From Paenibacillus sp. Soil766 (lineage in GTDB: Bacteria; Bacillota; Bacilli; Paenibacillales; NBRC-103111): a DNA stretch of 64,000 nucleotides. The notes below the pieces were generated by a model that saw only the letters and a list, made by a program, of their open reading frames with translations, made no database searches and was not told where the DNA came from. Shown in pieces: positions 1 to 64,000 of the stretch. The stretch's first letter is position 1; every line of letters starts with the position of its first letter. Made by a program: the position numbers and the translations under genes. Location of the stretch: assembly GCF_001428105.1 (NCBI RefSeq), contig NZ_LMSJ01000011.1, positions 1-64,000 on the forward strand, in the 5' to 3' direction.

Positions 1-92
1 CATGGTTTAATGCGTGCTTAGAAATCAGTTGTTAGACAGTCTGACGTACGGTGGTGTGAGAGGTCGGGGACTAGCCGTCCCCTCCTACTCGA
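1..92 (+). ncRNA. Group II intron 3' end (domains V/VI), partial
   Basis: The stretch has the look of the 3' end of a bacterial group II intron. A GACGTACGGTGGTG block, typical of the second half of domain V, is followed by GTGAGAGG, a GGGGAC/GTCCCC hairpin and CTCCTACTCGAT, typical of domain VI and the intron terminus. The rest of the intron, including any reverse transcriptase, would lie before base 1. The first strand of domain V is not clean, so this may be a decayed copy. The apparent 3' exon begins directly with a Tn7-like terminal repeat. Confidence 0.55.
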
Positions 93-117
93 TTCAAAAC
101 CAATATGTCATCCAACA
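93..117 (-). repeat. Tn7-like terminal repeat (TGTTGGATGACA type)
   Basis: Read on the minus strand this begins TGTTGGATGACA and continues ATTGGTTTTGAA. It closely matches the repeat at 44498..44525. The form (a TGT..GG..GACA tip followed by an AT-rich TnsB-site-like block) resembles Tn7 termini. It faces the opposite way to the neighbouring end at 127. Confidence 0.55.
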
Positions 118-126
118 TTGCTTGTT

Positions 127-154
127 TATCGGGTGACAAATAAGTATTGAAGTG
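127..154 (+). repeat. Tn7-like terminal repeat (TATCGGGTGACA type)
   Basis: It begins TATCGGGTGACAAATAAG and ends TATTGAAGTG. The tip matches the end at 24648 and is the inverted partner of the CACCCGACA tips at 6520 and 60839. If it is a left end, the element would extend to the right. No 5-bp target duplication could be matched to a partner end. Bases 155-342 hold only an AT-rich leader before the MarR gene. Confidence 0.55.
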
Positions 155-342
155 GCCTTTCTATTGCCTACACATTTAGTAATGATATTCTTGTCGCTAG
201 AGCAGGTACATCCTTGTAGTTTACTACTGTTCTTTTGGGAACCGTAAAAAGCATTAGCGAAAATCTGACAAATTCCATTGATTCATGGCAGGAAAGCAGA
301 TTTTGATGGCCTTGACAGAATATGTTAGAGGGGGCATCATAC

Positions 343-804
343 ATGCCAAACGAATCTCGGATGCTGCCAATCGGATTTGCGATGGGCGTTACATACCGGA
401 AACTGGCGGCTTTGTTTCAGCAAAGGCTGAGCGGGCACGGCATTACGCCCGAGCAGTGGTCTGCGTTGAATCAGATCGATCGCGCTCAAGGTTTGATCCA
501 GCGTGAAATCGCCGAACGAACCGGCAAGGACAAGCCGACGACGACACGGATTTTGGATCATTTGGAGAAGAAGGGGCTTATTTATAAGAAACCGGGAAAC
601 CGGGACAGGCGATCATTTCTCGTATATAGCACGGAGCTCGGGCAATCGGTCATCCGCGTAACGACGCCAATCGAAGACAGTGTGACGGCGGAGGTAAAAG
701 CATGCATTTCGGAAGAGGAGTACGAAATCATGATGGAGCTGCTGCTGCGCATTCAACTGCATATCGGTGGGAAACTCGGACATACGGAGCTGATCGAAGA
801 CTAA
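343..804 (+). CDS. MarR-family transcriptional regulator
   Basis: This is a 153-residue winged-helix regulator of the MarR family. The order is typical: an N-terminal dimerisation helix, then the DNA-binding core around residues 35-95. That core contains an 'ITPEQWSALNQI' segment, a recognition-helix region (GKDKPTTTRILDHLEKKGLI) and a wing with the signature 'NRDRRSFLVYST'. A further upstream ATG at 322 lies inside the leader. The ATG at 343 has AGAGGGGG at 327-334 and is preferred. The gene ends 34 bases before the MFS transporter start, so the two probably form an operon in which MarR controls an efflux pump. The ligand is unknown. Confidence 0.85.
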   Translation: MPNESRMLPIGFAMGVTYRKLAALFQQRLSGHGITPEQWSALNQIDRAQGLIQREIAERTGKDKPTTTRILDHLEKKGLIYKKPGNRDRRSFLVYSTELGQSVIRVTTPIEDSVTAEVKACISEEEYEIMMELLLRIQLHIGGKLGHTELIED

Positions 805-838
805 TAACATTAGATTAATGCTGATCGGAGATGATAAA

Positions 839-2068
839 GTGCAGCAAGAACAACAACAAACTCCATTATGGACGAGGCAGTTCATCGCTTTGACAACTTG
901 TTTTTTTCTGTTATTCCTAAGTTTGCAAATGCTCCTTTCGTCTTTCCCAGCCTACGTGAAAGATGAATTTCACACGGGAAATATCCAGGCGAGCCTTGTA
1001 ACGTCAGTATTCGCGCTGGCGGCTATCATATCGCGTTTTGCGACCGCAGCGCTCATGCAATGTGTTTCGCGGATGAAGCTGTTGCTCGCGGGTCTTATTG
1101 TTGCTGCGGTAACGACGGCGCTGTACTCTGCGGCAAGCTCTTTTGCCACATTATTGTCGCTACGCATTGGCTACGGCATTGGCTTTGGTATGGCGAGCAC
1201 GATTCTTCCGACACTGGTATCCCGTATTATCCCGTTGCGCCGAATGGGTGAGGGAATCGGTTATTTCGGGTTGTCGACTAGTCTGGCCATGTCGATTGGT
1301 CCGTCCATCGGTTTGAATGTGATGAAACAAGCTGGTTTCTTGCAATTGACGATGATTGGATTGATTACATCCTTGGTTATCTTCCCGGTCTTGTGGCTGT
1401 CGCGTGCTAAGCGGGAACAAGCCCCTGTGGAGCAAACGAAGCCTATTCGGCAAGTCGTTCTACCTATAGCCAGTGCTAAACCAGAATTCAACCTAAGACT
1501 GCTGTTTCCCGCACTGCTGAACGTATTTCTCTCCATCACGTACAGCGGTCTGCTTAGTTTTCTCGCATTATTTGGCGATTACGTAGATATCAAACAGGTC
1601 GGTTTATTCTTCATGTTCAACGCCGTCACGATAATTCTCGTACGTCCGTTTTCGGGGCGCATTTTCGACAGGTTCGGACATGCGGTGGTGCTCATTCCCG
1701 CGGGATTGTTCGTCACGGCCAGCATGGCGGTACTGTCGATTACGCATGCGATGCCGATGCTGATAGTGTCCGCGCTGCTATATGGAGTCGGATTCGGCGC
1801 CATTCAGCCTACGATTCAAGCCTGGATGCTGCGAATCTCGAAACCGGAGCAGTATGGTATGGCGAACAGTATGTTCTACAATTCAACGGATTTCGGCGTT
1901 GCGCTCGGTGCGATTCTGCTTGGTGCCATTTCGACGGTAACCAACTACTCGGTGATGTACAGATACTCGGCGGGAGTAATGGCAGTGTTCGTTCTTTTTG
2001 GAGCGCTGCAGCATTTCATGGCGACTAGACGCGTCAAAAGAAGCAATGATATCGTGCTAGGTTCATGA
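839..2068 (+). CDS. MFS transporter (drug/metabolite efflux type)
   Basis: This is a roughly 410-residue major facilitator superfamily protein with about twelve hydrophobic segments, split into two six-helix halves by a hydrophilic loop near residue 195. Loop 2-3 is atypical. The second half carries a 'GRIFDRFGH' loop that matches the MFS DRxGR-like signature. The in-frame GTG at 839 has GGAG at 827-830 with good spacing, whereas an ATG at 818 has no convincing ribosome site, so the GTG is preferred. It follows a marR gene, a common arrangement for regulated exporters. An export role is inferred and the substrate cannot be read from sequence. Confidence 0.85.
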   Translation: MQQEQQQTPLWTRQFIALTTCFFLLFLSLQMLLSSFPAYVKDEFHTGNIQASLVTSVFALAAIISRFATAALMQCVSRMKLLLAGLIVAAVTTALYSAASSFATLLSLRIGYGIGFGMASTILPTLVSRIIPLRRMGEGIGYFGLSTSLAMSIGPSIGLNVMKQAGFLQLTMIGLITSLVIFPVLWLSRAKREQAPVEQTKPIRQVVLPIASAKPEFNLRLLFPALLNVFLSITYSGLLSFLALFGDYVDIKQVGLFFMFNAVTIILVRPFSGRIFDRFGHAVVLIPAGLFVTASMAVLSITHAMPMLIVSALLYGVGFGAIQPTIQAWMLRISKPEQYGMANSMFYNSTDFGVALGAILLGAISTVTNYSVMYRYSAGVMAVFVLFGALQHFMATRRVKRSNDIVLGS

Positions 2069-2228
2069 GCGAATGCTGTACAAAAACGGTAGTATCCGCA
2101 ATCTCATAGACTTCATCTCTCCGTCCACTCAATTTGCGAATTTCAGGAAGGCCAATAGAGCGATTCTATTGTCTGAACGATTCTCGTTAGGGTTTTTCCC
2201 TCTTGTAACCAAAAAAAGGTTTGTTAGA

Positions 2229-2298
2229 AGTACTTCAAAACTTAGTTGTAATTTAGGTTTTCTACTCGAATACACCACTTCAAAACTTAATTTGTAAA
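2229..2298 (+). repeat. Two internal TnsB-site-like repeats
   Basis: Two copies of an ACTTCAAAACTTA..TTGTAA unit lie at 2229-2251 and 2276-2298. The first, with its GAAGTACTTCA lead-in, matches the inner site at 44452-44474. Neither copy has the terminal ..CCAACA or ..CCGACA tip. They lie just upstream of a tnsA remnant, as the right-end TnsB sites of Tn7 lie just ahead of tnsA, but their orientation points the other way. The identification is by resemblance. Confidence 0.45.
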
Positions 2299-2385
2299 TC
2301 GATTTTATTAGAAAATGGCCTGTTTGTCGAGATTGTATAACACCAAGATCTTTAGGAAATTTGTCCTTGTCCTTAGTCAGCGGTT

Positions 2386-2415
2386 GCGTTTACTCTATTG
2401 GGTGAACGCTTATTT
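2386..2415 (+). terminator. Repeated hairpin (GCGTTTACTC/GGGTGAACGC)
   Basis: A 10-bp stem with loop TATT is followed by a T-rich TTATTTTA tract. The same sequence recurs with a perfect stem at 15654-15681, so this is a copy of a dispersed terminator-like hairpin rather than a unique structure. Confidence 0.5.
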
Positions 2416-2431
2416 TACTTTAGGGGAATAT

Positions 2432-2778
2432 ATGATAAGTAGAGGTAGTGCTATACACAAAACGCAAATGGATAGACTTAGAGGTCAAGGATATGGATGG
2501 AAAGGATTATGAGAATTAGGATGAAGACTGGTAGAATACACCATACTCTTTCTAAAGAAGAATGTCGCTATCTAATGGTATTAACCTGGTCAGATAAAGT
2601 CGTAGATATTAGAGAACAATACCCACTTTCTTACAACGACCGATTTAAATCAGAATGCTCCTTTTGCTTTTTTGCTACCACAACAGACATATCTTTGAAG
2701 TGGAAGTCGGTAAAAGTGGATAATGTCGGTTTAGACCACGACAACCCTGTGAAAACTTTAACTCTTAAGCATTTGTAA
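2432..2778 (+). pseudogene. tnsA remnant (Tn7-like transposase endonuclease subunit)
   Basis: Two reading frames together resemble the N-terminal part of TnsA, the subunit that cuts the 5' transposon strands in Tn7-like elements. The first frame (2432-2512) ends with a 'RLRGQGYG' motif similar to the GRGQG motif near the TnsA start. The second (2497-2778) contains 'KTGRIHHTLSKEE' and 'WSDKVVDIREQYPL', matching the conserved TnsA blocks RxHHxLSxxE and DIREQFPL, then degenerates around a residual TTD. The join requires a frameshift and a loss of about 15 codons. The catalytic C-terminal half is missing, as are TnsB and TnsC. Identification rests on recognised motifs, without a search. Confidence 0.6.
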
Positions 2779-2926
2779 ATCAAATCATAGTTGACACGGA
2801 ATGCTATATTTGGAAAATTATATAAGATTGCAATCTTTCGGTAATCATTTTGTAACTTGAATAATGTTAAAAACATTGATATATTTATATTATTAGGTAA
2901 TTATCTAAATATATAAAAATAATGAG

Positions 2927-2977
2927 GTGAACAAAACGAACGATGCATTTAAGGCCTTATCCGATGATGCAGCTTGA
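2927..2977 (+). pseudogene. Possible N-terminal scrap of an ArsR-type regulator
   Basis: A GTG-started 16-codon frame reads VNKTNDAFKALSDDAA and stops. 'AFKALSD' is the usual opening of ArsR/SdpR-family repressors, in which PTRRKIL follows. Nothing after it is recognisable. The match is short and could be chance. Confidence 0.22.
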
Positions 2978-3102
2978 CAGCCTTGAAAAAATGCTCCAGT
3001 GGGATCATTTTGATCAGCGAAGTCCCCAAATTACTTAGAACTTTTTCCCGGAATTATCGTAAATTATATTGTGAAAATTTCTCATTTTGGAGGTACATTC
3101 TT

Positions 3103-4776
3103 TTGAAAACGAATTCTACAATTCCCTTAAAAGTGATCTCGGCAATGCTTGCCTTAACCGTCAGTCTCCCGACCGTCTCAAGTGCTGCGTCAAATAAGAC
3201 GCTGGTGGTAACTCCGGCTTCACATGTCCAAATTGCTGCCGACAGTTCAGCGCAAATCGTACCCTTACGTGCAGTAGTCGAATCGCTCGGTGGAGAAGTG
3301 TTGTGGGACGAAACCAGCTCGTCTGTAAGCGTCAAGTATCTCGGACATGCATTATCCTTGAAAATCGGGAGCAATGAAGCCGTAATCGACGGTAAGGTGA
3401 TTGCATTGCCTTCGGCGGCGCAGATCGTAGAAGAACGCACCAATTTTGCGCTTCGTGCACTCAATGAAGCACTCGGTACCACAATCGGTTGGGATGACCA
3501 AGCCCAAGCTATCATCTTTGACAAAACGGATCTTACCGGCAAAGCGACAGCTTTTATTGCCACCGCTTTGGGCTCATCGCCAAACAGTTCGACGCAGTTT
3601 TTTAGCGCCAATCTTGGGTCAGTTGCTACGGCAGAGGTTATCAAACAATTTTTCGGAAACGCAACAGGTCAACTTGGAAGATTTAAAGGTGTAACCAAAC
3701 TCACGACAGACAAAACCATTGTACACGAAAATGTGAGGCTCACACTCACTTTTGAAAAAAGCGAAATACCGTTCGTTCTCAGATTTAATCATGGAGGAGA
3801 GATCGATGACTTTTTGCTCGATTCTTCCTCAGCAATGAAGCTAGAAGGTTACAAACTGCCGAGCTATGCGAATTCGGAAACATATAATGAAAAGGAAGTT
3901 ATGATCGGTGAAGATCGCTGGGCTTTACCTGGCACACTGACGCTGCCGACAGGAAAAGGTCCGCATCCTGTGGTTGTGCTCGTACACGGATCGGGGCCGA
4001 ATGACCGTGACGAGTGGCTTGGCGCGCTGAAGCCGTTTAGCGATCTTGCAGCAGGCTTGGCTTCACAAGGTATTGCCGTTCTGCGTTACGAAAAACGCAG
4101 CCTTGAATATCCGGCGCAGCTCAGTCTTTTGCCATATTTGACGATGAAAGAAGAAGCGCTCGACGATGCGCTTACCGCCGTCAAACAAATGAGCAACACC
4201 GAAGGCATCGATCCGAAACAGATTTACGTACTGGGACACAGCCAAGGAGGTTTCATGATGCCGCGTCTTGTGGAAGCGGATAAAGATAAGCAAATTGCAG
4301 GTGCTGTACTAATGTCAGCGCCAGGCGGCTCCTTTTTCGACTTATTGGAAAAGCAATTTTCTTATCTCGTAGATCTGAAACAGATGCCCCCCCAAACGTT
4401 GGACTTTTATAAAAAGCAGTTTGCCATCTTGAAGGACCCTAACTTGTCCACAGCCAATCCTCCGAAAGAATATTCACTCGGATATTGGTTTATGGACTTA
4501 CGCAGCTATGAGCCCGCTGAAAAGGCGAAGACTCAGACGGGAAAAATGCTCGTCCTACAGGGAGGGCGCGATTATCAAGTCATGCCGGAACAGCTTGATA
4601 TCTGGAAGAACAACTTGAAAGATCGGAAAGACGTTACTTATCGCCTGTACCCGAAACTCAATCACTTCTATACCGAAGGCGAGGGAGCCATGAGTACGCC
4701 TCAGGAGTACCTCAAGCAGGGTAACATCCCGTTCGAAGTCATCAACGACATCGGCAATTGGGTTAAAAACAAATAA
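3103..4776 (+). CDS. Secreted alpha/beta hydrolase with copper-amine-oxidase-like N-terminal domain
   Basis: This is a 557-residue exported esterase/peptidase-like hydrolase. The TTG start at 3103 follows TTTTGGAGGT and gives a classical signal peptide ending near 'SSAAS'. Residues of about 35-145 form the stalk-like domain related to the copper amine oxidase N-terminus ('VPLRAVVESLGGEVLWDE', then a second copy). Residues of about 150-250 look like a DUF3887-type domain. The hydrolase follows, with 'HGSGPNDRDEW' as the oxyanion region, nucleophile Ser380 in GHSQGG, Asp490 in GGRDYQ and His521 in NHFY, so the triad appears intact. The frame is open upstream to 2974, but that part lacks a ribosome site. 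The natural substrate is unknown. No operon partner is visible. Confidence 0.85.
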   Translation: MKTNSTIPLKVISAMLALTVSLPTVSSAASNKTLVVTPASHVQIAADSSAQIVPLRAVVESLGGEVLWDETSSSVSVKYLGHALSLKIGSNEAVIDGKVIALPSAAQIVEERTNFALRALNEALGTTIGWDDQAQAIIFDKTDLTGKATAFIATALGSSPNSSTQFFSANLGSVATAEVIKQFFGNATGQLGRFKGVTKLTTDKTIVHENVRLTLTFEKSEIPFVLRFNHGGEIDDFLLDSSSAMKLEGYKLPSYANSETYNEKEVMIGEDRWALPGTLTLPTGKGPHPVVVLVHGSGPNDRDEWLGALKPFSDLAAGLASQGIAVLRYEKRSLEYPAQLSLLPYLTMKEEALDDALTAVKQMSNTEGIDPKQIYVLGHSQGGFMMPRLVEADKDKQIAGAVLMSAPGGSFFDLLEKQFSYLVDLKQMPPQTLDFYKKQFAILKDPNLSTANPPKEYSLGYWFMDLRSYEPAEKAKTQTGKMLVLQGGRDYQVMPEQLDIWKNNLKDRKDVTYRLYPKLNHFYTEGEGAMSTPQEYLKQGNIPFEVINDIGNWVKNK

Positions 4777-5577
4777 GTTTGCAGAAAAGTAAAAGGAGTT
4801 CAAACAAATAAACCATCTGGATTCAATGATATGGCCCCTCTGTTAATGACACTTAAAAAAACTAGTTAATGCCTAAGCAGCTAACAATCGATGATTTCTG
4901 TTTTTAAACAGGGGTCATCTTTTTTAATCCATTGATACTGATCATTGTTACGAAATTTTACTTGCCACTCATTGGGATAGTCAATTCTCAATGCTATGTT
5001 CAGATAAAGGTGCAATAAAAAGATGATTCTGCAGGTTTGGAAGATGGGACACTTTAGTCCAATCAAGACATAACGGCAGCTGGAAATTAATGGCTACCGT
5101 TGTCTATTCAAGTAACGAGTTTACTTAAATACATTAATTGAAAAATAGTTATAAAATTCCATGTTTCAGTTTCATTAATCCATTCAAGATTCGGTCGAAA
5201 TTGTTACAATTCAAATAAGCATTACAAAAAAAGGGGGAAAAGAGAAGCTTCTTGAGATATGCAAGAAACCTACTTAGTTAATATGCTATCGTTATGAAGG
5301 GAAAATATGGAGGGAAATAAAACTATATTCGTGTGCAAGCCAGTTAGCGGAGAGCTAATTGCAGACGGGACAGAATATTAGAGGTAAGAGATTTCTCTGT
5401 TGAAGATTTTCCACCGCTTTTAATAAACAACACGAAGACGCTTTAAAAGACTGGCTATCCAATAAATTAGGCAATTTTAGATAGGTTCATTGTAAACTTG
5501 GGAATGGAATATCTTCTCCTGGGGTTGTGGGGTATCAAGCGGACGACGCATTGCGCTAACGGGACACGTTACTTTAT
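4777..5577. other. Long intergenic stretch without a recognisable gene
   Basis: It is AT-rich sequence with frequent stops in all frames. A short ATG frame near 5310 (about 21 codons) follows no clear ribosome site and resembles nothing known to me. No repeat copy from elsewhere in the window was noticed apart from the terminator at the right edge. Confidence 0.5.
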
Positions 5578-5621
5578 AAAAAGAGGCTACCGCCGCAATA
5601 AGCAGCGGGAGCCTCTTTTTT
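5578..5621 (+). terminator. Rho-independent terminator
   Basis: A stem pairs GAGGCT with AGCCTC and, inside it, GCGG-type bases on both arms around an AATAA loop, followed by TTTTTT. A run of A on the left makes it potentially bidirectional. No intact gene ends just before it, suggesting that a gene has been lost here. Confidence 0.75.
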
Positions 5622-5744
5622 AACTATCCGGGGCAGGATAATTCAATTGTTCCTCGAATACACTTCGGGATGGAGGAGTTACGAACTTTCTGAATATCCG
5701 ATATCTGAAAGTACGACCTAAAATATAAAGGAGCGATTAATTAT

Positions 5745-6290
5745 ATGAACCGCCTAGTAATTATGACGGTTGGAATAACGCATAGTGGAAAAACTACTTT
5801 CGCTAAAGAATTGGAATCTGTCTTACAACAAGCTATAGTCATAGATCAGGATAATCATGCTGAATTTATTAATAGTCATTATAAGAAGCTTCTCCCGATA
5901 GAAGGACCTAACACACTAAAATTCTCTATTACCAATGCGATTGTTGAATATGCTGCAGTGCAAAGTAATTTTCACATCATCTTAAGCAATTGTAATCTAA
6001 ATAAATCAGGACGAACAAATGTACTCAGATATTTTCATGAAAAGGGATTTAAAAGTATTATTGTTTACTTTAATTTATCTATTGAAATACTGAGAGCACG
6101 AGTTGAACAAACTCAAAGAAGTAAAGCTATTTTCAGAAGTGCATCGAGCTTTTTAGAAGTGTTGGAGCGACAAGGAAATTCGGGAGTAATACCACCTAGT
6201 AAAGACGAAGCTAATTATCTATTTGAAATAAAAGATCCCAATAATATCACAAAAATAATAGAACAAATCAAGCAATCCTTGATCAACTGA
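5745..6290 (+). CDS. P-loop ATP-binding protein (AAA_33/kinase-like)
   Basis: This is a 181-residue cytosolic protein with a Walker A motif GITHSGKTT at residues 10-18, directly after an N-terminal beta strand. An Asp-rich segment 'VIDQDNHAEF' follows, and a later 'IIVYFNLSIEILRARVEQT' segment resembles the lid region of small P-loop kinases such as the AAA_33/zeta-toxin-like group. The spacing from AAGGAG at 5730-5735 to the ATG is good. It stands alone, followed by a terminator. A nucleotide- or small-molecule-kinase role is inferred from fold only. I cannot name the substrate, and no toxin-antitoxin partner is adjacent. Confidence 0.65.
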   Translation: MNRLVIMTVGITHSGKTTFAKELESVLQQAIVIDQDNHAEFINSHYKKLLPIEGPNTLKFSITNAIVEYAAVQSNFHIILSNCNLNKSGRTNVLRYFHEKGFKSIIVYFNLSIEILRARVEQTQRSKAIFRSASSFLEVLERQGNSGVIPPSKDEANYLFEIKDPNNITKIIEQIKQSLIN

Positions 6291-6460
6291 AGCATTTAGC
6301 ATTTCAGGATTAAACTAACTGGGAGCGAAAGTTCAGAAAGTCTTCTGATTTGTAATTCTATTTAATTTGTCAGTAGTATTTCAAATCTAATTTGTTACTC
6401 AAACAATTTACCCCAAAATCCATTCCAATACTTTATTTGTCATTCTATTTTCTGTGAAAA

Positions 6461-6492
6461 GCCAGCAAACCCTTATGTTTGCTGGCTTTCTT
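6461..6492 (+). terminator. GCCAGCAAAC hairpin terminator
   Basis: A perfect 10-bp stem (GCCAGCAAAC/GTTTGCTGGC) is followed by TTTCTT. The same stem occurs at 60780-60805, in both cases within about 10 bases of a Tn7-like terminal repeat, so it appears to travel with that end. Confidence 0.8.
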
Positions 6493-6493
6493 C

Positions 6494-6520
6494 ATTTCAT
6501 AACCAATTTGTCACCCGACA
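6494..6520 (-). repeat. Tn7-like terminal repeat (TGTCGGGTGACA type)
   Basis: Read on the minus strand it starts TGTCGGGTGACAAATTGG and ends TTATGAAAT. It is the counterpart of the end at 127 and a close copy of the end at 60812. With the end at 127 it would delimit about 6.4 kb that includes the tnsA relic. The flanking five bases (TTGTT on the left, AACAA on the right) are reverse complements rather than a direct repeat. Confidence 0.55.
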
Positions 6521-6632
6521 AACAACAATCATGGCTGAATACTTTTGGTCAGTGGCAGTGCGGGTGACTGCACATCAGTCGCTACGTCAATGCCACTGGC
6601 TGTTCATCGGACAAGCAGCTTGGCTACAGACA

Positions 6633-6670
6633 AAACCGCTGCACCATTCATAGGGTGCAGCGGTTTATTG
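6633..6670 (-). terminator. Terminator downstream of the LacI-family gene
   Basis: A 13-bp perfect stem (AAACCGCTGCACC paired with GGTGCAGCGGTTT) lies just past the stop of the minus-strand regulator. T-rich tracts occur on both sides, so it may work in both directions. Confidence 0.75.
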
Positions 6671-6693
6671 TTTTATGGTTTCATAAATTACGA

Positions 6694-7731
6694 TTAGTCT
6701 AACTTACCCGTAGATTCACGAAATATGGGCTTCGTTTGAACGTGAGTAATTTGAGGAGGCTTGAGAGGGTTCCCGACCCTGGATAACAATATTTCAGCAG
6801 CCAGAACTCCTATTTCGTCCCTGAATATATGGACGGTTGATAAATGGGGTTCTACGATCTGCGACTCAGGAGAGTTATCAAACCCGCTAATAACAATATC
6901 CTCTGGTATTTGTTTATTCTTAATTTTTAATATCCTCATCACGTTAATGGCAATAAAATCATTCGCACAAACAAATGCAGACGGAAGGTTCTTCATGTTA
7001 TCCAACCGATTTTCAAGCCATTTAGGATCCGCAATATATCGATCTTCTTCAACTATGCAAAATAAAGGGTCGAACTGTAAATGAGAGTCTAGTAATGCTC
7101 TGTTAAATCCAACCCATCTTTCATTAAAACTTTTACAATGATTGTAATCGCCAATAAAGCCAACGCTTGCATAACCATTATCGATTAATTTCTTTGTCAT
7201 ATAATAAGAACTTTGTTCGTTTTCCATTAGAATAATATCTGCATGAAGTTCGGGATAAAAGATATCCGCTGTGGAATCTATAAAAATGGATGGAATTCCC
7301 AAGGAATTGATTAATTGGGTGTATTTCTTGTCAAATAACTCAATACAAACGATACCATCCACTTTTTTAGTATCGAAATTATTAGGTAATACTAACGAAT
7401 GAATATCCGATTCCCGAACAATGTGAATGGATAGATTAAAACCTTCGGAACTAATTTTTTTCTCAAGCCCACTTAGTGATGAAGTGCCAAAATGACTATT
7501 GCTCGGCATATTTGACGTTAAAAGAGCTATATTGCCCGTATTTTTGGTGGTTAACGTGTCCGTATCGATAAGAGCAAATTGTTTATAATTTAATTCAATC
7601 GCACGTTTTAATACCTTATTTCTTGTTTCTGCAGGAATACTTTCACTGCTGTTTAGTGCTTTAGAAACAGTATTTCTGGATAGCCCCAAGGAGTCCGCGA
7701 TATACTGTATGGTGATTTTTTCTTTACTCAT
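6694..7731 (-). CDS. LacI-family transcriptional repressor of the fructan operon
   Basis: This 345-residue regulator has a classical LacI layout. The N-terminal helix-turn-helix 'TIQYIADSLGLSRNTVSKALN' and hinge occupy residues of about 6-60. A periplasmic-binding-protein-like effector domain follows (blocks 'VDGIVCIELF', 'SVGFIGDY', 'AFVCANDFIAINVMRIL', 'ISGFDNSPES'). Unlike many members, the hinge-proximal segment is long and poorly conserved. It is transcribed divergently from the transporter/GH32 operon and separated from it by about 520 bases that hold several ATTTGCAAAT-like palindromes. The inference is that it represses that operon and its own promoter until a fructan-derived sugar binds. 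Confidence 0.85.
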   Translation of the reverse strand: MSKEKITIQYIADSLGLSRNTVSKALNSSESIPAETRNKVLKRAIELNYKQFALIDTDTLTTKNTGNIALLTSNMPSNSHFGTSSLSGLEKKISSEGFNLSIHIVRESDIHSLVLPNNFDTKKVDGIVCIELFDKKYTQLINSLGIPSIFIDSTADIFYPELHADIILMENEQSSYYMTKKLIDNGYASVGFIGDYNHCKSFNERWVGFNRALLDSHLQFDPLFCIVEEDRYIADPKWLENRLDNMKNLPSAFVCANDFIAINVMRILKIKNKQIPEDIVISGFDNSPESQIVEPHLSTVHIFRDEIGVLAAEILLSRVGNPLKPPQITHVQTKPIFRESTGKLD

Positions 7732-7792
7732 GTGCTTACTCCTTTAACGAACAACTACAGTTCGCATATCAACTGATGAATAGTTTAAATTA

Positions 7793-7821
7793 AATGTATA
7801 ATATAATTGTTAAAGTGTCAA
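7793..7821 (-). promoter_or_regulatory. Promoter of the LacI-family gene
   Basis: On the minus strand a perfect TTGACA (7816-7821) is followed after 17 bases by TACATT (7793-7798), which is 4/6 for a SigA -10 box. A palindromic AT-rich site begins a few bases upstream (7828). Confidence 0.6.
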
Positions 7822-7827
7822 TTTAAA

Positions 7828-8076
7828 TTGTTACAATTGAACAAATGTAAGGACGGGAAATAGTGCATTTGCAAATTGGCAGTAACTCGACATTTAAACT
7901 AATCCATGTATACAAATGCGTAAATTAATTTGTGCAAATGAATACGTGAATCGAGATGAGAAGCTCCAATTATTTCATTTTTTCTTTAAAAGAAGGAGGG
8001 AAACTAATAAATATACATAAGTTATTCGATTTTCAGTGAGAATATGCATCATATTTGGTTTGCAAATGAACAAATT
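7828..8076. promoter_or_regulatory. Cluster of LacI-type operator-like palindromes
   Basis: Four related sites lie between the divergent promoters: TTGTTACAATTGAACAAATG at 7828-7847, ATTTGCAAAT at 7867-7876, AATTTGTGCAAATGAA at 7927-7942 and TTTGCAAATGAACAAATT at 8059-8076. They share a TTTGCAAAT or ACAAAT core. The last sits immediately upstream of the operon's -35 box. The intervening DNA holds no gene. Confidence 0.5.
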
Positions 8077-8091
8077 ATATGAAAAAATTTG

Positions 8092-8120
8092 TTGACTAAA
8101 TTTATTATTATGTGTAAATT
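8092..8120 (+). promoter_or_regulatory. Promoter of the fructan transporter operon
   Basis: TTGACT (8092-8097) and TAAATT (8115-8120) are separated by 17 bases and lie about 130 bases upstream of the first permease start. An operator-like palindrome ends 15 bases before the -35 box. Confidence 0.5.
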
Positions 8121-8251
8121 GTAATTGAGGTCAAGAGGATAAGATGAAAAATGTAAGCCCTTACTATTAAGGCTATGCATGCAAAAGAACACGATTATTG
8201 AAAGTGTTTGTGCAATTGAATAATTTATATATGTTTTTAGGGGGGGCAATC

Positions 8252-9211
8252 ATGCAAGAAGTTGCGGAGGTCGACATGAGAGCTGTTAAACAAAGAAGTA
8301 ATACATTTATAAGTAAAATTGATTTTATGAGGAAAAATCCTTTTCTTTACCTACTGATGGCACCAGCCTTCATCCTGACGATCATATTTAAGTACGTGCC
8401 CATGTACGGGGCGGTCATTGCTTTTAAAGACTTTAGTCCGAGCAAAGGGATTTTCGGCAGTGAATGGGTGGGATTAAAGCATTTTACAAAGTTTTTAACC
8501 TCACCCAATTTTGAAGTTATTTTCATGAACACGCTGAAACTTAGTGCTTACGGACTCTTACTTGGTTTCCCGGTCCCCATCTTATTAGCGCTTATGCTGA
8601 ATCAATTGCGTAAAGCTGGTGTTAAAAAAAGGATTCAATTGGTCTTATATGCACCAAACTTTATATCCGTTGTCGTTGTTGTTGGGATGCTATTCGTCTT
8701 CTTATCGCCGGTAGGGCCGATTAATAAGATTTTAACCCTGATTACTGGCCATCCTATTAGTTTTATGTCAGACCCGGATTATTTTCGTACGCTTTATATC
8801 TTATCTGGCATTTGGCAGGGAGCGGGCTGGTCATCGATTATTTATGTAGCTGCATTAGCCGGCGTTGACCCCGAACTCCATAATGCTGCAACCATTGATG
8901 GAGCTAACCTGCTGCAAAGAATTAAACACATCGACTTGCCTACGATTAAACCGGTTATGGCTATCGTTTTCATCTTAGCTGCAGGCGGCATTATGGCAAT
9001 TGGATTTGAGAAAGCCTATTTGATGCAAACGGCAATGAATGTTCCGACTTCAGAGATCATTCCAACCTATGTGTATAAAATTGGTTTGCAAGCAGGAAAT
9101 TATGCCTATTCCTCTGCGGTTGGTCTATTTAACTCCGTGATTAATGTCGTTTTACTTATCCTCGTTAATATTGTCGTGAAGAAATTAAATGAAGGTGAAG
9201 GCCTCTATTAA
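8252..9211 (+). CDS. CUT1 sugar ABC transporter permease, LplB type (fructan locus)
   Basis: This is a 319-residue inner-membrane permease with six predicted membrane segments. The family opening 'FKYVPMYGAVIAFKDF' is followed by the cytoplasmic EAA loop 'NAATIDGANLLQRIKHIDLP' around residues 218-237, which contacts the ATPase. The ATG at 8252 follows AGGGGGGG. The in-frame ATG at 8198 has no ribosome site and is rejected. It is first in an operon with the second permease (18 bases downstream), a binding lipoprotein and a GH32 enzyme. Import of fructo-oligosaccharides is inferred from the GH32 neighbour. No ATPase gene is adjacent. Confidence 0.9.
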   Translation: MQEVAEVDMRAVKQRSNTFISKIDFMRKNPFLYLLMAPAFILTIIFKYVPMYGAVIAFKDFSPSKGIFGSEWVGLKHFTKFLTSPNFEVIFMNTLKLSAYGLLLGFPVPILLALMLNQLRKAGVKKRIQLVLYAPNFISVVVVVGMLFVFLSPVGPINKILTLITGHPISFMSDPDYFRTLYILSGIWQGAGWSSIIYVAALAGVDPELHNAATIDGANLLQRIKHIDLPTIKPVMAIVFILAAGGIMAIGFEKAYLMQTAMNVPTSEIIPTYVYKIGLQAGNYAYSSAVGLFNSVINVVLLILVNIVVKKLNEGEGLY

Positions 9212-9229
9212 AAGAAAAGGAGAAGCCGT

Positions 9230-10111
9230 ATGAATTTTAAGCCTACTAGATTGGACCGTTTTATTCTGGCCATTAATTACATTCTATTGTTCTTTGCTGT
9301 ATTGATCGTTGTAGTTCCCTTAATTTATGTTGTCGTTGCATCGTTTATGGAGCCGACCGCACTGTTAAATAAAGGAATCTCCTTCCATCTTGCGGATTAT
9401 AGTATTCAAGGCTATAAAGTCATCTTATCGAATCATGCGATGATCCGGGGATTTGTAAATGCTCTTTTTTACTCCGTCGCATTTTCTTTTGTTACTCTCG
9501 TTGTCTCCATTTTTGCCGGCTACCCATTATCGGTTGCTGGTTTCGTAGGTAAAAAGTTTTTTACAATCCTGTTTGTCATCACCATGTTTTTCGGCGGCGG
9601 GTTAATTCCAACCTATCTGGTGATAAAAAACTTGGGAATGCTAGATACGGTATGGGCGATCATCCTACCAACGGCTGTAAATGTTTGGAATATTGTTTTG
9701 GCGAGGACCTTTTTTAGTGGAATTCCGAATGAATTGAACGAGGCAGCAAAGGTCGATGGCGCATCTGAGGTGCGTATCTTCTTCAAGATTGTTCTCCCTC
9801 TATCTAAACCAATTATTTTCGTATTAGCTCTATATGCATTCGTAGGTCAATGGAATTCTTATTTCGACGCGTTAATTTATTTGAAGAGTGCTAATTTGCT
9901 GCCTCTACAGTTGGTTTTAAGATCTATCTTAATTCAGAATCAAGTAAATCCTGGCATGATTGCGGACCAATTGGCTATGGCAGAACTGAAACGGTTATCT
10001 GAGATTATTAAGTATTCGTCCATTGTTATTTCCAGTCTACCGTTACTTATTATGTATCCTTTTTTCCAAAAGTATTTTGAAAAGGGTGTTTTGGTCGGTT
10101 CATTAAAATAA
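9230..10111 (+). CDS. CUT1 sugar ABC transporter permease, YtcP type (fructan locus)
   Basis: This 293-residue protein has six membrane segments and is the partner half of the heterodimeric channel. The EAA loop reads 'EAAKVDGASEVRIFFKIVLP', and the C-terminus ends with the family-typical 'PFFQKYFEKGVLVGSLK'. The ribosome site AAAGGAG lies just before the ATG. It follows the LplB-type permease in the same operon and precedes the binding lipoprotein by 49 bases. Confidence 0.9.
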   Translation: MNFKPTRLDRFILAINYILLFFAVLIVVVPLIYVVVASFMEPTALLNKGISFHLADYSIQGYKVILSNHAMIRGFVNALFYSVAFSFVTLVVSIFAGYPLSVAGFVGKKFFTILFVITMFFGGGLIPTYLVIKNLGMLDTVWAIILPTAVNVWNIVLARTFFSGIPNELNEAAKVDGASEVRIFFKIVLPLSKPIIFVLALYAFVGQWNSYFDALIYLKSANLLPLQLVLRSILIQNQVNPGMIADQLAMAELKRLSEIIKYSSIVISSLPLLIMYPFFQKYFEKGVLVGSLK

Positions 10112-10160
10112 TGGATCGGCAAACATATAGGTTTTCCAAAAAAAGAGGAGGGTTATTCTT

Positions 10161-11759
10161 ATGAAACATTCCCAAAAGGCATTATTCATTTCTATGGCGG
10201 CATTATTGGCAGTAACGGGGTGCAGCAGCAAAGAATCAGGCCAGCCGGCAGCATCAAATACTGCCCCAGGTACAACAGCGAAACCTGCTTTGAAGTTTAT
10301 GACACAAAGCTCACCGCTAGCTCCCGAAGATCCTAATAAAAAGGTGATATTCCAACGTCTAGAAGAAAAGACGGGGATACACATTGATTGGGAGAATTAT
10401 CCTTGGGATTCGTTTGCGGAGAAGAGGAATTTAGCGATTGCCAGCGGTGACCTTCCTGATGCGATTTTCGATGCAGCCTTGGGTGACTACGATTTGCTTA
10501 AATTGGCAAAGGACGGAACTATCATTCCGCTCGATGACATTATTGAAAAACAAATGCCGAATTTCAAGAAGGTATTGGAGAAAGCGCCGCAATATAAATC
10601 GATGATTACGGCCCCAGATGGCCATATTTATTCATTCCCATGGATTGAGGAGCTGGGCGCGGGTAAGGAAAGTATCCATTCTGTCGACGATTTTCCTTGG
10701 ATTAACGTGGAATGGCTAAATAAGTTAGGCTTGAAAATGCCTAAAACGACTGAAGAATTAAAACAAGTTTTGATAGCTTTTAAAACAAAAGACCCGAACG
10801 GTAATGGGAAAGCGGATGAAATACCAATGTCCTTCATTAATAAAACCGGCGGAGAAGACTTGGCTTTCTTATTCGGCTCCTTTGGTCAGGGTGAAAACTG
10901 GGATCACACGGTTGTAAGTGATGATGGAAAAGTTATTTTCACATCCGCTGACAACGGCTTTAAGGAAGGCGTCAAGTACTTAAATGAATTGTATAAAGAA
11001 GGTTTAATGGATGTTGAAGCGCCTACGCAGGATTGGAATACCTATCTCGCAAAAGGGAAAGAAAATCGTTACGGTCTATATTTCACATGGGATAAAGGAA
11101 ATATTACCGGCATGAACGATAAATATGACCTAATGCCTGCGCTTGAAGGGCCGAATGGCTGGAAAAATGTAACGCGAACGAACGGAATGGGACTCGATAG
11201 AGGAAGAATGGTTATCACAAAAGCAAATAAAAATATCGAAACGACTGCAAAATGGATTGATTCTCTATACGATCCGACCCAATCCGTACAAAACAACTGG
11301 GGCACTTATGGAGATAAAGCGCAGCAAAATATCTTTGAATTCGACGAATCTAAAAAAATGCTGAAACATCTACCGTTGAACGGCATGTCTCCTTGGGAAT
11401 TGAGACAAAAAACCTTTGTTGGCGGACCATTGGCGATTCTGGATTCTTACTATGGCAATGTTACGACGAAGCCAGACGATGCGGCATGGAGATTGGATCT
11501 AATGAAAAAAGTGATGGTCCCGGACATGAAAGCTAAAAATATTTATCCAAAAGTGTTCTTCTCTCTTGAAGAATTGGATCGACTTACTGCGATTGAAACA
11601 GATATGTTTGCCTATGTGCTGAGAAAACGGACCGAGTGGATCCAAAATGGGAAAATTGAAGCTGAATGGGCGGGTTATCTAAAAGAATTGGACCGTCTGG
11701 GCCTACAAGATTGGTTGAAGATTAAACAAGCAGGTTACGACAGAAACGTAAAAAAATAA
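10161..11759 (+). CDS. Extracellular sugar-binding lipoprotein, LipO/LplA type (fructan locus)
   Basis: This is a 532-residue lipoprotein. The signal sequence ends in the lipobox LAVTGC with Cys21 as the lipidation site, followed by a Ser/Pro/Ala-rich linker. The mature part is a family-1 type solute-binding fold with a calcium-like loop 'KDPNGNGKADE'. Length is normal for LplA/LipO proteins. It lies between the two permeases and the GH32 gene, so it should deliver the oligosaccharide that the GH32 enzyme then hydrolyses. The exact ligand is not readable from sequence. Confidence 0.9.
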   Translation: MKHSQKALFISMAALLAVTGCSSKESGQPAASNTAPGTTAKPALKFMTQSSPLAPEDPNKKVIFQRLEEKTGIHIDWENYPWDSFAEKRNLAIASGDLPDAIFDAALGDYDLLKLAKDGTIIPLDDIIEKQMPNFKKVLEKAPQYKSMITAPDGHIYSFPWIEELGAGKESIHSVDDFPWINVEWLNKLGLKMPKTTEELKQVLIAFKTKDPNGNGKADEIPMSFINKTGGEDLAFLFGSFGQGENWDHTVVSDDGKVIFTSADNGFKEGVKYLNELYKEGLMDVEAPTQDWNTYLAKGKENRYGLYFTWDKGNITGMNDKYDLMPALEGPNGWKNVTRTNGMGLDRGRMVITKANKNIETTAKWIDSLYDPTQSVQNNWGTYGDKAQQNIFEFDESKKMLKHLPLNGMSPWELRQKTFVGGPLAILDSYYGNVTTKPDDAAWRLDLMKKVMVPDMKAKNIYPKVFFSLEELDRLTAIETDMFAYVLRKRTEWIQNGKIEAEWAGYLKELDRLGLQDWLKIKQAGYDRNVKK

Positions 11760-11835
11760 GTTTTGTTATAGGACCCGGAGCGGATCGAGTATGAAGGTAA
11801 CGCTCCGGATTTTAAATATAGAGGGAGTGGAAGAG

Positions 11836-13326
11836 ATGTCAACTGTTATGTATAGAGAAAGGTACCGGCCACAGTTTCATTTTACACCGCCGGCTAAGTG
11901 GATGAACGATCCGAATGGAATGGTATATTTCGATGGGGAATATCACTTGTTTTATCAGCATTATCCGGAAGGTACAACTTGGGGACCGATGCATTGGGGT
12001 CATGCAATCAGTACGGACTTGACCCATTGGGAGCATCGTTCGATTGCGTTAAAGCCGGATCAAAACGGTTTTATATTTTCCGGAAGCGCAGTAGTGGATT
12101 GGGAGGATACCAGCGGATTTTTCTCCGGTAAGCCGGGTTTAGTTGCTATTTTCACCCACGCGGACCATTATCCGGATTCCGATCGTCCGAGACAGAGGCA
12201 AAGCCTTGCTTATAGTTTGGATAAAGGCAGAACCTGGGTGATGTATGAGGGGAATCCAGTGTTGTGCAACGAGCAAATAACGGATTTCCGGGATCCTAAA
12301 GTTTTCTGGCATGCTACAAAGCAGCAGTGGGTCATGGTGCTTGCAGCGTGTGACCGTGTTCATTTCTATACGTCTGCCAATTTAAAGGAATGGTCTTTTG
12401 CAAGTGAGTTCGGTGCCGCAGAAGGCTCGCACGCAGGAGTATGGGAATGCCCAGACTTAATAGAGCTACCGATAAATGGTCATGCTGAAGAAACGAAATG
12501 GATACTGATCGTCAGCATTGGAGATCATCCACAGATGGCGGAAGGTTCAAGGACACAATATTTTGTCGGGAGCTTTGACGGAAGTACGTTTACGAACGAT
12601 GCTTCTCCTGAAACCGTATTATGGTTGGATCACGGAAGAGATAACTATGCCGGTGTAACATGGTCGGATGTTGATAGATCGGATAAAGGAAAGCTGTTTA
12701 TCGGCTGGATGAGCAATTGGAAGTACGCAAATCTCACTCCGACAAGCAGTTGGAGAAGCGCTATGACGCTGCCACGGGTGCTCTCCCTGAAGAAGGGGCC
12801 ATCTGGAATTCGTTTGGTACAAAAGCCAGTTACAGATTTGCAAAAGCTTCGGTTAGAAGCGCAGGTTTGGCAAGAGGTTACAGTTAATCCCGGTCAAAAT
12901 ATACTTTCGGACGTGCACTGCGATTTCTATGAGCTCGAATGTGAAATCGATTTGGGTGAAGCATCGGAAGTTGGTTTTAAGCTTCGGAATTCGGAGTGGG
13001 AAGAAACCGTAGTCGGCTATAACACCGCCATGCAGACATTGTTTGTTGACCGCTGCAACTCCGGTGAAAGCGGATTTCATGACGCATTTGCATGTAAGCA
13101 TGATGTACAATTGAAGCTTCAAGATGGACGGCTAAAGCTGCACCTTTTTGTCGATAACTCCTCTATTGAAGTATTTGCAAATGACGGGAAGATCGTGATT
13201 ACCGATCAAATTTTTCCAGATCCGTCTAGTACAGGTTTGGAACTGTATGTTCTTGATGGAAAGGCTAAGCTCATTTCCCTAGCGCTTCATCCATTGAAAT
13301 CAATCTATTCAGTTGTGACGGTATAA
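11836..13326 (+). CDS. GH32 beta-fructosidase (sucrose/fructan hydrolase)
   Basis: This 496-residue enzyme has the three canonical GH32 motifs: the nucleophile Asp25 in WMNDPNG, transition-state stabiliser Asp153 in FRDP and acid/base Glu204 in ECPDL. An N-terminal five-bladed propeller is followed by the C-terminal beta-sandwich ('DNSSIEVFANDG'). The ATG at 11836 follows GAGGGAGTGG, and an in-frame ATG at 11791 lacks a ribosome site. There is no signal peptide, so it acts in the cytoplasm on imported sucrose or fructo-oligosaccharides. It sits 76 bases after the binding protein and immediately before fructokinase debris, which would have been the next pathway step. Confidence 0.92.
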   Translation: MSTVMYRERYRPQFHFTPPAKWMNDPNGMVYFDGEYHLFYQHYPEGTTWGPMHWGHAISTDLTHWEHRSIALKPDQNGFIFSGSAVVDWEDTSGFFSGKPGLVAIFTHADHYPDSDRPRQRQSLAYSLDKGRTWVMYEGNPVLCNEQITDFRDPKVFWHATKQQWVMVLAACDRVHFYTSANLKEWSFASEFGAAEGSHAGVWECPDLIELPINGHAEETKWILIVSIGDHPQMAEGSRTQYFVGSFDGSTFTNDASPETVLWLDHGRDNYAGVTWSDVDRSDKGKLFIGWMSNWKYANLTPTSSWRSAMTLPRVLSLKKGPSGIRLVQKPVTDLQKLRLEAQVWQEVTVNPGQNILSDVHCDFYELECEIDLGEASEVGFKLRNSEWEETVVGYNTAMQTLFVDRCNSGESGFHDAFACKHDVQLKLQDGRLKLHLFVDNSSIEVFANDGKIVITDQIFPDPSSTGLELYVLDGKAKLISLALHPLKSIYSVVTV

Positions 13327-13356
13327 CAAAGTGACGATGATTGTGAGGGAAACGAA

Positions 13357-13655
13357 TTGTTATTAGGTGCTATCGAAGGAATCGGAACCTTCGGCCCGAT
13401 CGATGTGAACCCGCAGAGCCCGGCTTATGGTTCCGTAACAAGAACTCCAAAGCCGCACTGGAGCGGTTACCGGATCGTGGAGCATTTGAAGCGCAGCATT
13501 GGGGGAAGCAACATGGGGGGCTGCATCAGGATTGAACAGCTGCCTGTACATGACGATCGGAACTGGGATCTGTGCGGGTGCAATCCTTGAAGGCAAGCGG
13601 CAACGCTGGCCTTTACGGTGCCCTGGCCTTGGCTAAGCAAGCCTTGGATATTTAG
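13357..13655 (+). pseudogene. Fructokinase (ROK family) pseudogene, heavily deleted
   Basis: Separate blocks of a Firmicute ROK fructokinase survive in order. The start is 'LLGAIEG' (TTG at 13357). A 'GTFGPIDVNPQSPAYG' block follows directly, although it normally lies about 60 residues later. A block reading 'ALGEATWGAASGL' then 'GTGICAGAILEGK' lies in a different frame at about 13490-13596. The C-terminal tail 'GLYGALALAKQALDI' ends at the stop at 13655. Internal segments, including most of the phosphate loop and the zinc site, are missing. The gene follows GH32 by 30 bases and would have phosphorylated the released fructose. Confidence 0.75.
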
Positions 13656-13685
13656 AAGTGTGACACCAAGAAAATACCGGAAAGC

Positions 13686-13718
13686 ACCTCCAGCTATTCA
13701 TCGTAGTGGAGGTATTTT
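13686..13718 (+). terminator. Terminator after the fructan operon
   Basis: ACCTCCA pairs with TGGAGGT across a 14-base loop, followed by ATTTTT. It closes the transporter-GH32-fructokinase unit. Confidence 0.6.
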
Positions 13719-13754
13719 TCCTTTAGATATACAACTATTCGGGAGGATGCGTTA

Positions 13755-14428
13755 ATGAAACTTGGATTCATCGGTTGCGGAGTTATTTCAACTGCACACT
13801 TGGAAGGTTTGCAACAATTAAAAAATGAAGGCAAGAAAACGTTTGATATAACCGCTGTTTGCGATCTTAGGCAGGATCGGGCTGAGGCGTTTGCAGTTGA
13901 AGTGAAAAGTCGGCTTGGAAAGCGGCCCGAAGTATATACTGATTATCGTAGGATGCTGGAGGAAGGCCGCTTGGATGCAGTATCCGTCCTAGTGGCGAAG
14001 ATACGTCGGTAACCGTTTTTCGTTTTGAAAACGGTGGATTGGGGCACTGGATGTGCAGTACTGCTGCGCATGGGGAAAGAACAGGCGGGGTGTGGATTTA
14101 CGGCAGCAAAGGTTGCTTCCGTCCTGGCAAACATGCGGCGTTAGAAGACGGAAGTATTATCCCAATGTCTGAAATCATCGAGCGTTTTGCACCCGATACG
14201 GTGCAAAATCCGTTTGCCCATTCTTATGTGGAATTATGGGAGGCGATTACGGATCATAAGGAGCCGATCTCGAGCGGTGAACGGGGGCTTGAAGCCTTAT
14301 GCGTCGTATTTGCGGCATTGGAGTCAGCTACAATTGGCCAACCGGTTAATGTCCAAGACATCATCAACGGAAAAATGCACGCATATGAAGATTCGGTGAT
14401 CGAGGAAATGAAATCTTTCAAAAAGTAG
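13755..14428 (+). pseudogene. Gfo/Idh/MocA-family oxidoreductase with internal deletion
   Basis: The first frame (13755-14012) encodes the N-terminal NAD(P)-binding part, with IGCGVIS as the dinucleotide loop, up to 'LDAVSV', where the family normally reads SVCTPN. It then runs into a stop. From about 13995 a second frame resumes with 'EDTSVTVFRFENG' and continues to 14428 as the C-terminal part of the same family ('HSYVELWEAITDH', 'GLEALCVVFAALESA'). Roughly half of the middle, including the catalytic Lys-containing EKP region, is gone. The enzyme would have been a sugar dehydrogenase linked to the fructan locus. Confidence 0.75.
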
Positions 14429-14625
14429 CTTTTATAATAAACACATTAATGTGAGCTGCCTGTATATTTCACAGAAATTGTTGGCAAATGGTATGCATAT
14501 AGAGGAATCAACATAGCTTCAGTTAAGCACAACTACGATATTACAAGTATTCTAAATCTGTGATTAATCGTTAAGAGGCAGTACTGTTTTTTTGTGGCAA
14601 GTGAATATTTGATGCGGGGTGAATC

Positions 14626-15513
14626 TTGTTGAACATGAAAGTTGAAGAGATTATTCGCAAAGTACCAGAGCTAAGCCATGAATTCCTAAGTTTTAATAGT
14701 CTTAATGGAGGGCTATGCAACCAAACTTATAAGGTACAAACCAAACAGAGTTCATACGTTCTTCGTATCAATAGCAGGCAAAATGAGTATCTGAACCTGA
14801 CACGCCGCTCTGAAGTAGAAGTGATGAAGAAGGCAAACCGCGAAGGATTTGCTCCCAGAGTGATTTCTAATAATCATCCGGAACAATTTGTAGTCACGGA
14901 ATTTATTGAAGGTCGAATGCTTGAAAAAAATGATCTGAAAGACGATAATATCAAAGGAATGATTATGGATCGCTTCAAACGAATACATCGTATGGAAGGT
15001 CAAGGTAGAACATGTACGCCTTACGATTTAATTTTTGGATATTTGAAGGGCGCAGATCAGTTTCAAGTCAAGCATCCTGATGGATTAAACAGAATGTTGA
15101 GTCAAGTAGAAAAAATCGCGCATAAGAGGAGTGATGACAAAGAATATAATGGAAAATTCTGTCACAATGATTCCTTTTTATGCAATATGATTTTTACAGG
15201 TCAACAGTTGCAAATCATTGATTGGGAGTTGTCGGGAGTCGGAGATGTGTTTTTCGAATTGACGCTCATTCCGTTTACAAACCAATTCAGTGAAACAGAT
15301 GAGCGTGAGTGGTTAAAGTTATACTTCGGATATTTCGAGGAGGAAACATTCCACATTTTTCAGGACATGAAATTCGTGTCGATGGTTCGAGAGGTTGCAT
15401 GGGGAATGTTTTACAGTGGACTTACCAAAGGGGATAGTAACCATAATTTTGATTATTATAAGTTTGCTGAATATTGCATTCAGCGGATTGAACAAGGGAT
15501 TTATCAGTTATAA
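14626..15513 (+). CDS. Phosphotransferase, aminoglycoside/choline kinase-like
   Basis: This 295-residue cytosolic kinase-like protein has the APH/ChoK fold signatures. A Gly-rich 'LNGGLCNQTYKV' loop lies near residue 27, the catalytic 'CHNDSFLCNMI' (HxDxxxxN form) near residue 185 and the metal-binding 'IIDWELSG' near residue 205. This arrangement resembles LicA-type choline kinases more than drug-modifying enzymes. The start is TTG 14626, TTG 14629 or ATG 14635, all within reach of GCGGGGTG at 14614-14620. It stands alone and is followed by a strong hairpin. The acceptor (choline, ethanolamine, a sugar or an antibiotic) cannot be decided. Confidence 0.75.
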   Translation: MLNMKVEEIIRKVPELSHEFLSFNSLNGGLCNQTYKVQTKQSSYVLRINSRQNEYLNLTRRSEVEVMKKANREGFAPRVISNNHPEQFVVTEFIEGRMLEKNDLKDDNIKGMIMDRFKRIHRMEGQGRTCTPYDLIFGYLKGADQFQVKHPDGLNRMLSQVEKIAHKRSDDKEYNGKFCHNDSFLCNMIFTGQQLQIIDWELSGVGDVFFELTLIPFTNQFSETDEREWLKLYFGYFEEETFHIFQDMKFVSMVREVAWGMFYSGLTKGDSNHNFDYYKFAEYCIQRIEQGIYQL

Positions 15514-15653
15514 TATTAGCAAGCAATCTAGGCGTGTTAATTAACAGAATTATGAATTTTAAGTAAGAGTAATGGTACGACAAATAAACCCTCCACTCTG
15601 GTCGCATTATAACCATACTAAATAATCTTTCAGATTCAGTAAAAGATAACTAG

Positions 15654-15691
15654 GCGTTCACTCTATCAATTGGGTGAACGCTTATTTCATT
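15654..15691 (+). terminator. Repeated hairpin terminator (GCGTTCACTC/GGGTGAACGC)
   Basis: A near-perfect stem (GCGTTCAC with GTGAACGC) is followed by TTATTTC and a T-rich tract. A diverged copy is at 2386-2409. The remaining 15514-15960 shows no gene. Confidence 0.7.
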
Positions 15692-15968
15692 TTTTCATGC
15701 ATTAATTCATATATGCGTTACATTGAGGATGAGAGAGTGTATGGCCTTAGTCGTATGGTAGCTCTGTAAGTTATGCCGTTGCTGCGAGACATCGATAGGC
15801 CATTAATTATGATGAAGAAATGAAAAAAGAAAAAATAACTTCATTATGGGATCAGGTACTTTGTAACAACAACGAAAAATCCGCTCTCAAACACGCTAAA
15901 TAAAACACGACTTCGCACCTGTATAGATCAAATCCAAAAATATTGAACATCTAAAAAAAATGTTTGAA

Positions 15969-15998
15969 TTTAAAGCGCTTTCTAAGTCGTTCTATAAT
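15969..15998 (+). promoter_or_regulatory. Promoter with overlapping cre-like site before the second fructan locus
   Basis: TTTAAAGCGCTTTCTA at 15969-15984 is a one-mismatch catabolite-responsive element. A perfect -10 TATAAT lies at 15993-15998, and a weak -35 TTTAAA (15969-15974) overlaps the cre site. The gene's ribosome site GAAAGGAG begins 15 bases later. CcpA binding here would block RNA polymerase. Confidence 0.6.
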
Positions 15999-16028
15999 AG
16001 AATTACAACAACCGAAAGGAGTCGCTAC

Positions 16029-17492
16029 ATGTCAAACAGATTTTATAAACCCGATAAAGCTTGGGTAGGAGATTTAATTCCCTTCTACAAGGACGGGACG
16101 TTCAGACTGTTCTATCTTCATGATTGGAGAGAGAACAAGCAAATGTACGGAGAAGGCACTTCCTGGTTCGAGCTTCGCTCTAACGATTTCGTTACATATG
16201 AAGAGATGGGGGAAAAGTTGAAGCACGGCAGTAATGAAGAGCAGGATATGAATTGCTATACAGGCTCTATCATTGAAGCGAATGGCGAATATCATCTCTT
16301 CTATACTGGCAAAAATCTTAATCCAGATTTTTGTGAGGATGGCATACCACTCGAGTGTGTTATGCATGCTGTCAGCAAGGATATGGAGACATGGACGAAA
16401 CTCCCTGAGGACACGTTCTATTCTGATGGTATTCGGTATGAACGGCATGACTGGAGAGACCCACATGTGATTTGGAACGAAGAAGCAGGGGAATACTGGA
16501 TGCTGCTTGCTGCCAGACTTAAAGAAGGACTCGCGAGACGAAGAGGCTGCATTGCACTTTGTTCGTCGAATGATCTGAAGTCATGGGAAATTCGCGAGCC
16601 TTTCTGGGATCCAAAGTTGTATGTGACCCATGAATGTCCAGATTTATTTCAAATTGGCGAATGGTGGTATCTGGTGTACTCCACGTTCTCGGAACGTTTT
16701 GTTACTCATTACCGAATGAGTAAATCCCTTAGCGGTCCTTGGACGGCGCCGAAACACGATGCGTTCGATGGGCGAGCATTCTATGCTGCCAAAACGTGGG
16801 GCGATGGAGAAAAACGGTACGCGTTCGGTTGGGTCCCCAGCAAGGAACATGAAAATGATTTTGGCGATTGGCAATGGGCCGGCAATCTAGTTGTACATGA
16901 GGTGGTCCAGCAGACTGACGGGACGTTGACGGTCTGCACCCCGGAGGCCTTAGATCAACATTTTGGTAGCCGACAACCTATCCTATATCAGGCGCGGATT
17001 GGAAATTGGCATACAATAGACGTTTCCGCATTCGTGGAAGCTGATGAAACATTCGCTTGCATTTCGGCAGGGGCGATGCCTGCCACTTGCAAAATCAAGG
17101 CGAATGTGACGTTCACAGACCAGACACGCGGCTGTGGCGTTATGCTAAGAGCAAACTCGAATATGGACGAGTGCTATTACATTCGCATCGAACCGATGCA
17201 TAACCGGCTCGTATTCGACTTCTGGCCAAGAAGAATTAAGGGAGAAGCTCAATGGCACATTGCGGGAGATAAGCCGTATGCGGTAGAGCTGGAAATACCT
17301 ATGGATTTACAAGCCGGCATCGCATATGAAATCAAGGTTATCGTCGAAAATTCCGTATGCGTTGTTTATTTGAACAATCAAGTAGCGATGACCACGAGGA
17401 TTTACAACATGAAAGAAGGCGACTGGGGATTCTTCGTCCAGGAAGGACAAGCCACATTTGAGCAAGTAGAACTATCAGTTCCCAATTCATAA
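16029..17492 (+). CDS. GH32-type glycosidase with a non-canonical nucleophile motif
   Basis: This is a 487-residue cytoplasmic five-bladed propeller enzyme of the GH32/clan GH-J kind. Asp15 in WVGDLIPFYKDG takes the place of the WMNDPNG nucleophile. Asp144 in WRDPHV and Glu202 in HECPDL match the stabiliser and acid/base. A C-terminal sandwich follows from about residue 330. The upstream frame is open to 15960, but the promoter lies there and the ATG at 16029 follows GAAAGGAG. It heads an operon with a binding protein and two permeases. A fructan or other fructoside substrate is inferred. The altered motif suggests a specificity different from the enzyme at 11836. Confidence 0.8.
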   Translation: MSNRFYKPDKAWVGDLIPFYKDGTFRLFYLHDWRENKQMYGEGTSWFELRSNDFVTYEEMGEKLKHGSNEEQDMNCYTGSIIEANGEYHLFYTGKNLNPDFCEDGIPLECVMHAVSKDMETWTKLPEDTFYSDGIRYERHDWRDPHVIWNEEAGEYWMLLAARLKEGLARRRGCIALCSSNDLKSWEIREPFWDPKLYVTHECPDLFQIGEWWYLVYSTFSERFVTHYRMSKSLSGPWTAPKHDAFDGRAFYAAKTWGDGEKRYAFGWVPSKEHENDFGDWQWAGNLVVHEVVQQTDGTLTVCTPEALDQHFGSRQPILYQARIGNWHTIDVSAFVEADETFACISAGAMPATCKIKANVTFTDQTRGCGVMLRANSNMDECYYIRIEPMHNRLVFDFWPRRIKGEAQWHIAGDKPYAVELEIPMDLQAGIAYEIKVIVENSVCVVYLNNQVAMTTRIYNMKEGDWGFFVQEGQATFEQVELSVPNS

Positions 17493-17504
17493 GGAGGTTA
17501 TCCA

Positions 17505-18854
17505 ATGAAATATTATGCTAAATGGTCCGTGCTTGCCCTTTCGGTTGTGATCTCAACTTCTCTGCTTAGTGCATGCAGTGCCAAACAGAGCGCGGATACG
17601 GGAAAAGCGAGTCCGGCCGCTACTGCTGGCAATGCCGCAAAGAAAACGTACAAATGGTTCGTGGGTCGAGGTGTAGACAGTGCTCCGGCCGTTACTGTTA
17701 AAGAGATCGCAGATGAATACTCGAAGACGCATCCAGAATTCCAACTCGTTCTTGAAGGGACTGGCGATCGACCGTCTTACTTACAGAAGCTCCATACACT
17801 GATCGCGAGTAACGAAATGCCGGATATGTTCGACACGGATTCCGATGCTTACGCAGCGCAGTTGACCAAGCAAGGCAAGCTCGTCGACACGAAACAGATG
17901 CTTCAGGAACTAGACAAATATAATGATTTCCGCCCAATTGCGCTTCAATACCAGCAATTTGCGGACGGAAGCATGTACACGCTTCCGCTGGAATTCGGTA
18001 TTGAGGTATTCTGGTACAACATCAAAATGTTCAAGAACCTCGGTATCACGCCGCCGAAAACATTCGACGAATTCATGAAAGTTGCAGACACGATCAAGAG
18101 TAACAAGATTACACCGATTGCAGTCGACGGGAAGGATAAATGGCCGGTTCTGCGCTACTTGGCCTTCAAACCATTCCGCATGACGGGCAACGATTTCATC
18201 GAGAATGTAAAACAAGGAAAAGCGTCGTTCAAAGATCCTGCCGGAATGGAAGCGATTAACTTTGTCCATGATCTAGGTTCGAAGGGATACTTCCAACAAG
18301 GATTCTCTACGACGGATTACACGGCGGCACGGGACTTGTTCCTGGCAGGCAAAACGGGAATCTACTACATGGGTTCCTGGGAAACGATGAATTTCGCCAA
18401 TGACAAAATTAGCCCGGAGATGAAAGACAATATCGGGTACTTCCTGATGCCGACTATGGATAGCGCTAGAACAGCTTCGAACGATTATTTCATTAACTCG
18501 GGTATCGGTCTCGCTTTCAACAAGAATACCTTCGACGATAATATGAAGGGATTCGTGAAGTATTTGCTGGATAAATATCCGGAGGCTTATACGAAGAAAG
18601 GACAATTCTCCCCATTCAAGTATTCGCTGGCCAAAATGGACGGTATGCCGGATATATTCTACAAAATCCAGGACGAAATCTCGAAATCGGGTACTGTATT
18701 CGCTGTACCGTGGGATACTAGACTCGACCCTGCGACGAACGAAACGCTGGGCAATGAACTGAATGCCTTGGGCATGGGTGCTATCGATCCGAAGGATTTT
18801 GCTCGTGAGATGGACGATGCCATTAAAGAAAACGCGCCGAAATATTTCAAATAG
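17505..18854 (+). CDS. Sugar-binding lipoprotein (MsmE-like) of the second fructan locus
   Basis: This 449-residue lipoprotein has its lipobox at LLSAC with Cys24, then a Ser/Ala-rich linker. It is shorter than the three other binding proteins in the window and belongs to the classical MsmE/family-1 group ('MPDMFDTDSDAYA', 'AFNKNTFDDN'). AAGGAGG precedes the ATG, 12 bases after the GH32-type gene's stop. It should capture the oligosaccharide for the permease pair that follows. A stem-loop separates it from the permeases, suggesting higher binding-protein expression. Confidence 0.88.
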   Translation: MKYYAKWSVLALSVVISTSLLSACSAKQSADTGKASPAATAGNAAKKTYKWFVGRGVDSAPAVTVKEIADEYSKTHPEFQLVLEGTGDRPSYLQKLHTLIASNEMPDMFDTDSDAYAAQLTKQGKLVDTKQMLQELDKYNDFRPIALQYQQFADGSMYTLPLEFGIEVFWYNIKMFKNLGITPPKTFDEFMKVADTIKSNKITPIAVDGKDKWPVLRYLAFKPFRMTGNDFIENVKQGKASFKDPAGMEAINFVHDLGSKGYFQQGFSTTDYTAARDLFLAGKTGIYYMGSWETMNFANDKISPEMKDNIGYFLMPTMDSARTASNDYFINSGIGLAFNKNTFDDNMKGFVKYLLDKYPEAYTKKGQFSPFKYSLAKMDGMPDIFYKIQDEISKSGTVFAVPWDTRLDPATNETLGNELNALGMGAIDPKDFAREMDDAIKENAPKYFK

Positions 18855-18860
18855 CAATTG

Positions 18861-18884
18861 GCCAACCGGGATCTCCCGGTTGGC
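18861..18884 (+). promoter_or_regulatory. Intercistronic stem-loop between binding protein and permeases
   Basis: GCCAACCGGGA pairs perfectly with TCCCGGTTGGC around a very short loop, with no U-run after it. Such hairpins often stabilise the upstream binding-protein mRNA or partly attenuate the permease genes. Confidence 0.55.
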
Positions 18885-18908
18885 TCCATTCAAGATTTTC
18901 GATAAGGA

Positions 18909-19799
18909 ATGAGTGAGGGCATGGAAAAAATACTTCGAGATCGGAAAGCCATACTTGTCTTCTTACTTCCAACGCTTGTTGTGTATTTGTTTACCGTAAT
19001 GGCCCCCATCCTATGGTCCATTTATTATAGCTTCTTCTCATGGGATGGGGTCGCTCCAATGAAGTATATTGGATTGGATAATTACGTCAGAATGCTGACT
19101 CGCGACAAAACGTTTTGGAAAGCTTTTGAGAACAACATGGTGTACGTCGTTATTATCGTATTTATGCAAGTTTGCCTTGGACTGCTCGTTGCGATGCTGT
19201 TGACCAACATTCGTAAGGGTAGAGAGCTGTTCAAGACACTTTATTTCACACCTGCTATTATTACATCCGTCGCGATCTCCCAGTTGTTCCAAAACGTGTT
19301 CTCGTTCGAACCGATCGGCTTGCTGAATTATGTCCTTCAAAAGATCGGCTTGGAAGCGTGGAATCGGCCGTGGCTGGCAGATTTGAAATTGGCGCTCGTC
19401 GCCGTGTCGGTACCGGAAGGCTGGAGATTTATCGGACTGTATATGATTATCCTGTACACAGCCCTGATTTCGATCCCTTCGGATATTGAAGAGGCGGCGC
19501 GCATTGACGGGGCTTCCAAGTGGAGTATGTTCTATCGCATCAAATTCCCGATGATCAAGCCGGTATTGATGGTATCGATTATAATGGCGACGACTGGTGC
19601 GCTCAAAGGCTTTGACATTCCGTTCCTATTGACGAACGGGGGACCCGGACGGGCGACAGAGCTTCTTCCTACCTACATGTACAAAACGGCGTTCTCCAGC
19701 TTAAACTATGGGTACGGGAGCGCGATGGCAGTGTTTATCGTAATTGAAAGTTTGATCGCAGTCGCTTTTATCCGCAAAATGATGGATGAAAAATCGTAA
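18909..19799 (+). CDS. CUT1 sugar ABC transporter permease, MsmF/UgpA type
   Basis: This is a roughly 296-residue permease with six membrane segments, starting with the family-typical 'FLLPTLVVYLFTVMAPILWS'. The EAA loop reads 'EAARIDGASKWSMFYRIKFP'. A second in-frame ATG at 18921 sits after GTGAGGG, and the upstream AAGGA (18904-18908) suits 18921 better by spacing, so the start may be four codons shorter. It pairs with the permease at 19813. Confidence 0.9.
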   Translation: MSEGMEKILRDRKAILVFLLPTLVVYLFTVMAPILWSIYYSFFSWDGVAPMKYIGLDNYVRMLTRDKTFWKAFENNMVYVVIIVFMQVCLGLLVAMLLTNIRKGRELFKTLYFTPAIITSVAISQLFQNVFSFEPIGLLNYVLQKIGLEAWNRPWLADLKLALVAVSVPEGWRFIGLYMIILYTALISIPSDIEEAARIDGASKWSMFYRIKFPMIKPVLMVSIIMATTGALKGFDIPFLLTNGGPGRATELLPTYMYKTAFSSLNYGYGSAMAVFIVIESLIAVAFIRKMMDEKS

Positions 19800-19812
19800 G
19801 GAGACAAAGTAG

Positions 19813-20646
19813 ATGAAACTTTCCCAAAAGTCTAGGGCTATCTTGGTGCTCGTTTCCTTAGCCTTGTTAATTATCCAAATATACCCACTTTTCTGGATCT
19901 TTATATCCAGCTTTAAGGACCCGCGAGAATTTTCCAGCAATAATCCGCTTAGTTTGCCAAGCCAGTTCACACTTCAGAACTACTTGAACGTTTGGAACAA
20001 AGGAAACCTCGGCACGTACTTTATGAACAGCCTCATTGTGGCCATTTCGTCGATCGTGCTCATTATCGTGCTTAGCGCGATGGCGGCATTCGTGCTTGAA
20101 AAGATGCGATTCAAGTGGAGTAACGGATTGCTTTTCTTTTTTCTGTGTGGCATCATGATTCCGATTCAGGTGGTTTTGATCCCGCTGTTTATGATTTATA
20201 ACAAGACTGGACTCATGAATACACTGCTTTCCTTAATCCTGCCTCAGGTTGGATTCGCGCTGCCGATTTCCGTATATTTGTTTGTTAGCTTTTATAAGTA
20301 CATCTCCAATGAGATCATTGAAGCAGCTGTCATGGACGGATGCGGGATATATCAGGTGTTTTTGCGAATTATCTTTCCGTTGTCCCGAAATACGATCGTG
20401 ACGGTCGCCATCATGAATCTGATCTTTATTTGGAACGAGTTCATTTTCGCCAATACGTTTATCCACAATTTAAAATTCCGGACTATCCCCGTCGGACTGA
20501 TGGACTTCATTGGGCAGTACGGATTGACGGATTGGGGCGCGACGTTCGCGGCGATCAGTCTAACCACGGTTCCGACGTTGCTCGTGTATTTCGTCTTTAA
20601 CAAGAGTGTAATATCTGGGATGACGGCAGGAGCTACCAAAGGTTGA
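19813..20646 (+). CDS. CUT1 sugar ABC transporter permease, MsmG type
   Basis: This 277-residue permease is the second half of the channel. The opening 'YPLFWIFISSFKDPREF' and the EAA loop 'EAAVMDGCGIYQVFLRIIFP' are typical of the CUT1 C-subunit. AAGGAG lies just upstream, 14 bases after the previous stop. The histidine kinase gene follows after a 75-base gap and may be co-transcribed. Confidence 0.9.
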   Translation: MKLSQKSRAILVLVSLALLIIQIYPLFWIFISSFKDPREFSSNNPLSLPSQFTLQNYLNVWNKGNLGTYFMNSLIVAISSIVLIIVLSAMAAFVLEKMRFKWSNGLLFFFLCGIMIPIQVVLIPLFMIYNKTGLMNTLLSLILPQVGFALPISVYLFVSFYKYISNEIIEAAVMDGCGIYQVFLRIIFPLSRNTIVTVAIMNLIFIWNEFIFANTFIHNLKFRTIPVGLMDFIGQYGLTDWGATFAAISLTTVPTLLVYFVFNKSVISGMTAGATKG

Positions 20647-20721
20647 TATCCCATGCCTTCACGGTTGGAGTTATAATAAGTGATGAGGCCATCACCCATC
20701 TACTGCCGAGAAGGAGACATT

Positions 20722-22458
20722 ATGAAATGGACTAAGCCATTCCTTGCGATCAGCATTCGAAGCAAAATTATCATCTTGTGCATTATCAGTTCGTTGGTGC
20801 CGCTCCTTTTAATTGCTTCATTCACGTTTATATATTTAAGCAAGGCTATCGAGCACAAATTTTCGGACACAACGACTAATCTGCTCAGTTCGATCAACTG
20901 GAACATTCAGACATTCGTTAACGATGTTGAAGGTATCTCCAAGCTGATGCTGTCTTCACGGGATGTTCAGTCTTTTCTGACGTATAACAAAGACAATTTT
21001 AAGGAAATTTATCGTCTGCAGACCGCGACCCGGGATTTTGCCATCAACATGACTAATAATAAATCGTATATCAGGTACCTGTATGTCGGTAGCCCGCAGC
21101 GGGAATTAATCGTAACTAATCAGTGGGACGCCCTAACGAACGACAACATTTACGGAGCTGTAACTCATTCCCGGTGGTACAGTCAAGTGGATGATATACA
21201 AGGCCGAGGCATATGGCTGAATAGCGATGAGTTTCACATTCTCAAAACGCCGGACCTGCTTCTCTATGGAAAAAGGCTCAACAACCTCGACACGCTGGAA
21301 CCGATCGGCTTGATGATCATCTCCATCGACCGTCGGGTATTTGACGATATGTTTCGCGATATCAATAAACCGGCAAACGGGAACCTACTGATTCTTGAGC
21401 AGGACAGATTGATTTATTATAACGCACAGACCGGGATGCAAAATCCACTGAATGAACAGGACTTAAAGGTGATTTCTGCTTTGCCTGACAAAGGGACCCA
21501 AATCCAAACGATAGACGGAGAACAATACGTGATCACGTTCGATACGAACGCAAGCACCCAGTGGAAAGTGGTCAGTATGATTCCATTTAACAGCATCAAC
21601 TCCGAAATCGCATTCATTCGAAACCTGACGATCGGATTGACGCTGGTGGCTTTCCTGCTGGCAGCAGGAGGCGCGTTCTTAATTTCTGATAGAATTACGA
21701 AGCAATTGACTCTCCTCACATCTGTGGCGTGGAAAGCGGCAAGGCGGGAAGAAATCGAAGGCATCCACTTTAAAGAAAAAGATGAAATCGGCAGAATCGG
21801 CAACCAGTTTATTCGGATTTTCCGGAATAATTCGGAGTTGACAGATAAGCTAATGGAAGCGAAACTGAAAGAAAAAGAAGCGGAACTGATAGCATTGCAA
21901 AGTCACATTAATCCTCATTTTCTATATAATACGCTGAATTCCGTATATATGATGGCAGAGAAGATCGGGGCCAAGAACATTTCGAAAATGGTTATGTCAC
22001 TATCCAACATTTTCAAGCTCAGTTTGAACAACGGCGAGTATATTACCACAGTCGGCAATGAAATTGAACAAGTGAAAAATTATTTGGAGATTCAGAATAT
22101 CCGCTATTACGGGAAATTCGATGTAGAGATTGATTTGGAACCGGGCATTGAAAAGGTAAGTATGCTTAAGCTGCTAATTCAACCTCTGGTCGAGAACGCG
22201 ATTTATCATGGAATAGAATTGAAAGAAGACAAGGGGAGTATATCCATTCGGGGCCGAATGAATGAGAGCGAACTACTTTTTGAAGTTGAGGATGATGGAG
22301 TAGGTTTTGATCCAACCATTGCTCGACCAAGGGGATATGCATTAAAAAATATCCAGGAAAGAATTAAGCTGCAATATGGTCAGGAATACGGAATCTACGT
22401 AGACAGTACACCGGGCGTCGGTACCAAAGTCAAACTTGTAATCGGCATTATGAAATGA
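20722..22458 (+). CDS. YesM-type sensor histidine kinase
   Basis: This is a 578-residue membrane kinase. An N-terminal membrane anchor (residues of about 15-38) is followed by an extracellular dCache-like sensor, a second membrane segment near residue 300 and a short HAMP-like linker. The His_kinase/LytS-type domain has phospho-acceptor His399 in INPHFLYN. The ATP-binding region 'QPLVENAIYHG' and 'DDGVGFD' follows. The ATG at 20722 has AAGGAG nearby. It is paired with the response regulator 27 bases downstream. The inferred role is to sense the sugar of this locus and switch on the transporter. Confidence 0.9.
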   Translation: MKWTKPFLAISIRSKIIILCIISSLVPLLLIASFTFIYLSKAIEHKFSDTTTNLLSSINWNIQTFVNDVEGISKLMLSSRDVQSFLTYNKDNFKEIYRLQTATRDFAINMTNNKSYIRYLYVGSPQRELIVTNQWDALTNDNIYGAVTHSRWYSQVDDIQGRGIWLNSDEFHILKTPDLLLYGKRLNNLDTLEPIGLMIISIDRRVFDDMFRDINKPANGNLLILEQDRLIYYNAQTGMQNPLNEQDLKVISALPDKGTQIQTIDGEQYVITFDTNASTQWKVVSMIPFNSINSEIAFIRNLTIGLTLVAFLLAAGGAFLISDRITKQLTLLTSVAWKAARREEIEGIHFKEKDEIGRIGNQFIRIFRNNSELTDKLMEAKLKEKEAELIALQSHINPHFLYNTLNSVYMMAEKIGAKNISKMVMSLSNIFKLSLNNGEYITTVGNEIEQVKNYLEIQNIRYYGKFDVEIDLEPGIEKVSMLKLLIQPLVENAIYHGIELKEDKGSISIRGRMNESELLFEVEDDGVGFDPTIARPRGYALKNIQERIKLQYGQEYGIYVDSTPGVGTKVKLVIGIMK

Positions 22459-22485
22459 CTCACGAAGTGAAGGTGGGAGTACAAC

Positions 22486-24033
22486 ATGTATAGACTTTTC
22501 ATAGTGGATGATGAACAGTTGGTTGTGGAAACATTATCAACGATGATCAACTGGAACGATTACGGAGTTCAGATTGTGGGAACGGCGTACAATGGTAAAC
22601 AAGCCCTGAACCAGATTATCCAAACGGAGCCGGATATCGTTTTAACGGATATACGGATGCCAGGTCTGAACGGACTTGAGTTAATCCGTGCCGTTAAGGA
22701 ACATGGGATCAAAGCGGAGTTCATAATCGAAAGTGGATATTCAGAATTTGAATACGCCAAGGAAGCGATTGAATTAGAGGCTGTTGATTATCTCATTAAG
22801 CCGGTGGAATTGAATGAGGTCGCTAATACAGTTAAGAGAGCCATTGATCGTTTAGAACGGAAGTTTGAAAAAAACGTAATTCGTCCGAAACGTCGGATTG
22901 CTGAAGCATTGGATCGGGCCGTACTTACTGATCTTGTTGTTCACGGGAAGGCTCCTTCGTTCGACCATAAGCCATTTGAGCAATATACCCAGTATTCCGC
23001 AATTGTGATAAGCAGTGCGACAACGCATTGGCTAGAACGTTTGAAAGCCGATGGTATTACAGATTCCATATTGGATTTTTTCTCCTCAAAAGGTATAACG
23101 GTTGATCTTCTTTATGAAAAGCAAAAGATCATCTTATTATGTATGGTTTCATTAGATGATCCAGACCAATTGAGGGAAATCCTTAAGCTCGCAGCATCCA
23201 AATTCTCGTATGGCATTACTCCGGATTGCTTGTCATTGGTGTTCGGGACTGGCACTATAGTCTGGGATATTATGGATGCCCATAAATCGTATTTAGCTGC
23301 GGATGGAGCTTGCCAAATGGGGTTATTTTTCAATATTGCTGTGATTGATGGCAATAGGTGGCTAGAACTCTCATACGTTTCCGAACAATTTGCATCGGAG
23401 TGGCTCGAGGTAATAATCCCGTATTCCCGAAAATTTGAGGAAATGCTCAATTTGTGGACGGATAAGGGATCGAGTGGTTTGATCACTCCCTTCATCATTA
23501 AGAAGACGGCCGTACAGTGGACAAACTGGATGCTTAATAAGATCGAGGAAGATTATAGCGTAAAAATCGAGAAAGTAATTGGTGACCGCTCAACGCTGCT
23601 CGATAATATGCTGCAAGCATCAAGCTGGTCGTCATTAAAGAAGGAATGTCACGAACTGTTGAAGAGTGTCCAATTCTTTCTGAATGTGACTAAAACTACG
23701 CTCAAAGAAAAATTGGTTCAAGAGATCAAAACGTATCTCGAGGCACACTACTGTGAGAATATTCAGTTGGATCAATTGGCGGAACACGTTGACCTCAGTG
23801 CCTCTTATATTAGCAATTTATATTCCAAATCGACTGGACAGACAATCTTGGAGTACATCACTTCCTTACGAATCCAAAAGTCGAAACAACTGCTGAGGGA
23901 AAGCAGTCTCAAAATTTCTAGAATATCAACATCTGTTGGATACGATAACCAAAGGTATTTCGGTCATGTATTCAAGAAGCATGTCGGCATTAGCCCAGGT
24001 CAGTATCGAGAGGATCACATGATTCAACAGTGA
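22486..24033 (+). CDS. YesN-type response regulator (receiver + AraC HTH)
   Basis: This 515-residue cytosolic regulator has a CheY-like receiver with phosphorylatable Asp55 in LTDIRMP, an acidic pair Asp8-Asp9 and the 'YLIKPVE' lysine. A long, poorly conserved middle region follows. The C-terminus is an AraC double helix-turn-helix ('LAEHVDLSASYISNLYSKSTG', then 'SVGYDNQRYFGHVFKKHVG'). It is the partner of the YesM-type kinase. Expected targets are the promoter at 15.97 kb and its own unit. Confidence 0.9.
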   Translation: MYRLFIVDDEQLVVETLSTMINWNDYGVQIVGTAYNGKQALNQIIQTEPDIVLTDIRMPGLNGLELIRAVKEHGIKAEFIIESGYSEFEYAKEAIELEAVDYLIKPVELNEVANTVKRAIDRLERKFEKNVIRPKRRIAEALDRAVLTDLVVHGKAPSFDHKPFEQYTQYSAIVISSATTHWLERLKADGITDSILDFFSSKGITVDLLYEKQKIILLCMVSLDDPDQLREILKLAASKFSYGITPDCLSLVFGTGTIVWDIMDAHKSYLAADGACQMGLFFNIAVIDGNRWLELSYVSEQFASEWLEVIIPYSRKFEEMLNLWTDKGSSGLITPFIIKKTAVQWTNWMLNKIEEDYSVKIEKVIGDRSTLLDNMLQASSWSSLKKECHELLKSVQFFLNVTKTTLKEKLVQEIKTYLEAHYCENIQLDQLAEHVDLSASYISNLYSKSTGQTILEYITSLRIQKSKQLLRESSLKISRISTSVGYDNQRYFGHVFKKHVGISPGQYREDHMIQQ

Positions 24034-24109
24034 AAGTTACCTGTTAATGGTACGAACTAATATCAGATTGTAGGGTAAGGAAAACGACTAAAGTTGCGAG
24101 GGGAAGAAC

Positions 24110-24178
24110 GTGTTATTAGGAGCAATTGAAGGCGGAGGTAATAATTTCTGGTTGTTACTTGCAATTTGTAATGGTTGA
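24110..24178 (+). pseudogene. Second fructokinase relic (N-terminal ten codons)
   Basis: GTG at 24110 opens a 22-codon frame beginning VLLGAIEGGG, which is the start of a ROK fructokinase, and then loses all similarity. The preceding GCGAGGGGAAG is a good ribosome site. The first 10 codons and leader closely resemble the fructokinase pseudogene start at 13357. The gene thus once closed the second fructan locus too. Confidence 0.55.
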
Positions 24179-24274
24179 AATGCCTATAAGGAGGAGTATA
24201 AGGATGATGAACTACCCTTTTTGTTATCTCGATACCGATAATGTTCGGTAGTAGCAGTATAGTAATTGACTAGG

Positions 24275-24316
24275 AAGAGACCCACCAAGAAAAAGAATTT
24301 GGCAGGTCTCTTCATG
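24275..24316 (+). terminator. Terminator
   Basis: AAGAGACC pairs with GGTCTCTT, with an inner CCAA/TTGG helix around an A-rich loop. It lies after the fructokinase relic, where the end of the second fructan operon is expected. Confidence 0.55.
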
Positions 24317-24647
24317 TTGTGTCACGCATTGCATGGCGATTAACCAGCAGGTGAAAAGCGTACAGGTATATTTCTCATGGGCTCAGCAGTGCTCAGTATC
24401 CCGACTATGGAGCAGAATGTTTTTTCTAAGGCTGATTTCAAAGTACGATTCCAACAATTCTATGATCCTTACTAAATGATATAACATGAGAGACAAAAAC
24501 GAGACTGGCTAGACGTACGTATGCAACGGAGCAATAATTAAAAAAGCCAATTTTTAATCGGCTCTTTGTTTTTTGGAGTCTGACAGCTGAATGCTTCACT
24601 ATTGTGATTTATCCATTTGTTTGATAACATCACCTCCTGAACACAAC
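24317..24647. other. Gene-free stretch
   Basis: No coding signal was seen. A weak AAAAGCC/GGCTCTTT hairpin with a T-run lies near 24540-24575. Just before this stretch, at about 24204, AAGGAGGAG precedes a 15-codon frame starting MMNYPFCY that may be the truncated start of another lost gene. Confidence 0.4.
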
Positions 24648-24675
24648 TATCGGGTGATAAATAAGTTTTGATCGG
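24648..24675 (+). repeat. Tn7-like terminal repeat (TATCGGGTGATA type)
   Basis: It begins TATCGGGTGATAAATAAG and continues TTTTGATCGG. It is the same type and orientation as the end at 127. It could be the left end of an element whose right end is at 44525 or 60839, but no matching 5-bp duplication was found. Confidence 0.5.
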
Positions 24676-25000
24676 ACAATTGAAGTCTTTCGTGGATCCA
24701 TTGAGAAAAAATTAACCCTTTAGGGTGCGTTGCAGTGCAAGTGAAAGGAACTCAGGTTAGTTACTTTTCTGGAACTACTCGTTCTTTATAATGACTTTAT
24801 CGATGGTTACCATCTACACGTTGATCCCAGCGAAAAGGGATATACTTCCCAAACAATGGGCTTTTTCTCAATAATAGTGCCGAATTAATAATATTTGTTG
24901 TGCAGATTTTGAATCAATTGATTCATATATTAAAGAGCAAACAATCATGGAAGGAAATCTAATCCATGAGAAATCGATTCCCGCAAAGCCGTTTTTCCCA
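24676..25000. other. Gene-free stretch inside the Tn7-like end
   Basis: No open frame with a ribosome site and no recognisable protein block was seen. A further TTGAAGTC block at about 24680 may be an inner site of the repeat. Confidence 0.4.
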
Positions 25001-25030
25001 GCCCGTGCGCCCAGCGCACGGGCTTTTATC
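25001..25030 (+). terminator. Strong terminator upstream of the plant-polysaccharide locus
   Basis: A perfect GCCCGTGCGC/GCGCACGGGC stem with a 3-base loop is followed by TTTTATC. It insulates the next operon. No intact gene ends at it. Confidence 0.75.
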
Positions 25031-25182
25031 ATGAAAAGAATAGGAGCGCAAAAATTGTGTAGCCCTCAAAGCAAGAGAAGCTGAGAACCTCAAAAAGTGA
25101 GACTTTCTATATAAAACTACGGTTGGTATGGTGGGTTCAAGCCGAATCACAACAGGCTAAACAGAAAGGAAGGTGACCATAC

Positions 25183-26148
25183 ATGATTTCACAACCAATC
25201 GCCAAAGATGGAATCCGTGGAAGCGCTAGAGGGAAAGCTTCACGAAGATCGTTGTGGAGGGATCTGAAGCGCAGGCCATTTCTGTATTTGCTGCTTGTCC
25301 CCGTTATCGCTTACTTCATTGTATTTAAGTACTTTCCATTATATGGGGAAATCATCGCATTTAAAGATTTTCGGCTGGCAGACGGCATTTGGGGCAGTAA
25401 ATGGGTGGGGCTGGACCAATTCAATCGGCTGCTGCACAGCAGCGACCTGATCAAGATCGTTCGCAACACGCTTCTATTAAATCTATATGGACTGTGCATT
25501 GGGTTTCCTGTGCCGATCGCACTCGCCATCATGCTGAACGAAATCCGGGTGGAATGGTACAAGCGAGTTGTGCAGAACCTCCTCTACTTGCCGCATTTTT
25601 TATCGTGGATTATTCTCGGAACGATCGTCATCGGACTACTTTCCCCTGGCAGCGGGTTTGTCAATTATGTCCTGAAGGCGTTTGGACTTGATCCGATATA
25701 TTTCATGGGAAACACCTTTTGGTGGCCCCTCGTCTATGTATTTTCCGGCATATGGCGGGATGCAGGCTTCAGTACCATTCTTTATTTGGCGGCAATGTCC
25801 AGTATTGACCCGCATCTGTATGAAGCTGCCCGTATCGACGGCGGCGGCAAAGTGCGGCAAATCTGGCATGTGACGCTTCCTGGTATCCGAAGCACAATTG
25901 CGCTCATGCTTGTTCTGCAAATGGGCCGCATGTTCGACGTTGGCTTCGAACACGTCTGGGTGCTGACCAATCCAATGGTGACCAGCGTTTCCGACGTGAT
26001 GAGTACTTACATTTACAGACTCGGGCTTGTCAACCTGCAGTACAGCTACACAACCGCGATTGGATTGGTTCAATCCCTCGTTGGCTTGGTGCTCGTGCTT
26101 TCGGTGAATCGCATTATTCGGGCGATGGGAGAGCGAGCGTTATGGTAG
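25183..26148 (+). CDS. CUT1 sugar ABC transporter permease, LplB type (polysaccharide locus)
   Basis: This is a 321-residue permease with six membrane segments after a basic N-terminus. It shows the LplB opening 'FKYFPLYGEIIAFKDF' and the EAA loop 'EAARIDGGGKVRQIWHVTLP'. GAAAGGAAGG precedes the ATG. Its end overlaps the upstream open frame of the next permease, so the genes are tightly coupled. Downstream genes suggest a pectin- or hemicellulose-derived oligosaccharide. Confidence 0.9.
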   Translation: MISQPIAKDGIRGSARGKASRRSLWRDLKRRPFLYLLLVPVIAYFIVFKYFPLYGEIIAFKDFRLADGIWGSKWVGLDQFNRLLHSSDLIKIVRNTLLLNLYGLCIGFPVPIALAIMLNEIRVEWYKRVVQNLLYLPHFLSWIILGTIVIGLLSPGSGFVNYVLKAFGLDPIYFMGNTFWWPLVYVFSGIWRDAGFSTILYLAAMSSIDPHLYEAARIDGGGKVRQIWHVTLPGIRSTIALMLVLQMGRMFDVGFEHVWVLTNPMVTSVSDVMSTYIYRLGLVNLQYSYTTAIGLVQSLVGLVLVLSVNRIIRAMGERALW

Positions 26149-26198
26149 CGAAGGATGCGGCTGGAGGCAAATTCAATCACCGAAAGGAGGGGCGGCGG

Positions 26199-27068
26199 AT
26201 GATCGTTTGGAAAGAGCGCGTGCCCCGTTTACTACTTTATCTCTTTTTAGGTTTGTGCACGTTCTCGACGTTGTTTCCGTTTCTGAATGTGCTGGCGGTT
26301 TCCCTTAGCTCGGGCGAAGCCATACGCGCCGGCTACGTTTCGATATGGCCGAGACAGTTTTCGTGGGATGCCTATCGCAACTTGATTGATGACGGGCAGC
26401 TATTCGTAGCGATGAAAAATACGGTTGTGATGACCGTTGTCGGCACCTCACTAAACATGGTAGTTACGATCATGGCGGCATACCCGCTGTCCAAAATGGA
26501 TTTGCGCGGACGGGGACTGGTCCTCGGAATGATTATTTTTACGATGCTTTTCAGTGGAGGGCTAATTCCTCAGTTTCTACTCATTAAAAGCTTGGGACTT
26601 ATGAATACGTATTGGTCGCTTTGGCTGTCTGGCCTCATCAGCACGTACAACTTTTTCGTCCTGAAGACCTTCTTCGAAGGTTTGCCGAGTGAGCTTGAAG
26701 AGTCGGCATCCATCGATGGGGCGAAGGACTGGGTCGTGCTTGTGCGTATCGTTCTTCCGCTGGCGCTTCCAGTTATCGCAGCATTGACGCTCTTCTATGC
26801 GGTGGCATGGTGGAATGCGTATTATAACGTGCTCATCTTTATTAAGAGCTCAACCCAAATGTCTTTGATGGTGAAGCTCTACCAAATGATCGACAACCTC
26901 GATCCAGCGCTATTGATCGGGGACACGACAGACGGGAACAATGCGCTGCCGCCGGAAGGCGTGCGAGCGGGAGCCGCTATGCTTGCTTCACTGCCGATTC
27001 TGATCATTTATCCATTTCTTCAAAAATATTTCGTGAAAGGCGTCTTGATGGGCTCAGTTAAAGGCTAG
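26199..27068 (+). CDS. CUT1 sugar ABC transporter permease, YtcP type (polysaccharide locus)
   Basis: This 289-residue partner permease has the EAA loop 'ESASIDGAKDWVVLVRIVLP' and the C-terminal 'PFLQKYFVKGVLMGSVKG'. The frame is open from 26142, overlapping the previous gene, but the ATG at 26199 has AAAGGAGG at 26183-26190 with ideal spacing. Confidence 0.9.
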   Translation: MIVWKERVPRLLLYLFLGLCTFSTLFPFLNVLAVSLSSGEAIRAGYVSIWPRQFSWDAYRNLIDDGQLFVAMKNTVVMTVVGTSLNMVVTIMAAYPLSKMDLRGRGLVLGMIIFTMLFSGGLIPQFLLIKSLGLMNTYWSLWLSGLISTYNFFVLKTFFEGLPSELEESASIDGAKDWVVLVRIVLPLALPVIAALTLFYAVAWWNAYYNVLIFIKSSTQMSLMVKLYQMIDNLDPALLIGDTTDGNNALPPEGVRAGAAMLASLPILIIYPFLQKYFVKGVLMGSVKG

Positions 27069-27103
27069 CTAGTTTAACGTCAGTTATTGGCACTGTTCAT
27101 AAT

Positions 27104-27128
27104 GGCGCTAAGCGCCTTGTGATATAAT
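27104..27128 (+). promoter_or_regulatory. Hairpin and possible -10 box before the binding-protein gene
   Basis: GGCGC/GCGCC with a TAA loop (27104-27116) is followed by a perfect TATAAT (27123-27128), 11 bases ahead of the ribosome site. No good -35 is visible. It could be a secondary promoter or a processing hairpin that sets binding-protein levels apart from the permeases. Confidence 0.35.
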
Positions 27129-27151
27129 CAATCCATGTGGGAGGTCATAGT

Positions 27152-28747
27152 ATGAAGAGAACAAAACGCTGGGTGTTAGGTTCAACGATTTTGGCAATGA
27201 CGCTGGGAGCGGCTTTAACCGGCTGTGCGAAAACCGAGGAAGGGGCGAGCGGCAGTCCAACTCCGTCAGCAGCAGGTAAGGTTGAAGATAAGTACGATAA
27301 GCTGCCGAAGGCTATTAGTGTCACGATGTACGACCGGGGGGCCGTCGCCGCAGAAGAAGGCTCCTACGAACAGAATCGCTGGACCAAATGGATTCAGGAA
27401 CAATCCGGCGTCCAGGCCAAATATGTGCCGGTTCCCCGCAACCAGGCGCAGGATAAACTGAATACGCTGATTGCTTCTGGCGAAGCGCCCGATCTGATCT
27501 GGGATTTTGACCGTAACTATATCGGTACGCTTGTCACACAAGGCGTCATTCAGCCCATCGACGAGTACATAGAGAAATACAGCACGGTACTGAAGAAGTA
27601 TATTAGCGAAAATCCCGATTTAAAGCCGTTGATGACATTCGATGGTAAAATATATGGAATTACAACAAAACGGCCGATGAACAACTTGGCTAATGCTGGC
27701 ATGTGGATTCGGCAGGATTGGCTGGACAAGGTTGGCATGAAGGCTCCGACGACAGAGGAAGAATTTTTTGCAGTTACGAAAGCCTTTAAGGAGAAAGGTT
27801 TATCCGGGAATACGAACGCACCTGTCGTTTCGATGTATGTTTGGTCTAACGTGATCTCCGGCCTTTATGCGACACATAGCACGCAATGGTATCTCGAAGG
27901 GGGCAAAATGATCAATGCCAGATTCGTGGACCGCAACGTAGGAGCGATTTCATTCGAAAGGAAGCTGTATGAGAATGGGTATATCGATAAGGAGTACTTG
28001 ACGGATAAGAACAGTCAGAAAATGATGACGGACTGGGCGCAAGGTAAATCGGGCATCTTGATCGGCACTGTCGGCAGCGGTATTGACAGCTACATGAAGG
28101 ATTTGATGAAGAACGTTCCCGATGCGAATCCGGTGCCGCTGGCCGCTTTTTCAACAAAGTACGGGAAATTTGGCGTATACCAGGAAACTGATGCTAATAT
28201 TTTTGTAGCTTTCAATAAGGATATGAAAAATCCAAAAGCAGCGATTCAATATCTCGACTGGTTGCTCGATAAAGGCTGGTACTCACTGAAAAACGGTGTG
28301 GAGAACACGCATTACAAATTGGTAAGCGGCGTCCCTCAGGTGATAGACGCGGACAAATTTAAGAAAGAAGTCGCCTATGCAAGCGAGTATGCGATTGTAA
28401 AGGACGATGCCAAGACGTTCAAGCCGGAGGATTTGATTATAAAAGCTGCTCAGGATCCGCTTTCGCAGCGCTGGGCGAAATTGAATGTTCAAGCAATTAC
28501 TACAGCGCTTAGCGTGCCGTTCCGACGTGATATGCCTTATGTGCCGAGTCTGCCGGATATCAATAATGTGTTTGCGAGCATTGGGCCTAAGCTTGACGAG
28601 ATCCGCACAAGAGCCATCGTAAAAGGTGATATCACGCCAGAGCAAGCGCTTGATATGATACGTAAAGAGTACAAGAGCGCTGGCGGAGACAAGACAGATC
28701 AAAGCGCGCAAGAATGGTACCAAAAGAATAAAACGAATTTCAAATAA
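27152..28747 (+). CDS. Sugar-binding lipoprotein, LipO type (polysaccharide locus)
   Basis: This 531-residue lipoprotein has its lipobox at LTGC with Cys25 and a Ser/Pro/Gly linker. The mature binding fold includes 'SGEAPDLIWDFDRNY' and 'NMFAS-like' C-terminal helices typical of LipO. The ATG at 27152 follows GGGAGGT, and a GTG five codons upstream is less well placed. It is third in the operon and is followed after about 75 bases by the sensor-AraC gene. Confidence 0.9.
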   Translation: MKRTKRWVLGSTILAMTLGAALTGCAKTEEGASGSPTPSAAGKVEDKYDKLPKAISVTMYDRGAVAAEEGSYEQNRWTKWIQEQSGVQAKYVPVPRNQAQDKLNTLIASGEAPDLIWDFDRNYIGTLVTQGVIQPIDEYIEKYSTVLKKYISENPDLKPLMTFDGKIYGITTKRPMNNLANAGMWIRQDWLDKVGMKAPTTEEEFFAVTKAFKEKGLSGNTNAPVVSMYVWSNVISGLYATHSTQWYLEGGKMINARFVDRNVGAISFERKLYENGYIDKEYLTDKNSQKMMTDWAQGKSGILIGTVGSGIDSYMKDLMKNVPDANPVPLAAFSTKYGKFGVYQETDANIFVAFNKDMKNPKAAIQYLDWLLDKGWYSLKNGVENTHYKLVSGVPQVIDADKFKKEVAYASEYAIVKDDAKTFKPEDLIIKAAQDPLSQRWAKLNVQAITTALSVPFRRDMPYVPSLPDINNVFASIGPKLDEIRTRAIVKGDITPEQALDMIRKEYKSAGGDKTDQSAQEWYQKNKTNFK

Positions 28748-28821
28748 TTCGGTATGGGAATAAATGGGGCCTGTTGGTCCCGTTATTTCCTCGTTTATCG
28801 AGAACTCGAGGGGGCAGAGGT

Positions 28822-31188
28822 ATGTTTTGGCGACAAAAAAGAAGCCGTTCGAAGCGCGCAATGTCGATGATTTTGCTTTTTTTGAGCCTATGCATTGTTT
28901 CGACAGCAGGCCTGTCTTATTTCATCACGACCGATCATCTTCAGGCGGAAGTCGAGCAAACGAACATGTCGTTGCTCCACGAGGTAAACGGTAAACTGCT
29001 GTTGGTGCTGAAGGCGATCGACTCGGAGGCGATGCAATTTTTGCGCAGCCGTGATATGAGGACGTTTATGGAGGATGATGCTGCTGACCAGCAGGATACG
29101 ATCAATATCAACAACCGAATCGGCGATATGCTGATGAGCAATGATACCATTTTTTCAATCGATCTGTATTCCTATGCGAAGAAGCGCTGGTCGCAGACGA
29201 ACCCGTTTCAGACGCCGGAGCCAGGCCCCGATTATCAATGGATTCGTGCGTTTGAACGATACAAAGGCTTTTATCAGTGGATCGGCACACGAAAGCTGTC
29301 AATCGATGAGTCGGGCAACATTCGGCACAACGTCATGACGCTCATTCGCTCCTATCCGCTTACACATGGAGAAGGATACCGGAAAGGCGCGGTCGCTTTC
29401 AATGTCGATGAGCGATCCATTTATAATCTGATCAAAAACGCGATCGATCCTTCTCTTGGTTATTTATTTCTGGCGGATGCGCAAGGAGCGGTCCTCAGTC
29501 ATTCTGATAAATCGTTGATTGGCACGCAAACAGGCGAGTTGCTTTGGTCGAAAGAAATGAACGAACGAGAGGAAGGGCAATTCCGTACGAAAATAAATGG
29601 GATCAACAGAACCGTCTTTTATATGAAGAGCCCGTATACGGGTTGGGAAATCATTAGTGTGGTGTCCGAATCTGAGCTCAGCAAGCCGCTGGTCCAGGTG
29701 CGGAACACATTGTTTGGCATTTCGATCATTCTGCTGCTTCTAGCAGGCGGCATGGCGATGGTATTGAACAGTTGGATGTTCCGGCCTGTGAATCGGGTTC
29801 TCTCGAATGTGACGAAACAGCTGCAGGCGTATGGCGGATATGAAAGAAAAGACGAGCATACGGCAGACGACGAATTCAGCGGCATCGAAGTTTCCTTGTC
29901 GTACATTTTGGCGGACAGCAACCGCATGTACAGGCAAATGCGCGAAACACAGCCTGTTATCAAATGGCGGCTTGTGATGGATGCGCTGATCGGCGCACGC
30001 AAAAATCCTGGCGAGCTGTTGCCCAGCCTAGAAGCGATCGGATTTCCGCTGCATGCGAAGCAGTATAATGCGATGGCTGCCGAATTCGATGGGAAGATGG
30101 GGATTGCCACTCCGCAGGATCTTCATTTATATAGCTACGCTCTCTGCAATGTGGCGGAGGAGATGATCAACACCGAGTACCGAGGGATCGCCATTGAAGC
30201 GAGGGACGGTTTGGTGGTTATTGTGATCAGCTTTGACGATGAAAACGGGGAAGCGAATCTACTGCGGGCGCTGGCGGTTGCCGAGATGATCAAGAGCTAC
30301 GTGGAAGAACAGTTCAAGCAGACGATTTCGATTGGACTAGGCCGTATGACGCAAGATTTGGGCGAACTACAGCATTCGTATCACGACGCGATGTCGGCGC
30401 TGTCGTACAAAATGATTCTCGGCGGCAACACAATTATCTCCAGCGAAGATATTCGCGAGCCAGCGAGCGGGGAGTTTTTGCGCTTGCTTGGCATGACGGA
30501 TGGGATTGTTGACTCGCTGCGGCTGACAGATAGCGAGAAGATGGCGAAGCAGACGGAGCGTTGGTTCGGTGAGATGGCTGGCAGCGGCGCTGCGCCGGAT
30601 ATGATTCGCCAACTCGTTGTGCATTTTATGATGAAGGCAGCCAAGGCAGTAGGCGAGATCGATCCGGCACTGCTCGAGGAGGCGCCTTCGCATCGGCTAT
30701 TCGATCTGCTGAGCCAGTACGAAAGCATCCATGAGTTGTCGGATTACGTCATCGAGCAGCTTGCCCGATACGCAGGGCAAATTGAGGAGAGACGAAGCAA
30801 TCGAGAGCGAAACGACGTTGTTGAGCGGATTACCGCTTTTATTGATGCTCACTATATGCACAGCGATTTATCTTTGAATTATTTGGCAAGCGAGTTCAAG
30901 CTAAGCGTGTCTCATGTGAGCCGCATATTTAAAGAGCAAACGGAAAGAAATTTCATTGATTATTTGATGGATATTCGCATGAGTAAGGCGAAGGAGCTGC
31001 TCGCCGGCTCCGATATGCTGATCCGCGATGTATCGGGGGCGGTCGGCTACACGAACGTCAACAGCTTCGTACGGATTTTTAAGAAAAGTACAGGATTTAC
31101 CCCAGGTGAATATCGGGAGCGGGAGCAAGCGTCGCTAAGAGAAGCCGATGGTGCTAATGAAACCGACGAAGTTGATGGTGCCGAATAA
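28822..31188 (+). CDS. Membrane sensor-AraC one-component regulator
   Basis: This 788-residue protein starts with a basic segment and a membrane anchor (residues of about 12-36). An extracellular dCache-like sensor follows, then a second membrane segment around residues 297-320 with 'WMFRPVNRVLSNVTK' just inside. The cytoplasmic linker and C-terminal AraC double helix-turn-helix complete it ('LASEFKLSVSHVSRIFKEQTE', 'AVGYTNVNSFVRIFKKSTG'). The ATG at 28822 is preceded by GAGGGGGCAGAGG. It lies between the transporter and the lyase/glycosidase genes, which it presumably activates in response to extracellular sugar. A 45-base piece of this gene recurs at 37091. Confidence 0.88.
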   Translation: MFWRQKRSRSKRAMSMILLFLSLCIVSTAGLSYFITTDHLQAEVEQTNMSLLHEVNGKLLLVLKAIDSEAMQFLRSRDMRTFMEDDAADQQDTININNRIGDMLMSNDTIFSIDLYSYAKKRWSQTNPFQTPEPGPDYQWIRAFERYKGFYQWIGTRKLSIDESGNIRHNVMTLIRSYPLTHGEGYRKGAVAFNVDERSIYNLIKNAIDPSLGYLFLADAQGAVLSHSDKSLIGTQTGELLWSKEMNEREEGQFRTKINGINRTVFYMKSPYTGWEIISVVSESELSKPLVQVRNTLFGISIILLLLAGGMAMVLNSWMFRPVNRVLSNVTKQLQAYGGYERKDEHTADDEFSGIEVSLSYILADSNRMYRQMRETQPVIKWRLVMDALIGARKNPGELLPSLEAIGFPLHAKQYNAMAAEFDGKMGIATPQDLHLYSYALCNVAEEMINTEYRGIAIEARDGLVVIVISFDDENGEANLLRALAVAEMIKSYVEEQFKQTISIGLGRMTQDLGELQHSYHDAMSALSYKMILGGNTIISSEDIREPASGEFLRLLGMTDGIVDSLRLTDSEKMAKQTERWFGEMAGSGAAPDMIRQLVVHFMMKAAKAVGEIDPALLEEAPSHRLFDLLSQYESIHELSDYVIEQLARYAGQIEERRSNRERNDVVERITAFIDAHYMHSDLSLNYLASEFKLSVSHVSRIFKEQTERNFIDYLMDIRMSKAKELLAGSDMLIRDVSGAVGYTNVNSFVRIFKKSTGFTPGEYREREQASLREADGANETDEVDGAE

Positions 31189-31211
31189 GAATGCAACAGG
31201 AGGTACGGACG

Positions 31212-32306
31212 ATGCTGAAGAGTACATCGTTTACAGATACAATCACGGGGCTGCCAATCCTCGCGATTGGGTCTGAAGGAGGTGATACGGGACATCACTA
31301 CTATACGGCGATGTCGTGGTTGTCGAACAACAGACATGTGATCGTACACACGGATATGGACCGGGAGACGTGGACAGGTAATATCGTGCGTTTCGATACG
31401 GAAACGGGTGATGTGCAGTTGCTGGAGGAAAGCCTGAAATGGGGACGCGGGGTCGTTTCGTGTGATGATATCTTGTATCTATTCGACAAGAATGAGTTGT
31501 ATGCAATTGATGCGTGGAGCGGCGAACGGCGTACGATTTGCAAGCTGGAAGAGCATTGTACGTTCTTTGGGCCATTATCGATTACGAACGATGGCAAGAC
31601 GCTTGGTGTCTACTGGAAAGAGCAGCTTCTTCGTTCCGAAGATGCTGCATCTCGGGAGGCCGATTGGGTGATAGGCACTGTCCATACGGCGAGCGGGGAG
31701 ATGCGCGAAGTAGCCCGTCCGCGTTTTGACGAGCCTTATCCGGTGGCGAATCATGCCATGATCAATCCTGTTGATCCGAATCAAGTGTTCTTTTCCCATG
31801 AGGGCGCTACGGAGCAAATTCCGGATCGGCTGTGGGCGGTCGATACGCGAACCGGAGGTATGCGTAACCTTTTTTCGCAGAAGAAAGAGGAGAGCGGATT
31901 GCCAGTCGAATATGTTGGGCACGAAATGTGGGCGTTCGACGGCAGTGGACTGTACTTCGTGAAGTATCCGCATAGTCCGGATAAACCGACAGGCGTATAT
32001 TTCGTGGATCACCGGGGCGAGCGGCACGAGTTCATTAACGGAGACTACAGATATTGGCATGTCGGTATCAGTCCCGACGGCCGATATGCGGTCGCGGATA
32101 CGCAGGAACCCGGTATTTCCAAAATCGTGCTCATCAACACGGCTACGAAACAGTCCGAGCTGCTTTGCGAGCTTCCTTGCCGTGGGATGCATCCTGGACA
32201 CCCGCATCCATCGTTTAGTCCGGACAGCCGTAAGGTTACCTTTACATTTTCGGATGAGCATGATCGGCTCCATGTCGGGATTATGGATATTGGCGACCGA
32301 TTGTAG
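31212..32306 (+). CDS. Oligogalacturonate-lyase-like (PL22-type) seven-bladed propeller
   Basis: This 364-residue cytoplasmic propeller has repeated 'SPDGRYAVADT' and 'SPDSRKVTFTFSD' blades of the kind found in oligogalacturonate lyase. The 'HPGHPHPSFSPD' motif supplies the HxH metal ligands of that family. One position where I recall the Yersinia enzyme having Gln is His here. The ATG at 31212 follows AGGAGGT, overlapping the end region of the regulator gene. It would cleave imported unsaturated uronic-acid oligosaccharides. A distinct glycoside substrate is possible because the wider cluster lacks other pectin enzymes. Confidence 0.65.
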   Translation: MLKSTSFTDTITGLPILAIGSEGGDTGHHYYTAMSWLSNNRHVIVHTDMDRETWTGNIVRFDTETGDVQLLEESLKWGRGVVSCDDILYLFDKNELYAIDAWSGERRTICKLEEHCTFFGPLSITNDGKTLGVYWKEQLLRSEDAASREADWVIGTVHTASGEMREVARPRFDEPYPVANHAMINPVDPNQVFFSHEGATEQIPDRLWAVDTRTGGMRNLFSQKKEESGLPVEYVGHEMWAFDGSGLYFVKYPHSPDKPTGVYFVDHRGERHEFINGDYRYWHVGISPDGRYAVADTQEPGISKIVLINTATKQSELLCELPCRGMHPGHPHPSFSPDSRKVTFTFSDEHDRLHVGIMDIGDRL

Positions 32307-32431
32307 CTAGGTGAGGATTCGCGAGTGGCGGTTACGTTAGAGCGCAAGGATAGGCCTGCATGATCAAGAATCATGCAGGCGTGGGGATGGAGATGAGCAA
32401 GCATAATTTGGCTGCCCGTGTTGGCTTATTA

Positions 32432-32447
32432 ATGAAAACGCTTTCAA
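32432..32447 (+). promoter_or_regulatory. cre site (CcpA operator) before the GH-A glycosidase gene
   Basis: ATGAAAACGCTTTCAA fits the catabolite-responsive element consensus fully and is nearly palindromic. It lies 22 bases upstream of the start, so CcpA binding would act as a roadblock or promoter block. Confidence 0.65.
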
Positions 32448-32468
32448 ATATGAGAGGGAGTGATTTAC

Positions 32469-35400
32469 TTGGTGATGAAAAAATGGATGTTAAGCCTTAT
32501 GCTGATTTCTTTATTGTTTACCTCACCTTTGTTTGGACTACAATCATTGGATAACACGACCGTTTATGCGGCAGACACGTTACAAAATGCAACGATTGGC
32601 GGATTTGAAAGCGATGAAGAGCTTTGGAATTTTAACTTGGGAACCGAGTTTCCCGGAGCCAAAGGCGAATATGTGCGGGATACGTCCGTATTTAGGTCGG
32701 GGACCTCTTCGGGTAAGCTGCGCGGGGATTTTAGCGCCGGCGGCAAATATGTCTCGGTGAGTAAATATTTTATTCCTATGGATATACAGAAACTTGAATT
32801 TTGGGTCAAAACAGCTGACGCCGCTGCGATCGTGCTTCGGGTGACGGATTCGACCGGACAGGTGCATCAGCAGAAGCTCACAGCGGCGTCAAATGTCAAT
32901 TGGCAGAAGATGGAGATCACCAAATTTAACGGCGGCACAAGCTATCTTCATTTCGGCGGGGCAAACGATGGGGTGTGGCATGGACCTGCCCAGGGAATCG
33001 GGCTTTTGTTAGAGAAATCTGGTTTAAGCGGTGGGAAAACAAGCGGGGACTTGTGGATCGATGATGTATCTGCGACGGTTCCGCAGCAAGAGCCTCTATG
33101 GGATTCCGCGATCGGCGATTTCGAGAACGCCTTTGACATATGGAAACCAACCTTGGGAACAGGAGCTAAAGGCGAATATGTCCGGGATTCGTCCGTGTTT
33201 AAGGAGGGAAGCTTTTCGGGTAAGTTGAGCGGAGATTTTAGTGGTACCGGCAAAAGTGTTTCGATAGGAAGAAATTTTTCTCCTCGGGAGATAAAGAAGC
33301 TTGGATTTTGGGTGAAAACAACGGATGCTGCTGCCATCCTGGTTCTGTTGACGGATTCGACCGGGCAGGTGCATCAGCAGAAAATCGCTGTGGCGCCAAC
33401 TGGAAATTGGCAAAAAATAGAAATATTTAAGTTCAATAGCGGTACGAGCTATCTACATTATAACGGGGCCAACGACGGGGTATGGCATGGTCCCGCCCAG
33501 AGAATCGGATTTATTCTAGAAAAGACTGGCTTGATCGCGGGCAAAACGAGCGGAAACATTCGCTTGGACAATATCGTGACCACATCCACTTTCCCGGATT
33601 TATCCATCGAGCAGTCCCGAATGGGGAATGTCTTCCTAGCGAACGAGCCTGCAGCTTTTCCTCTTGCAACAAGGGGAGATACCGTAAATTGGAGCGTATA
33701 TGACCACTTGGATCATCAAGTATTGGCAGGCAGTGAGGGGGTGCAGGATGGGCAATTGAATTTGACGATTCCTATTCAGCAGCTTGGTTATTATAAGCTT
33801 TCGCTTGCTGCTGAGAAAGAGGGTCAAACGATCAAGAGTGCAGAAATTTCGTTTGCCCGCTTAGCTTCGGATAACCCCACTTTGGTGAACAACTCTCCAT
33901 TCGGGGTATCCACTCACCTAGCAAGAACAAATACGGGATGGACGCCTGAGTTAAGTACATTATTGAAACGCGCCGGATCCAAAAATTTTCGTGACGAAAT
34001 CACTTGGGTAGATGTCGAATACGAAAAAGGGAAATACCAGAAGCCGCCAGGCCGTGATGCCTTTATGCGGAAAACGCAGCAAGACGGCTTGAAGCCGTTC
34101 ATCACTCTCGACTTTACCAATCCGTTTTATGATCAGGACAGTACGCCCTATTCGGACGATGGCCGTCAGGGTTTTGCCAATTATGGCAAGGCTTTGCTGG
34201 ACTTATACGGCAACCAGATGGAATGGGTGGAAGTCTACAATGAGTTCAATGGAGGGTTCGGTGATCGAGGGAACGGCCCCGCAGACTCGCGTCCGGACTA
34301 TTATTTTAAGCTGCTGAAGAAGACCTACGAGACGGTGAAAGCTGCCAGACCGGATGTCACGGTTGTTGGAATGGCATCGAATGTAGATATAAAATGGATG
34401 GAGGAAGTTTTTAAGCTTGGCGGACTCCAATACATGGACGTGGTTTCCATCCATCCGTACAATCGAACGCCGGATGGCATGTTGCAAGCTGTGCTCGATG
34501 CGCAAAACTTAATCCGGATATATAATCAGGGACAAGACAAACCGGTTTGGATTACGGAAGTCGGCTGGCATACCGACACAAGGGGAGTGGACGAAAAAAC
34601 GCAAGCGGATTATTTGGTGCGTGCTTATGTGCAAGCGTTGAGTGCCAGTGTCGAGAAAATATTCTGGTATGATTTGATGAATGACGGCATGCAAGCCGAC
34701 TATGGCGAAGATAATTTCGGCCTCATTCGCCACCAGGATGACCCCAAAGGGCAGTTCTTACCGAAACCCGCCTATGCGGCTTATGGGGCGATGACGCGAG
34801 AATTGCTAGGTGCCTCGTTCGTTGAACAGGAAGCCGTCGACACGGGCATTACCAGCTACCGATTTGATAAAAACGGTCAGAAGCTAAGAGTCGTCTGGGC
34901 TAATACCCCTGTGCAGGCAGTAATTCAAACGAATGCGCCTATTCAAATCACGGATATCATGGGGAACACGGAAACCTTCACACCGCTTAACGGCAAGGTG
35001 TATATGACGCTAACTGCGGAACCTATTTATATCCAAAGCGACATTGACGGCATCGTGCTTGATGCGACGTTCGCCGTGACGGGGACAGAGGCGGTAACCA
35101 GCGAGCCTGTTGCGCTAAAGGTAGAAGCGAATAATACATCCGCATCGCCACTCGCCGCTTTATTTACGGTGGAAGGCTCGACATATCCTATGTACGCGGG
35201 AGCTGGTCAGAAGACGTCGCAGCCGTTTGCCCTGCCTGGATTGAGTCAGGAAGGCATTCGCTATGTAACAGGTGACTTGACCGTGAGTGGGAACCGAATT
35301 GGAAGACTGAAGCATGCGATTCAGACCCTCCCTTCCTATCGTGCAAGAATCATCCCTGTTATTACGGATGTGAATACGAAAGCTGAAGCATTGAAGATCC

Positions 35401-36944
35401 AAATTCAGAACTATTCTAAGCAGCAAGGGCTAACCGTCAGGAAAGCCGATTGGCAGTTTGGTAACCAGTCAGGCACACAAGATTTGACCTATGTGATTCC
35501 TCCGGACACCATCAAGACGTTTGATATTCCACTGAGCGGCTTTAATTACGGCGTCAGCAACCAAGCACAAGTGACCGTCCAATTTGACGGAAAACAACCT
35601 TTCGTTTATGGAGGGAAGCTGGATTTCAATCCGATCCTTCCTGGAACGGTACAGATTGACGGCTCAGCTGACCCTGCGATCGTAGCGTCGGCACCGGTTG
35701 CGCTTTTGTCACAAGGGACGGTAAGAATGCAAAATTATACCGGTCCTTCGGATTTGGACGGCAGCGTATGGGTGAACTGGGATCAGGATCATTTCAATCT
35801 AACTGCGACAGTCAAAGACGATGTGCATTACACGCCTACAAGCGGAGCGGAAATTTGGAAAAATGACAGCCTTCAGTTTGCTGCAATGGCGGGTATCCCT
35901 GGAGAAAATCTGGGTTTCTATGAAATAGGTATTTCCCAGACGCCGCAAGGGCCGCAAATCTATCGTTGGTCGTCGCCTAATACCAGCGTCAGGGAGGTTA
36001 TAACGAACGGTTCCTTGCAGATTTCGCGAGATGAAGTGCAGAAGGTTACGGTTTATGAACTTGCGCTTCCTTGGTCTGAGCTTGCACCGATCAAACCGGA
36101 AAAACAGGGTGCCTTCAGCTTCTCGCTGCTCGTTAATGATAACGATGGTACCGGTCGCAAAGGGTATATCGAGTGGGGCTCCGGCATTGGTGAAACGAAA
36201 GATCCCAAAAAATTCAGAACGGTTCAATGGATCGTAACGGATGATACACCTCCGGTTACCGTCACCACATTGGAAGGGACGAAGCAGAACGGTTGGTACG
36301 TCTCCGATGTTAAAGTAAATCTGAATGCTACGGACGACAAGTCCAGCGTTAAGGAAACCGTATACAGCCTAGATGGAGGAGCCACTTGGACGAAATATCA
36401 GAACGAGCTTGTCTTTAAAGAAGATGGAGTCCATACGATTTCGTTCCGATCGACCGATCAGTTTGGTAATAAGGAACAGTCGCAAACGGTATCCTTCGCA
36501 ATTGATCAAACCCCGCCGGCCGTTCAAATCAGCGGGGGGGGAACTTATACCGTCGATCAGACGGTAACGGTCACCTGCACCGCTACGGACGCCGTATCCG
36601 GCGTTGTTTACAGCTCCTGCTCGGCTCCTTTGCTGAGCACCCCAGTATACCTGTTGAACGTGGGCGACAATGCCTTTTCGGCATATGCGACCGATGCTGC
36701 CGGCAATTCCGGCACAGCGACAACCACTGTTACCGTCAAGGTGACAGTGGATAGCCTGATCCGACTTATCGAAGCTTGGGTCACCGGCAATGGCAGCCAA
36801 GGTATAGTTAACTCGCTTGGAACTAAGCTCCGGCATGGACAGTTTGATGCCTTCATCAACGAAGTTCATGCGCAGAAAGGCAAGAAAATTCCCGAAGAAG
36901 CTGCGAATTACTTGTTGAAGTTTGTGAATGATTTGAAATCATAA
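32469..36944 (+). CDS. Large secreted clan GH-A glycosidase with tandem CBM-like, CBM9 and FIMAH domains
   Basis: This is a roughly 1,491-residue exported enzyme. A signal peptide ends near 'TVYAAD'. Two tandem 165-residue carbohydrate-binding-like repeats follow (residues of about 37-205 and 210-375). Next come an Ig-like segment and a TIM-barrel glycosidase (about 475-800) with acid/base Glu592 in YNEFNG and nucleophile Glu697 in WITEVGW. Further beta-sandwich domains lead to a CBM9-like domain (about 1055-1255), two Ig-like domains with Cys residues and a C-terminal FIMAH-type helical domain. The start could be TTG 32469, GTG 32472 or ATG 32475 after AGAGGGAG. A GH39/GH5-like family is likely, but the family and substrate are not certain. 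Confidence 0.8.
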   Translation: MVMKKWMLSLMLISLLFTSPLFGLQSLDNTTVYAADTLQNATIGGFESDEELWNFNLGTEFPGAKGEYVRDTSVFRSGTSSGKLRGDFSAGGKYVSVSKYFIPMDIQKLEFWVKTADAAAIVLRVTDSTGQVHQQKLTAASNVNWQKMEITKFNGGTSYLHFGGANDGVWHGPAQGIGLLLEKSGLSGGKTSGDLWIDDVSATVPQQEPLWDSAIGDFENAFDIWKPTLGTGAKGEYVRDSSVFKEGSFSGKLSGDFSGTGKSVSIGRNFSPREIKKLGFWVKTTDAAAILVLLTDSTGQVHQQKIAVAPTGNWQKIEIFKFNSGTSYLHYNGANDGVWHGPAQRIGFILEKTGLIAGKTSGNIRLDNIVTTSTFPDLSIEQSRMGNVFLANEPAAFPLATRGDTVNWSVYDHLDHQVLAGSEGVQDGQLNLTIPIQQLGYYKLSLAAEKEGQTIKSAEISFARLASDNPTLVNNSPFGVSTHLARTNTGWTPELSTLLKRAGSKNFRDEITWVDVEYEKGKYQKPPGRDAFMRKTQQDGLKPFITLDFTNPFYDQDSTPYSDDGRQGFANYGKALLDLYGNQMEWVEVYNEFNGGFGDRGNGPADSRPDYYFKLLKKTYETVKAARPDVTVVGMASNVDIKWMEEVFKLGGLQYMDVVSIHPYNRTPDGMLQAVLDAQNLIRIYNQGQDKPVWITEVGWHTDTRGVDEKTQADYLVRAYVQALSASVEKIFWYDLMNDGMQADYGEDNFGLIRHQDDPKGQFLPKPAYAAYGAMTRELLGASFVEQEAVDTGITSYRFDKNGQKLRVVWANTPVQAVIQTNAPIQITDIMGNTETFTPLNGKVYMTLTAEPIYIQSDIDGIVLDATFAVTGTEAVTSEPVALKVEANNTSASPLAALFTVEGSTYPMYAGAGQKTSQPFALPGLSQEGIRYVTGDLTVSGNRIGRLKHAIQTLPSYRARIIPVITDVNTKAEALKIQIQNYSKQQGLTVRKADWQFGNQSGTQDLTYVIPPDTIKTFDIPLSGFNYGVSNQAQVTVQFDGKQPFVYGGKLDFNPILPGTVQIDGSADPAIVASAPVALLSQGTVRMQNYTGPSDLDGSVWVNWDQDHFNLTATVKDDVHYTPTSGAEIWKNDSLQFAAMAGIPGENLGFYEIGISQTPQGPQIYRWSSPNTSVREVITNGSLQISRDEVQKVTVYELALPWSELAPIKPEKQGAFSFSLLVNDNDGTGRKGYIEWGSGIGETKDPKKFRTVQWIVTDDTPPVTVTTLEGTKQNGWYVSDVKVNLNATDDKSSVKETVYSLDGGATWTKYQNELVFKEDGVHTISFRSTDQFGNKEQSQTVSFAIDQTPPAVQISGGGTYTVDQTVTVTCTATDAVSGVVYSSCSAPLLSTPVYLLNVGDNAFSAYATDAAGNSGTATTTVTVKVTVDSLIRLIEAWVTGNGSQGIVNSLGTKLRHGQFDAFINEVHAQKGKKIPEEAANYLLKFVNDLKS

Positions 36945-36957
36945 CAAGATTGCCTGA

Positions 36958-36990
36958 ACACTTGCTCCCTAAAGGGAGCAAGTGTTTTTA
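36958..36990 (+). terminator. Strong terminator after the GH-A glycosidase
   Basis: A perfect 12-bp stem (ACACTTGCTCCC/GGGAGCAAGTGT) with loop TAAA is followed by TTTTTA. It begins 14 bases after the stop codon. Confidence 0.9.
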
Positions 36991-37090
36991 CAAAATGCGA
37001 AAGTCGGTGATCCATTATGTCGAAGAACGATATTCAGCAATTTACCCAGTTACATACTCTTTACAAGCTCGATCGACCGGTGCTCCAAGC

Positions 37091-37135
37091 TGGATGTTCC
37101 GGCCGGTGAATTGGGTCCTCTCGAATGTGACGAAA
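37091..37135 (+). pseudogene. 45-base fragment of a sensor-AraC gene
   Basis: This segment matches 29773-29817 of the intact regulator gene at 42 of 45 bases and reads WMFRPVNWVLSNVTK in frame. The flanks are unrelated. The rest of 36991-37640 has no recognisable gene, so this appears to be all that is left of a second regulator copy. Confidence 0.7.
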
Positions 37136-37648
37136 ATTCATCTCCCCCACTCAAAAGTATCCAAATCGATTTCCGGAAACCATATTTCTCCTAATATTGG
37201 AGACTGGCCCGTGGTTATGTAGACATTCCATTCTCCTACCATGATCAAAGAGTTCTATGATTCGATCGTTGAATATCTATATTCTAAACAATCTCAGGCT
37301 GCCCACGAAAGTCTCTTTTTGCAAGCAGCAGGACGCAAATCCGTTTTCCTTCCTCCTTTCAGCTCATCGGTATCCTCCGCCGTGAACCTCCCACGAACAA
37401 GCCTTTCTGAATGCCATAAGGCATTTGAATCATAAAAAGCATATGGAGCAAGAAAAGCATTGTCCATGGGAGCAAAGAAAGCAGAGGGGCAGCAAAAAGT
37501 GACGCTTTCCAATGAAGTGGGCAATTGCTATGGTGGGATCGGGCCCCGATCGAGCAGGCTGACAATGGAAGGGAGAGTAACGAATGCCACTCGCACAACA
37601 AAGCTGAGTGACGGATCGGGGAAAGGCTGCGCAGGCGATCAGACTATT

Positions 37649-37664
37649 TGGAAAGCGCTTGCAT
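37649..37664 (+). promoter_or_regulatory. cre-like site before the second GH-A gene
   Basis: TGGAAAGCGCTTGCAT resembles a cre element with one departure from consensus and lies about 36 bases ahead of the start at 37700, mirroring the arrangement at 32432. Confidence 0.45.
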
Positions 37665-37699
37665 TGTTTGATTCAAATCAGGATAAGGGAGTGAATGTG

Positions 37700-40600
37700 A
37701 TGTTCGTAAAAAAGTGTATGATCCGTTTGATGCTTGTTCTGCTTTTGCCAGTCATACTTCTTAAGGAGGCCCTCATGCGCTTGCAGAGTGTGAGAAATTG
37801 CCATCGTGGATTGAGGGCAGCTGCGGCAGCGATCACTGTCACGGCGAGCGTTCTTGGGGGAGTGGCACCCCAAGCCGTCGCAACCATGCCGCAAGCCGAA
37901 GTAACTTTGAGTTCGCCCCCAATTTACAGCGGTGTAACCAAGGCTTGGCCCGGCGACGCGGACAAAGATCCGACGCACTCTGCGACTATCAGGAACGGCA
38001 CGGCGTGCTGGACGACGTCACAAAATCCGCTAAACCCCTACGTCTACGTTGATGTCGCAAGCTCCGCGAAACCTGCGGGCGCAACGTACGCGATTGTGTC
38101 CGTTGATTACTTTGACGCAGCGGCGACGACCTTGGCAATTGAGTATGACGGCCAGAGCAACGCATATCAGGCCACCCCGTGGATGCCCACGAGCGGCAGT
38201 CAGACCTGGAAGAACCAGATTTTTGAGCTGAACGGAATCAAGTTCGCCAACGGCACGAACGGCGCAGATTTCCGTCTGCGTGTTCATAGCCTGGGCGGCG
38301 TCATCCCAGAAATCTGTTTCGCACGAATCCAGGTGACCTTTGCAACGACTCCAGCGCTGTCATTGATGAACCCAAGCCTGCTCTTCACAACCAATTCCGC
38401 AAACTTGGATTTCGGCACGGTGGGTGACTCGGTTTCATATGACATTTCAGATGATCAGGGCGTCAGTCTTCGCACGGGATCTGTCCCCGTAGGTTCCGAC
38501 GGACATGCTGCGCTATCCGTGATGGACCTCGGCTCGGGGTTCTACAACCTCACTTTCTCAAGCGTGATTGATGACCAAACGGTAACGCGCACCACAACGT
38601 TTGGCATTGTGACCCCGACGCCAGCGGGCGCCTTGAGTCCTGACTCCTTCTTCGGAATCGACACACATTTTGGTCACTACAAATCCCTCGAAGATGGGCT
38701 CATGAACGCATTGGCGACAATCGGCTACGGCCACATTCGAAGCGACATCAACTGGTCGCTAATTGAAAAACAGCCGGGGGTGTACAACTGGGCTGGGTAT
38801 GGCTTTGAAGCCAAGTCACAACAGTCTCTTGACCTCGGCATGACTCCCCAAGGAGTCGTGGCATACAACAACGTAAATTATGACAATGGGAAAACGCCGA
38901 GCTCCGTGGCTGGTCTGGCCGCATTTGGTCGGTTTGGAAAAGCTGCCGCCGAGCACTATAAGGGCAAGGTCAGCGATTTCAACATCTACAATGAGTTCAA
39001 TGGCACCGGCTTCAACAACGGCGCTTGCGGTACTACCGCAGCCTGCTATGTGCAGATGCTTCAGGCCATGTATGGACCGATTCACGAAGGAAACCAAGAT
39101 GCGAACGTCATAGGCCCGATTACTTCCACCATTGACGATAACTGGAATAGTGCCTTTTTCGCTGCTGGCGGTATCAACTACATTGATACGTTCTCGACGA
39201 ATGTCTACGGCTACGCTCTAGAGGGAGCAAACACCCCGCCTGAGCGCACACTGTTGGTATCGAAGCTTCCTGCGTTGGTACAGCAAGTGAAGCAGGCGGC
39301 TGGAAATCGGAACGTCCCAGTGTGGATTACGGAGAACGGTTGGCCGACGTATGCCGCCGCCTCCACGGAGCCCCAGCAAGCGGACAACCTGGTGCGTGCT
39401 CAGGTGCTAGCTAAGGCAGCCGGCGTGGGCGTCTTCAGCTGGTACTCGGCAATGGATGACGGTACGGACCCCAATAATAGGGAACATCACTTTGGGTTAT
39501 TCAGGCAACCCGTCGCGGGTGTAGTCGGCGTAGCTCCGAAACCTGGAGCTGTCACAAACGCCGTGCTCATTCGCGCGGTGACCGGAAAGACGATTGGTAC
39601 TCGCGATGGCCTTGGCTCCAGTACCGCCTACTCGTATCCGTACACGGGAGGAGGCTCGACGACTCGGGTGATGTGGTCAACCAGCTCCGAGAACATTGCT
39701 TTGCACACTACCCAACCTCTTATTATCACGGATGAATATGGCTCAACGCAGACGGTAAATTCGACAGACGGCACGGTCGTTCTGACGCTCAACGGCAGCC
39801 CGATCTACGTAACCGGTAACGTTGACAGCTTGGGCGTGACGCAGTCTGCGGTCACGATGAAAGTCGCCGACCAGTCGATCAAAGGTGATACGGTCGCGGT
39901 TACGGTGACTGCAGACCGATCGAACCCAAAGACGGACCTTCCCAATGAGTTAACAATCACTGCGAACGGGGCGCAGCCTGTGACCATTCGTACTTTTCCG
40001 GGCAAGGTAACGAGCGCTACCATCAGTGTTCCTGCAACCACGCTCCTCGGCCAGCGGTCTGTGGCCGTAGACGTGACAAAAGTGAAGCCTGGGAAAGTGA
40101 AGCCAGAGAAAGAGAACCACGACAAGAACCAGCCGAGTTTTGTTGCCAAAATGAGGGCAACGACAAATGTCGTCAAGCCGTTTGAGATCAGCGTCCAACC
40201 GACGATCACTTCGGATACGGCGTCCCGAAGCTACTTTCTCGACATCGCGCTGAAGAACAATCGAACCAGTGCCTTCACGCCGACCAAGGTTGCCTACCAA
40301 GTTGGGCCAGCATCAGGGACTGTGACAGATCTGGCGAATGTCCCTGCAAATGCCACCGCTTCGCTGCGTGTCCCGCTCTCCGACATTCCGTTGTTCGACT
40401 CCCTGAGCTATAACGTGGCCCTCGACAGCGTCGGCGGTTCGGACGCTTCATTTGGATCGATTTCCTACGCTCCTATCGAGCCCACGAACCATCAAACCCT
40501 TCCCGCAATCGACCTAGCGACGCAAGCGACCTGGGTATCGATATCAGGGACGCGCAGTGGTAACAGCGACCTAAGTGGACAGCTGCATATCAACTACAAC

Positions 40601-41065
40601 AGCGACGCGCTTGTGATCGACGCCACCATCACAGACGACAAACACTTCGACGCGCGCTCACCAAACACATTGTGGCAGACCGATTCCATTCAGTTCAGCA
40701 CCTACGACCGAGTGCCGGGACAGGTTGGCGGCAAACGCGTTGAAATCGGGGCAGCGCTTCTCGATAGCGGACCGGCGGTTTATACTTTCACAGCGCCAGC
40801 TGGCCAGCAGGCGGGACCAACCCCTGGCGTCCAAAAGAACATCACTCGAAGCGGCAGCTCCTTGCACTATGTCATCTCTGTGCCGTGGGCCTCGCTTGGG
40901 TTTAGCGGGCCACCGACGCAGACCATCGGAATGTCGTTTCTGGTGAATGACGATGATCGGGGCTCCACGGGCGATTCCCGCGATGGTTTCTTGCAATGGG
41001 GATCGGGAATCGGAACGACGCCGAAGGACCCCTCATTGTTTCGCAACGCACAACTAGTACAGTAA
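37700..41065 (+). CDS. Secreted clan GH-A glycosidase with CBM9-like tail, probably horizontally acquired
   Basis: From ATG 37700 (after AAGGGAG) the protein has about 1,121 residues. It starts with two export-like leaders in series: a Firmicute-like 'KKCMIRLMLVLLLP' and then, after a second start at ATG 37775 with its own AAGGAGG (37763-37769), an Ala-rich actinobacterial-type signal ending near 'PQAVA'. An N-terminal sandwich and Ig-like segment lead to a TIM barrel with acid/base Glu432 in YNEFNG and nucleophile Glu545 in WITENGW. A linker rich in Lys/Pro and a CBM9-like domain end the protein. Base composition is richer in G+C than in flanking genes. It is a paralogue in architecture, but not in close sequence, of the enzyme at 32469. 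Confidence 0.8.
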   Translation: MFVKKCMIRLMLVLLLPVILLKEALMRLQSVRNCHRGLRAAAAAITVTASVLGGVAPQAVATMPQAEVTLSSPPIYSGVTKAWPGDADKDPTHSATIRNGTACWTTSQNPLNPYVYVDVASSAKPAGATYAIVSVDYFDAAATTLAIEYDGQSNAYQATPWMPTSGSQTWKNQIFELNGIKFANGTNGADFRLRVHSLGGVIPEICFARIQVTFATTPALSLMNPSLLFTTNSANLDFGTVGDSVSYDISDDQGVSLRTGSVPVGSDGHAALSVMDLGSGFYNLTFSSVIDDQTVTRTTTFGIVTPTPAGALSPDSFFGIDTHFGHYKSLEDGLMNALATIGYGHIRSDINWSLIEKQPGVYNWAGYGFEAKSQQSLDLGMTPQGVVAYNNVNYDNGKTPSSVAGLAAFGRFGKAAAEHYKGKVSDFNIYNEFNGTGFNNGACGTTAACYVQMLQAMYGPIHEGNQDANVIGPITSTIDDNWNSAFFAAGGINYIDTFSTNVYGYALEGANTPPERTLLVSKLPALVQQVKQAAGNRNVPVWITENGWPTYAAASTEPQQADNLVRAQVLAKAAGVGVFSWYSAMDDGTDPNNREHHFGLFRQPVAGVVGVAPKPGAVTNAVLIRAVTGKTIGTRDGLGSSTAYSYPYTGGGSTTRVMWSTSSENIALHTTQPLIITDEYGSTQTVNSTDGTVVLTLNGSPIYVTGNVDSLGVTQSAVTMKVADQSIKGDTVAVTVTADRSNPKTDLPNELTITANGAQPVTIRTFPGKVTSATISVPATTLLGQRSVAVDVTKVKPGKVKPEKENHDKNQPSFVAKMRATTNVVKPFEISVQPTITSDTASRSYFLDIALKNNRTSAFTPTKVAYQVGPASGTVTDLANVPANATASLRVPLSDIPLFDSLSYNVALDSVGGSDASFGSISYAPIEPTNHQTLPAIDLATQATWVSISGTRSGNSDLSGQLHINYNSDALVIDATITDDKHFDARSPNTLWQTDSIQFSTYDRVPGQVGGKRVEIGAALLDSGPAVYTFTAPAGQQAGPTPGVQKNITRSGSSLHYVISVPWASLGFSGPPTQTIGMSFLVNDDDRGSTGDSRDGFLQWGSGIGTTPKDPSLFRNAQLVQ

Positions 41066-41410
41066 AGGACGGATCTGACCCGAAGATCATCAGGACTAAC
41101 ACGAGAAATGGAAAATAGCTGGTCACCAAGTCCGTCTCGCCCATCCCAGATCGGCTACGTCCCTTCGCTGATTCATCAGCCGCGTTGAGCCGCCAGTCGG
41201 AACGCGCAGCGCGGAAAGAAATTTTCCGAGGTTGCCGCCGTGGTCACGTTGAAGCTTGTCACGGCATTGAGGTAATGGCCAAAACCGGTGGCATGATTGC
41301 AGCTTTTGGATGGGGTACAAGTGTAAGGAACGGCGAATGTTATTTATTGAATTACAGGCATCAGGGAGTTAAGAATTTAGACATAACACTAAGCTTGTAC
41401 ACGTCGGATT
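41066..41410. other. Gene-free tail, G+C-rich then AT-rich
   Basis: Up to about 41300 the sequence keeps the G+C-rich character of the preceding gene without a protein match, then reverts to the local composition. This suggests the right edge of the acquired segment is near 41300. Confidence 0.4.
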
Positions 41411-41440
41411 GAGTCGAGGGTAATTATCCCCGGCTCTTTT
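41411..41440 (+). terminator. Imperfect terminator
   Basis: GAG.CGAGGG and CCCCGGCTC form an imperfect stem around TAATTAT, followed by TTTT. It is the first terminator after the GH-A gene. Confidence 0.4.
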
Positions 41441-41533
41441 GCAAAATAAATCTTCATCGAGATCTAGGGAACGGGGAGATGGATATTATCAGATGAACTA
41501 CGAATTATTCTAGATAGTGAGGTAGATGGCTAA

Positions 41534-41725
41534 ATGTTCAAATGCATTAAACGGCATGCTTCATCAATCGAGAAGCTAGATACTAAGCAACTCTTGAAAA
41601 TATATTTTGCTGCTGTTGCAACAAATACCTCGAGTGATTTTTTAGAGTTGATTGAGAATATCCTTTGCGATCGGGGTGTTTTACTTAATGAACATGATCA
41701 GCGCGAAATCCCAAATGACAGTTAG
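41534..41725 (+). CDS. sda: Sda-like sporulation histidine kinase inhibitor
   Basis: This 63-residue protein has a core 'KLDTKQLLKIYFAA' then 'DFLELIEN' that lines up with Bacillus subtilis Sda, the small helical hairpin that blocks KinA autophosphorylation when replication is perturbed. The typical pattern KLxxxxLLxxYFxA...DFxELIExExxRR is recognisable, with extra residues at both ends. GAGG lies 11 bases upstream of the ATG. It sits alone between the acquired GH-A region and a chimeric pseudogene. A role as an additional, possibly strain-specific, checkpoint protein is inferred. Confidence 0.6.
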   Translation: MFKCIKRHASSIEKLDTKQLLKIYFAAVATNTSSDFLELIENILCDRGVLLNEHDQREIPNDS

Positions 41726-41746
41726 AGCGCTAATTAATAGCCCATA

Positions 41747-43321
41747 ATGTCAGTATTCGGAAAAACGGTGCCGGCTCTTGTCGTAAACGCAAAGAAAAAG
41801 TCCATCTGGGAACAATATTGGGAACATAAATACTTATTCATCATGCTGCTTCCCGTCCTTCTTTATTACGCCATATTCCATTATGGCCCTATGTATGGTG
41901 TGCTCATTGCCTTTCAGGATTATAAGCTTCTGCTTGGCGTATCAGGAAGTCCTTGGGTTGGGTTGCGCCAGAAGCTACTAGGCGCTGATAAGCAGGAAGG
42001 CCTCCTGTATGCCACCGTGAATGGGAAATCCAGCATTCTCTCCTACTCGCTTTCTGAAATGAATCATTGGCGGTATGTTTCTGTCATGCCTGTGGATGCT
42101 TTCTTTGGCAAAACGATTGAAATTCGCAATTGGTTAATCGCGATAGCGGGTATGCTTCTTTTCGTAAACTTGTTAGTCGCCTACTGGATGACGAGAAGAG
42201 CCAATAAGCCAATTGGCACGGAAATTGATGAATTAAAGCTAAATTTAGAGCGAAATAAACCGATTATCCGGCACAACTATATCTTGAGATTGTTAACAGG
42301 CAAAGTTCAACTGAACGATCAGTCGCTGCCCAATGAAAGAGTGACTGGTGTTCAAATTGACCTTCCGTATTATTGTTGTTTCGTCGTACATCTCTTGCCG
42401 CAGGACAACATTCCGTACGAGCTGGTAATGATGCAAGTTTATAATCTTGTGCAAGCGTTGGAGAACGATACGATAAATTGTCGCCTATTTGCCGTTCAGG
42501 ACGAGGATGAACATATTTCGGGTATCGTCAATTTTGATGAAACGACTAGTTTGGATGCGATCTTGGCGCGTATGACGACCATTATGGATACGCAGTTGAA
42601 TCCCAGTTATACGCTGAGTGTCGGTGAAACGTATGCCATTAATGAATCTGACATATCAGATGGGTATCGCGAAGCGAAGGAAGCACTTCCTTATGCTTTT
42701 CTATATCCAGACACCATTATGAAATACGGGGAACTATCAATTCCGCATCGCAAAGAGTCAGGCCCAATTCTCAAATGTCTGCAACAGATGGAAGACGAGC
42801 TAAGAGATGGTTTTGCAGAGCAGACGCTTAAAACAATTCAAGGTCTCGTAGATGATCTGCGAAATGGGCAGTATACGGTGGCCTTTTGCAAATCGGCATT
42901 GACGGATGTAATCACTGTTCTTCGCAAACGTATTCATGCACATGGGCAAACATCGGAAGAAATGCTAGGTTTCGATATCCAGGAAGCATTCAAAAAACTG
43001 CGAAGCATAGCATTGTTTCCGAATTGGGTTGGTCCAATCGTACAGATAGTGGCAGAAAATGGGCAGGTAGGCAAGTTTAAATTAGACATCAAGCTGCAGG
43101 ATAAAATTAATCAATTTATCGAAGTGAATCTAAACAATCAACTCTCGCTAGATCTCGTCGCTGAACATCTGAATATTTCCTCGAACTACGTCAGCAAGCT
43201 ATTTAAAACGGTCAATGGGAAAACATTTACTGAATATGTAACCGAATTGAGGTTGAAGCGGGCACTTGTGATGCTCATGGAAGAAAGGCTTTCTGTGCAG
43301 GATATTTTCTCAGCTGGATAG
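41747..43321 (+). pseudogene. Chimera: LplB permease N-terminus fused in frame to a sensor-AraC regulator
   Basis: Codons 1 to about 73 are the start of an LplB-type permease ('LYYAIFHYGPMYGVLIAFQDY' region through 'GSPWVGL'). The reading frame then continues without a stop into the middle of a sensor-AraC protein: the end of a Cache domain, a membrane segment near residue 125-145, the cytoplasmic linker and the first helix-turn-helix ('LAEHLNISSNYVSKLFKTVNG'). It breaks off after 'LSVQDI', before the second helix-turn-helix and the usual PGQYR tail. The product of 524 codons could be translated but would lack five permease helices and half of the DNA-binding domain. It most likely arose by deletion through an operon. 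Confidence 0.75.
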
Positions 43322-44201
43322 TGCGCTTGGTGCTGATTTCAATGAACTTGCCCACAGTGAAGGCATTCGGGAAAGCGGTTATTTCCCTATCTATATGGAG
43401 GGGCCCTCCGGTTTGTATTTTAATTTTGCCGATTGCTTTACGGAGTTGAACTACCGAGATAATGAGGGCATGTCATGGTTGGCGACGAAGTTTGACCTGC
43501 CAATTCTTACACAGTGGCGCGTTGGCATTGTTGATCAAGGGGTACAGCCTTTCAAGAACCCGATGGACTTATTGTGGTACCAACCCAATCATAGGATGGC
43601 TGCTGTACATGATCTTCCTTTAGATGAAGGGCATAACACGCTCGTAATCAATCCTCGTCCGCGTAGTGGAGATTCGGATTCCAATCCAGACCAAGATCCA
43701 CTGGCCAAAGGAGCTATTACACTGTTTCAAGCTAGCGCGATGGAATGCTATGCCACAATGGACCTGACAGCGGCTTATGCTCAGGCGGCAAATAAGGTAG
43801 TGCGTGAGATTGCGCTTGTCGACAATCGTCAGCACATCCGAATTCATGACGAGATTGCGTTGAAAGAGGCGGGTGAGATTCTATGGTTCCTGCACATCAA
43901 CAGCGAGGCTTCAGTCGAAATCATGGAGTCAGGGCGAACAGCGATTTTAACCATTGGGAATAAAAGGTTACAGATTCAACTGGCATGCGCCGAAGAAGCA
44001 AAATTTACTGTCATGGAGGCGAAGCCTCTTCCGACATCGCCGGACCCAGAGGTGCAATGGACGTATCCACAGTGGGGGAATCCGCGCTACCGTGAAATGC
44101 ATCAGCCCAAGCAGAAGCTGGCGATTCACCTAATGCACACGCAGAAGGTAGCCTTAACGATTTTGATAATCCCATTTTTTGGGGAACACTTATTACATTA
44201 G
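43305..44201 (+). pseudogene. Heparinase II/III-like protein, C-terminal fragment
   Basis: Directly overlapping the broken end of the regulator, a different frame gives 'FSQLDSALGADFNELAHS', then 'YFPIYMEGPSGLYFNFADC'. It runs to a stop at 44201 with a C-terminal beta-sheet region ('WFLHINSEASVEI') typical of heparinase II/III-family polysaccharide lyases. There is no start codon at the join, and the N-terminal helical and catalytic domains are missing. Together with the preceding chimera it records a lost permease...regulator...lyase locus. Confidence 0.65.
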
Positions 44202-44302
44202 CCAGCACTTTAAAGCATTATTTACGATAGCGTACCGAAAAGCGTCTACTATTTATAAACAAGGGTATTCCCGATATAAGCGAAATAACACCCTAGTTGT
44301 AG

Positions 44303-44424
44303 AACAACCCGGATGTAGCCAGCGTCGACAAGACAGGAAATGTGAAACCCATCAGCATCAGCGACGGGATGTCTATTGAAGGAGGCTATTGGGCAAGCAC
44401 AACAGTCTTTCTCGATATTAGTTA
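44303..44424 (+). pseudogene. Big2 (bacterial Ig-like) domain scrap
   Basis: A 40-codon frame reads 'NNPDVASVDKTGNVKPIS', the hallmark of a Big2 domain (SSNPxVAxVDxxGxVxxxS), then diverges and stops. A stop codon lies immediately before it. It is probably a relic of a secreted or S-layer protein like the fragment at 47947. Confidence 0.5.
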
Positions 44425-44451
44425 GCGCAAACACAGGACTGAATTTGTCAG

Positions 44452-44525
44452 AAGTACTTCATAACTAATTTGTAAATGAAACAATTTGGCTGAAAATTCA
44501 CTTCAAAACCAATTTGTCATCCAAC
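44452..44525 (-). repeat. Tn7-like end: inner TnsB-like site plus terminal repeat
   Basis: The outer copy (44498-44525) reads on the minus strand TGTTGGATGACAAATTGG then TTTTGAAGTG. An inner copy at 44452-44474 lacks the tip. The spacing of a terminal and an internal site is the arrangement expected of a Tn7-like end. The element would lie to the left. The tip matches that at 93-117. Confidence 0.6.
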
Positions 44526-44607
44526 ATGAATGACGACGTCATACACGTTAATGCACATATAGATAATGTTCCGGTTTATCAAACTACTGATTTTATGATT
44601 TCTACTG

Positions 44608-44656
44608 TGACCCGGAGGGTGGACACTTTTAAAAAAAGTGCTCAGCTTCCGGGTCA
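44608..44656 (+). terminator. Nested hairpin (TGACCCGGA/TCCGGGTCA)
   Basis: A 9-bp outer stem encloses an inner CACTTTT/AAAAGTG hairpin and is followed by TTTA. It may be a terminator or a dispersed palindromic element. No intact gene ends before it. Confidence 0.45.
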
Positions 44657-44785
44657 TTTATGTCAAATGGTAGTCATGCTAAAAAAGTAAGATTTATCAA
44701 GTTAAAAAGGAAGATCCATCATTCTCGATAGATTGAGGATAGGCTTATAATAAATGTAAATGTAATTATGAGGAGGATGAATAAA

Positions 44786-46306
44786 ATGTACCAGGAGAAA
44801 CAGTATGATATTGTAATTTACGGAGGGACTGCGGCAGGTATTATGGCTGCTGTTCAAGCTAAAAGAATGTCTAAAAATGTAGTCGTTATCGAGCCAAGTC
44901 AGCGGATTGGGGGCTTGACCACTGGAGGCCTGGGAGATACGGACTTCGGGATGAAACAAGCTATCGGAGGCTTATCCTTGGAGTTTTACAAACGGGTAGC
45001 CCAGAAATACTCGCATGACGGTGCTTGCTGGCTGTTTGAACCTAAAGTAGCGCTCGAAGTTATGCAAGATTTGGTGGCGGAACATAACATTGAAGTCATA
45101 TACGGAGAAAGACTACGTCTAAAAGACGGGGTTACAAAGAAAGGTTTAAAAATTATCTCCATTTGCATGGAGTCCGGGAACCTCTATCAAGGCAAAGTGT
45201 TTATTGATGCTACGTATGAAGGGGATTTGATGGGTAAATCGAACGTATCCTATTTTGTCGGCCGGGAGTCCAATTCACAATATGGGGAGACATTAAACGG
45301 CATTCATCCTGGCAATGAACTCAATGAGCTACCCAGCGGGATTGATCCGTATGTCATTAAAGGGGTACCCTCGAGCGGCTTGCTTTTGCGTGTCAATCCT
45401 CACCGTGGTGGAAATTTTGGTGATGGGGACACCAAGCTTCAAGCTTATAACTTCCGCATGTGTTTGACGAATAATCCGGACAACCGCCTGGAGATCGAAA
45501 AGCCTGAGGGATATAACGAAGCCGATTATGAAATTTTGTTCCGGGCCATCGAGCAAGGACAAAGTTCGAAATTTTTTAAATTGAATCTGGTAACACCAGA
45601 TAAGACAGACTCCAATAACAATAGTGGCATTTCTACGGATTATAATGGAATGAACCATAGTTATGCAGAGGCGGATTATCTTGAGCGGGAACACATGTGG
45701 CATGCTCATCGCGTCTATCAGCAAGGCTATGTGTGGACCATTCAAAATCATCCGCGAGTACCAGAGGAAATTCGGGCAGTCTACAAGCCGTGGGGCTTGC
45801 CGCTCGATGAATTTATCGAGACAGGTCACTGGACTCCACAGTTGTACGTCAGAGAATCCCGCAGAATGGTTAGTGACTATGTAGTGACCGAGCATGTGGT
45901 TAGATTGGAAAATCAAGTAGCGGATTCCGTTGGAATGGGATCCTTTGCCATGGACTCGCACCACACCCAATATTATGTAAACGAAGACGGGCATGTTAGC
46001 ACAGAAGGCGGATTTTACGTAAAATTAAAAGCGCCTTATCCGATAAGCTATCGAGCAATTGTGCCAAAACGGACAGAGTGCACCAATCTAATTGTGCCAG
46101 TATGCGTTTCGGCTACCCATGCAGCCTACGGTTCGATCCGGATGGAGCCTGTATTTATGATCCTGGGACAATCTGCTGCGGCCGCAGCAGTTCTAGCGCT
46201 TGATACGGATGGCATCGTTCAAAATGTAAAGTATGAGCAGCTTCATTCCTTACTCGTTCAAGAGAATCAGGTATTATACGTAGACGTCCTAAGTCCGCAT
46301 CAATAA
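44786..46306 (+). CDS. FAD-dependent oxidoreductase (FAD_oxidored family)
   Basis: This 506-residue protein has an N-terminal Rossmann dinucleotide motif 'VIYGGTAAGIMAAVQAKRM' and the following 'VVIEPSQRIGGLTTGGLGDTD', both characteristic of the FAD_oxidored group often found in polysaccharide-use loci. There is no signal peptide. The ATG at 44786 follows AGGAGG at 44771-44776. An ATG six codons earlier overlaps the ribosome site and is rejected. It is convergent with, and overlaps by 7 bases, the AraC gene. The substrate is unknown, and oxidation of a sugar or sugar acid is an inference from context. Confidence 0.8.
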   Translation: MYQEKQYDIVIYGGTAAGIMAAVQAKRMSKNVVVIEPSQRIGGLTTGGLGDTDFGMKQAIGGLSLEFYKRVAQKYSHDGACWLFEPKVALEVMQDLVAEHNIEVIYGERLRLKDGVTKKGLKIISICMESGNLYQGKVFIDATYEGDLMGKSNVSYFVGRESNSQYGETLNGIHPGNELNELPSGIDPYVIKGVPSSGLLLRVNPHRGGNFGDGDTKLQAYNFRMCLTNNPDNRLEIEKPEGYNEADYEILFRAIEQGQSSKFFKLNLVTPDKTDSNNNSGISTDYNGMNHSYAEADYLEREHMWHAHRVYQQGYVWTIQNHPRVPEEIRAVYKPWGLPLDEFIETGHWTPQLYVRESRRMVSDYVVTEHVVRLENQVADSVGMGSFAMDSHHTQYYVNEDGHVSTEGGFYVKLKAPYPISYRAIVPKRTECTNLIVPVCVSATHAAYGSIRMEPVFMILGQSAAAAAVLALDTDGIVQNVKYEQLHSLLVQENQVLYVDVLSPHQ

Positions 46307-47130
46307 GGATTGAACCCATATCCAAATTTACGCCGGTATTCTCCTGGGGGATGTCCAAATCGTTCGCGGAAAACTCGGCAAAAATGAGGGTAACTCTCAA
46401 AGCCTGTCTTTTCAGCAACCTGCTCCAGCGCAAGATTGCTGTAGAGCACCTGCTGCTGCGCAAGCTTTAGCCTAACGTCAATACAGTAGGCGAACAGCGA
46501 TTGGCCAAAAGTGGCTTTAAATAGATACGAGGAGCGAGAGACGCTTAATCCTACAGAGGCCGATATTTTTTCCAAACTAAGAGGTTCATTTGCATGACTT
46601 TCTATAAATAGCTTAAGTTTATGAGCGATATCTGCTCCTTTGGTGCGTTGTTTGCTCTGAATCTCTTGCTCCAGTGTCAAACAAAGCGTTCTAAGAAGAT
46701 AGTCCATGATCTCCACTTGGTTCTGCATGACTTTTTTCTTTTCGCTGATAATATGCTTCCATAGGGTAATGACCGTATCGTTAAAGCCAATGTTTGTTTT
46801 AGTGGGCAAGTCTTTGTTTTTCCACCACGATTCCAGCCATCCCCCGTTGCCGGCCAGGAAATAGTCGCTGACAGGTTGAATCGCACCCGACTCCGGAGCG
46901 TTTCGGGGCTGCACATTGAGTTCGTATGGCTGATCAGGAGGATAAATGAGCAGGTCACCGGGGATGATGGTCTCGGATTTCCCTCCCACCAGTGCGCGAC
47001 AGGATCCTTCTGCCTGAAGCCGGAAGAGGTAGAAGTTCAGCCCGTCTTTATACTTAACGGAGTGGGGCTTTGTGTGGGTGAAATAATTAGCATAAATGAC
47101 GTAGGATTGGTGTTGACCTGACTTCGTCAT
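46300..47130 (-). CDS. AraC-family transcriptional regulator
   Basis: This 276-residue cytosolic regulator has an N-terminal cupin-like sugar-sensing domain ('LVGGKSETIIPGDLLIYPPDQPYEL', about residues 45-75). The C-terminal AraC double helix-turn-helix is 'ISASVGLSVSRSSYLFKATFG' and 'KTGFESYPHFCRVFRERFG', ending PGEYRRKF. It is divergent from the GH130 fragment 89 bases away, suggesting that it activated that gene and perhaps the FAD oxidoreductase gene as well. Confidence 0.88.
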   Translation of the reverse strand: MTKSGQHQSYVIYANYFTHTKPHSVKYKDGLNFYLFRLQAEGSCRALVGGKSETIIPGDLLIYPPDQPYELNVQPRNAPESGAIQPVSDYFLAGNGGWLESWWKNKDLPTKTNIGFNDTVITLWKHIISEKKKVMQNQVEIMDYLLRTLCLTLEQEIQSKQRTKGADIAHKLKLFIESHANEPLSLEKISASVGLSVSRSSYLFKATFGQSLFAYCIDVRLKLAQQQVLYSNLALEQVAEKTGFESYPHFCRVFRERFGHPPGEYRRKFGYGFNPY

Positions 47131-47219
47131 AGTGAAGATACCTCCAGAAATTAGCTATTCTGCTCCGATTATATAGTTTCTTCGTTGAGATTGACAGAGG
47201 AAAGAGAGGAATACGGATA

Positions 47220-47945
47220 ATGAAACCAAATTTTAAATATTTAAATAAGCCGGTATTAGAACCGGTACCAGGCTGTGACTGGGCCAGCAAAATGGTGCTG
47301 AATCCTGCCATCGTACAAGATCCAGAGTCGAGCACATTGCATATGTTGTTTAGGGCAACGGGTCCTTGGGCACAAAAGCGGAGAGAGGGCTGCCACGACC
47401 CATACCCAATTTTCCTAGGCTATGCTACTAGCGAAGATAATGGGGAAACATGGGAAGCCGATTTCAGCGAGCCAGCGCTTTCGCCGGCGCTAGGCTATGA
47501 AGAACACGAACTTTACATTGCAGATATTCATGGAAATCGCGTACGCAATTATGCAAATGGCTGTATTGAAGATCCCCGTATCTTCCCAATTGAAGGGGAG
47601 CTATACGTTAGTGTGGCTTGTCGCCCATTTCCTCCGGGCCCTTATTGGCTGTCGGATGTTCAGACGAGATTTGAATATGTACCAGAGTGGATATTCAATG
47701 GAAATGAAGTTGAAGACACTTTTGTTAAAACAGCGCGCTCCAATGATACTGTCACGGTGCTATATAAATTAGATTTGCAGCAGTTGAAAATGCGTAACTA
47801 TAGCGCAGCATTCCACTATATAGGTCCTCTGACGGAAGGGCACGTTAGCGATAATCGGGACGTTTTTCTTTTTCCCGACAAAATGATGATTCAAGGGAAT
47901 TTGCAATATGTGATGCTTCATCGTCCAATGAACGTGTTACCGTGT
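47220..47945 (+). pseudogene. GH130-type phosphorylase/mannosidase, C-terminally truncated
   Basis: The first 240 or so residues are recognisable as a GH130 five-bladed propeller: 'NPAIVQDPESSTLHMLFRAT', 'GCIEDPRIF' and 'DNRDVFLFP' followed by 'YVMLHRP'. Similarity ends at about 47930, and the frame then reads meaningless sequence to a stop at 48017. About a third of the enzyme is missing. It would have acted in the cytoplasm on beta-mannosides or related sugars. The join is to an S-layer protein fragment. Confidence 0.7.
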
Positions 47946-47946
47946 T

Positions 47947-49572
47947 GTGGTGGGGCAAACCGTAACAATAACGGCAGAGGGCAACAGACAGAGCATTACA
48001 CCGACAGTAATCGGTGACGAAAGATATTACCCGACTACATGGAGTTCCACAGAAGGAGGCAAGTCGGGGGTATTTACCGTAACCGGACAGGTATATTCCT
48101 CCGGCTACACGTCGACTTTAGCAGGCAATTACACCATAACGGCTACATTCCAGAAGCAAACCTGGAATAGGACTGCGTGGATCAATAGCATTACCGATAC
48201 CAAAACCATAAGTTTGACTGTAAGTGCCGTTATAACAGGAGATAACAGCGGATCCGGCAACGGCAATTCCGACAGCGGTGAAGGTACATCATCGCCACCA
48301 GCAACAGGTAATACTGGCGCAGACATTCCGGTTAACGATAAAGAGGAAAATGCCGGCATAGTAACAACCATTCAAGAAGGCGATAAAACCGTGACTACCG
48401 TTTCCATTGACCAGAGCAAGGTGGAACAAAAGTTGTCACAGGAAGGAAAGGGAGCCATAGTGACTATTCCAGTCACAGACAAATCTGACGTGGTAGTCTA
48501 TGAATTGACCGGGCAGACGGTCAAGAGTATGGAAGCCAAGGAAGCAGTGCTGCAGATAAAAACGGACAATGTAATTTATACGCTGCCTGCAGCATACATC
48601 AATATGATGGCCGTCTCACAACAGATTGGGGATCAGGTGGCATTGCAGGATATTAAAGTCAACATAATGGTAGCAACTCCTCCAACCGATACGGTAAAGA
48701 TGGTTCAAGATACTGCAAACGAAAACAGTTATCAGATTGTTGTCAATCCGGTAGAGTTCAATATTACGTTCACCAGTGGCAGCAAAACGGTGGACGTTTC
48801 AACATTCAAAGGCTTTGTGGAAAGGGCCATAGCGATTCCGGATGGAATAGATTCGAGCAAGATAACGACAGGCATTGTCCTTAATACTGACGGAACCTTC
48901 TCCCATGTGCCTACGACAATTTCTATCATCGACGGAAGACGCTACGCCAAAATCAACAGCTTGACCAACAGCACCTATTCGGTCATTTACAGCTCCAAAA
49001 CTTTTGCAGACGTTAATGCGCATTGGGCAAAAGAAGCGGTGAATGACATGGGGTCCAGACTTGTCATTGATGGTAGCGGAGATGGAAGGTTTGAGCCCGA
49101 CAGGGACATTACCCGTGCGGAATTTGCTGGGATTATAGTAAAGGGGCTTGGGGTAATGAGGCCCGGTACCGGTAAGGATATCTTCAGCGATGTAACCAAA
49201 GGCAATTGGTATTACGATGCCGTGGCCACTGCTTACGAATACGGTATTATAGACGGATACGGAAACGGTACATTCGGGCCTGCGGATAAAATTACCCGCG
49301 AGCAGGCTATGACAATGACGGCAAGAGCAATGAAAATTACTGGATTACAAGCAGAGTTTAAAGAGAATGAAGCTGAAAACCTGCTTTCAGGGTTTGCAGA
49401 TGCCGGTTATTCTGCTGACTATGCGAAAAGCAGTATTGTATCGTGCATAAAGACCGGAATTATTACCGGCCGGGATGGCAATTTAGTGGCGCCAAAAAAC
49501 AATATTACCCGTGCGGAGGTTGCTGTATTTGTAAGACGGCTTTTACAAAAATCAGGATTGATTTTAGAGTAG
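47947..49572 (+). pseudogene. SLH-domain surface protein, N-terminally truncated
   Basis: The C-terminal 541 codons of a cell-wall-attached protein survive. An Ig-like stretch begins in mid-domain ('VGQTVTITAEG'), then a Gly/Ser-rich linker, a beta-rich domain and three SLH motifs ('FADVNAHWAKEAVNDM', 'FSDVTKGNWYYDAVATA', 'FADAGYSADYAKSSI') that bind pyruvylated wall polymer. There is no ribosome site or signal peptide at the first possible start. The fragment begins where the GH130 fragment ends, in another frame. The SLH part itself looks undamaged. Confidence 0.75.
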
Positions 49573-49584
49573 AGAATGCAATCC

Positions 49585-49618
49585 AAGGGATCCGCTTATA
49601 TTCAGCGGGTCCCTTTTT
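49585..49618 (+). terminator. Terminator after the SLH gene
   Basis: AAGGGATCCGCT pairs with AGCGGGTCCCTT (one G-T pair) around a short loop, followed by TTTTT. The 190 bases after it, up to the minus-strand regulator, show nothing recognisable. Confidence 0.8.
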
Positions 49619-49809
49619 GCTTAACCGGCCAATGCGGGGTTTATTGAAGGCAGTGGCTGCAGGAGTTGAAATAAGAGGTTCTACAGGCCGACCTGCAGCA
49701 TTCGTTTGCGACGGCGCGGATACGAATGTGGGCGAGAGCGGCGGACAGACGCCGCAGCCGGCTCAGAAGATTACACTGGAATCTTGCAGGAGGATTTTTT
49801 TTGAAAAAA

Positions 49810-52071
49810 TTACGTCCTCTGCGTGCCGTACATCTTCCTGTATTCACCTGGGGTAATACCGGAGTAGCGTTTGAACATGCGGATAAACGAATTTACGTTA
49901 TGGTAGCCGACTTTGACGGAGATTTCCTGGATTTTCAGGTCCAGATTATTCAGTAGCTCTTTCGCTTTCTGCATGCGCAAGCCGTTCAAGTAATCGCTGA
50001 AATTCGCTCCTGTTTTTTCTTTGAAATAGGTCGATAAGTAACCTGGCGTAATATTCAATTTGTCCGCCATGATATCCAGCGTGATGTCTTGCTCGAGGTG
50101 CAGGTTCAAATACTCCAAGATAAAATGGGTCGTCGGATCGTGATCCGATTTCTTGTCATTCACTTTTTCTATGGCCGGCGACAGAAGCTCTTTGAACCAT
50201 TGCTTGTATTTGTCGATACTGTAAAAGCTGTTCAGGTGATCTAATTCCAGAGTAAACAACTCGACTTGCAAATTAAGTTTTATAAGCGACTTGTTCAACT
50301 GGCCGTATACTTCTTTGGCGAACCGTCTGAATTCGTCCACGGAAGCCTTTCTCTTATAGAGGGAGTCCAGGTAACGGTAGATCCAGTCCAATATTGACTG
50401 TTCGTTGCCGGACATGAACCGGGTGGAGAACTCCTCTTCTTCTAGTACGGTGAAATGAACGGCCCCTTTCGCAGGACGGAACGTGCGGATGAATTGCGTC
50501 TCGTCATTCAATTTCCGCTGCAGCAGCATGGTGGACGCATATTCATAAGCCGAAATCAAATGGCCGGAATCGGGATATATCGGGCTTACTGCCATAGTCA
50601 GGAAAAATAGATCTCGGTCCACTTCGAGTACCTGAATCAATTGCTCCAACGCAGATTCAATAGCTGCCGTATCGTCCGGGCAGAAGAATAGGGTAAGCAC
50701 CGTATCTTTATCCATTTGGAACGTAATCGTGTCCTGGTATGCCTGTGATAGGATAATGTTGATATATTCCCGGATAAAGTATACGGCTTTTTCGAGCTCG
50801 TAATCGAGTTCCGCAAATTTTTCTTTCATCGTCAATTGATACAGCACGAGTGTGAAAGGGGTATCGGCAACAACCAGCTCCCGCAGGTCAGATAAGTTCA
50901 TATGGATGTTTCGTAATTTGTTTGTGTAAGCGTAATAGCGAAGCTGGTCTTTCTTTTTGTCTAAATCCTCCGTCATCTGGTCATTTGTTCGGAGGATGCT
51001 GCTCATTTTTTCGCTAATCATATTAAATTCATGGATAGGGCTGCTCATCGGCATGGCTGTCGGGTGACGTTGCTGAACGGCTTCGATGATTTTTTTGACG
51101 GGCCGGTTCAATCGCATCGTGAGTACAACAGACGTTACGATACTTAGCAGGATGATGATTAGCAGTAAAGTAATGAAAAGAATATTTAACCGCATTAACT
51201 GATTGGAAATGCTCTTAATCGGAACGACACTTACATAGGTCAAGCCAGTCTGCTGCCCTTTTTGATAGAAGTAATAGAGATTATTGCTGGTAAAGCTCCC
51301 GTTTTGTCCTTCAAAAGATTGGTTAAGAAGTGCCTTCATGCTGGGTGCCGATGAGAAGATTGAAGCACCTTCTTCATTTAATATGTAGAAATCAGAATGA
51401 TCTGAGTAATGATACGAGTTGAACATTTTCTTCGGATCGAGCATGACGATGAAATACATGTCTTTATATGGCATCAGTTTGATAACAGCTGGAAGCAGCT
51501 GCCCCTTGTTCTTTTGGATATTTGCTGAGATTTCCGTGAATGAGGAGACAGGGATCAACCGGTATGTAAAGGATTCGTCGAACTGGCGGTACCAAAATTC
51601 CGGCGAATATTCGCTGCTGGCATAATATCTGGAGAACAAGTCCTTAGCCCCGCTCGTCCCTTCCTTCTCCACCACATAAGAATCATTCTTAAAATAAAGC
51701 ATGATATTGTCAATAGAAAGAAAAGGGTTGGCAATCAGCACTTTGATCGCCGACATGACGCTATCTACTTTGTCATAAGCGTTAAATTTCTGTACATTCC
51801 GCAACATATTCAGATTCGCCCTGAATATGTCATCTTGATTTAAACTGATAATTGTTTCCCAGGCCAGTCTGAAATGGTTCTCGTATTGCTCCACCGTATG
51901 ATTCAAATTAGATTGGTTGTATTTGACGATCTCTTGGTGGATTTTCGATTTCAAAAATAGAAAGGATGCGAAATTGAAGAGCGCGAGCACGGCAATTACA
52001 ACAAGAAAACTAATCATTAACTTAGCGAACAAGGAGTTGGTTTTCCAACTGAATCTTTTCAATCTCAACAT
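49810..52071 (-). CDS. Membrane sensor-AraC one-component regulator
   Basis: This 753-residue protein has a membrane anchor at residues of about 16-38, an extracellular Cache-type sensor, a second membrane segment near 285-305 followed by 'RLNRPVKKIIEAV', and a cytoplasmic linker. The C-terminal double helix-turn-helix reads 'MADKLNITPGYLSTYFKEKTG' and 'VKVGYHNVNSFIRMFKRYSG'. The start at 52071 is chosen because GAGGGGGG lies 8 bases upstream. It is divergent from the transporter operon at 52359, which it presumably controls. Confidence 0.88.
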   Translation of the reverse strand: MLRLKRFSWKTNSLFAKLMISFLVVIAVLALFNFASFLFLKSKIHQEIVKYNQSNLNHTVEQYENHFRLAWETIISLNQDDIFRANLNMLRNVQKFNAYDKVDSVMSAIKVLIANPFLSIDNIMLYFKNDSYVVEKEGTSGAKDLFSRYYASSEYSPEFWYRQFDESFTYRLIPVSSFTEISANIQKNKGQLLPAVIKLMPYKDMYFIVMLDPKKMFNSYHYSDHSDFYILNEEGASIFSSAPSMKALLNQSFEGQNGSFTSNNLYYFYQKGQQTGLTYVSVVPIKSISNQLMRLNILFITLLLIIILLSIVTSVVLTMRLNRPVKKIIEAVQQRHPTAMPMSSPIHEFNMISEKMSSILRTNDQMTEDLDKKKDQLRYYAYTNKLRNIHMNLSDLRELVVADTPFTLVLYQLTMKEKFAELDYELEKAVYFIREYINIILSQAYQDTITFQMDKDTVLTLFFCPDDTAAIESALEQLIQVLEVDRDLFFLTMAVSPIYPDSGHLISAYEYASTMLLQRKLNDETQFIRTFRPAKGAVHFTVLEEEEFSTRFMSGNEQSILDWIYRYLDSLYKRKASVDEFRRFAKEVYGQLNKSLIKLNLQVELFTLELDHLNSFYSIDKYKQWFKELLSPAIEKVNDKKSDHDPTTHFILEYLNLHLEQDITLDIMADKLNITPGYLSTYFKEKTGANFSDYLNGLRMQKAKELLNNLDLKIQEISVKVGYHNVNSFIRMFKRYSGITPGEYRKMYGTQRT

Positions 52072-52358
52072 CCGATAGACCCCCCTCATGCTCTTTGTGT
52101 CGATTTCTGTCGAATCTAGGCGGATATATATTACATTTATCATACCACTATACTACGGGAACGTAATGTGCAGGAACAATATTCATTTCTTCTAAATCAT
52201 ACACACTTTCTTTGCTTAACCAATAAAATGCGGGTTCTCCAGTAAATGTGGAGATTTATTTCCCGAGAATGGCGTGCGTATAATGACGATATCAAAGCCG
52301 GCTGCACGAAGGCGCCAGCAGTAGGCAAGCATCTATAACTGAATGAGGAGATATGCGC

Positions 52359-53342
52359 ATGGCACAGACGAATACACACGCAATCGAGCATAAGCAAGAG
52401 CAAGTATCCGCCGAATCGTTCAATCGGACCAAGAGAACGAGTCTGCTGAGAAAGTCATGGAACCATAATAAATATTTATGGCTGTTGGTTCTGCCCTGCT
52501 TGATCTACTATGTCATATTTCGCTATATCCCTATGTTTGGCTTGGTGATTACATTCAAAAACTTTAATCTTTTTAAAGGGATTTGGGCTAGCGAATGGGT
52601 AGGGTTCAAATATTATGTGATGTTTTTTCAAAATCCGGATTTCTTTCTCTTAATGCGCAACACACTTTTACTGGGCTTCTACAAGCTGCTGTTCGGCTTC
52701 CCCGCGCCCATTATTCTGGCCATCCTGCTGAACGAGTTAAAAAGTATGGCTTTAAAACGGTTTGTCCAAACAGTCAGCTATTTGCCGCATTTCATCTCTA
52801 ACGTGATTGTGGCTAGCATGGTCATTATGTTTCTGTCTCCTTCTGGCGGCCTAATCAATCAGATTATACAAAAGCTCGGCTTCACGCCGATTAACTTCAT
52901 GATGGAGCCTGGTTGGTTCCGTTCCATCTACGTCGCTTCGGATATATGGCAGCAAATTGGCTGGGAATCGATCATTTATTTGGCGGCATTGACAGCTGTG
53001 GACCCGCAGCTCTATGAAGCGGCCAATATTGATGGAGCAGGACGCTGGGGAAAGCTGTGGAACGTGACACTGCCTGGTATTGCGCCGACGATCGTTATCC
53101 TCTTTATATTAAATGTTGGGAAAGTATTGGAAATCGGATTTGAAAAAGTATTTCTTATGTACAATGCGGCTGTCTATTCGACGGCGGATATCATCAGCAC
53201 TTATGTTTACCGTGTAGGTCTAGAGCAAGGCAATTTCAGCTACGGGGCGTCGATCGATTTATTCATGGGCATCATCAGCCTAATCTTTATCTACTCGGCG
53301 AATTACATCAGCAGGAAAGTGGGAGAAAACAGCTTATGGTAA
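52359..53342 (+). CDS. CUT1 sugar ABC transporter permease, LplB type
   Basis: This 327-residue permease has six membrane segments, the opening 'FRYIPMFGLVITFKNF' and the EAA loop 'EAANIDGAGRWGKLWNVTLP'. The ATG at 52359 has GAGGAG at 52345-52350. The ATG two codons earlier is too close to that site. It is first in a permease-permease-lipoprotein operon divergent from the sensor-AraC gene. Confidence 0.9.
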   Translation: MAQTNTHAIEHKQEQVSAESFNRTKRTSLLRKSWNHNKYLWLLVLPCLIYYVIFRYIPMFGLVITFKNFNLFKGIWASEWVGFKYYVMFFQNPDFFLLMRNTLLLGFYKLLFGFPAPIILAILLNELKSMALKRFVQTVSYLPHFISNVIVASMVIMFLSPSGGLINQIIQKLGFTPINFMMEPGWFRSIYVASDIWQQIGWESIIYLAALTAVDPQLYEAANIDGAGRWGKLWNVTLPGIAPTIVILFILNVGKVLEIGFEKVFLMYNAAVYSTADIISTYVYRVGLEQGNFSYGASIDLFMGIISLIFIYSANYISRKVGENSLW

Positions 53343-53358
53343 AGGTGGGACTAACGGT

Positions 53359-54225
53359 ATGAAAAATCGGATCAGCCTTCTCGGCCTAGTGAATTCTCTG
53401 ATCATGCTCCTTGTCATTGTCGTTACGCTTTATCCATTCCTATATATGCTGGCCGTTTCATTAAGTAAAGATATATATGTTATGAAAGGGGAAATTAGTC
53501 TATGGCCCAAAGGCTTCAACCTGAAGATGTACGAATTGGTGTTTCAGAATCCGAAAATATGGACTTCGTATAAAAACACACTGGTCTACGTCGGCTTAGG
53601 CACACTGATTTCTGTCATTGTTACTTCTATGGGGGGGTATGCGCTGTCACGTAAGGATATGGGGTTTCATAAGTCGATGACTATACTCATTATTTTCACT
53701 ATGTTTTTCAGCGGAGGCATGATTCCTACGTTCCTGGTCGTACGCTCGCTGGGTTTGATAGACACGGTTTGGGGCATGGTGCTTCCGGGAGCGGTGAGTA
53801 CATGGAATTTGATTATTATGCGCACTTTTTTCAGCAACATGCCGAAGGAAGTTGAAGAATCTGGCCGAATGGACGGGTTGACCGATATCGGCATTTTCTT
53901 CCGCCTCGTCCTGCCGCTGTCGAAGGCGGTCATCGCGACCGTATCCCTGTTTTACGCGGTAGGGTTATGGAACAATTTTATGCTGCCACTTCTTTACTTA
54001 AGAGATCCGGATCTGTTTCCGCTTCAAGTACTTCTACGCAATCTCGTATTAGCAGGCAACGTCGCATCGGGTGATGTAACTCGAATTGGAGGTGATAATC
54101 TTATCGTAGAGGACTCGTTAAAATTCGCGACAATCATGGTATCGACGCTGCCGATTCTACTGGTCTATCCATTCATCCAGAAATACTTTGTCAAAGGTGT
54201 CATGATTGGCGCAGTAAAAGGATAA
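53359..54225 (+). CDS. CUT1 sugar ABC transporter permease, YtcP type
   Basis: This 288-residue partner permease has the EAA loop 'ESGRMDGLTDIGIFFRLVLP', where the second Ala is Gly, and the C-terminal 'PFIQKYFVKGVMIGAVKG'. It lies 16 bases after the first permease and 56 bases before the binding protein. Confidence 0.9.
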   Translation: MKNRISLLGLVNSLIMLLVIVVTLYPFLYMLAVSLSKDIYVMKGEISLWPKGFNLKMYELVFQNPKIWTSYKNTLVYVGLGTLISVIVTSMGGYALSRKDMGFHKSMTILIIFTMFFSGGMIPTFLVVRSLGLIDTVWGMVLPGAVSTWNLIIMRTFFSNMPKEVEESGRMDGLTDIGIFFRLVLPLSKAVIATVSLFYAVGLWNNFMLPLLYLRDPDLFPLQVLLRNLVLAGNVASGDVTRIGGDNLIVEDSLKFATIMVSTLPILLVYPFIQKYFVKGVMIGAVKG

Positions 54226-54281
54226 TGCACAATTGCATAGAATGCAGTCAGCAACCCAAAAGATGACGAGGGGGAAAGAAA

Positions 54282-55853
54282 ATGAAAAGAAACGCAATGA
54301 TGCTTGTGACTTTGATGCTCGGATTATCTGTTTTAGCTGGATGTACAGGCGGCAAGACGGAGGGGAATGTAAGCGGGGAACCGAAGAGTACGGCATCGGA
54401 GAGTGTTGTTGGCACGTCGACGCCAGCCATAGAAAAGAAAACATTCAAGGCTTTGTTGGATAGCAACCCAACATTTCCTTACAGTAAAGATTGGCCGGTT
54501 TGGAAATGGATCGAAGAGAAAACAGGTGTAACACTTGATGTCCAGACACCGTCCGGTAAACTGAGCGATTCGCTCAATTTGGTTGTAGCTTCTAATAATA
54601 TGCCAGATTTGCTGTATATTCCTACTCGTGTGACCTCGAATAAATTCGGTCAGCAAGGTGCGCTCGTTAATATTCTCGATTATTTGAACCAGATGCCAAA
54701 TCTGACGGCATGGTTGAAGAAATATCCAGAGGAAGGAAAAGCTGTTCTTTCCACGGATGGCAAAATGTACATGTTCCCGAACCAAGGCTTCGGGGAAACA
54801 AACCGGATGATTTGGTTATACCGGGAGGACATCTTCCGCAAGCATGGATTGACGCCGCCTAAAAACTACGATGAGTTGTATACCGTAATGAAGAAGCTGA
54901 AGGAGTTGTATCCAAGCAGTTATCCACTCTCCATGCGTTTTGGCCAAATTCCGGACGAAATGTACGCCAATCTGACGACGAATTTCAATACTGGCGAGAA
55001 CGTTTACTATAACTTTGACAAAAAGGATTGGGGATTCGGACCGACAGAAGAAGGGTATAAAGCAATGTTGGGTGCTTGGAATAAATTCTATAAAGAAGGA
55101 TTGATCCCACCGGATTTCCTGACGACGCAAACGAAGCAATGGCAGGACATGATTTCCAACAGTAACTCGTTCATCACGATTGACTATATCAGCCGTGTTG
55201 ACTTCTTCAATAACGCCATGAGAAAGGAAAATCCAGAATATAACATGCAATTCATGGCGCCTCCGGCAGGGATTGCTGGCGGCAAGCAGTTGAATCCGTA
55301 CTTCCATTACTTGGAGGGCGGTTTAACAGTGGCATCCACATCTAAAAACGTGAAAGACATAATGAAATACATGGATTTCTTCTACTCCGAGGAAGGCAAA
55401 ACGTTGGCGAGCTGGGGGAAAGAAGGTGAGACGTTTACAGTGGAGAACGGCCAGAAGAAATTCAAGCCTGAATTTACAGATGTAACAGAAATGCGCAAGA
55501 AAACAGGCCTTCAGACGAGCGGAGGTTATACTTGGATCGATTTCGGGGCGCATTTGTCACTGTTCTCGAAAGATCTGCGTGCGGCGTATCAGGAAGTTGT
55601 GAAATACGATCTGCCGGCGATGCAGCCGAAACCGGCGTTTACGGAAGCGGAGAACGAGGGATTGGCTGTGACCGGTCAAGCGGTGAAAAAGAGCCGAGAT
55701 GAGAACTTCGCCAAGTTCGTTTTGGGCTCCCGCAGCTTGAGCGAATGGGATAAGTACGTCAAGGAAATTGATGGACTAGGCGTGCAGAAGCTGGTAGATA
55801 CGTATAAAACGGCTAATAAACGGATAGAGTCGGTCGAATTGAAAACGAAATAA
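54282..55853 (+). CDS. Sugar-binding lipoprotein, LipO type
   Basis: This 523-residue lipoprotein has its lipobox at SVLAGC with Cys21, a short Gly/Ser/Thr linker and the LipO-type binding fold ('ASNNMPDLLYIPTRV', 'SYPLSMRFGQIPDEMYAN'). GAGGGGGAAAG precedes the ATG. It is last in its operon, with a strong terminator 39 bases after the stop. The ligand is unknown. The neighbouring giant glycosidase may generate it. Confidence 0.9.
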   Translation: MKRNAMMLVTLMLGLSVLAGCTGGKTEGNVSGEPKSTASESVVGTSTPAIEKKTFKALLDSNPTFPYSKDWPVWKWIEEKTGVTLDVQTPSGKLSDSLNLVVASNNMPDLLYIPTRVTSNKFGQQGALVNILDYLNQMPNLTAWLKKYPEEGKAVLSTDGKMYMFPNQGFGETNRMIWLYREDIFRKHGLTPPKNYDELYTVMKKLKELYPSSYPLSMRFGQIPDEMYANLTTNFNTGENVYYNFDKKDWGFGPTEEGYKAMLGAWNKFYKEGLIPPDFLTTQTKQWQDMISNSNSFITIDYISRVDFFNNAMRKENPEYNMQFMAPPAGIAGGKQLNPYFHYLEGGLTVASTSKNVKDIMKYMDFFYSEEGKTLASWGKEGETFTVENGQKKFKPEFTDVTEMRKKTGLQTSGGYTWIDFGAHLSLFSKDLRAAYQEVVKYDLPAMQPKPAFTEAENEGLAVTGQAVKKSRDENFAKFVLGSRSLSEWDKYVKEIDGLGVQKLVDTYKTANKRIESVELKTK

Positions 55854-55891
55854 TTTGCAATTTGCAACAAGACAAGACTTGCTGAGAAAGG

Positions 55892-55945
55892 ACGGATGTT
55901 GTTTGACTCGAGCTTCATGCTGGGTGAGCAACATCCGTTTTTTTT
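55892..55945 (+). terminator. Terminator after the third transporter operon
   Basis: ACGGATGTTG pairs perfectly with CAACATCCGT across a 27-base loop, followed by eight T residues. Confidence 0.8.
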
Positions 55946-55985
55946 AAAAATTTTTAATCATGTTAAATGAAAGGAAGTGGTCACA

Positions 55986-58900
55986 TTGGTCATGCTCGCG
56001 AAAAAGTTTTGTCACATAGGATTGCTTGTATGCTTGCTTCTGATCGCAGTGACGTTTAGAATGCCGTCTCATGCCAGTGCAGATGTAACTCCAGGCGTCA
56101 CGATCGATACGCCGACTGACGGCGTACAGCTGGTCAAAGGTGTCACTCGTTTTTCTGGAACGTATACGGGCGCATATGAGGTCATGCTGTACATTAACGG
56201 TGAAAAGCAGGTTAATACGGTGATGATCGACCCAGAAGGGGACGATACGGGCACCTGGTATTATGACTTTGATGCCAGCTCTTACAATGGCGATGTGCAG
56301 GTGCTCGCTAAAGCCAGCAATATTATCTCACGGTATGCGGTTTGGAGCCCAACGATTCATGTAAATGTGAACAACCCCGAGGCTGGTCTCCCTCAAGTGA
56401 CCGTCATCAATCCAGCTGACGGCGGGAATATCAGCGGCACAGTGCCGATTCGTATCTCCGCCACAAGCGCAGAAACGATTCAGAGCGTGCAGGTCAGAAT
56501 CAATAACGGCGCCTGGTTGAATACAGTTCTGAATGGAAATAAATACGTTTACAATTGGAAGCCCGACGGGATCGGTGACAAAACGGTGAGTATTGAAGCG
56601 AAGGCTTCGGACACCAAGGGCAATGTCGGCTTCAGCATGACGACCTATGCCAAGGTAGGAGCCGGCACGAACGAGCCGTTTCACATGTCCCGGCAGGACC
56701 GCGCGATGTGGATATGGGAGCCGGAGACATATAAGCTGCTGCTAAATCCGAATTCCCGCCAGGTGCTCGATGCGCTTGCTCAAGATACGGCAACGTTCGG
56801 CTCCGATAAGATCACGACGTTTTATTTGGCAGTTGGCTCTTTTGCAGGTATGGACATTCTGGAGGATGACCCGGGCAAGCTGCGCGACTTCGTCGCCTGG
56901 GCGCATCAACACGGCTATGAAGTGCAGGCTTGTATAGCGGGCGGAACTTCTCCGCCATACCTGGGAGCATATGAAACTTACCACAATAAAGCGATCCGCG
57001 AGATCGAGCATATCATCAACTACAATTTGGCTGCAGGCGCAAATGAGCGGTTCGACGGTGTGAACGTTGATATTGAGCCTTACATCTCCGCGGAGTTTAA
57101 TTCGAAGAAACCATCGCTTCAGATTCAATATTTGGAAGGCATTCAGAAGATGAAGAACCGAATTCAAACCGCTGGTATCAATCTGCCGTTCGGTCCAGCC
57201 ATACCGAAGTGGTACGATTCGAGTGACAATTCGAAGGACATTACGTGGAAAGGCAGCACCAAATGGCTGTCTCAGCATGTTCAAGACATCAGCGATTATA
57301 TCGCCATCATGGACTACCGCGATACGGCTGATGGGGGAGCCGGCATCATGGCGGGAGCGCAAGGCGAAATTGATTATGCGAATTCGATTAATAAGCCAAA
57401 CTCGGTCGTCATTGGCGTAGAGACGAAAGATATCGCGAACAGCGGCGATCCGGAGACGATCACATTTCAGGAAGAAGGCCGTGCAGTTCTGGAAGCGGAG
57501 CTTGACAAAGTGTATACAGCTTTCAATGACGACGCATCGTTCGGCGGCATTGCTATGCATCACTACGACGACATCCGCAAGCTGCCATCCTTTTGGGGAG
57601 CTGGCGGCGTGTTCTGGGAGCCACCAACCGATACAGAACCACCTGGCGCTGTAAGCGGTACGCCATCTGCGATGGCGCTCGATTACCAGCAGATCCGGAT
57701 CAGCTTCGGCATGGCAATGGATAACTCCGAAATTGACCGGTATATCGTTTACCGCAGCACACAGAGCGGCTTTACGCCAGGCCCTGAGTATGTGGCAGGA
57801 CTCGCCAGAAGCTTATCGTACAACGATGTCGGCCTGCTGCAAAATACGACCTATTATTACAAAGTCGCGGCCATGGATATGCAGGGCAATATCGGGCAGG
57901 CATCTGCGCAAGCATCTGCCAAAACGGGCAGCACGACGCTGAAGCCGATGATCGTGACTGGCTTGCATGTAACGGGCGGCACGGGGAATTCAGCGGCCAG
58001 AATGAAGGTCGTCGATAAAGCGACGTCTCAGGCGATAGGCGGCGCCGCAGTCGAAGGACGTTTCCATTTTGCAGGGGGTAAGTATGTAAGCGGTACTGCC
58101 GATGGTAGCGGAACGATCTCCTTTACTTCGGAAAGCATTCCAAACGGGCAGCAGTCTGGATTTGAGCCCCGCCGTGTTACGGCACCTGGCTATTATTGGG
58201 CTCAGGCCTACGATCAGCCGCATATGACGGCGATGTATCCGCAGGTCGGCTTAAGTGGATTGACAATGAGCACCGGCAGCTTGTCTCCGGCATTTTCGAC
58301 AAACCAAGCTTCCTATACGGTATCGGTGCCAAACGGTGTAAGCTCGCTCCAAATCACGCCGACTGCATTAGTGAACGGAAGCGCAATCACGGTGAACGGG
58401 CAAAAAGTCGCCAGCGGCAGCGCGTCGCAAAGTATTGCTTTGAACGAAGGGGAAACGACGATTTCGATTGTCGTGACTGGCAACACAGGTGTAACGGATA
58501 GTTACTCCGTCAAAGTAACACGTTCCGTGTATGTCAATAATGTATTTACGGTGACGGCGGATACGTATGTGCATCAGAATTTCCCGACAACCAATTATGG
58601 TAGTGAAACGGCACTGGAAGTGGTCGATGTGCCGTCTTCGGCCGGCGGTGGGGACCGGATCTCGTTTATAAAATTCGATTTCGGCGCATACGCGGAGCCT
58701 GTCCAAACCGCTAAGCTGAACTTTTACGTTAGCGAAGCCACCAGCGGCACGAATAATGTGGAAATTTACGTGTATGACGGCGATACCTGGGTCGAGAACA
58801 CGATGAACTGGAACAATCGCTTGATCGGTGGAGCTACGAAACTGACTACGAGTAATATCAATCACACAGGCTGGTACAGTGTGGATGTAAAAAACTTCGT

Positions 58901-60728
58901 AGAAGCGCAGATGGCGTTGGACAAAAAGGCGTCTTTCCGCTTCCTGCCGCTCAGCCCGAATGTTGTGAAAATCAACAGTAGGGAAAATGCCGAAAATCAG
59001 CCATACATTGTAGTGAACTCGTCCAGCAACACCAACCTGCGTTCACTCGCGCTCAACGATACCCTTGTATCGCAGGGACTTGACGGCATGTATGACACTG
59101 TTGTCACGAATGTGGTCGATGCGGTGACCGTTACCCCAGTGGCGGATGAGCCTCATGCGCAAGTAGCAGTAAACGGAACGCTTATGGCCAGCGGTCAAAG
59201 CTCGTCCGCGATTCCACTGAACGTAGGCCTCAATACGATTACCATTCAAGTCACGTCGCAAAATGGAGCGATCCAGGCGTACACGGTCCATGTGACCCGC
59301 CAGCTTCCTGGCATGACGGACCTGCATGCGTTGTTCTTGAGCGCAGGCACCTTGACTCCAGCGTTCCATGCCGATGAGCAGTACTACTCGTCGACGGTAA
59401 CCAACAATGTTTATGAGATCACGGTTACACCAGTGCTGGAAGATCCGCTTGCTACGGTTACGGTGAACGGAACTGCGGCTATGAATGGTGCAGCGTCGCA
59501 AGCTATTCCGCTGCATGTCGGCGCCAACGAAGTGAGCCTTGTCGTTACAGGGCAAAACGGTGATACCCAGACATACGGTATAACTGTTACACGCTTGCCT
59601 TCTACTAATGCAAGTTTGAATTCACTCGCGATTAGCAGTGGTATGTTAACACCTGCCTTCCAAAAGAATGTAATGCGCTATGAGGCAACGGTAGCGAACA
59701 GCGTCAATGCCATCACAGTGACGCAATCTGCCTATGAGTCTCTGTCTATCGTTACGATTAACGGTGACATTGTGGCAAGCGGAGCAGCATCAACAGCCAT
59801 TCCGCTGAAAATTGGCGTCAATACTATTACGGTGGCAGTAATGGCTCCAAATGGAATTGACCATGCGGAATACGAAATCCAGGTCACGCGCCAAGATGAA
59901 GAGCAGCACGGTTCATCAGGATCGGCTCCAGGCACCCGCACTGCACAGGCCACATCGGGCGAAAAAGCGGTTCGTATTGAAATCGTACGCACGGTTGGCT
60001 TAAACGGGGCAAAAGTGGACGCGATTATCCTCAATCCGTCGATTGCCAAGCAAGTGTTAGCCGCAGCTATGGCAAATACGGGAAGAACCGTGCGGATTAA
60101 TCTGGACACGAATGCTTCGGACCAGCCTAATGAATATGAAATCTCGGTGAATCCTGCATTTATGGAGGAGCTGATTAATAAGCAGATCAAGCTCGAAATC
60201 AGTTCAGCTAATGCACGAATTGAACTGTCTGTTGACGCTCTTGCCGGATTGAAGAAAGCTTCACAAGATGCCATCTTCCGCATGAAGTCGCTTGCAGGTG
60301 AAGGTGGAAACAAGGAAGCCGCATTGCACGTCATCAATGCTGGCGCCAAGGTCATCGGGCAGCCGATGGACATCGAAACCAACTATTCAGGGCACAAAAC
60401 AAAACTGTATTTCCCGATCACGGATGCAGGATTGGATTTGAGTGTGAGTGGACATACGCTGGCAGTGTACATCGAGCATAGTGACGGAGAGAGATTACTG
60501 CAAGAAGGCAACGTAGAAACAGACGCAAACGGCCGTCCGATTGGGATTCAAATCGAAGTTGAGAAGTTCAGTACGTTTACACTAGTGCAGTTGCCGAAGC
60601 TGTTGTCCCAACCGTTACCACGCTACGTATTCGGTTATGAAGACGGTACTTTTTTTGCCGGCGAACATCACGGGTCATATCACTTGGAAAGACGTTCCTG
60701 CAGATCACTGGGCCTACGGACATATTGA
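55986..60728 (+). CDS. Giant secreted GH18-like protein with cadherin-like repeats and a collapsed SLH tail
   Basis: This is a roughly 1,580-residue exported protein. A signal peptide ends near 'HASAD'. Two Ig-like domains lead to a TIM-barrel domain at about residues 232-538, with 'DGVNVDIE' (Asp357, Asn360, Asp362, Glu364) resembling the GH18 DxxDxDxE motif. A fibronectin-III-like domain (about 550-648), a cadherin-like sandwich (about 756-845), a DNRLRE/CBM96-like domain (about 852-1008), three more cadherin-like sandwiches and an S-layer-associated domain follow. The end reads 'FGYEDGTFFAGEH' and then shifts frame. A second frame carries 'ITWKDVPADHWAYGHIEASS', the start of another SLH motif. 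The wall anchor is therefore broken. Start: TTG 55986 or ATG 55992 after AAAGGAAG. Confidence 0.75.
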   Translation: MVMLAKKFCHIGLLVCLLLIAVTFRMPSHASADVTPGVTIDTPTDGVQLVKGVTRFSGTYTGAYEVMLYINGEKQVNTVMIDPEGDDTGTWYYDFDASSYNGDVQVLAKASNIISRYAVWSPTIHVNVNNPEAGLPQVTVINPADGGNISGTVPIRISATSAETIQSVQVRINNGAWLNTVLNGNKYVYNWKPDGIGDKTVSIEAKASDTKGNVGFSMTTYAKVGAGTNEPFHMSRQDRAMWIWEPETYKLLLNPNSRQVLDALAQDTATFGSDKITTFYLAVGSFAGMDILEDDPGKLRDFVAWAHQHGYEVQACIAGGTSPPYLGAYETYHNKAIREIEHIINYNLAAGANERFDGVNVDIEPYISAEFNSKKPSLQIQYLEGIQKMKNRIQTAGINLPFGPAIPKWYDSSDNSKDITWKGSTKWLSQHVQDISDYIAIMDYRDTADGGAGIMAGAQGEIDYANSINKPNSVVIGVETKDIANSGDPETITFQEEGRAVLEAELDKVYTAFNDDASFGGIAMHHYDDIRKLPSFWGAGGVFWEPPTDTEPPGAVSGTPSAMALDYQQIRISFGMAMDNSEIDRYIVYRSTQSGFTPGPEYVAGLARSLSYNDVGLLQNTTYYYKVAAMDMQGNIGQASAQASAKTGSTTLKPMIVTGLHVTGGTGNSAARMKVVDKATSQAIGGAAVEGRFHFAGGKYVSGTADGSGTISFTSESIPNGQQSGFEPRRVTAPGYYWAQAYDQPHMTAMYPQVGLSGLTMSTGSLSPAFSTNQASYTVSVPNGVSSLQITPTALVNGSAITVNGQKVASGSASQSIALNEGETTISIVVTGNTGVTDSYSVKVTRSVYVNNVFTVTADTYVHQNFPTTNYGSETALEVVDVPSSAGGGDRISFIKFDFGAYAEPVQTAKLNFYVSEATSGTNNVEIYVYDGDTWVENTMNWNNRLIGGATKLTTSNINHTGWYSVDVKNFVEAQMALDKKASFRFLPLSPNVVKINSRENAENQPYIVVNSSSNTNLRSLALNDTLVSQGLDGMYDTVVTNVVDAVTVTPVADEPHAQVAVNGTLMASGQSSSAIPLNVGLNTITIQVTSQNGAIQAYTVHVTRQLPGMTDLHALFLSAGTLTPAFHADEQYYSSTVTNNVYEITVTPVLEDPLATVTVNGTAAMNGAASQAIPLHVGANEVSLVVTGQNGDTQTYGITVTRLPSTNASLNSLAISSGMLTPAFQKNVMRYEATVANSVNAITVTQSAYESLSIVTINGDIVASGAASTAIPLKIGVNTITVAVMAPNGIDHAEYEIQVTRQDEEQHGSSGSAPGTRTAQATSGEKAVRIEIVRTVGLNGAKVDAIILNPSIAKQVLAAAMANTGRTVRINLDTNASDQPNEYEISVNPAFMEELINKQIKLEISSANARIELSVDALAGLKKASQDAIFRMKSLAGEGGNKEAALHVINAGAKVIGQPMDIETNYSGHKTKLYFPITDAGLDLSVSGHTLAVYIEHSDGERLLQEGNVETDANGRPIGIQIEVEKFSTFTLVQLPKLLSQPLPRYVFGYEDGTFFAGEHHGSYHLERRSCRSLGLRTY

Positions 60729-60779
60729 AGCTTCGTCCAAATAGTATGGGAGAGTGGGTACATCGTTTTATATGAAAGA

Positions 60780-60810
60780 GCCAGCAAACCCCCCAGTTTG
60801 CTGGCTTCTT
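60780..60810 (+). terminator. GCCAGCAAAC hairpin terminator, second copy
   Basis: The same 10-bp stem as at 6461-6486 is followed by TTCTTGC, and again lies within about 10 bases of a Tn7-like terminal repeat. Confidence 0.75.
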
Positions 60811-60811
60811 G

Positions 60812-60839
60812 CACTTCAAAACATATTTGTCACCCGACA
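60812..60839 (-). repeat. Tn7-like terminal repeat (TGTCGGGTGACA type)
   Basis: On the minus strand it starts TGTCGGGTGACAAATATG and ends TTTTGAAGTG. It is a close copy of the end at 6494-6520, including the adjacent hairpin. A short GT repeat follows outside the tip. Confidence 0.55.
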
Positions 60840-60941
60840 TGTGTGTGTGTAAAGATGCTAAGGAATTATATCGGTATTCACAAAAACTGCTATAATGATC
60901 TTTATTATTAAAATTGATTCACTGATAGGGTGGTGCTTGAT

Positions 60942-61730
60942 GTGTCTGCTACGCCGATAAGGGTGCTAATCATTGATGATGAACTGCCGTTAAGGCAAGA
61001 GCTAAGGACCATGCCGTGGCATTCGTTCGGAGCTGAACTTGCAGGGGAAGCTGAGAATGGCGAAGAGGCTTTGGAGCTGTGTGAAGCCCTAAAGCCGGAT
61101 CTGGTTATATCGGATATTACGATGCCCATTATGGACGGGTTAGAACTTTTTCGCAGAGTCAAAAAGAGATTTCCGCTTATTCAGTTCGTACTATTAACCT
61201 GTCATAGCGATTTTCATTATGCGCAAGAAGCACTGAAGCTCGGGGCCTTGGACTATTTCACCAAGCTTTCCTTTGACGAAGAGGATATGAAGGCGCTGAT
61301 TGAAAAGGCGAGAGAAGCGATTAGGCGTGAAGTCGATCTAAAGCAATATGAACAAGAACGGATGAAACGAGAGATAGCCAGTCTACCGGAGTCGGAAGTA
61401 AGCGACATTCGGAAGATTAGAAGAGAAGTGCTTCTTGCCCAAAGAATCATTGAGAATAAGCTGGGGGAGCCCATTACGCTGGTTACCGTATCGGCAGAGG
61501 TTGGTCTGAGTTCGTATTATCTTAGCCGACTGTTTCGGGAAGAAACAGGGGAATCCTTCAACGATTATGTGACCAGGCTGCGCATAGAGAAGGCCATGAA
61601 CCTGCTTCAGACCACGCAGCTTAAAGTGTACGAAGTTGCTGAACAGGTAGGCATACCAAGCTACAGGTATTTCTCACAGCTTTTCCGGAATTGGACCGGT
61701 GTAGCACCAACAGACTATAAAAAGGGCTGA
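60942..61730 (+). CDS. YesN-type response regulator, short form
   Basis: This is a roughly 262-residue regulator with a receiver (acidic pair in 'LIIDDELPLRQEL', phospho-acceptor Asp in VISDITMP, Lys in 'YFTKLSFD') directly joined to an AraC double helix-turn-helix ('VSAEVGLSSYYLSRLFREETG', 'EQVGIPSYRYFSQLFRNWTG'). It lacks the long middle region of the regulator at 22486. The start is GTG, either 60930 or 60942. The latter fits AGGGTGG better. It precedes its kinase by 6 bases. Confidence 0.88.
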   Translation: MSATPIRVLIIDDELPLRQELRTMPWHSFGAELAGEAENGEEALELCEALKPDLVISDITMPIMDGLELFRRVKKRFPLIQFVLLTCHSDFHYAQEALKLGALDYFTKLSFDEEDMKALIEKAREAIRREVDLKQYEQERMKREIASLPESEVSDIRKIRREVLLAQRIIENKLGEPITLVTVSAEVGLSSYYLSRLFREETGESFNDYVTRLRIEKAMNLLQTTQLKVYEVAEQVGIPSYRYFSQLFRNWTGVAPTDYKKG

Positions 61731-61736
61731 TGACAA

Positions 61737-63515
61737 ATGAAAGCGCTTATCTCGTGGTTCAGTGGTTGGAGCATGCTGGCCAAACATTTTCTGTTTTTGT
61801 CCCTGGGGACGTTGGTTCTGTTAGGGGGACTTGCGTGGATCAACTTGCGCGAAGCAGAGGATTTGTTTCGGAAGCAAGTCGTTTCGGATGCCCAAATTAT
61901 TATTGATCGAACCAATCTCTATATGAATGCCTATTTGGACAATGTACAAAACATTCTTCTATTGATCTCTACCCGTGAAGATCTATTAAATGAAGGCATG
62001 GAGAAGGAAGCTTCGGAAATTCTGCGTGCCTATGCGAAGATGAACAGCACGCTATATAAATCGCTCTATTTGGTTCGAGAAGATGGCAATATCATCTCCA
62101 ATTCTCAAACTACCTTTGAGATTATCGGAAATCCGCAAATCCCTATGCTGCTTACGAAAGCCAAAGAAACCTACGGCATGTTCATTTCCGAACCGTATCA
62201 ATCCTCCATGTCGGGAAAAACAGTCGCCTTCGTTCTGCCAATTCAATCTTCTTCGACGAAGTCATTTAAAGGTATGGCTGTCGTGGAAATCGATCTCGTT
62301 CAGTTAACGAGTTTGATTGCTCAATTCATGAATACGAAAAATCAAACGTTCTCGATCATCACCAATAAACGGAACGTTGTTCATGCCTTCGATGCTAGTC
62401 TTCCTCTAAGTTCCTATCGGTTGCTTCCGTACAACACGACTGTTTTTCCGCCGGAACTGAATACAGGTTTCGTTGACCAAATAGCGGAGCTTCCACTTGG
62501 CGCGTCAGAGATTCAAGGAGCAGAAGGTGACTTAGTCGCTGTAAAATCAGGAATGAACAAGCTGGGTTGGTATTTTGTCGCTTTCTATGAGAATAGTTTT
62601 TTCTATCATAATATTAGCAGTCTCTACCGTACGTTTAGTACAGCGGGTGTTTTTTGGATTTTCCTTGTATTGGTCAGTACGTATATGATAAGTCGCTACA
62701 TTACATTGCCCGTGCGTACTTTAGTTGCGAAGATGGACCGGGTTCGTGATATGGAGGTGCTTCACACCATTCATGTGACTGGGAATGACGAAATTGGCCG
62801 CATGGCGCGCAGTTATAACGCTATGATGGAGCGTATTCATCATTTGCTGCATGAGACCAAGGAAGCAGAACGGCGGAAGAAGCAGTTTGAGCTGAAAATG
62901 CTCCAGAGCCAAATTGCCCCGCACTTTCTGTACAACACTCTCGCCTGCATTAGCTCTTTGGCCAAACAACACAAAATCAACGAAGTTCGAGAAGCGATCA
63001 AGACGCTTGTAGGCTTATTGTCTTTCAGCTTTGATAAAAGCTCGGAGTTCGTTACCTTAAACGATGAACTAGAAGGGCTGCGAATGTATGCTTACATTCA
63101 GAAAGTACGGTATGGCGATAAATTTACAATGGAGATAGATGCTGCTCCTGAAACGCAATCGAAAACGATTCTGAAATTAACCCTGCAACCACTTGTAGAA
63201 AATGCCATTTTCCATGGGCTCGTCCCATTAAAGCGAACGGGAACCATTCGAATCCGCACAAAATGCCTCAAAGATAAACTGATTATTACAGTCCGAGACA
63301 ACGGGCTTGGCATGAATTCTGAGCAATTGGACAGTTTATTTGCGGAGAGGCACAAAGCACCGAGCAAACACAGGTTTACCGGAATCGGAATTATGAATGT
63401 TCATGAGAGAATTGGACTGCATTTCGGCCCCGAATACGGCCTGACCATTTTCTCTATTCCGGAAGTGGGTACGTTGATCCGCATCGAGCTTCCATCTGTG
63501 GAACATACAGAATGA
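61737..63515 (+). CDS. YesM-type sensor histidine kinase
   Basis: This 592-residue membrane kinase has its first membrane segment at residues of about 15-35, then an extracellular Cache-type sensor ('LYLVREDGNIISNSQTTFEI'). A second membrane segment lies near 297-320, followed by a HAMP-type domain. Phospho-acceptor His396 is in IAPHFLYN, with 'QPLVENAIFHG' and 'DNGLGMN' in the ATPase part. It is translated together with the response regulator upstream, and the transporter operon that begins at 63644 is its likely target. Confidence 0.9.
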   Translation: MKALISWFSGWSMLAKHFLFLSLGTLVLLGGLAWINLREAEDLFRKQVVSDAQIIIDRTNLYMNAYLDNVQNILLLISTREDLLNEGMEKEASEILRAYAKMNSTLYKSLYLVREDGNIISNSQTTFEIIGNPQIPMLLTKAKETYGMFISEPYQSSMSGKTVAFVLPIQSSSTKSFKGMAVVEIDLVQLTSLIAQFMNTKNQTFSIITNKRNVVHAFDASLPLSSYRLLPYNTTVFPPELNTGFVDQIAELPLGASEIQGAEGDLVAVKSGMNKLGWYFVAFYENSFFYHNISSLYRTFSTAGVFWIFLVLVSTYMISRYITLPVRTLVAKMDRVRDMEVLHTIHVTGNDEIGRMARSYNAMMERIHHLLHETKEAERRKKQFELKMLQSQIAPHFLYNTLACISSLAKQHKINEVREAIKTLVGLLSFSFDKSSEFVTLNDELEGLRMYAYIQKVRYGDKFTMEIDAAPETQSKTILKLTLQPLVENAIFHGLVPLKRTGTIRIRTKCLKDKLIITVRDNGLGMNSEQLDSLFAERHKAPSKHRFTGIGIMNVHERIGLHFGPEYGLTIFSIPEVGTLIRIELPSVEHTE

Positions 63516-63576
63516 CAAAAATAAAACGTTTGCAAGAATTCGGACATTTTCGCAGGATCACTGTATATTTTCCAAA

Positions 63577-63594
63577 GAAAGCGCTTGCTATACT
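63577..63594 (+). promoter_or_regulatory. cre-like site overlapping a -10 box
   Basis: GAAAGCGCTTGC (63577-63588) runs straight into TATACT (63589-63594), a 5/6 -10 box 50 bases upstream of the permease start. The arrangement mirrors those at 15969 and 37649. Confidence 0.45.
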
Positions 63595-63643
63595 AAACGT
63601 AACCCGTTGGAAGCGAGTACAGAGATGGAAAAGAGGTGTCCTT

Positions 63644-64000
63644 ATGGAACAGCAAATTATGATTGAACAGCAAACAAAGGCGGGGAACAAGGTAAAGGAA
63701 TCCAGGTTTAAACTATCTGCTAGACAGGTTTGGGCCTTCCGTGCATTTTACCTCATGCTGTTACCCGGTGTTGCCTACTACATTATATTCCGCTACATTC
63801 CCATGTACGGTGTAATCATTGCGTTTAAAGATTTTCAAATACTGGATGGCATTCTCGGCAGTGGTTGGGCTGATCCATGGTACAAGCATTTTCAAACGTT
63901 TTTTAATTCTCCGTATTTCGGACAGCTCATGGTCAACACTTTCGTCATTAGCATTTATAAGCTGCTGTTCGGCATGGCTCCACCAATTATTATGGCGTTG
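63644..64000 (+). CDS. CUT1 sugar ABC transporter permease, LplB type (cut by window end)
   Basis: The first 119 codons are visible: a Gln/Lys-rich cytoplasmic start, then 'FRYIPMYGVIIAFKDF', the LplB-family hallmark after the first membrane helix, and the start of the next helix. AAAAGAGGTG precedes the ATG. It follows a YesN/YesM pair and a cre-like site, so it heads a further regulated sugar-import operon that continues past the window. Confidence 0.88.
   Translation, partial: MEQQIMIEQQTKAGNKVKESRFKLSARQVWAFRAFYLMLLPGVAYYIIFRYIPMYGVIIAFKDFQILDGILGSGWADPWYKHFQTFFNSPYFGQLMVNTFVISIYKLLFGMAPPIIMAL

Follow-up and report, generated by a model that had tools for sequence, protein, structure and literature searches.

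Organization of the locus

Pieces of three genes lie in line on one strand of contig C11, within the window (the whole stretch of 64,000 nucleotides that was analyzed). These correspond to an LplB-type ABC sugar permease, a dCache-AraC regulator, and a heparinase II/III-like lyase (Table 1), as an earlier note on this DNA had proposed, and for each of them the homology is far beyond chance. The contig belongs to a genome of 8.26 Mb in 60 contigs, whose family relatives include Paenibacillus species. The same note described a permease start running in frame into the middle of a regulator, and the alignments agree with this description, with the permease match ending at 41965 and the regulator match starting at 41969. 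Both are part of an open reading frame of 524 codons (41747-43321, plus strand), the length that had been given for this first part.

The first 73 codons of this frame correspond to the N terminus of the permease, of which 57-58 residues align at 77% identity with the permeases of genomes G016, G023, and G026 in tblastn searches, the alignment stopping at 41965. At the nucleotide level, an identity of 75-82% is observed up to 41964 (blastn). The fragment is then 57-73 residues long, being the gene cut after approximately 73 residues, and no match to the BPD_transp_1 transport domain (PF00528) expected of an LplB-type permease was found by Pfam in the 524-codon frame. Positions 41534-41725 hold a 63-residue open reading frame with a faint likeness to the sporulation inhibitor Sda (Pfam E-value of 0.0016, below the cut-off).

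The regulator piece comprises the end of the sensor, the second transmembrane segment, the linker, and the first part of the helix-turn-helix domain. Compared with intact dCache-AraC proteins of 741-774 residues, it shows 35-36% identity over approximately 445 residues (E-value of about 1e-91), and for most relatives the homology ends at 43306. The Pfam match to HTH_18 covers only positions 2-51 of 80, so the second helix-turn-helix is missing and the complete double domain of the AraC family is not present.

The lyase homology spans from about 43293 to 44177-44192. Its reading frame (ORF 43395-44201) is open from before 43305 and stops at 44201, near the natural end of the lyase. This confirms that the broken end of the regulator, which reaches 43306, overlaps the C-terminal part of a lyase in another frame, about 14 bases fitting the regulator and lyase parents alike. 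The match of this piece to Hepar_II_III_C (PF07940) is weak and partial (E-value of 1e-5). Alignment with four relatives, P. koleovorans among them, reveals that approximately 88 residues are skipped, with the lyase running to PLD (43625) and picking up at an EGHN motif (43626). Since the conserved HGDLDxGxFVLDALGVRWA sits in the skipped block, a portion of the lyase core is gone. Moreover, of 80 homologous loci in public genomes, the 59 that were measurable all retain the block, at 213-267 nt and always as a multiple of three; by this length, the piece falls short of the complete core that a Hepar_II_III_C domain would have in a heparinase II/III-like protein. Thus, the two joins previously noted exist, and the number of joins is at least three, the one inside the lyase at 43623-43628 having been missed.

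No stop codon or frameshift is found inside the permease, regulator, or lyase pieces, and the frames have stayed open across approximately 745 codons, which suggests that the deletions happened recently. Within the genus, nothing closely related to the lyase piece was found. On contig C54 of the same genome (271398-273657; locus L055, 10819-11682), three consecutive short open reading frames match parts of large proteins of lyase type, one frame matching the window lyase at 33-35%; this is possibly another relic.

Table 1. Coordinates of the gene pieces and joins in the window and of the other broken permease genes in the genome.
Feature	Position	Strand	Evidence or remarks
LplB-type ABC sugar permease, N-terminal fragment with first TM segment	41747-41965	+	Homology from ~41795
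Join 1, permease to regulator, frame kept	41965-41969		~4.2 kb lost, by spacing in relatives
dCache-AraC regulator, middle part (aa ~259-704 of 741)	41969-43306	+	36% identical to the regulator of G016
Join 2, regulator to lyase, frame shifted	43293-43307		~4.1 kb lost, by spacing in P. koleovorans
Heparinase II/III-like lyase, middle part	43307-43625	+	~aa 366-470 of P. koleovorans ORF; 42% identity over 102 residues to P. koleovorans (G030)
Join 3, lyase core shortened in frame by 213-267 nt	43623-43628		Homologue comparison and alignment
Heparinase II/III-like lyase, C-terminal part	43626-44201	+	36-50% identity to relatives; Pfam PF07940
Other broken permease, truncated	C54:82020
Other broken permease, frameshifted	C27:94179-95351
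Other broken permease, frameshifted	C2:237394-238475

The presumed parental operon in relatives

An intact operon of the kind that the earlier note wanted to see in relatives was found with a lyase in P. koleovorans NBRC 103111 and, for the part from permease to regulator, in G016, G023, G026, G019, and G377. In these five genomes, the permease, a second permease, a gene of binding-protein size, and the regulator are adjacent. The distance between the equivalents of positions 41965 (permease) and 41969 (regulator) is 4205 bp in G016, 4214 bp in G023, 4212 bp in G026, 4230 bp in G019, and 4184 bp in G377, and this near-constant spacing indicates that join 1 removed approximately 4.2 kb. These LplB-YtcP-binding protein-dCache/AraC operons (L048-L051 in the first four and L065 in G377) are the closest relatives of the window, with 72-77% identity for the permease (61% in G019) and 35-36% for the regulator. 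However, in contrast to the window, they are intact and are followed by no lyase of the window kind.

The sugar ABC-transporter/lyase operon of P. koleovorans (L141/L064) shares gene order and strand with the window, lyase included. On one strand, it runs permease, permease, binding-protein-sized gene, dCache-AraC regulator, AP-endonuclease-like gene, GFO/IDH/MocA gene, and lyase. Unlike the window, it is intact, and the AP-endonuclease-like and GFO/IDH/MocA genes separate the regulator from the lyase, the interval equivalent to join 2 being approximately 4134 bp. Its regulator is only about 21% identical to that of the window. Also, the position of a lyase varies among relatives: one lies upstream in P. 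sabuli, and one that differs from that of the window lies upstream in G023.

The idea of an ordinary operon that has lost its interior is well supported by these comparisons. As would be expected for an operon relic, pieces of several genes keep the ancestral order and strand, and parts essential to function have been lost, namely by truncation of the helix-turn-helix domain, by the cut of the permease, and by the gap in the lyase core. Searches for a close intact parent covered the genus, the family, 395 genomes of the order, and the named genome collection and gave none, so that the origin of all pieces from one operon is what we infer, and the lyase parent could differ from that of the permease and the regulator.

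Nature of the joins

None of the three joins carries a transposase or a repeat, and they are not linked by any direct repeat of at least 16 bp. This makes both recombination between homologous repeats and a false join by the assembler unlikely. The microhomology at the window joins is not fixable to the base, given that the closest parent genes share only about 36-50% protein identity. A related case is legible on contig C39 of the same genome, where a paralogue of the neighboring FAD-oxidoreductase/AraC pair has two internal deletions when compared with the intact window copy (44682-47178), with an overlap of 3-4 bp at one deletion join and of 0 bp at the other. End joining or short-homology slippage would fit as the origin of the window deletions.

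A probable dismantled operon and the alternatives

The stretch is very probably a nonfunctional relic of a polysaccharide-utilization operon, whose interior was removed by at least three deletions without long repeats. The ancestral operon would have contained the permease, a second permease, a binding protein, the dCache-AraC regulator, further enzyme genes, and the heparinase-like lyase. Of the deletions, two would have taken out about 4 kb each and one about 0.25 kb, joining the leftovers of what may have been a single operon. Short-homology or end-joining repair could have produced them, a Ku gene being present in the genome, and they may have been tolerated through the redundancy of the locus, with more than 100 related permeases in the genome. 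The hybrid frames would then be open owing to recent decay and not to use. Deletion-derived bacterial pseudogenes in general likewise consist of gene remnants that an internal deletion has brought together in the absence of long repeats. Compared with these, the window has three joins in 1.7 kb with the frames still open, and hence its deletion history is legible.

It is unlikely that the pieces are independent fragments of different operons, assembled by rearrangement or mobile elements, instead of one operon shrunk in place. The order and strand agree with the P. koleovorans operon and with the permease-regulator order of the five relatives, and the joins are free of transposases and repeats, although the lyase piece lacks close relatives in the genus, the synteny of the neighborhood is poor, and genus-wide short repeats lie just downstream (44440-44531 and 44604-44728). 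Even less probable is an assembly error, that is, false joins with the full operon present in the genome. The assembly is a draft in 60 contigs; nonetheless, the genome is 99.6% complete, a second close copy of the regulator piece or of the lyase piece is not found in it, and the joins offer no repeat able to mislead an assembler, which would have had to make three independent false joins in the ancestral order.

The possibility that the hybrid is in use, with the 524-residue protein acting as a regulator anchored in the membrane, or with the lyase still employed in its shortened form, deserves very little credence. Join 1 is in frame and the 524-codon frame is open; the first transmembrane segment of the permease plus the second one of the regulator could provide the anchoring, and the absence of stops and frameshifts within the pieces could also mean use. 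However, no Shine-Dalgarno sequence is visible by eye before the ATG at 41747 in GCGCTAATTAATAGCCCATAATG, whereas the G377 and G023 permeases have one of the GGAG type (also by eye), the AraC domain is without its second helix-turn-helix, the conserved core block is gone from the lyase, and the 524-residue hybrid was not seen in any of the relatives searched. Also, a promoter scan gave no excess, with fewer sites than in shuffled sequences. The suggestion in the earlier note that a membrane-anchored hybrid might be made thus receives no support as regards a useful protein, given the lack of a visible Shine-Dalgarno sequence, the promoter scan, and the partial HTH_18 match. Two ideas combined, that one event made all three joins (multi-break repair, e.g., by Ku/LigD acting on the damaged chromosome of a spore) and that the cell makes the hybrid as a protein anchored in the membrane, are likewise extremely improbable. 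Judging from the sequence, a dead relic would be the simplest reading, with a visible Shine-Dalgarno sequence, the second helix-turn-helix, the transport domain, and lyase core residues all lacking.

The operon relic is a gene graveyard of an ordinary sort, remarkable only in being fresh and readable, and as such it offers a clean, legible case of deletions dismantling a redundant sugar operon in a bacterium of Paenibacillus type. It also calls for caution in annotation, since the 524-residue frame would be named an AraC regulator and the 268-residue frame a lyase, and, as far as their sequences tell, neither is likely to work.

Gene decay elsewhere in the genome

When the whole genome was searched with an intact permease, approximately 110 strong matches were obtained, nearly all of full length, and about four broken copies, including that of the window (Table 1). 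Based on this small number, a genome-wide deletion process was rejected. Also, when 0.97 Mb of this genome and 0.4 Mb of the closed congener G024 were screened all against all, truncated genes were not clearly in excess in this genome; the screen is crude, with many low-coverage rows due to shared domains, and few true truncations were seen by eye in either genome. Gene decay in this genome is sporadic.

No RNA families were found, and a bacterial-Ig-like remnant suspected by eye at 44303-44425 was dropped, having no Pfam match. The intergenic repeat at 44440-44531 is short, contains no open reading frame, and occurs genus-wide at 80-88% identity, with some copies inverted. The stretch at 44604-44728, upstream of the FAD-oxidoreductase gene, is hairpin-forming, and many genomes of the family and order contain short matches to it.

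On contig C39, positions 2962-6083 of L070 form a mosaic, in which the end of a CBM96 protein and a 164-residue regulator N terminus running into unrelated sequence accompany the FAD-oxidoreductase paralogue with its two internal deletions, beside a broken AraC gene. Finally, a second broken-gene join is observed in the window 4 kb downstream, at about 47930, where a GH130-like gene (beta-1,2-mannobiose phosphorylase type; 47220-48017) runs into an SLH-domain protein (47947-49572). Its homology is lost past approximately 47928, and it overlaps the SLH-domain frame in another reading frame.
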